DNA of 6,828 nucleotides from Candidatus Lithacetigena glycinireducens (GTDB lineage: Bacteria; Coprothermobacterota; HKB111), in NCBI GenBank assembly GCA_018725485.1, contig QLUP01000054.1, positions 1 through 6,828 of the forward strand, in the 5' to 3' direction. The number at the start of each line of letters is the position of its first letter. Within the stretch, counting starts at the first letter, position 1. The translations under genes were made by a program, and so were the position numbers. The notes beneath the pieces are model-generated. The model did not search any database. It was not told the origin of the DNA and worked only from the letters and a program-made list of their open reading frames with translations. Below, piece by piece: positions 1 through 6,828 of the stretch.

Positions 1-3
1 CAT
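1..3 (-). other. Possible start codon of the next operon gene
   Basis: An ATG occupies 3-1 on the minus strand, two bases after the TAA of the M23 gene (8-6). Given the tight packing of the operon it could start another gene; in many bacteria ftsE-ftsX-M23 is followed by a C-terminal processing peptidase (S41 family). No Shine-Dalgarno is visible before it, and no coding sequence is available to test it. Confidence 0.2.
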
Positions 4-5
4 TT

Positions 6-1154
6 TTAGGGAAGATATCTCTGAGGGTCAACATGTACTCCACCAATAATGATTTCAAAGTGGAGATGGGGTCCGGTAGAATAACCGGTGCTGCCACAGA
101 GGCCAATTATTTGTCCTCGTTTAACCAACTGCCCCTTTTTTACTAAGATTTTACTCAGGTGAGCATAACGGGTAGCCACGCCATTTCCATGGTAAACCAG
201 AACCATCAAACCATAAAAAGCCCTCCAACCCGTAAGAACCACTTCTCCACTTCTGGAAGCATAGATAGGCGAACCGGTAGGAGCGGCTATATCCAGACCG
301 ATATGTTTCCCCAGATGCCGGCGGTACACCCCAAAAGGAGAGGTTATCCTGCCATAGAGGGGCCAGATGAAGCCTTCACCAGCGCGACCGATGGCCTTGC
401 CTTTTCGTTCAGCCTCTAATTTTTTTAACAAGGACTGTATTTCTTTGGCTTCTTTATCTATTTGAGCCTGCAGTTCTTTCGCTTTTTTGGAATAATCTTC
501 CTTCTCTGATTGCACCTGCTGCAGGATATTCTCTTTACGTGCGACCGACTTAGCAAGTTCTTCCTTTTTAAGGGCTATATCCTGTTTCAGGGCGGTGGTT
601 TCTTCAACTATTTTTTCCAGGCCAGATTTTTTGGTTTGGAGCTCCATTTGCTGGTTTTTATTTTTTATTAATAACTCCTTATCATAAGACATTAAAAAAC
701 CGAAATCGAACATATATCTGCTAAAATCTGTCAGGCTGTGGCCTCCCTGCAAGAAAAGGGTAAGGAGGCCACCTCGATTGAGTCTGTCAAGGTAAATAAG
801 TCTTTTTTTGATTTTATCGCTGATTTCTTCAATTTTACTATTGATATTTTTAATTTCTTCCTCGGTTTTTTGGTTTTCCCCCTCTAAGTAAGCGAGCCTG
901 GATTCCAGGTAAGCAATGTCTTTTTCTCTTCGTTCTATGTCTTTATCTATGGTATTTATCTCTTTTAACAAACTTTTCTCTTTAGTTGATAATTGTTTGA
1001 CCAATTTATTTACAGAATTTAGGGTTTTTTGCAGAGTTGTTAGTTTATCCTGCTTGGTTTTAAGCCGGTCGTCGGTAGTTGCCAGAGACAGACTTATATT
1101 TAAAGTGGTTAAAACTAAAACCAGGACGATAAAGGAAGAAACTATTTTTTTCAT
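6..1154 (-). CDS. Secreted coiled-coil M23 (LytM/EnvC-like) peptidoglycan endopeptidase
   Basis: Predicted zinc metallohydrolase acting on peptidoglycan outside the membrane. The 382-residue protein starts with a signal peptide (MKK, hydrophobic core about 7-22, likely cleavage near 25-27). It continues with long charged heptad-like coiled coils (about 28-128 and 158-255), separated by a short segment at 129-155 (LFLQGGHSLTDFSRY) as in EnvC/PcsB/CwlO-type proteins. The C-terminal M23 domain spans about 262-382. The family's residues are all visible: H284 and D288 (HxxxD), H332 in YAHLS, and H363/H365 in GPHLHFE. H284, D288 and H365 should bind zinc. It is therefore probably an active enzyme, unlike E. 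coli EnvC, whose LytM domain is degenerate and acts as an amidase activator. The ATG directly follows the ftsX stop codon and has a strong Shine-Dalgarno (AAGGAGG, 1160-1166, 5-nt spacer). Position after ftsEX suggests it is the effector controlled by that complex (inference). The cleaved bond cannot be read from sequence. Confidence 0.93.
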   Translation of the reverse strand: MKKIVSSFIVLVLVLTTLNISLSLATTDDRLKTKQDKLTTLQKTLNSVNKLVKQLSTKEKSLLKEINTIDKDIERREKDIAYLESRLAYLEGENQKTEEEIKNINSKIEEISDKIKKRLIYLDRLNRGGLLTLFLQGGHSLTDFSRYMFDFGFLMSYDKELLIKNKNQQMELQTKKSGLEKIVEETTALKQDIALKKEELAKSVARKENILQQVQSEKEDYSKKAKELQAQIDKEAKEIQSLLKKLEAERKGKAIGRAGEGFIWPLYGRITSPFGVYRRHLGKHIGLDIAAPTGSPIYASRSGEVVLTGWRAFYGLMVLVYHGNGVATRYAHLSKILVKKGQLVKRGQIIGLCGSTGYSTGPHLHFEIIIGGVHVDPQRYLP

Positions 1155-2072
1155 CTATTCCTCCTTCAGGTACCTGTTGGTTGCCAGGATAGCTCCCAGC
1201 GCTCCAATAGGGATGCCGATGGAAGAAATAAATATCCAGAGGTACCACCAGTTGCTAATGTTAGTTGGAGAAAGGGGGTTAAGAAAATAAAAAATACTTT
1301 TAAGGATGGCGGTGAAGCCCGGGTTAAAGAAGAACATCAACAATATAGTAATAATACCTCCACCGAGGCCATACAACAGCCCTTCCAGTATAAAAGGACG
1401 CATAACATAAGAGGTTGGAGCACCTACTATACCCATAATCTGTATTTCCTCGCGTCTGCCCCTGATGGCAAACCCGACTGTTAATGATATCAAAATAATA
1501 GCAAAAAGGGCAAATAATATAAAGACTATAGTTCCAACTAATCGGACAGCGGAAACTATCTGGTTAACACGGTTTATAGTATCACCGGTATTTAATATAC
1601 TGGTTATCAGGGGAATTTCCTGGAATAAAGCGACCATTTTGGGGGCATCCTCCAGGTGGTTAAGGGTAATTTCCAGAGAGGGTGGAATGGGGTTATCATC
1701 AATATCGGTAGATATGGACCCGTGACTTCCCATCAGGTAGGATAACCTACCGAGAGCTTCTTCAGGAGTTATCAGCTTGACAGTTTTTACTTCAGGCCTA
1801 ATCTGAAAAATACCAATCAAATCATCAATAGCTTCTTGAGGGGTGCTCTTTTCCAGGTAGGCTACCAGGGAAACCTGGGTTTGAATATGTGTAGCCGCTT
1901 CTCTGAAAACCATCACCAACCCCGAAGTTACCGTCAGGGTGGTTAAAGCAATGGTTATAGAAAGCACTGAAGCGGTGCTTACATATATGTTTCTGGATAT
2001 ACCTGCATAGGCTTTCTTGAGAGCCCGTCCCCAGATGATTAACAGTGGCTGGTATTTATCCTTCACTAACAA
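1155..2072 (-). CDS. ftsX: FtsX, membrane subunit of the FtsEX division/cell-wall complex
   Basis: Integral membrane partner of FtsE; it transmits ATP-driven movement to peptidoglycan hydrolases outside the cell. The 305 residues show the family layout: a short cytoplasmic N-terminus, TM1 about 33-55, an extracellular domain about 58-175 containing the family-typical DNPIPPSLEITL segment (126-137), then TM2 about 178-203, TM3 about 225-249 and TM4 about 275-298. After TM2 comes the FtsX/MacB-like coupling stretch GRREEIQIMGIVGAP (205-219), followed by PFILEG. The start is a TTG at 2072 with GAGG six bases upstream. An in-frame TAA lies seven codons upstream with no other start between, so the only alternative near the N-terminus is GTG at 2066. 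The TTG start overlaps ftsE by 17 nt, implying translational coupling and balanced production of the two subunits. It ends with TAG, immediately followed by the ATG of the M23 hydrolase gene. Confidence 0.94.
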   Translation of the reverse strand: MLVKDKYQPLLIIWGRALKKAYAGISRNIYVSTASVLSITIALTTLTVTSGLVMVFREAATHIQTQVSLVAYLEKSTPQEAIDDLIGIFQIRPEVKTVKLITPEEALGRLSYLMGSHGSISTDIDDNPIPPSLEITLNHLEDAPKMVALFQEIPLITSILNTGDTINRVNQIVSAVRLVGTIVFILFALFAIILISLTVGFAIRGRREEIQIMGIVGAPTSYVMRPFILEGLLYGLGGGIITILLMFFFNPGFTAILKSIFYFLNPLSPTNISNWWYLWIFISSIGIPIGALGAILATNRYLKEE

Positions 2073-2718
2073 TTCTTCCCTCGCGAAGCTTTATTATCCT
2101 GCCTGGATTTTTACGCGTTAATTCTTCATTGTGAGTAGCAAAGACAATGCTCATACCGCGTTGGTGCAGGGTGCTAAGCACGCTCATTATACCATGAGCG
2201 GTTTCCCTGTCCAGGTTGGCTGTAGGCTCATCAGCCAGAAGTAAAATCGGTTCAGAAGCAATAGCTCGGGCTATAGCCACCCTTTGTTGTTCTCCACCAG
2301 AGAGTTCAGCAGGAAACAAATCTCTTTTATTTTCCAGCGCCAACCAGCTGAAGATACTCTCTAACCTTTTTTTGATAGATTTATCCGAATAACCCTGAAC
2401 TTCCAGGGGAAGGGAAGCGTTTTCAAAGGAAGTACGATAAGGAACCAGGCGATAATCCTGGAAAATAACCCCAATCTGCCTTCTGATAGCAGACACTCCA
2501 GCAGGAGAAAGGTGCTTAAGGTTTTTACCCATGAAAGTGACCTGCCCAAAAGAAGGCACCTGGGCCCGGTAGGCTAATTCCAGCAAAGTAGTTTTACCCG
2601 ACCCGGTAGGCCCAAGCATATAGACCATCTCTCCCTGTTCAATGGTTAAGGAGATGTTTCTCAGGGCAAACACTTTTCTATGGGGATAGATTTTGCTGGC
2701 TTTAAAATAAGTTAACAT
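2056..2718 (-). CDS. ftsE: FtsE, ATPase subunit of the FtsEX complex
   Basis: Cytoplasmic ABC-type ATPase that works with FtsX in cell division and/or wall elongation; it is thought to transmit a signal rather than transport a substrate. The 220 residues (E. coli FtsE has 222) contain every nucleotide-binding motif in order: Walker A GPTGSGKT (36-43), Q-loop FQDYRLVP (86-93) followed by the FtsE-typical RTSFEN, signature LSGGEQQRVAIARA (139-152), Walker B ILLLADEP (158-165, E164 catalytic), D-loop NLD (168-170) and switch histidine H196 in FATHNEE. The ATG at 2718 is fixed by an in-frame TGA 24 nt upstream with no other start codon between. No good Shine-Dalgarno precedes it. Its first seven bases overlap the end of prfB, so expression probably depends on coupling to prfB translation. 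General ABC importers share these motifs; the adjacent ftsX makes the assignment firm. Confidence 0.96.
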   Translation of the reverse strand: MLTYFKASKIYPHRKVFALRNISLTIEQGEMVYMLGPTGSGKTTLLELAYRAQVPSFGQVTFMGKNLKHLSPAGVSAIRRQIGVIFQDYRLVPYRTSFENASLPLEVQGYSDKSIKKRLESIFSWLALENKRDLFPAELSGGEQQRVAIARAIASEPILLLADEPTANLDRETAHGIMSVLSTLHQRGMSIVFATHNEELTRKNPGRIIKLREGRIVSEG

Positions 2719-3789
2719 TGAATTGATTTCAGGTAGGCTTCAATAAATATATCTATTTCCCCCCTCATCACAGATTCCACATCTCCTACTTCCACCTCGG
2801 TACGATGGTCTTTAACCATCTGGTAAGGTTGGAACACATAGGAACGAATCTGGTTTCCCCAGGAAGCGCTTTTATATTCTCCTTTTATTGTTCTAATCTC
2901 CTTTTTTTGTTGTTCTTCCCTTACCTGGAAAAGTCTGGAGGCTAACACTTTTATAGCAGTAGCCTTATTCAGATGTTGAGATCTTTCATTCTGGCAGGTG
3001 ACTACTAAGCCTGTTGGTAGGTGGGTTATTCTTACCGCGGAATCGGTTTTTTGCACATGTTGCCCACCTTTACCAGAGGACCTGTAGGTATCTATTCTTA
3101 ACTCGCTTTCATCAACTGCCACTTCTACCTCTTGCATTTCTGGCGTAACTTCCACCAGTGCAAAAGAGGTGTGTCTTCTTTTATTAGCATCAAAAGGGGA
3201 AATCCTTACCAACCTATGTACCCCGGCTTCTGATTTCAGATAGCCATAAGCATAATCTCCGTCAACCTGAAGGGTCATACTTTTTATTCCTGCTTCATCT
3301 CCTGGAGAGGTTTCTATAATCTTAACATTATAATCCTTTTTAGTACACCAGAAATAATACATACGGGATAAAAGTTCTGCCCAATCCTGGGCATCCACAC
3401 CTCCAGAACCCGCATGGACTGAGAGAAAACAGGAGCGTTTATCAAGAGGGTCTTTAAAAAGCAAGAGCAATTTAAATTCCAGGGCTTCTTTAATACCTCT
3501 CTCTAATTTTTCTTCAAATTCGTTTTTGAGGGAAGTATCAGAGGTTTCCTCCATAAGCTCCTTAAGGTTTTGTAATTCTTCGTAGGCGGCTTCCAGATTC
3601 TCCTGCCGATTAATAAATTTTTTCAAGTTTTCTATTTCTTTAAACAGGTTCTGAGCTTTTTCAGGGTCGTTCCATAAGGTAGGAGATTCTGTTTTAAGGG
3701 CAAGTTCAGCCAGACGGTTTTTCCAGTCTGAGGCTTCAAAGAAACCTCCTTATCTCTTCCAGGTATTCTCTAAATAAGTTTTCGTCCAT
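2712..3789 (-). CDS. prfB: Peptide chain release factor 2, expressed by programmed +1 frameshift
   Basis: RF2 recognises UGA and UAA stop codons and triggers hydrolysis of peptidyl-tRNA on the ribosome. The gene is split across two frames. The zero frame starts at ATG 3789 and reads 17 residues (MDENLFREYLEEIRRFL) before a UGA at 3738-3736. Skipping the T at 3738 opens the +1 frame, EASDWKNRLAEL and onward, to a TAA at 2714-2712. The joined product is 358 residues, against 365 in E. coli. The RF2 stop-codon reading motif SPF lies at about 197-199 and the catalytic GGQ at about 241-243. The start is firm: the secA stop TAA (3795-3793) is in the same frame six bases upstream, and this is the only ATG before the shift site. 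A weak purine stretch (AGAAGA) overlapping the secA end may serve as Shine-Dalgarno. An annotation beginning at the internal TTG (3626) would lose 54 residues. Confidence 0.95.
3736..3750 (-). promoter_or_regulatory. prfB programmed +1 frameshift (recoding) site
   Basis: On the minus strand the sequence reads AGGAGG TTT CTT TGA. It combines an internal Shine-Dalgarno-like AGGAGG (3750-3745), a 3-nt spacer, the slippery codon CTT (3741-3739) and the in-frame stop TGA (3738-3736). This matches the known RF2 autoregulatory signal (E. coli AGGGGG UAU CUU UGA) including the 3-nt spacing. When RF2 is scarce, the ribosome pauses at UGA, anti-Shine-Dalgarno pairing helps tRNA-Leu slip to UUU, and full-length RF2 is made. 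When RF2 is plentiful, a 17-residue peptide is released. The base after UGA is A, so the first +1 codon is GAA (Glu) rather than the more common GAC (Asp). Confidence 0.95.
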
Positions 3790-3792
3790 AAA

Positions 3793-6144
3793 TTATCTTC
3801 TTTTAGGTGCTCTCGAAGCAGGTTGGGGAGACTCTTTCACCTGAAAATGGAATAGTATTCTCAAAAACTCGCTTTTGGTTGATTCCATCATCTCCGAGAA
3901 TAACCTGTGGGCTTCGTAGCGAAATTCCACCAGTGGTTCTTTCTGAGCGTAAGCCCTTAAACCTATGCCTTCCTTGATGTGGTCAATGTTTAGAAGGTGT
4001 TCCTTGAAGTGTTCATCAAGAATTCTTAAAAACACAAATTTCTCCACCGACTTCAAGGTTTCCTCACCAAACTGCTGTTCCCGGTCCTGGTATTTTTTAA
4101 CCAGGTATTCTGTAAGAGCCTCGGTATTATAGGTAGTTTCCGAAAGGTCATAAGGAAGGGAGCCAAAAATCAGGAGAAGTTCTTTTTTTATCTCCTCAAA
4201 AGAGATTTGGCCACCTTCTAACTCTTTAAAGTAAGCCTCAACTACTTCTTTAATAAATATCAGAACCTGCTCTTTTAGTCTCTCAGACTGGAGAGCTTTT
4301 CTTCTTTCGCGGTAAACGAACTCCCGTTGTCGGTTAAGGACATCATCAAAGTTAATCAGGGCTTTACGAATTTCAAAGTTGTACTTTTCCACCCTTTTCT
4401 GGGCAGTTTCAATAGCCCGGCTTAGAAGGGCATGGTCAAGGGGTTCATCTTCAGGAAAACTAAGCCTTTCCATAAGTCTTTGCAACATTTCTCCGCCGAA
4501 TATTTTCATTAATTCATCGTCCAGAGAGACATAGAAGCGGGATTCTCCAAAATCTCCCTGCCTTCCCGACCTACCCCTGAGTTGATTATCTATTCTTCTA
4601 CTTTCATGTCTTTCAGTACCAATCACATAAAGTCCACCAATGTCTTTTATACCATTACCCAGAACAATGTCCACACCGCGACCGGCCATGTTAGTAGCAA
4701 TAGTCACCGCGTTTTTCTGGCCAGCCTTAGCTATGATGGATGCTTCTTTTTCGTGGTATTTAGCATTAAGAACCTCATGGGGTACCCCCTCTCTTTTAAG
4801 CAGGGAGCTTAAAACCTCAGATTTTTCTATAGAACGGGTGCCTACCAGTACCGGCCTTCCTCTCTGGCTATTTCTTACTATGTCCCTGATGATTGCGCGG
4901 AATTTGCCTTTCTCCGTTTTATATACCACATCGGTGTTATCAACCCTTATCATGGGTAGATTGGTGGGGATAACTACCGTTTCCAGCCCGTAAATAGAGC
5001 GAAACTCCTCTGCTTCTGTATATGCTGTACCGGTCATACCGGCTAATTTTTCATACATACGAAAATAGTTTTGGATGCTGATGGTGGCTAATGTTTGTGT
5101 TTCCTCCCTGACTAACACATTTTCTTTGGCTTCAATAGCCTGATGCAGGCCATCGCTGTATCTTCTTCCAGGGAGCATCCTGCCGGTGAACTCATCAACA
5201 ATTACCACCTCTCCTTCCTTAACCACATAATTCACATCTTTTTTAAATAAATAATGGGCCTTGAGAGATTGGGTTATGTGCCTGAGGATAGAAGAATGCT
5301 CGGGGTCGTATAGGTTATCTACATGAAGTAAATTTTCTAATTGCTTTATACCAGCCTCAGTCAGAGTAGCGGATTTTGCTTTATGGTCAAGTTCGAAATC
5401 TTTTCCTTCTTTTAACCTGGTAGCCCAGCGGTTAGCGCGGTAATAGGTGGTAGTAGATTCAGCAGAAGGGCCGGCGATAATGAGAGGGGTACGGGCTTCG
5501 TCAATTAAGATGGAGTCAACCTCGTCCACAATACCATAGGTAAGTTTTCTTTGCACCATCTCCTGCGCATCAATCGCCATATTGTCTCTCAGGTAATCAA
5601 AACCGAACTCGGTGTTGGTACCATAAGTGATATCAGCCAGGTAAGCCTTCTTTTTTTCCTGGTGTGACTGCCCGTGCAGGGTAACCCCTACCTTTAAGCC
5701 GAGAAAATTGTATATGGGTCCCATCCACTCTGCGTCTCTTTTTGCCAGGTACTCGTTGACGGTGATAAGGTGTACTCCCTCTCCGGTAAGGGTATTTAAG
5801 CAAACAGGCAGTGTAGCTACCAGGGTTTTCCCTTCACCGGTTTTCATTTCAGCAATCATTCCCTTATGCAGAACTACACCACCAATTATCTGGACATCAA
5901 AATGCCTTAAACCGATAGTTCGAGTAGAAACCTCCCGTACCAGAGCAAAAACTTCAGGAAGAAGCGAGTCCAAGGTTTCGCCATTTTGAAAGCGGTTACG
6001 ATATTGGTTCATTCTGCTTTTAAGGTCATCATCACTGCTTTTTTTAACCTCTTCTTCTAATGATGAAACCTTAACCAGTAAGGGTCTAATGTTTTTTAGA
6101 ATCCTGGTAGAAGGGTCTAAATATCTTTTAAGGAAGTTTAACAA
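3793..6144 (-). CDS. secA: SecA, preprotein translocase motor ATPase
   Basis: SecA pushes unfolded secretory proteins through SecYEG using ATP. The 783-residue protein shows the expected order: Walker A MKTGEGKT (100-107), Walker B and following block VDEVDSILIDEARTPLIIAG (206-225), the preprotein crosslinking domain after it, VDEFTGRMLPGRRYSDG (316-332), LAGMTGTAYTE (367-377), then the second ATPase half with TNMAGRGVDI (484-493) and RIDNQLRGRSGRQGD (517-531). A helical scaffold/wing region follows, ending with GIGLRAYAQKEPLVEFRYEA (726-745). The start is TTG at 6144 with AGGA at 6155-6152 (7-nt spacer). An in-frame TAG at 6174-6172 with no other start between makes this start firm, and MLNFLKRYLDP fits SecA N-termini. 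Oddities: the tail after the scaffold is only about 14 residues, with no Cys-rich zinc/SecB-binding motif, and the usual scaffold Trp is Phe714. B. subtilis SecA has 841 residues and E. coli 901. Confidence 0.97.
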   Translation of the reverse strand: MLNFLKRYLDPSTRILKNIRPLLVKVSSLEEEVKKSSDDDLKSRMNQYRNRFQNGETLDSLLPEVFALVREVSTRTIGLRHFDVQIIGGVVLHKGMIAEMKTGEGKTLVATLPVCLNTLTGEGVHLITVNEYLAKRDAEWMGPIYNFLGLKVGVTLHGQSHQEKKKAYLADITYGTNTEFGFDYLRDNMAIDAQEMVQRKLTYGIVDEVDSILIDEARTPLIIAGPSAESTTTYYRANRWATRLKEGKDFELDHKAKSATLTEAGIKQLENLLHVDNLYDPEHSSILRHITQSLKAHYLFKKDVNYVVKEGEVVIVDEFTGRMLPGRRYSDGLHQAIEAKENVLVREETQTLATISIQNYFRMYEKLAGMTGTAYTEAEEFRSIYGLETVVIPTNLPMIRVDNTDVVYKTEKGKFRAIIRDIVRNSQRGRPVLVGTRSIEKSEVLSSLLKREGVPHEVLNAKYHEKEASIIAKAGQKNAVTIATNMAGRGVDIVLGNGIKDIGGLYVIGTERHESRRIDNQLRGRSGRQGDFGESRFYVSLDDELMKIFGGEMLQRLMERLSFPEDEPLDHALLSRAIETAQKRVEKYNFEIRKALINFDDVLNRQREFVYRERRKALQSERLKEQVLIFIKEVVEAYFKELEGGQISFEEIKKELLLIFGSLPYDLSETTYNTEALTEYLVKKYQDREQQFGEETLKSVEKFVFLRILDEHFKEHLLNIDHIKEGIGLRAYAQKEPLVEFRYEAHRLFSEMMESTKSEFLRILFHFQVKESPQPASRAPKRR

Positions 6145-6151
6145 TTTTTTA

Positions 6152-6155
6152 TCCT
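6152..6155 (-). promoter_or_regulatory. secA Shine-Dalgarno deciding the TTG start
   Basis: AGGA on the minus strand lies 7 nt (TAAAAAA) before the TTG at 6144. Together with the in-frame TAG at 6174-6172 it supports TTG as the true secA initiator. The site sits only five bases downstream of the hairpin at 6161-6191. Confidence 0.7.
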
Positions 6156-6160
6156 GAACC

Positions 6161-6191
6161 TTAACTCTTTCCTAAAAAAGGAAAAACTTAA
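6161..6191 (-). other. Imperfect hairpin between hpf and secA
   Basis: In the minus-strand RNA, 13-nt arms (6191-6179 and 6173-6161) can pair around a five-U loop. There are eleven Watson-Crick pairs, one G-U pair and one G-G mismatch. The left arm contains the hpf stop codon (6190-6188). No U-tract follows the right arm, so it does not look like an intrinsic terminator. A role in mRNA processing, 3'-end protection of hpf message, partial attenuation or control of secA translation is possible but not shown. The stem is A-U rich and may be weak. Confidence 0.45.
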
Positions 6192-6721
6192 AGCTCTCCC
6201 AAAATCAAGCCCAGATTTCCGTCAGTTCTTTTATAAAGGAGCCCGATATTTCCAGTCTGGGGATGTAGAAAGAGGAAAAAACTATGACCTAAAAGCTCCA
6301 TCTGTTCAATGGCTTCGTTCTCGTCCATGGGTCTTAATGGAAATTTCTTGGTTTTAACAATTTTTGGTTTTTCCTTTTCTTCTTCAGGGTTGGTGGGGTA
6401 CTCAGGCATTCCTCTGATAATATCATTGGGGTGGGAACGAGAGGTTAGGCGTTCTTTGTATCTTCTTATCTGATTTTCAATGCTTTCTACCGACAAATCA
6501 ATAGAAGAGTACATATCAGTGTTTCTTTCTTCACTTCGGATGATTTTACCGGAAGCCATCAGGGTTATTTCAGAAATGCTCTGCCCTCTTTCCAGAGAAA
6601 GAGTTAGGGTTACACTCTGGATGTTACTAAAGTAACGGGTTAATTTATTTATTTTTTTTATGCCATATTCTTTTAAATCATTGGTTAAATCTATATTTTT
6701 TCCTTTGACAGTTATATTCAT
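6188..6721 (-). CDS. hpf: Long-form ribosome hibernation promoting factor
   Basis: HPF binds the 30S decoding region of idle ribosomes and, in its long form, dimerises them into inactive 100S particles during starvation or stationary phase. The 177-residue protein has the ribosome-binding domain at about 1-95 (MNITVKGKNIDLTNDLKEYG at the start, then RSEERNTDMYSSIDLSVESI at about 63-82) and a charged linker at about 96-120. The C-terminal dimerisation domain covers about 121-177 (IVKTKKFPLRPM, EAIEQMELLGHSFFLF, ending DGNLGLILGEL). Presence of the C-terminal domain separates it from short HPF and YfiA of enteric bacteria. The ATG at 6721 is preceded by GGAGG at 6732-6728 with a 6-nt spacer. 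It is the first gene after the only sizeable intergenic gap and lies 43 bp before secA, a neighbour pairing common in Firmicutes and related phyla. Confidence 0.95.
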   Translation of the reverse strand: MNITVKGKNIDLTNDLKEYGIKKINKLTRYFSNIQSVTLTLSLERGQSISEITLMASGKIIRSEERNTDMYSSIDLSVESIENQIRRYKERLTSRSHPNDIIRGMPEYPTNPEEEKEKPKIVKTKKFPLRPMDENEAIEQMELLGHSFFLFLHPQTGNIGLLYKRTDGNLGLILGEL

Positions 6722-6727
6722 AATTAA

Positions 6728-6732
6728 CCTCC
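6728..6732 (-). promoter_or_regulatory. hpf ribosome binding site
   Basis: GGAGG on the minus strand, followed by a 6-nt spacer (TTAATT) and the ATG at 6721. It is one of the two strongest Shine-Dalgarno sites at a gene start here, the other preceding the M23 gene, and it supports the annotated hpf start. Confidence 0.8.
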
Positions 6733-6748
6733 AGCGATTTGGTTCTGT

Positions 6749-6784
6749 ATTATATTATATCCAATTATTGCCTTTTTATTTCAA
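6749..6784 (-). promoter_or_regulatory. Probable sigma-70/sigma-A-type promoter for hpf (and the operon)
   Basis: On the minus strand, TTGAAA (6784-6779) resembles a -35 box. Two overlapping perfect TATAAT hexamers follow (6759-6754 and 6754-6749). The spacing from TTGAAA to the first TATAAT is 19 nt, longer than the 17-nt optimum; shifting the -10 to GATATA gives 17 nt with a poorer box. Transcription would start about 40-bp or less before the hpf Shine-Dalgarno, leaving a short leader. This is the only plausible promoter seen in non-coding sequence; promoters inside the genes were not excluded. Confidence 0.55.
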
Positions 6785-6814
6785 AAAGCGATACTAATTC
6801 AGGTATTATCACCT

Positions 6815-6828
6815 ATGTTTCGGGGTCA
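6815..6828 (+). other. Possible divergent gene start at the window edge
   Basis: A plus-strand ATG at 6815 opens a frame reading M-F-R-G before the window ends. An AGG at 6801-6803 is a weak and distant (11 nt) Shine-Dalgarno candidate. The first residues resemble MraZ proteins, which often begin MFRG or MFxG, but four codons cannot establish a gene. Equally, a minus-strand gene entering from the right could end at TGA 6828-6826, TAG 6815-6813 or TGA 6811-6809. Confidence 0.12.

Follow-up and report, generated by a model that had tools for sequence, protein, structure and literature searches.

The prfB gene of the Candidatus Lithacetigena glycinireducens stretch analysed here contains what is almost certainly a classical autoregulatory +1 programmed ribosomal frameshift (probability about 0.97). 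The stretch, termed the window, is 6,828 nucleotides long and constitutes contig C155 of a 1.24 Mb assembly in 204 contigs. The elements of the signal, listed below with the neighbouring secA gene, are present base for base as described in the initial annotation.

3736..3789, minus strand: zero-frame leader open reading frame of prfB, consisting of ATG, 17 sense codons in all and TGA (from sequence; 17/17 codons nucleotide-identical in the congener)
3745..3750, minus strand: internal Shine-Dalgarno (SD)-like AGGAGG, 3 nt 5′ of the slippery codon (from sequence)
3738..3741, minus strand: slippery CTT-T, formed by Leu codon 17 and the first base of the stop (from sequence)
3736..3738, minus strand: premature in-frame TGA, followed by A (from sequence)
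2712..3737, minus strand: +1 frame of prfB, 341 codons and TAA, encoding RF2 residues 18–358 (from translation, RF2 profile and structure alignment)
3750..3752, minus strand: main-frame TAA that bars an in-frame upstream start (from sequence; one TAA inside the family match)
3793..6144, minus strand: secA, whose stop lies 3 nt ahead of the prfB ATG

The leader sequence on the minus strand, positions 3789–3736, is ATGGACGAAAACTTATTTAGAGAATACCTGGAAGAGATAAGGAGGTTTCTTTGA. It is translated as MDENLFREYLEEIRRFL followed by the stop, with the ATG at 3789 counted among the 17 sense codons. The 3′ end of the leader reads AGGAGG-TTT-CTT-TGA (3750–3736), and the next base is A. When T3738 is skipped, the next codon is GAA (Glu18) and the frame then remains open for 341 codons until the TAA ending at 2712, which yields a product of 358 residues. 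This agrees with the translation proposed initially. Between the main-frame TAA at 3752–3750 and position 3626 the main frame has no ATG, GTG or TTG. A start at TTG 3626 would give a protein of 304 residues, 54 fewer than the joined RF2, as the initial annotation had calculated. Since the main frame is interrupted by a stop and first offers a common start codon at 3626, the RF2 N-terminus requires a shift.

The joined product is an RF2 protein. Against the NCBIfam prfB model TIGR00020 it scores 482.7 bits over residues 7–354, with a curated RF2 cut-off of 370 bits, and the alignment to RF2 families proposed as a check bears out the gene identity. The version that starts at TTG 3626 scores 441.6 bits, approximately 41 bits lower. 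The RF1 model TIGR00019 gives 287.4 bits on the joined product, below the RF1 cut-off of 423.25. RF2 chains of solved structure align to residues 10 to 355, and the SPF stop-recognition and GGQ catalytic motifs are found in the translation as RISPFDANKRRHTSF and SGKGGQHVQKT, respectively.

Three signatures of the known prfB signal were looked for and are present: a premature TGA after 17 codons with the remainder of the gene in the +1 frame, a slippery CTTT directly at the stop (CTT-TGA, 3741–3736), and the AGGAGG 3 nt 5′ of the slippery codon, which matches the anti-SD of the congener. A fourth, the weak termination context provided by C after TGA, is common but neither universal nor strictly defining, and it is absent at this prfB site, which has A instead. 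The description of the site as textbook therefore holds for the SD-like sequence, spacing, slippery codon and stop, but not for the base after TGA. The A is a point against the classical reading, although a minor local peculiarity. A search of the 1.24 Mb genome for the exact pattern RGGRGGNNNCTTTGA gave a single hit, at the prfB site, but the reversed control pattern is likewise found once, and thus the 15-mer by itself is not rare. What chance does not explain is that it falls on the prfB frame junction, where the site also lies in other bacteria.

Among named organisms, the closest relative is the congener Candidatus Psychracetigena formicireducens BS5B28 (G001; loci L033 and L086), a separate assembly whose NCBI phylum is Ca. 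Lithacetigenota and which was described from The Cedars (PMC9751293). It is 86% identical to the window in a 6.8 kb alignment. Its prfB leader, motif, frame break and junction are nucleotide-identical to those of the window, whereas its RF2 is 85% identical and 113/341 of the downstream codons differ. No substitutions are found in the 17 leader codons. The identical run over the leader is 70 nt, the second longest in the alignment; the longest is a stretch of 106 nt in hpf (window 6453–6558, minus strand). Since a 70-nt run is only second longest at 86% overall identity, the perfect identity of the leader is only moderately unusual and not proof, but it is suggestive of a possible constraint at the nucleotide level.

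The site varies within the group. Two genomes of a sister family, f3, have a variant site, AGGGAT-CGT-CTT-TGA-C. Family f2 (genomes G002, G003, G005, G007 and G008; loci L034, L035, L037, L039 and L040, respectively) has orthologous RF2 proteins, approximately 45% identical, but here the prfB frame is continuous, with no internal stop and no CTTTGA site at the junction. TGA usage was considered as a cause of the absence of the site in f2 and does not clearly account for it: the TGA share among sampled open reading frames is 26–27% in f1, 33–41% in f3 and 30–44% in f2, ranges that rest on small numbers and show no clear separation.

In a broader survey, with CTTT or TTTT as the search criterion, 112 of the 136 RF2 loci evaluated carried a frameshift site. 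As this set counts the congener two times (as L033 and as L086) and holds a number of other close relatives, the counts do not represent independent events. The stop is TGA at all 112 sites, and the slippery codon is CTT in 108. The base after TGA is C in 98/112 and A in 9/112. The gene, frame, motif, junction and product length first given for the site are all correct, and this interpretation is upheld by related sequences.

The proposed mode of action follows the anatomy of the site, with the slippage, its efficiency and the response to RF2 taken over from E. coli, where competition between RF2 and slippage at UGA has been studied; the published mechanism and motif match the prfB site (PMC12421855). 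That RF2 autoregulation by UGA recoding is an established phenomenon, as had been noted, is in agreement with this literature. Ribosomes would initiate at ATG 3789, read 17 codons and then pause, the P site occupied by CTT (Leu17) and the A site by UGA, with AGGAGG paired to the 16S rRNA anti-SD. With RF2 plentiful, termination at UGA would free a 17-residue peptide. With RF2 scarce, the Leu-tRNA would move one base onto UUU, GAA (Glu18) would be read next and translation would proceed into the 341-codon frame, producing more RF2. The anatomy and conservation of the site are best explained by autoregulation of RF2 through competition at UGA. The assembly that contains the window yielded no 16S rRNA; the 16S rRNA of the congener ends in GGATCACCTCCTTT at its 3′ end, which is able to pair with AGGAGG through the anti-SD ACCTCCTTT. 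TGA terminates approximately 26% of sampled long open reading frames, and the genome has a separate, uninterrupted RF1 gene. Accordingly, UGA is a working stop in this genome and a competition at UGA is meaningful.

Could the frame break be an indel introduced during sequencing or assembly, with the true prfB in frame? Indels do occur in assemblies such as this one of 204 contigs. However, the identical break and motif are present in the separately assembled congener, at 86% identity to the window, a variant site is present in the sister family, and the site lies where other bacteria would lead one to expect it. An error is thus extremely unlikely, and with both congener and sister family carrying the site it is in practice excluded. 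It is also highly unlikely that RF2 arises by internal initiation at TTG 3626 with the upstream part untranslated. This TTG is the first common start codon of the main frame, but the 20 bases upstream of it have no SD-like sequence, and the 37 codons from 3737 to 3627 encode conserved RF2 sequence, as indicated by the 41 bits gained with the N-terminus and by the structure alignment. Evolution of these codons also looks more coding-like when they are read in the main frame (pS 0.217 and pN 0.068) than when the frame is offset by one base (pS 0.137 and pN 0.108), albeit with small counts.

The genome does have components for selenocysteine insertion, which could bear on UGA 3738: a tRNA-Sec with anticodon TCA (69.1 bits, cut-off 47) and SelB (374.8 bits, cut-off 242.25), both on contig C183. 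Decoding of this UGA as selenocysteine nevertheless has a negligible likelihood, as readthrough in the zero frame meets another TGA after nine codons and never joins the RF2 frame. The tRNA-Sec and selB genes are near each other (G000:C183:11877–11968 and 16358–18238), and UGA in this genome serves as a stop and probably also as a selenocysteine codon. SelB was not found above the cut-off in family f3.

A hairpin, GAGGUUUC-UUU-GAAGCCUC (window 3730–3748, minus strand), spans part of the internal SD-like sequence and the frameshift site. Its energy is −10.2 kcal/mol, a value attained by 53 of 6801 27-mers of the window. This raises the question of a variant signal, in which the hairpin would mask the internal SD in the intervals between ribosomes, with the A after TGA retained for pairing and the leader constrained in nucleotide sequence for the hairpin. 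A structured-RNA stimulator is not apparent, in that the 121-nt region folds no better than shuffled sequences (z −0.85). At 48 non-redundant sites the mean energy is −4.49 kcal/mol versus −4.37 when downstream halves are swapped between species, and 61/200 permutations are as low. Similar hairpins are found at a few other species' sites, not above expectation. As folding at the 48 sites is no stronger than in the swapped controls, the local hairpin is treated as probably incidental, and the variant signal is very unlikely.

The main genes of the window, all encoded on the minus strand, are hpf, secA, prfB, ftsE, ftsX and an envC-like peptidase gene, in that order. The SD upstream of the prfB initiator, ATG 3789, is weak, which counts somewhat against the classical reading. 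The 3-nt gap after secA makes secA-prfB translational coupling possible. The end of prfB and the start of ftsE share 7 nt (window 2712–2718, minus strand), and ftsE and ftsX overlap by 17 nt (window 2056–2072, minus strand); these overlaps suggest a translationally coupled operon. The window has no Rfam match at the gathering threshold, and promoter and terminator scans around prfB yielded no more than in shuffled sequences.

The window prfB resembles that of E. coli and most bacteria in its early in-frame TGA, an SD-like sequence separated from CTT by 3 nt, the CTTT run and a full-length RF2 obtained only after a +1 shift (PMC12421855). It differs in having A rather than C after TGA, in a leader of 17 codons ahead of the stop where the E. 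coli TGA is codon 26, and in an AGGAGG where the consensus of known systems approaches AGGGGG (PMC12421855). A 2025 survey of 12,753 genomes found a premature prfB stop in 64% of them and makes the case for a frameshift signal ancestral to bacteria; its main text does not contain the lineage names Ca. Psychracetigena or Ca. Lithacetigenota (PMC12421855). The prfB sequences in that survey were drawn from NCBI-annotated genomes, and the suggestion that ordinary gene calling misses such genes thus applies to simple open reading frame callers only (PMC12421855).

The prfB frameshift of the window is real and conserved, yet ordinary, a textbook mechanism common to most bacteria. The A after TGA, the probably incidental hairpin and the genomic selenocysteine machinery are minor local peculiarities. 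The understanding of the mechanism is unchanged by this gene. What it provides is a correct RF2 gene model for a little-studied, uncultured lineage, and one more case of the presence and absence of the signal inside one group.
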